NCBI RefSeq assembly: GCF_002835825.1 | Contig: NZ_PIZH01000028.1 | Location: forward strand, 1-11,432 | Origin: Methanoregula sp. | Lineage (GTDB): Archaea; Halobacteriota; Methanomicrobia; Methanomicrobiales; Methanospirillaceae | Direction of reading: 5' to 3' | Length of the DNA stretch: 11,432 nucleotides | Part shown: in pieces, positions 1 through 11,432 of the stretch | Numbering within the stretch: the first letter of the stretch is position 1 | Layout: the number at the start of each line of letters is the position of its first letter | Translations under genes and position numbers: made by a program | The notes under the pieces: model-generated | Database searches by the model: none | Told to the model about the DNA's origin: nothing | Seen by the model: only the letters and a program-made list of their open reading frames with translations

Positions 1-4
1 CTGA

Positions 5-89
5 TGCGAGGAGCCGGATTCGAACCGGCGAACCCCTGCGGGATTAGGCCCTGAACCTAACGCCTTTGACCTGGCTCGGCGATCCTCGC
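5..89 (-). tRNA. tRNA-Leu (anticodon CAG)
   Basis: Read on the minus strand, the 7-bp acceptor stem GCGAGGA/TCCTCGC closes the molecule. The anticodon stem TTAGG/CCTAA holds the loop TTCAGGG, which puts anticodon CAG at plus-strand positions 51-53. The T arm is GCCGG-TTCGAAT-CCGGC. A 14-nt variable region with a CCC/GGG mini-stem makes it a class II tRNA, as expected for leucine. The discriminator base is A (position 5). CCA is not encoded, so it would have to be added after transcription. The gene lies 50 bases downstream of the acyl-CoA synthetase stop on the same strand and appears to have its own promoter. There is no sign of an intron. Confidence 0.95.
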
Positions 90-110
90 GCCTGTATAGA
101 TTACCTGTTG

Positions 111-121
111 GATTAAATAAA
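111..121 (-). promoter_or_regulatory. TATA-like box for tRNA-Leu
   Basis: On the minus strand this reads TTTATTTAATC, an A/T-only core in otherwise GC-rich DNA. Its centre is about 27 bases upstream of the mature tRNA 5' end at 89. That is the usual archaeal TATA-to-start distance, so the tRNA is probably transcribed on its own rather than by read-through from the synthetase gene. Confidence 0.5.
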
Positions 122-139
122 GGTAGGGGAGGTGAGGGC

Positions 140-2002
140 TTACGCCTTCTTCTGGCCGTTCATCTCGTTCTGGTACTTTTTCATCTCCTGATCACGGAGC
201 TCGTTCCTGCGGATTTTACCGGAGATCGTCTTGGGGAGCGATTCGACAAACTCGATTGCACGGGGGTACTTGTACGGTGCGGTCACTTTCTTGACATGGT
301 TCTGGATCTCGCGGATGAGCCCTTCGGACGGGGTGTATCCCGGCTTTAAGATGATGAAGGCCTTGACGATCAGGCCGCGGATATCATCCGGGGACCCGAC
401 AACCGCGGCTTCCTGGACGGCCGGGTGCTCGATTAAGGCGCTCTCGACCTCGAACGGTCCGATACGGTACCCGGAAGCCTTGATCACATCATCGTCCCTG
501 CCAATGAACCAGAGGTAGCCGTCTTCATCCTTGTACGCCTTGTCACCGGTGTAATACCAGTCGCCGATAAAGGATTTTTTGTTCTCCTCGGGATTATTCA
601 GGTACTCGCGGAACATGCCCACGGGGCGGGGATTGCAGCGGATCGCAATCTTGCCCTCCTCATGGAGGGGCACCGGCTTTCCGTTGTCGTCGTGGAGCAC
701 AATCTCCCACCCGGGGGAGGGGCGCCCCATGGAGCCGAACTTCGGCTGCATGCCCGGGAACGTCCCAATGCACAGGACTGTCTCGGTCTGGCCGTACCCC
801 TCGTAAATGGTCAGGCCGGTTGCATCCTTCCATGCCTTGATGACCTCGGGGTTGAGAGGTTCGCCGGCACTGACGCAGTGCCGGAGCTCGGTGAAGTCGA
901 ACTTGTCAAGGTCTGCGAGGATCAGCATCCGGTAGATCGTGGGAGGGACGCAGAACGTGGTGATGCCGTATTTCTCGATTAACGGCAGGATCTCGGTCGC
1001 ATTGAACCTGCCCCGGATATCGTAGACAAAGATGGCCGAACCCTCGATCCACTGACCATAGAACTTGCCCCACGCACTCTTGGCCCATCCGGTATCGGAA
1101 AGGGTCAGGTGGAGATCGGTCGAGCGGAGGTCATGCCAGAACCGTGCCGTGACAATATGCCCGAGGGGGTAACTGTGGTCGTGGACCACCATCTTCGGTT
1201 CGCCCGTGGTGCCGGAGGTGAAGAAGATGACGAGGGGATCGGTGCTTTTTGTCTTCTTCATTCCCGGAAGGGTAACGAGCTTTGCCGAAACCGGTGCCGG
1301 GTAGTCGAGTTCCACCGGGTAACTGATCCACCCGTCGCGTTTCCCGTCTATCAGCATCCGGCAGGTAAGGGACGGGCAGTCTTTCATGATGGCATCAATC
1401 GTATCGGCATGTTCGGTGTCGGTAATGACCATCTTGATGTCCGCGATATTGATGCGGTATTTGAGGTCCTTTTCCGTCAGCATCGTGGGCGCCGGGCAAT
1501 AGACCGCACCGCGTTTGATCAGGGCGATTGTCGCGGTCCACCATTCCGGGATACGGGGGAGCATGATCAGGACGCGGTCTCCCTTGTTGATGCCGTACTT
1601 GATGAACATATTTGCAATCTGGTTTGAGAGACGCATCAGGTCCCAGAAGGTGAATTTCTTCTCTTCGCCTTTCTGGTTCACCCAGATCATCGCAAGCTTG
1701 TTCCGGTCCTTCTGTGCCCAGGCATCGATGACATCGAAGCCGAAGTTAAAAAATTCAGGGACATCGATCCGGAAGTTCTGTGCCATGGTCTCGTAATCGG
1801 GCATGTTATGCTGGTCGGGGGGGAGGCTTTTTCCGGTTGACGGGAGCGTGGCGGAGTTTACCGGCAGTGCACCAGGGATCGTGGAGAGATGGGCCTCGCA
1901 GGCCTCTGTGATCCATTCGGAACGTGACAGCCGTTCCTTTTTGGCAGACACATCGATCGTATCCGCAAGGCTATCATCCATAGTGATAGAATATCGCACC
2001 AT
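140..2002 (-). CDS. AMP-forming acyl-CoA synthetase with N-terminal ribbon-helix-helix domain
   Basis: Predicted 620-residue cytoplasmic enzyme that activates a carboxylic acid with ATP to an acyl-adenylate and then to acyl-CoA, releasing AMP and PPi. All adenylate-forming motifs are present: the phosphate loop TSGTTGEPK (262-270), YEGYGQTET (400-408), YYTGD (483-487), the hinge region GRDDDVIKASGYRIGPFEVE (501-520) and the adenylation lysine K596 in ISGKIRR. The set resembles medium-chain (ACSM-like) synthetases more than classical acetyl-CoA synthetase; the substrate is unknown. Residues 1-40 are extra and fit a CopG/ribbon-helix-helix fold: strand VRYSITMDDSL, helix ADTIDVSAKKERL, turn, then SRSEWITEACEAHL. 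A Pro/Ser-rich linker (41-65) follows. The first strand needs the ATG at 2002, which supports this start. An internal ATG at 1804 (M67) aligns with the start of the neighbouring paralogue but has only C-rich sequence upstream and no ribosome binding site. Confidence 0.9.
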   Translation of the reverse strand: MVRYSITMDDSLADTIDVSAKKERLSRSEWITEACEAHLSTIPGALPVNSATLPSTGKSLPPDQHNMPDYETMAQNFRIDVPEFFNFGFDVIDAWAQKDRNKLAMIWVNQKGEEKKFTFWDLMRLSNQIANMFIKYGINKGDRVLIMLPRIPEWWTATIALIKRGAVYCPAPTMLTEKDLKYRINIADIKMVITDTEHADTIDAIMKDCPSLTCRMLIDGKRDGWISYPVELDYPAPVSAKLVTLPGMKKTKSTDPLVIFFTSGTTGEPKMVVHDHSYPLGHIVTARFWHDLRSTDLHLTLSDTGWAKSAWGKFYGQWIEGSAIFVYDIRGRFNATEILPLIEKYGITTFCVPPTIYRMLILADLDKFDFTELRHCVSAGEPLNPEVIKAWKDATGLTIYEGYGQTETVLCIGTFPGMQPKFGSMGRPSPGWEIVLHDDNGKPVPLHEEGKIAIRCNPRPVGMFREYLNNPEENKKSFIGDWYYTGDKAYKDEDGYLWFIGRDDDVIKASGYRIGPFEVESALIEHPAVQEAAVVGSPDDIRGLIVKAFIILKPGYTPSEGLIREIQNHVKKVTAPYKYPRAIEFVESLPKTISGKIRRNELRDQEMKKYQNEMNGQKKA

Positions 2003-2021
2003 ACTGATCCATTTGGTGGTG

Positions 2022-2034
2022 CACTTATTACGTG
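2022..2034 (-). promoter_or_regulatory. possible TATA/BRE region of the fusion synthetase
   Basis: On the minus strand an A-rich stretch (AAACGAAACACG) leads into TAATAAGTGC, centred about 26 bases upstream of the ATG at 2002. That spacing would fit a leaderless or short-leader mRNA, and no clear ribosome binding site lies before the ATG. The TATA match is weak. Confidence 0.25.
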
Positions 2035-2084
2035 TTTCGTTTTTTTGTGCATCAGATCTTCAGGTTATGGATATTGACACAACC

Positions 2085-2092
2085 AAAAAAAA
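2085..2092 (-). terminator. T8 tract, candidate terminator of the second synthetase
   Basis: Eight consecutive T on the minus strand, about 46 bases after the stop codon at 2138. Archaeal RNA polymerase often terminates on U-rich tracts without a hairpin, so this tract probably separates the transcripts of the two synthetase genes. Confidence 0.45.
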
Positions 2093-2124
2093 TCAGAAAA
2101 TCGGGATAAATTGTTACTGCACCA

Positions 2125-2144
2125 CAAGTAAAAATTGTTACTTG
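2125..2144 (-). repeat. perfect hairpin spanning the stop codon of the second synthetase
   Basis: CAAGTAA (2125-2131) and TTACTTG (2138-2144) are perfectly complementary arms around a 6-nt loop, and the TAA stop of the synthetase lies in one arm. An overlapping direct repeat AAATTGTTACT occurs at 2108-2118 and 2132-2142. The hairpin could stabilise the 3' end of the mRNA or assist termination at the downstream T8 tract. Confidence 0.4.
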
Positions 2145-3805
2145 CTGTTAAGATATTTATTCAGTTCTGCTGCACGGAGTTCATTCCGCTTGATTTTACC
2201 GGAGATCGTCTTGGGAAGTTCGCTGACAAATTCAATCTGCCGGGGATACTTGTAGGGTGCCGTGGTGCGTTTGACATAGGTCTTGATCTCCCGCACCAGC
2301 GATTCCGAGGGTTCGTATCCTTTCTTCAGGACGACAAACGCCTTGACGATCAGTCCGCGGATACGGTCGGGAGACCCGACAACGGCTGCCTCCTGCACGG
2401 CCGGGTGTTCCAGGAGCGCACTCTCGACCTCGAACGGGCCGATACGGTATCCCGAACTCTTGATCACGTCATCGTCACGGCCGACAAACCAGAAGTACCC
2501 GTCATCATCGCGGTACACCTTGTCGCCGGTGTAATACCAGTTGCTGACAAACGACTTCTTGTTCTCTTCCGGATTGTCAAGATACTCGACAAAGAGGCCC
2601 GGCGGGCGGGGCTTGCAGCTGATGGCAAGCCGGCCTTCCTCGTGGTTTCCCAGTGGTTTCCCGTCATCGTCATGTACCTCAATCTTCCATCCCGGCGAGG
2701 GCTTCCCCATGGAGCCGGGGCGGGGTTCGACAGACGGAAACGCGGCAACGCAGCAGCAGGTCTCGGTCTGGCCGTACCCTTCGCAGATGGTCAGTCCCGT
2801 TCCTTCCTTCCACACCCGGATCACTTCCGGGTTCAGGGGTTCACCTGCGCTGGTGCAGTGCCGGAGCGAGGAGAGATCAAACTTCTCAAGGTCCGCAAGA
2901 ATGAGCATCCGGTAAATTGTCGGGGGACAGCAGAATGTGCTCACCTGGTACTTCTCCAGCAGGGGGAGAACCTCGGTTGCCTGGAATTTCCCGGTGAAAT
3001 TGTACACAAAGATGCAGGCGCCTTCAATCCACTGGCCAAAGATCTTGCCCCAGGCGCACTTGGCCCATCCGGTATCCGAGACCGTGAAGTGCAGGTCATT
3101 GTGCTTCACATCCTGCCAGAGCCGGGCAGTCACGATATGTCCCAGAGGGTACCCGTGGTTGTGGAGGACCATCTTGGGCTCTCCCGTTGTGCCGGAGGTG
3201 AAGTAGATGAGCATCGGATCGGTGCTCTTTGTCTTGAGATCGTCAGGGATACTCACGGACCGGTGGGAGACCGGCGCCGGGTAGAGCAGCTCATAGGGGA
3301 AACTTGCCCATCCCGCGAGTTCTCCATCAGCAATCATCCGGGAGGTCAGGGTGGGACACTCGTTGCAGATCTCTTCGACTTTTGCTGCATTCTCGAGATC
3401 GGTGATGACCATGCGGAACTTTCCCTTGTTGATCCGGTACTTGATATCACGGGCTGTCAGCATTGTCGGACAGGGAGCAAATACTGCGCCGAGCTTAATT
3501 AACGCAATGGCGAAAATCCACCACTCGGGGATCCGCGGGAGCATCACGAGTACGCGGTCGCCCTTGTTGATACCGTACTTGAGCAGGATGTTTGCAGCCT
3601 TGTTCGAGAGGTTCTTCAAATCAAGGAAACTGTATTTCTTCTCTTCCCCCTGCTGGTTCACCCAGATCATCGCAAGCTTGTTCCGGTCCTTTTTTGCCCA
3701 GAAATCGATCACGTCAAATCCGAAGTTATAGTATTCTGGCACATCGATGGCGAAGCGTTCGCACATCTTATCATAACTGTCCGTGCCATGAACGGTCTTT
3801 TTCAT
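2138..3805 (-). CDS. AMP-forming acyl-CoA synthetase (medium-chain type)
   Basis: Predicted 555-residue synthetase that converts a carboxylate, ATP and CoA to acyl-CoA, AMP and PPi. Motifs in order: phosphate loop TSGTTGEPK (203-211), EGYGQTET (342-349), YTGD (425-428), hinge GRDDDVIKSSGYRIGPFEVE (442-461) and adenylation lysine K537 in ISGKIKR. It aligns collinearly with residues 67-620 of the downstream neighbour, with the C-terminal third almost identical, so the pair arose by tandem duplication. This copy lacks the ribbon-helix-helix segment and has the usual length for the family. An unusual run of cysteines (CCC, 350-352) follows the EGYGQTET motif, where the paralogue has VLC. No clear ribosome binding site precedes the ATG at 3805; a TATA-like box lies about 48 bases upstream. 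The substrate is not readable from sequence. Confidence 0.92.
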   Translation of the reverse strand: MKKTVHGTDSYDKMCERFAIDVPEYYNFGFDVIDFWAKKDRNKLAMIWVNQQGEEKKYSFLDLKNLSNKAANILLKYGINKGDRVLVMLPRIPEWWIFAIALIKLGAVFAPCPTMLTARDIKYRINKGKFRMVITDLENAAKVEEICNECPTLTSRMIADGELAGWASFPYELLYPAPVSHRSVSIPDDLKTKSTDPMLIYFTSGTTGEPKMVLHNHGYPLGHIVTARLWQDVKHNDLHFTVSDTGWAKCAWGKIFGQWIEGACIFVYNFTGKFQATEVLPLLEKYQVSTFCCPPTIYRMLILADLEKFDLSSLRHCTSAGEPLNPEVIRVWKEGTGLTICEGYGQTETCCCVAAFPSVEPRPGSMGKPSPGWKIEVHDDDGKPLGNHEEGRLAISCKPRPPGLFVEYLDNPEENKKSFVSNWYYTGDKVYRDDDGYFWFVGRDDDVIKSSGYRIGPFEVESALLEHPAVQEAAVVGSPDRIRGLIVKAFVVLKKGYEPSESLVREIKTYVKRTTAPYKYPRQIEFVSELPKTISGKIKRNELRAAELNKYLNSK

Positions 3806-3847
3806 AGAATCGGGAAGAATGTTTTATCCGGTTCTTTTTCAATCTGC

Positions 3848-3858
3848 CTTTTTAAAAT
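3848..3858 (-). promoter_or_regulatory. TATA-like box of the second synthetase
   Basis: The minus strand reads AATTTTAAAAA, the most A/T-rich stretch upstream of the gene. It is centred about 48 bases from the ATG at 3805, which would give a transcript start near 3827 and a leader of about 20 bases. Position and composition are the only evidence. Confidence 0.35.
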
Positions 3859-3869
3859 TCAGGAACAGG

Positions 3870-3881
3870 AGTACCGGTACT
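3870..3881. repeat. perfect 12-bp palindrome in the synthetase/TBP intergenic region
   Basis: AGTACCGGTACT is identical on both strands. It lies about 65 bases upstream of the synthetase ATG and just upstream (in the synthetase direction) of its TATA-like box, a plausible position for a regulator site. It could be chance in a GC-rich intergenic region. Confidence 0.4.
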
Positions 3882-3933
3882 ATACTTCATGCTCTGGCCG
3901 GGAGCACCATCCGTGAAACAGGCGTACCCGGTG

Positions 3934-3953
3934 CGGAGGAATTCATTCCTCCG
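3934..3953. repeat. perfect 9-bp inverted repeat with 2-bp spacer
   Basis: CGGAGGAAT (3934-3942) and ATTCCTCCG (3945-3953) are exact reverse complements separated by TC, a 20-bp dyad about 93 bases upstream of the TATA-binding protein ATG. The short spacer is more typical of an operator for a dimeric regulator than of an RNA hairpin. A second small stem with an A6 loop (CGAC 3957-3960, GTCG 3968-3971) follows directly. It lies in the 240-base divergent promoter region (3806-4045), in which I see no gene. Confidence 0.5.
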
Positions 3954-4009
3954 GGGCGACAAAAAACGTCGGAACAACGTGCAAATGAGAGGACATAAAG
4001 GTTCTCCAT

Positions 4010-4020
4010 TAGTATTATGA
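4010..4020 (+). promoter_or_regulatory. candidate TATA-like box of the TATA-binding protein gene
   Basis: TAGTATTATGA is centred about 31 bases before the ATG at 4046 and would place the transcript start a few bases upstream of the start codon. An alternative A/T-rich box (CATAAAGG, 3994-4001) would give a leader of about 24 bases. Neither is a strong match. Confidence 0.25.
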
Positions 4021-4045
4021 TTCAGAGCACAGCATAGTATAGTGG

Positions 4046-4600
4046 ATGGCTGACAAAAAGTACGCGTCATTGAAAATCGAGAATATCGTAGCTTCCGGCG
4101 TAATTGCCGATTCTATCAATCTTGCAGAAGTCTCGGGCAAGATCAAGAGCTGCGAGCTCAATACCAAGCGGTTCCCGGGTGCGGTCTACCGGATCGAAGA
4201 CCCGAAGATCGCATCCCTGATATTCTCTTCGGGTAAGGTCGTACTGACCGGTATCCGCGACAAGAAAGCACTCACCGACGGCCTTGGCATCATCATCAAG
4301 TCCTTAAAGTCCGCCGGCGTGGACACGTTCAAGGAGCCCAAGGTCGCAATCACCAATATTGTCTGTTCCTATGATATCGGGAAATATATCAACCTCAATA
4401 AAGTGGTCATCACCTTGAACCTGGAGAATATCGAGTACGAGCCTGAACAGTTCCCCGGCCTTGTATACCGCATCAAGGATCCCAAGATCGTTGCGCTCCT
4501 CTTCTCTTCAGGAAAGATCATCCTCACGGGCGGAAAGAACCTTGAGGACATCAAGAAAGGCCTCGACTTCCTCGAGCAGAAGCTCGAGAGCATAATGTAA
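4046..4600 (+). CDS. tbp: TATA-box-binding protein
   Basis: Predicted 184-residue general transcription factor that binds and bends the TATA box and recruits TFB and RNA polymerase. It is built from two direct repeats (about 8-95 and 98-184). Each contains the saddle signatures: ENIVAS with N13 and TNIVCS with N104 (minor-groove asparagines), and the phenylalanine pairs that kink DNA, F43 (RFPG) with F60 (IFSSGK) and F136 (QFPG) with F153 (LFSSGK). Length is normal for archaea, and there is no acidic C-terminal tail. Repeat 1 departs from the usual archaeal pattern: after VLTG it reads IRDKK, where GAKN-like residues are common, and the first helix region (GVIADSINLAEV) is atypical. Repeat 2 keeps the canonical NLENIEYEPEQFPGLVYRI. 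It may therefore be a second, diverged TBP of the organism. It runs convergently to the helicase gene, with 35 bases between stops. Confidence 0.95.
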   Translation: MADKKYASLKIENIVASGVIADSINLAEVSGKIKSCELNTKRFPGAVYRIEDPKIASLIFSSGKVVLTGIRDKKALTDGLGIIIKSLKSAGVDTFKEPKVAITNIVCSYDIGKYINLNKVVITLNLENIEYEPEQFPGLVYRIKDPKIVALLFSSGKIILTGGKNLEDIKKGLDFLEQKLESIM

Positions 4601-4613
4601 TATCCTCTTTTTT
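4571..4613 (+). terminator. hairpin plus T6 tract at the end of tbp
   Basis: CTCGAG at 4571-4576 and 4583-4588 can pair around a 6-nt loop inside the last codons. A T6 tract (4608-4613) follows the TAA stop by seven bases. The T-tract is the more likely termination signal; the hairpin may be a by-product of the repeated Leu-Glu codons. Confidence 0.4.
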
Positions 4614-4635
4614 CCTGCACCTGTGATTTACCGCA

Positions 4636-7332
4636 TCATGCCCAGTACCGGTGGGTCTGGACAAAGATGCGTTCTGCCTTGAGGATCTCGCGATAGAAGG
4701 CATCCCCTTCTGCCAGCGTGCCGAGGATCCGCGAGGCAACCTCCGGCCCAACGCCCCGGGCTGAGAGTGCTATGATTGCCTTTTTACCGCTCGAAAGTAC
4801 GATGTTGGCATTTCTCAAAAGCCGCTGCTCTGTTGAGCGTTCCTCGGCATTCTTCCGCGGCTTTTTCACTATGGCGTACTGCTCCTCCTCATAGGGTTTC
4901 AGTGCAGCAACCAGCCGGGCCCCGCACTTGGGGCACTGGGGATGGTCGTCAACACGGGAGACAACTGTCCGGGTCTTCCAGTCCCGGCAGTTCATGCAGG
5001 CAAGGATGACATCGTCCTGGCTGAGCCGGCGTTTGAGCGTGGAGAGTACGGCGCTGTCCCCGGAAGGTGGCGGGATCTGGTCGCGGGATGAGAGAAGCCC
5101 ACCTGCCCCGATAAGGGAGTGCAGGCCGAGCGCCACCCGGATCTTCCCGTTCCGGACAAGGGTCACGATCGCTGCTGCGGTGTCGATATCCATGTACTCT
5201 GAGAGCAGCTCCCGATAGGCTTCGTGCTGGACAACCGTGTTGTCAAAGAAGTCAAGAAGGCGCTGGATACTGATCTTCTCATAGTCGGCATCGGGATCAA
5301 TGGCCCCGAACTTTTTTGCAATCTGTACCAGCTTCCACTTGAAGAGCGCGGTCCGCTTCAGGGCAAGACGGAGTACGCCGGGCATGGTTGCAGGATCCAG
5401 GGAGAGAAGATGGTCGCGGACATCTGCCGCCCGGATGGATGAGGGAAGGCGCAGGAGCATCCGGTACGCGTCCAGTTCGAGACCGACCGTGGTACCATAC
5501 CGGGCAGAGAGGAGGATCGAGAGCACTCGCCCGAGAGCCTCGTTTGCCTTGTGACCGGCACAGACATTGCAGACCACCCCGTCTTCGGTATTCTCAAGCG
5601 TGATAAGCTCGTCTGTCGGGACAAGAGACCTGTTTTTGTCCATCTCCCGGAAGAATGCCGAGGCAAAGGCGAGCCCGTCGGGTTCCGTGCGGTACTCCGC
5701 AAGCGACCGGGTCCTCCGGATGCCGCCGGCTTCCTGCGCCACGGAATGCGGGACCGGGATCTGCTCGCCTTCCCATGAAGGAAGCTCCCCGATTGCCTTC
5801 TTTGCAGGTTCCACGGTCAGTTTCCCGTCAGCAATCTCAAGGACACGCCAGAGCTGGCCCTTGGTGATGAAAACAACCCCTGTGTGCACCCAGCCAACAA
5901 CGAAGGATTCGTCCAGGGTCCCGACCGTGCGCCGGGAGACGATGTCGAAGATGGGTACCTTCTTCTCGTCATGGATCATCGAGAGGTTCCCTGCAAGGTA
6001 CCGTCGTGCCCGCGCGGTGGTGATGATCCGGCTCCCGTCTATCCGGATGAGGCGGTGGTCCTCCATCTGCCGGCAGACCTTTTCCAGGAGTTCGTCACAG
6101 TCAGGGAACAGGATTGTCCGTTCGCAGATCTCGCGTATCCGCGGGCGCTCGATCTCCCCGTATTCGACCGCAATCGCTGCAACCTGGTTTGCGAGGACAT
6201 CTGCTGCTTGCCGTGGCAATACCACTGGTTCGATCTCGTTTGCGCCTGCCTTCCGGGCAATGACAAGGGATTCCAACAGGTCGTCAAATCCCGTGGCAAG
6301 GATGGTGCCGCGCGATATGGTATTCAGCTGGTGCCCTGCCCGGCCCACGCGCTGCACCAGGCGTGCAACCTCACGGGGCGAGCCGAACTGGATGACATGG
6401 TCAACGCGGCCGATATCGATCCCGAGCTCCATGGATGATGTGCAGATGAGGGTGCAGATCTCCCCTTTCTTGAACCGCTCTTCTGCATCGATCCGTACTT
6501 CTTTGGAGAGCGAACCATGGTGCACCTCAACATCCCCGTGGCCGAAGAGGGCGTGCCCGAGTGCTTCAGCGGTGACCCGCGTATTGACGAAGACAAGGGT
6601 CGATCCCTCGCGTTTCAGGTATTTCTTCAGCACTTCGACCTGGTGACGGAAATCGTCGCCCACATACTGCACCGAAAGGTCCAGCTGTTTGGCCACCGGC
6701 ACCTGAACAACGGAGCAGGGCCGGGCCCCGCAGAGGAATCCCGCGATATCCCCGGGATTTCCCACGGTTGCCGAGAGGCCGATTCGCTGGAACGCACCGG
6801 CATACACGTGGAGGCGCTCGAGCCCGACAGCAAGCTGGGCACCCCGCTTGCTCCCGGCAAGCTCATGGATCTCGTCGATGATGACATACCGGACATGGGC
6901 AAGGTGCTGCCGGAGCCGTTTTCCCATGAAGAGCGCCTGGAAGGTTTCCGGCGTTGTTATCAGCAGATCGGGAGGTGAGAGTGCCTGTTTTCTCCGTTCC
7001 GCCATCGGGGTATCGCCATGCCTCACGCCCACGGTAAGGCCAAGCTCACCGCACCACCACTGCATGCGGGAGAGGATATCGCGGTTCAGGGAGCGCAGGG
7101 GCGTGATGTAGATGGCCTTGAATCCCCCTCCGGCCGGAAGGGAGAGGAGGCCGTCAAAGACCGGGAACATCGCGCTCTCGGTCTTGCCGGTCCCGGTGGG
7201 CGCAATGAGGACGATGTTCTTCCCATCAAGAATAAGGGGGATTGCCTGTTTCTGCGCATCGGACAGGGAGGTAAACCCGCGTTTCCGGATACACGAACGG
7301 ACTCGCGGGTCCAGCCGTTCAATCGTCTTCAT
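4636..7332 (-). CDS. lhr: Lhr-type superfamily 2 ATP-dependent helicase
   Basis: Predicted 898-residue helicase, expected to translocate 3'-5' on single-stranded DNA (or DNA/RNA hybrids) in repair. Visible motifs: Q-motif region LSDAQKQAIP (23-32), Walker A APTGTGKT (44-51), TTPE (126-129), DEIHEL (153-158), SAT (187-189), the strand-separation region STLVFVNTR (244-252), ELGIDIG (302-308) and motif VI QRVGRAGHQ (327-335). RGAQLAVGLERL after the DEIH box is typical of Lhr. The C-terminal part has a zinc ribbon (C779, C782, C800, C803) and a helix-hairpin-helix-like ALSARGVGPEVASRIL (855-870). The frame stays open up to 7509, but the start at 7332 is chosen because it begins at the family-like MKTIERL, overlaps the upstream phosphoesterase stop by only 14 bases and avoids a low-complexity, Pro/Ser-rich extension. 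It is the last gene of the operon and probably translationally coupled. The exact archaeal Lhr subgroup is not resolved. Confidence 0.92.
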   Translation of the reverse strand: MKTIERLDPRVRSCIRKRGFTSLSDAQKQAIPLILDGKNIVLIAPTGTGKTESAMFPVFDGLLSLPAGGGFKAIYITPLRSLNRDILSRMQWWCGELGLTVGVRHGDTPMAERRKQALSPPDLLITTPETFQALFMGKRLRQHLAHVRYVIIDEIHELAGSKRGAQLAVGLERLHVYAGAFQRIGLSATVGNPGDIAGFLCGARPCSVVQVPVAKQLDLSVQYVGDDFRHQVEVLKKYLKREGSTLVFVNTRVTAEALGHALFGHGDVEVHHGSLSKEVRIDAEERFKKGEICTLICTSSMELGIDIGRVDHVIQFGSPREVARLVQRVGRAGHQLNTISRGTILATGFDDLLESLVIARKAGANEIEPVVLPRQAADVLANQVAAIAVEYGEIERPRIREICERTILFPDCDELLEKVCRQMEDHRLIRIDGSRIITTARARRYLAGNLSMIHDEKKVPIFDIVSRRTVGTLDESFVVGWVHTGVVFITKGQLWRVLEIADGKLTVEPAKKAIGELPSWEGEQIPVPHSVAQEAGGIRRTRSLAEYRTEPDGLAFASAFFREMDKNRSLVPTDELITLENTEDGVVCNVCAGHKANEALGRVLSILLSARYGTTVGLELDAYRMLLRLPSSIRAADVRDHLLSLDPATMPGVLRLALKRTALFKWKLVQIAKKFGAIDPDADYEKISIQRLLDFFDNTVVQHEAYRELLSEYMDIDTAAAIVTLVRNGKIRVALGLHSLIGAGGLLSSRDQIPPPSGDSAVLSTLKRRLSQDDVILACMNCRDWKTRTVVSRVDDHPQCPKCGARLVAALKPYEEEQYAIVKKPRKNAEERSTEQRLLRNANIVLSSGKKAIIALSARGVGPEVASRILGTLAEGDAFYREILKAERIFVQTHRYWA

Positions 7333-8074
7333 CCTGCACCAGTGCACTGAAAGGGCCGATGTACGTCCCATCGGCAAGGATGATCTCGGCGCTCCCGGGG
7401 TCCATGCACCGTGACAACGGGGAAAAGGGATCCCTGATAATACGGGAGATGTCGTACCCGGCAAGTTCGTTGAAGGCCGGCATGAAGAGAAGCCGGGTCT
7501 GTCCTGCACGGTCTTCGGGAACAGGGATATCTCCCTTGCCAGTCATCAGCCCGGCCCGGATATACGCAGGTTCCTGCAGGGCACAGCCAACTTCGTCGCG
7601 GAGGGCCAGGAGCGGGTGGTGGTGCCCGATAACAATGAGATTGCCGTACAGCTCCGGTGCAGGATACATATGCCCGTGGAGGAAACCGATCCCATCGATC
7701 AGCATTCCGTCCCTAGGACAGATCTCGCCTTCGCGGGCGAACCGCTCGAGGCCGATGTCATGGTTGCCGGGAAAGATGACCAGGGGTACCCGTGAGCGCA
7801 CGGTTTCCATAATCCCCGGGAGTTCATGATACTCCTGCCGCGTCAGGGAGGGGATGCTGTGCTTGATATCCCCCAGGAGAATAAGCCGGTCCGGGTTGGC
7901 TGAATCGATGACCCGCATCAGTCGCTCCAGCCGCTCTGCACTCCGGCTGGCGAAGTGAAGGCCGTGGGCTGCAAGGTCGGCCTCGATCCCAAAGTGCAGG
8001 TCCGAGACAACCAGCAGGCGCTCTTCGTTCTCGATGACAAGCGCCGGGCCGCTACGGATAAATTCCAGTTTCAT
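7319..8074 (-). CDS. calcineurin-like metallophosphoesterase (RPE/PdeM-like, COG1407 type)
   Basis: Predicted 251-residue cytoplasmic phosphodiesterase or nuclease with the two-metal calcineurin fold. Metal ligands in order: SDLH (D25, H27), GDIKH (D69), GNHD (N104, H105), HGH (H133, H135) and GHHH (150-153). The GD-K-H form and the length fit the ICC-like group to which Haloferax RPE (RPA-associated phosphoesterase) and bacterial PdeM (partner of an Lhr-like helicase and an ATP-dependent ligase) belong, to my knowledge. An ATG at 8110 exists in frame, but the start at 8074 forms an ATGA overlap with the stop of the upstream OB-protein gene and gives a family-like N-terminus (MKLEFIRSG). Its end overlaps the helicase start by 14 bases. 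The context suggests end processing in DNA repair; the physiological substrate is unknown. Confidence 0.88.
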   Translation of the reverse strand: MKLEFIRSGPALVIENEERLLVVSDLHFGIEADLAAHGLHFASRSAERLERLMRVIDSANPDRLILLGDIKHSIPSLTRQEYHELPGIMETVRSRVPLVIFPGNHDIGLERFAREGEICPRDGMLIDGIGFLHGHMYPAPELYGNLIVIGHHHPLLALRDEVGCALQEPAYIRAGLMTGKGDIPVPEDRAGQTRLLFMPAFNELAGYDISRIIRDPFSPLSRCMDPGSAEIILADGTYIGPFSALVQDEDD

Positions 8075-8841
8075 AAGAGCCTGACGTACCCTTTCCGGGG
8101 CTGGTAGCACTCGTCGTCCACAATGAGTGATTCCAGTGCCGCGAGCACTGCTTCCTTACTGATTCCCTTCCCGGCCAGCACAGCTATCACTTCTTCGACT
8201 GCAATGCCCTGCGGGCCCGGAGCAGTCCCAACCAGTTCCCGCACTTCAGATGTTACATCTGCTGCAATTTCCGCGGGAGCCGGGGCGAGCGGACGAATGC
8301 CCGAAACAACATGCTCCACCATCTCCAGGAGTTCCTGGAGGTCTTTTGTTGTGGTGGTGTAATGCCGGAGCGCCCTTCTGATATTGTCATCAGCATCCCC
8401 ACCATTGATCGCAAGGCGCATCTGCCCGATGCGGCGGAGCGTGTATTCCGCGGTTGAGAGGTAGATCTGGTCGCGGGTGGCCCGGTCAATGGGCAGGATC
8501 TGTTCCGGGCGTATGGTGGGGGAACCGGGCCTCCGGTTCTGGTTCACCTGGGCAAGACCGGTTACGGTCACAAAGGAAGGTATCGGGATCGTAGTGATGG
8601 CATCCTTCAACGCTCCCTTTCTCCAGGAGATGAGATCAAAGGCCCCGGTAGGATCTGCCACGCGGCAGTGTGCCATGTCACCGGATTCCCCGGCTTCTGT
8701 CAAAACCCCGGCAAAAAATATCTGCCGACAGCAGGCACCGGACGGTGTAACGACCCCTCCCTGAACACCGCTGTCTCCCATGGGTTGAACGAGCGTTGAC
8801 CGGGAAAACTCCCCGGCAAATACCCTGGCTGCACCTTCCAT
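8071..8841 (-). CDS. RPA-associated OB-fold protein (RPAP, COG3390 type)
   Basis: Predicted 256-residue single-stranded-DNA-binding accessory subunit. The N-terminal segment ARVFAGEFSRST (5-16) matches the opening typical of archaeal RPA-associated proteins. Residues about 38-118 form an OB fold (IFFAGVLTEAG, CRVADPTGAFDLISW, PSFVTVTGLAQVN). A helical region follows (about 120-180), then a Pro/Ala linker, and about 211-256 resemble a winged helix (AVEEVIAVLAGKGISKEAVL). OB fold plus C-terminal winged helix is the layout of eukaryotic RPA32. In Haloferax, rpap genes follow an rpa gene and precede the phosphoesterase rpe. Here the phosphoesterase and Lhr follow, but no rpa gene precedes: the next gene upstream encodes a TPR surface protein. 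It is the first gene of the operon. The ATG at 8841 keeps the conserved opening; no strong ribosome binding site is seen. Confidence 0.85.
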   Translation of the reverse strand: MEGAARVFAGEFSRSTLVQPMGDSGVQGGVVTPSGACCRQIFFAGVLTEAGESGDMAHCRVADPTGAFDLISWRKGALKDAITTIPIPSFVTVTGLAQVNQNRRPGSPTIRPEQILPIDRATRDQIYLSTAEYTLRRIGQMRLAINGGDADDNIRRALRHYTTTTKDLQELLEMVEHVVSGIRPLAPAPAEIAADVTSEVRELVGTAPGPQGIAVEEVIAVLAGKGISKEAVLAALESLIVDDECYQPRKGYVRLL

Positions 8842-8875
8842 AATCCGTACTACTATAGTCCAGAGTAACTATTCA

Positions 8876-8884
8876 AGATATAGC
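8876..8884 (-). promoter_or_regulatory. TATA-like box of the RPAP-phosphoesterase-Lhr operon
   Basis: The minus strand reads GCTATATCT, centred about 39 bases upstream of the ATG at 8841. The predicted transcript start is near 8854, leaving a short leader. It is the only TATATA-like sequence in the 99-base gap after the TPR gene. Confidence 0.4.
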
Positions 8885-8926
8885 CCGTGACAAGGGCGGT
8901 GCAGGTATCAGGAATAATCATTGCGC

Positions 8927-8932
8927 AAAAAA
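8927..8932 (-). terminator. T6 tract after the TPR protein gene
   Basis: The minus strand reads CTCCCTTTTTTGCGC, with the T-run beginning nine bases after the TAG stop at 8941. A U-tract in this place is a normal archaeal termination signal. It would separate the surface-protein genes from the RPAP operon. Confidence 0.4.
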
Positions 8933-8940
8933 GGGAGCAT

Positions 8941-9492
8941 CTACTGCAAGGAACGAGCCTTACAACAGACAAGGGCTACCAGAACCGAACATACAATGAT
9001 ACCGGGATGCAGGGGACTTTTTGCCGGGGTCGGGGTTGCCGGCTCAGAAGTATGAACGGGAACAGTCATGGGGGGAAAAAGACTGGAATCCAGGCGGTAT
9101 GCCTGTGCATAGGCATCTGCTGCCTCGTTCATCCGGCCCAATGCACGGAGCGCATCCCCTTTACTGTAATAGGCAGCAGCATAGGCATTGGGAAGATCGG
9201 TTGCATTGACCGAGACCACGCGATCCGCGGCGACAATAGCTTCTTCATACCGGCCCAGTTGAACAAGAATTCCTGCCTGGTTTGCCCATGCAAGGGGCAT
9301 GCTCTCGTTTATGGAGAGCGCTTTCTCGTTTGCCACAAGAGCAGCGGAGAACTGGCCGGCATTAGCAAGGTCTACGGCCTGATTATACCAGTACCAGGGA
9401 TTTTCTTCAGCAGGGACATTCTCCGCTGCAAGTGCGGGTGTGATGATCAGAAGGCTTGCGACAATGACTAACAGTGCTGTTCTGATGTTCAT
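8941..9492 (-). CDS. secreted TPR-repeat protein with C-terminal membrane segment
   Basis: Predicted 183-residue surface protein of unknown partner. Residues 1-22 are a signal peptide ending ALA. Three tetratricopeptide-like repeats follow (about 33-65, 67-99, 104-137), with the usual pattern of small residues (GQFSAALVANEKAL, GRYEEAIVAADRVV, GRMNEAADAYAQAY). A Pro/Thr linker (141-161) then leads into a hydrophobic C-terminal segment (164-177) with positive charge after it, so the repeats should face outward, tethered to the membrane. Two N-x-S/T sequons (N52, N96) could be glycosylated. A good ribosome binding site, AGGTGA, lies nine bases before the ATG, unlike most neighbours. It is co-directional with the DUF3821 gene 80 bases upstream and may share its transcript. 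TPR domains usually mediate protein-protein contact; the role is unknown. Confidence 0.85.
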   Translation of the reverse strand: MNIRTALLVIVASLLIITPALAAENVPAEENPWYWYNQAVDLANAGQFSAALVANEKALSINESMPLAWANQAGILVQLGRYEEAIVAADRVVSVNATDLPNAYAAAYYSKGDALRALGRMNEAADAYAQAYRLDSSLFPPMTVPVHTSEPATPTPAKSPLHPGIIVCSVLVALVCCKARSLQ

Positions 9493-9501
9493 GAAATCAC
9501 T

Positions 9502-9507
9502 TCACCT
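9502..9507 (-). promoter_or_regulatory. Shine-Dalgarno site of the TPR protein gene
   Basis: AGGTGA on the minus strand, nine bases before the ATG at 9492, matches the anti-Shine-Dalgarno end of archaeal 16S rRNA. It fixes the start codon of the gene. A TATA-like TTATTAA (9528-9534) further upstream lies inside a small dyad (9526-9536) and might give the gene its own promoter. Confidence 0.6.
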
Positions 9508-9572
9508 AAAGTATGTGCCCGTGATCGTTAATAACGTGGCCAGGATCGATGAGAAAAAGAGGATATTACGTA

Positions 9573-10610
9573 TCAGTACCTGCTTTGCGCGAGAAGAACA
9601 CATGCACCCAGAAGCCCAAGAATAACTACCCAGAGGGGCAGGGGTGAATAGGTGACTTTTGCCACCGGTTCCTCAAGGGCAGGTACCGGAGGAGTAACTG
9701 CCTGTTCCGTGATAACAGGGGTTGGGGTGATTGTCCCGGGAGGTGTGGTGACAGGGGTTTCTGAAGGCTCAGTGGTTGTCTGCGTTGCAGGGGATTCTAC
9801 CGGCACGAAGGTTACGCTTGCCGATGAGGTGGTTCTGCCATCCCTCATATCGGCACTGGTAAAGGATTCCTGCATGCCACCAAGGGTCTGGACAACTGTG
9901 AACGTGTAGGTTCCTGTCGGATACAGGAAGCCGCCCGTTGTATCACGGGAGAGCCGGTTCCATGCTTCCAGGTTTCTGCCATAATAGGTCGGGGTTGTTA
10001 TGAATGGCGTGCTGTCGAAAATCAGGATCTGGGTACTGGGAGACCCGATACTGCCGGTATAGATATTTTTCATATCCCTTCCCGAGGGATTGGTCAGGGT
10101 AACAGTAAAAAATCCATCAGCCGGTGTGAGATCGGTACGGTTGGTGTAACTGAGAACCTTGTGAAGGTTCGTGTCGATCCGGTAGGTGATGTTTGTCGTG
10201 ACGGGAACCGACTTCCCGGTAACGTCTTCATTCTTGTCAAGGTCCCAGACACGTATGGAGATCTGTGGTTCGTGAACGTTCAGCACAATAAAACGGGGTT
10301 GTCTGTCTTCGCAGTACCAGTTCCCGGGATACCCGCGGAAGAGATCCGGGCTGATATTGAAACTGTTGACCGGCAGGATCACGTCATTGACCCGTTGTAT
10401 CGTGATATTCGTTGCCGCCGGGCCGGACATATCTGTCTCATCCGGCCACCAGGCTATTACCTTGCAGTCACGGATAGCTGAAGTGATACTGAGACCGGTT
10501 TCTCCGATGAAGACCGGCGCGCCGGTTGCAACCTTTTTTATACTGGCTGATGCGGGAGAACAGACCAGGAAAATGACAATGAGGGCGCAGAAAATATATT
10601 TTATTTGCAT
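9573..10610 (-). CDS. DUF3821-type cell-surface protein, membrane anchored
   Basis: Predicted 345-residue surface protein of unknown function. Residues 1-22 are a signal peptide (YIFCALIVIFLVC, cleavage after ASA). The extracellular part (about 23-270) begins with GAPVFIGETGLSIT and contains the hallmarks I associate with DUF3821: the IAWW segment, SPDLFRGYPGNWY, ISIRVWDLDKNEDVTGKSVP and the ITYRIDTNL strand. A Thr/Pro-rich stalk (about 272-315) leads to a hydrophobic C-terminal helix (PLWVVILGLLGACVLLA) followed by SRY. Four N-x-S/T sequons (N68, N85, N140, N157) suit a glycosylated wall protein. The frame can begin at a TTG at 10625, but the ATG at 10610 is preferred: it gives a standard signal peptide and has a TATA-like box 26 bases upstream. 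DUF3821 proteins are typical of Methanomicrobia, often in many copies, and probably belong to the cell envelope. Confidence 0.82.
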   Translation of the reverse strand: MQIKYIFCALIVIFLVCSPASASIKKVATGAPVFIGETGLSITSAIRDCKVIAWWPDETDMSGPAATNITIQRVNDVILPVNSFNISPDLFRGYPGNWYCEDRQPRFIVLNVHEPQISIRVWDLDKNEDVTGKSVPVTTNITYRIDTNLHKVLSYTNRTDLTPADGFFTVTLTNPSGRDMKNIYTGSIGSPSTQILIFDSTPFITTPTYYGRNLEAWNRLSRDTTGGFLYPTGTYTFTVVQTLGGMQESFTSADMRDGRTTSSASVTFVPVESPATQTTTEPSETPVTTPPGTITPTPVITEQAVTPPVPALEEPVAKVTYSPLPLWVVILGLLGACVLLAQSRY

Positions 10611-10630
10611 GGAAAGTAATTTCAAAACCC

Positions 10631-10640
10631 TTATGATAAA
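10631..10640 (-). promoter_or_regulatory. TATA-like box of the DUF3821 gene
   Basis: The minus strand reads TTTATCATAA, centred 26 bases upstream of the ATG at 10610. That is the distance expected for a leaderless transcript starting at the A of ATG. No ribosome binding site precedes the ATG, which agrees with a leaderless mRNA and supports this start over the upstream TTG. Confidence 0.45.
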
Positions 10641-10660
10641 CGTTATGACATTCAGTACTC

Positions 10661-10672
10661 ACAGCATGCTGT
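10661..10672. repeat. perfect 12-bp palindrome in the DUF3821/rfcS divergent region
   Basis: ACAGCATGCTGT reads the same on both strands and lies about 25 bases upstream of the DUF3821 TATA-like box, in the 149-base gap (10611-10759) between divergent genes. A repeated AATTTTCA (10691-10698 and 10734-10741) is the only other pattern seen there. I find no convincing TATA box for rfcS. Confidence 0.35.
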
Positions 10673-10759
10673 TCCTGTTACCTGTACGATAATTTTCAAG
10701 GAACGCCAGCGCATAGTGATCCGTTACAAGAACAATTTTCACACGAAAGATGATCGAAT

Positions 10760-11432
10760 ATGGATGAGTCCCACACGATCTGGATAGAGAAATACCGCCC
10801 GCAGAAACTCGCTGATATCGTAGGACAGGACGAGATTGTCGAGAGACTGTCATCCTATGTCAGGAGCGGGAACCTCCCCCACCTTCTCTTCACGGGCAGC
10901 GCGGGCGTGGGAAAGACCACTGCGGCCGTAACACTGGCGCGGGAATTTTTCCGTGACTCGTGGCAGATGAACTTCCGCGAACTGAACGCATCGGATGAAC
11001 GGGGAATCGACGTGGTAAGGAACCAGATCAAGCAGTTCGCCCGGACCACACCTCTCGGTGACGCGACATTCAAGATCCTCTTCCTTGACGAAGCCGATGC
11101 CCTGACCACCGATGCCCAGGCCGCACTCCGCCGCACGATGGAGAGTTACGCCCAGACCTGCCGGTTCATCCTCTCCTGTAACTACTCCTCCAAGATCATC
11201 GACCCCATCCAGAGCCGGTGCGCGATCTACCGGTTCAAACCGCTTTCGCCGGCCGCGATACGCGAGGAGATCCGGCGCATCGCGCACCGCGAAAGCCTGA
11301 ATATCAGGCCGGATGCCATGGAAGCGATCGTATACATCGCACAGGGGGACATGCGCAAGGCGATCAACGCCCTGCAGGGGGCTGCAATCATCAGCCGTGA
11401 TATCGATGCAACGATGGTGTATGCGATCACGT
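10760..11432 (+). CDS. rfcS: replication factor C small subunit (clamp loader), 5' part
   Basis: The first 224 residues of an AAA+ ATPase that, with the large RFC subunit, loads the PCNA sliding clamp at primer-template junctions. The gene is cut by the window end; the family is usually about 320 residues. Visible: the clamp-loader opening [17 protein letters not shown] (7-23), Walker [10 protein letters not shown] (46-54), [11 protein letters not shown] (74-84), Walker [11 protein letters not shown] (107-116), sensor 1 [10 protein letters not shown] (137-146), the arginine-finger motif SRC (152-154) and sensor 2 region [11 protein letters not shown] (196-206). The DEAD form of Walker B and the SRC motif show it is a small, not a large, subunit. 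The start at 10760 is chosen because the frame is closed just upstream and the protein begins at the family-typical position. A weak GATGATC precedes the ATG. Transcription diverges from the DUF3821 gene. Confidence 0.95.

Follow-up and report, generated by a model that had tools for sequence, protein, structure and literature searches.

A ribbon-helix-helix acyl-CoA synthetase fusion of Methanomicrobiales and a candidate operator array at the start of its own gene

The fusion gene and the protein it encodes

The stretch of DNA analysed here (the window) comprises 11,432 nucleotides from Methanoregula sp. and carries, on its reverse strand, a gene for a protein in which a ribbon-helix-helix (RHH) segment is joined to an acyl-CoA synthetase (ACS), hereafter RHH-ACS, together with a tandem synthetase paralogue. 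A tRNA-Leu gene (cag; 5-89, minus strand) lies directly downstream of the fusion gene, and a gene for the TATA-binding protein (TBP; 4046-4600) is divergent from the tandem synthetases, and many related loci have a TBP motif as well. The protein-coding features are the following:

140..2002, minus strand: RHH-acyl-CoA synthetase fusion gene, 620 residues (open reading frame, Pfam, motifs)
1883..2002, minus strand: ribbon-helix-helix segment, residues 1-40 (PF01402, models, Foldseek, conservation)
1805..1882, minus strand: variable Pro/Ser linker, about residues 41-66, predicted to be disordered (alignment, pLDDT)
143..1804, minus strand: Macs-type acyl-CoA synthetase domain, residues 67-620 (PF00501 and PF13193)
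2138..3805, minus strand: tandem paralogous synthetase without the RHH segment and without the array described below (open reading frame, Pfam, promoter scan)

The initial annotation had read the first 40 residues as a complete RHH unit, fused to a synthetase with all catalytic motifs intact and missing from an otherwise similar tandem paralogue, and it had proposed an HMM search of the N-terminal piece as a check; on all these points our data agree with it. A scan of just the N-terminal 66 residues matches residues 5-34 to the RHH_1 family (PF01402) with 24.3 bits, above the cut-off of 20.5; for the full 620-residue protein the score is 19.8 bits, slightly below that cut-off, which may be why automatic annotation overlooks the segment. 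None of 18 homologues retrieved via the RHH segment carries a precomputed RHH label, and those that have a source name go by AMP-binding protein or acetyl-CoA synthetase, an annotation that the present reading, if true, corrects. When the N-termini of 33 relatives were scanned singly, 31 matched RHH_1 at E<=0.01. The AlphaFold2 monomer model, made with 33 sequences, has helices at residues 10-22 and 27-40 after extended residues 2-8, this strand being unpaired in predictions that were of monomers only, and the full-length model keeps both helices, followed by residues 38-59 with pLDDT below 50 and then by the ACS body. The best 50 of 78 Foldseek matches in the PDB (E<=10) are mainly RHH proteins, among them CopG bound to DNA (1ea4, probability 0.98), NikR (3od2, 0.97), Arc, AmrZ and PutA (2jxg); their E-values, 0.35-4.6 and none at or below 0.001, are poor because the 60-residue RHH model is small. 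At the sequence level, the only match of the 66-residue piece among solved structures is a weak one, to an RHH antitoxin (E 0.91).

Ten positions (M1, V2, R3, S5, M8, L12, D17, S26, R27 and S28) are invariant in the 33 N-termini and the linker that follows them is variable, so that translation starting at M67, the alternative raised by the initial annotation, is unlikely. Residues 1-40, in which profile and fold both reveal the beta-alpha-alpha unit that defines the RHH (MetJ/Arc/CopG) superfamily, are thus confirmed as an RHH unit at the level of sequence comparison and structural models. Standalone relatives of the segment amount to six short proteins, two of which are labelled partial by their source.

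RHH-ACS is widespread in one archaeal order, Methanomicrobiales, as the fusion search suggested by the initial annotation has established. Searching GTDB r220 genomes for the pattern MVR[YF]S[VI][TS]MD led to 70 loci, 65 of them with titles that name Methanomicrobiales or member taxa, including Methanoregula, Methanoculleus, Methanogenium, Methanospirillum and Methanomicrobium, and five titled only "Euryarchaeota archaeon". A script found the ACS motif in frame with the RHH segment in 64 of the 70 loci; three loci (L124, L130 and L132) have a variant ACS motif and are fusions when read, in two (L143 and L160) the frame stops at a contig edge, and the sixth is L166, with the broken RHH frame described below. 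The fusion frame of L132 (position 4501; Methanogenium cariaci) ends at 370 residues, perhaps through a frameshift or an assembly error. Strong RHH matches (E<=1.6e-13) occur in 116 of 232 genomes of the class, and a hand count places 110 of these 116 in open frames of 563 or more residues. A single genome with family code f4 has the RHH segment (G132:C5:12741-12857; E 1.9e-21, open frame 652), a possible case of transfer.

The ACS domains and catalytic motifs are intact by Pfam and alignment, and the closest solved structure by sequence is Macs from Methanosarcina acetivorans (3ETC, E 5.5e-179), the match starting at residue 67 of RHH-ACS and leaving residues 1-36 of 3ETC outside. According to PMC10455477, Macs prefers 2-methylbutyrate and with this acid retains the acyl-AMP until CoA arrives, it uses an alternate Trp259 and has a glycine in place of Trp416 of Acs, and in the related Acs the C-terminal domain rotates by about 140 degrees between the half-reactions. 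Both of these active-site features are present in RHH-ACS: Trp259 corresponds to W311 and the glycine, by eye, to G404, positions mapped by hand with a numbering offset of 23 from the 3ETC alignment and motif III and invariant among 48 sequences. The NCBIfam model MbcS (NF047394) scores 532.7 bits, below its equivalog cut-off of 850. Judged by its sequence, the enzyme is of the medium/branched-chain (Macs) type and not a plain acetyl-CoA synthetase, an acetate-specific Acs being disfavoured by the missing Trp416 equivalent, and the resemblance of the active sites suggests 2-methylbutyrate or another branched or medium-chain acid as a candidate substrate.

In five Methanospirillum-type loci (L145, L146, L154, L160 and L162) motifs of 2-oxoacid:ferredoxin oxidoreductase occur just upstream of RHH-ACS on the same strand; no such same-strand motif is present in the other 65 of the 70 loci, and L156 has a single one on the opposite strand. 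The L162 gene set (1576-4407, plus strand) encodes four subunits, all of which match family models; the scores of two exceed the cut-offs and those of the other two fall short. A route from acid through acyl-CoA to 2-oxoacid is plausible.

A candidate operator at the gene start

Comparison of upstream regions brought out a candidate operator at the start of the RHH-ACS gene, which is new here and was found by this comparison, not assumed. In the window its putative elements are:

2049..2054, minus strand: half-site O1, TGATGC here, at about -52 (upstream comparison)
2025..2039, minus strand: presumed promoter core, CGAAA (BRE-like) and CGTAATAA (weak TATA-like), predicted from sequence
2017..2022, minus strand: half-site O2, GCACCA, in the opposite orientation to O1 and O3, at about -20
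1996..2001, minus strand: half-site O3, TGGTGC, within ATGGTGCGA at the gene start
2119..2124, minus strand: a further copy of TGGTGC, some 120 bp before the start codon, noticed by eye in L002 and L003 as well

O3 is formed by the start codon region itself, inside ATGGTGCG, and O1 and O2 flank the promoter core, with O1 directly upstream of the BRE-like element. CGAAA and the A+T stretch between O1 and O2 resemble the archaeal BRE and TATA consensus and are presumed to be these elements; in L062 the core elements between O1 and O2 include TTTATATA, and a TATA-like element is located at about -33 to -26.

The comparison covered 84 distinct upstream stretches, 39 collected separately and 45 from the GTDB pattern scan after 25 duplicates had been dropped, and it includes four interrupted or truncated genes (L132, L143, L160 and L166). 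O2 is exact in 80 of the 84, O3 reads TGGTGC in 76 and TGGTTC in eight, and O1 is TGGTGC in 49; counting up to one mismatch, O1 is present in 77, where shuffled sequences gave 2.4 on average and never more than 8, and in the other seven it has two mismatches. The commonest offsets are 32-33 bp between O1 and O2 (63/84), near three helical turns, and 21 bp between O2 and O3 (47/84), near two. With a stricter pattern, the O1-O2 pair at 30-34 bp is found in 51 of the 84 regions and in none of the shuffles, and, as the 84 sequences are related, all these counts overstate independence.

Such placement of sites, around the core and over the start codon, fits a repressor, and would be compatible with activation too. 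RHH-ACS activating its own promoter, for instance from O1, which directly upstream of the BRE-like element has a possible activator position, is nevertheless unlikely: a protein bound between the TATA region and the first codons, the place of O2 and O3, usually blocks initiation, and these two sites are conserved better than O1.

The array is associated with the fusion and not with the synthetase. Neither the O1-O2 pair nor TGCACCA was found in 39 distinct regions upstream of unfused relatives, the window paralogue included, for each of which about 290 bases were scanned because the true starts are not fixed. Lone hexamers are present upstream of four unfused genes, and the window paralogue, which shares 69% identity with the fusion protein over residues 55-613, is one of them: its promoter (3806-4045) has a lone TGGTGC at -104 and no array, and was rejected as a second target. 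Of the proposal in the initial annotation that the protein may regulate the synthetase genes or others, regulation at its own promoter is therefore the part that gains support, and the paralogue promoter lacks the array. It follows that fragment 2003-2137 should be bound by RHH-ACS and fragment 3806-4045 should not.

Whether O3 is conserved as DNA or as protein was addressed with codon usage in 76 coding sequences, in which 132 conserved columns have degenerate codons. Among these, codon entropy is lowest at Val2, 0.40 bits (GTG 70, GTT 6), by a narrow gap to a Thr column at 0.45 bits, and the second lowest among the 11 Val columns is 1.05 bits. Arg3 is CGA in 67% of the sequences, with at most 20% CGA in the other 13 conserved Arg columns, and its overall codon entropy is the third lowest of the 14; Ser5 codons are free (TCT, TCG, TCC and TCA). 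The bias at Val2 and Arg3 indicates that the O3 word is probably constrained as DNA. It could be argued that GTG/CGA after the start codon reflects a preference in leaderless-mRNA initiation, O1 and O2 being an unrelated promoter feature, since O3 overlaps the start codon and the codon comparison is one of columns within RHH-ACS genes. We give this explanation only a slim chance, as CGA is a rare codon, making up 4.3% of Arg codons in 39 of these genes, and as the same hexamer appears again at O1 and O2 at helical spacings.

Because O2 and O3 are complementary in most loci, one might also suppose an RNA hairpin, in which GCACCA of O2 pairs with UGGUGC of O3 and hides the start codon. In the eight loci where O3 is TGGTTC, however, O2 is never the matching GAACCA, and in five of them, close relatives from the Methanospirillum group, O1 is TGGTTC as well. 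This co-variation of O1 and O3 fits reading by a protein better than a hairpin; moreover, the position of the TATA-like element in L062 would place the RNA start downstream of O2, and O1 would be left unexplained. The hairpin is accordingly the least credible of the explanations weighed here, and very improbable.

Genome-wide specificity and descent of the array

Two profiles were derived from 30 Methanoregula promoters, R1 with 12 coding bases included and R2, built because coding homology could inflate R1, from the 56 non-coding bases only; as both were trained within the genus, matches there are expected, and R1 finds at most one strong site per genome within it. Across 232 genomes at E<=1e-3, 84 of 85 R1 matches fall at RHH-gene starts, the other being a remnant in G026, and outside the genus all 51 do so. 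At the same threshold R2 gave 51 matches, namely 49 RHH-gene starts, the G026 remnant and one other (in G017), with 16 of 16 at RHH-gene starts outside the genus; at E<=0.01 it gave 67, namely 61 own sites, G026 and five others, with 28 own sites among the 30 matches outside the genus. In the 83 RHH-bearing genomes outside the genus, an own site at E<=0.01 was detected in 58 by R1 and in 28 by R2, which overlooks many diverged promoters and whose matches there are fewer and weaker than those of R1. R1 found no own site in the 11 RHH-bearing genomes of genus code g25.

The G026 remnant (L050:1501-1537, contig C95) keeps the operator sequence and first codons after an apparent internal deletion, the first codons running, by eye, straight into what appears to be the C-terminal part of the ACS, and a TBP gene adjoins it. 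The G017 site (L176:941-973, at G017:C1:391840; R2 E 7e-5) is near open frames that look RHH-like by eye. Of the weak second profile matches, the one in G012 is located inside a long open frame and the one in G017 in a stretch without a clear gene call. Among the non-own matches to the exact pattern TGGTGCA-N22-28-TGCACCA, eight loci were inspected besides one in G056: L050 is the G026 remnant, L031, L034 and L035 are inside long open frames, and L032, L033, L036 and L044 received no assignment. In G056 a perfect TGGTGCA-N25-TGCACCA (L175:1019-1061) is found about 70-112 bp upstream of an ilvD-like gene. An ilvD search had matches in 57 of 60 genomes, and only one of the 30 ilvD loci examined has the O1-O2 pair, so the idea of a regulon extending beyond the own gene was dropped. 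The predicted target is almost exclusively the RHH-ACS gene itself.

These results bear on the possibility that a separate regulator owns the sites and that the RHH segment only dimerises or is a passenger. Other RHH-like open frames that match the segment weakly do exist in genomes of the class, and some of them, with 139-205 residues, are about as large as NikR. Yet the array occurs at RHH-bearing genes whatever their ACS branch and its O1-O2 pair at none of the 39 unfused ones, a second R2 site at E<=1e-3 exists in one genome only (G017), and all 33 sequences share R3, S5 and S26-R27-S28 in the strand and helix 2. We regard a separate regulator as quite improbable.

RHH-bearing genes occupy at least three places in a tree built from the ACS part, which requires only three changes of the RHH label. 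A single clade of RHH-bearing genes, that is, a single origin of the fusion on this tree, was rejected by the AU test (p 1.06e-5), which used 69 of 142 sequences picked after the first tree and counted L166 as RHH-bearing; the RHH segment and the putative operator would then have been exchanged together between paralogues, or lost together several times. In L166 (798-884), a single case, the RHH frame is only 29 residues long, with O2 altered to ACACCA, and the broken frame adjoins an ACS 80% identical to that of the window. Taken together, the conserved three-site array is a candidate operator that tracks the RHH segment and not the ACS branch.

A different DNA-binding head is found on other ACS paralogues. 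L062 (447-2318, plus strand) encodes one with an N-terminal HTH_17-like head (Pfam 51.6 bits, cut-off 27), and a TPQEVA motif marks such heads in L136, L143, L155, L158, L167, L168 and L169. Their hosts are Methanomicrobiaceae by title or by family code f2, in most of the eight loci the HTH_17-headed ACS is just upstream of RHH-ACS, and the seven sequences included in the ACS tree form one clade. An HTH_17 head on a neighbouring paralogue suggests that such fusions have been favoured repeatedly.

A proposed circuit and its relation to known systems

We propose that RHH-ACS is an autoregulated trigger enzyme that acts on the three-site array of its own promoter, a reading to which we assign a probability of roughly 0.8. 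The trigger-enzyme idea, already put forward in the initial annotation, gains strong support from the comparative data, in particular from the way the array follows the RHH segment. That the protein represses its own gene is probable, with somewhat less confidence than autoregulation as such, and the same reservation applies to the ligand that it may sense, an acyl substrate, acyl-AMP or CoA.

In the proposed mechanism, RHH units would pair as dimers, with the ACS body holding the register, and bind the three half-sites, which lie upstream of the TFB/TBP region (O1), immediately after it (O2) and across the start codon (O3). Occupied sites would block the pre-initiation complex or the polymerase, so that the free or substrate-poor enzyme represses its own gene. 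Loading of the ACS with acid would lead to an acyl-AMP or thioester-forming state that changes how the RHH dimers are spaced or how available they are, and thereby sets expression. By analogy with Macs and Acs, the large catalytic motion could be the means of changing RHH spacing and the bound acyl-AMP a possible signal; the substrate and the link from catalysis to DNA binding are suggested by analogies with PutA and BirA. A bolder version, which we hold tentatively and at less than even odds, is a one-gene archaeal circuit in which the RHH heads read the catalytic state, acyl-AMP-loaded versus CoA-turning-over, and in which the independently gained HTH_17 head would mark a recurrent regulatory class.

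If RHH-ACS is an autoregulated trigger enzyme, a metabolic enzyme common in Methanomicrobiales is the regulator of its own transcription, and organic-acid supply would be linked to gene expression in a testable manner, with a predicted stretch of DNA on which binding can be assayed directly. Bacteria are known to have trigger enzymes with an RHH domain. For an RHH-ACS fusion, no description was found in open-licence PMC full text.

Among known systems, NikR and CopG share the fold class of the RHH segment according to Foldseek. The strand of RHH-ACS has the R-x-S/T-x-T pattern of NikR, and the 21-bp offset between O2 and O3 resembles the two-turn NikR operator; NikR has a metal-binding domain, whereas RHH-ACS has a catalytic ACS in its place. 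BirA combines an HTH domain with a biotin-AMP ligase; it too is an adenylate-forming enzyme, and it represses the pathway to which it belongs, an acyl-AMP being the co-repressor. Its DNA-binding and catalytic folds are unrelated to those of RHH-ACS, for which an acyl-AMP signal is proposed by analogy only.

The nearest precedent is PutA of E. coli and Salmonella, a metabolic enzyme with an N-terminal RHH domain that is an autogenous transcriptional repressor of its own gene (PMC5293562; PMC5879082). RHH-ACS resembles it in having an N-terminal RHH segment on a metabolic enzyme, and the PutA RHH structure 2jxg ranks 46th in the Foldseek search. However, PutA consists of RHH, proline dehydrogenase and P5C dehydrogenase domains, whereas Pfam gives only RHH_1 and AMP-binding domains for RHH-ACS, whose enzyme is unrelated to that of PutA and whose host and promoter are archaeal. 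Unlike in PutA, the array of RHH-ACS extends over the start codon of the gene itself, this gene is nearly the sole predicted target, and no membrane switch is known for RHH-ACS. RHH-ACS may thus work like PutA but is not PutA, and would represent, if the proposed circuit is correct, an archaeal counterpart assembled from unrelated parts.
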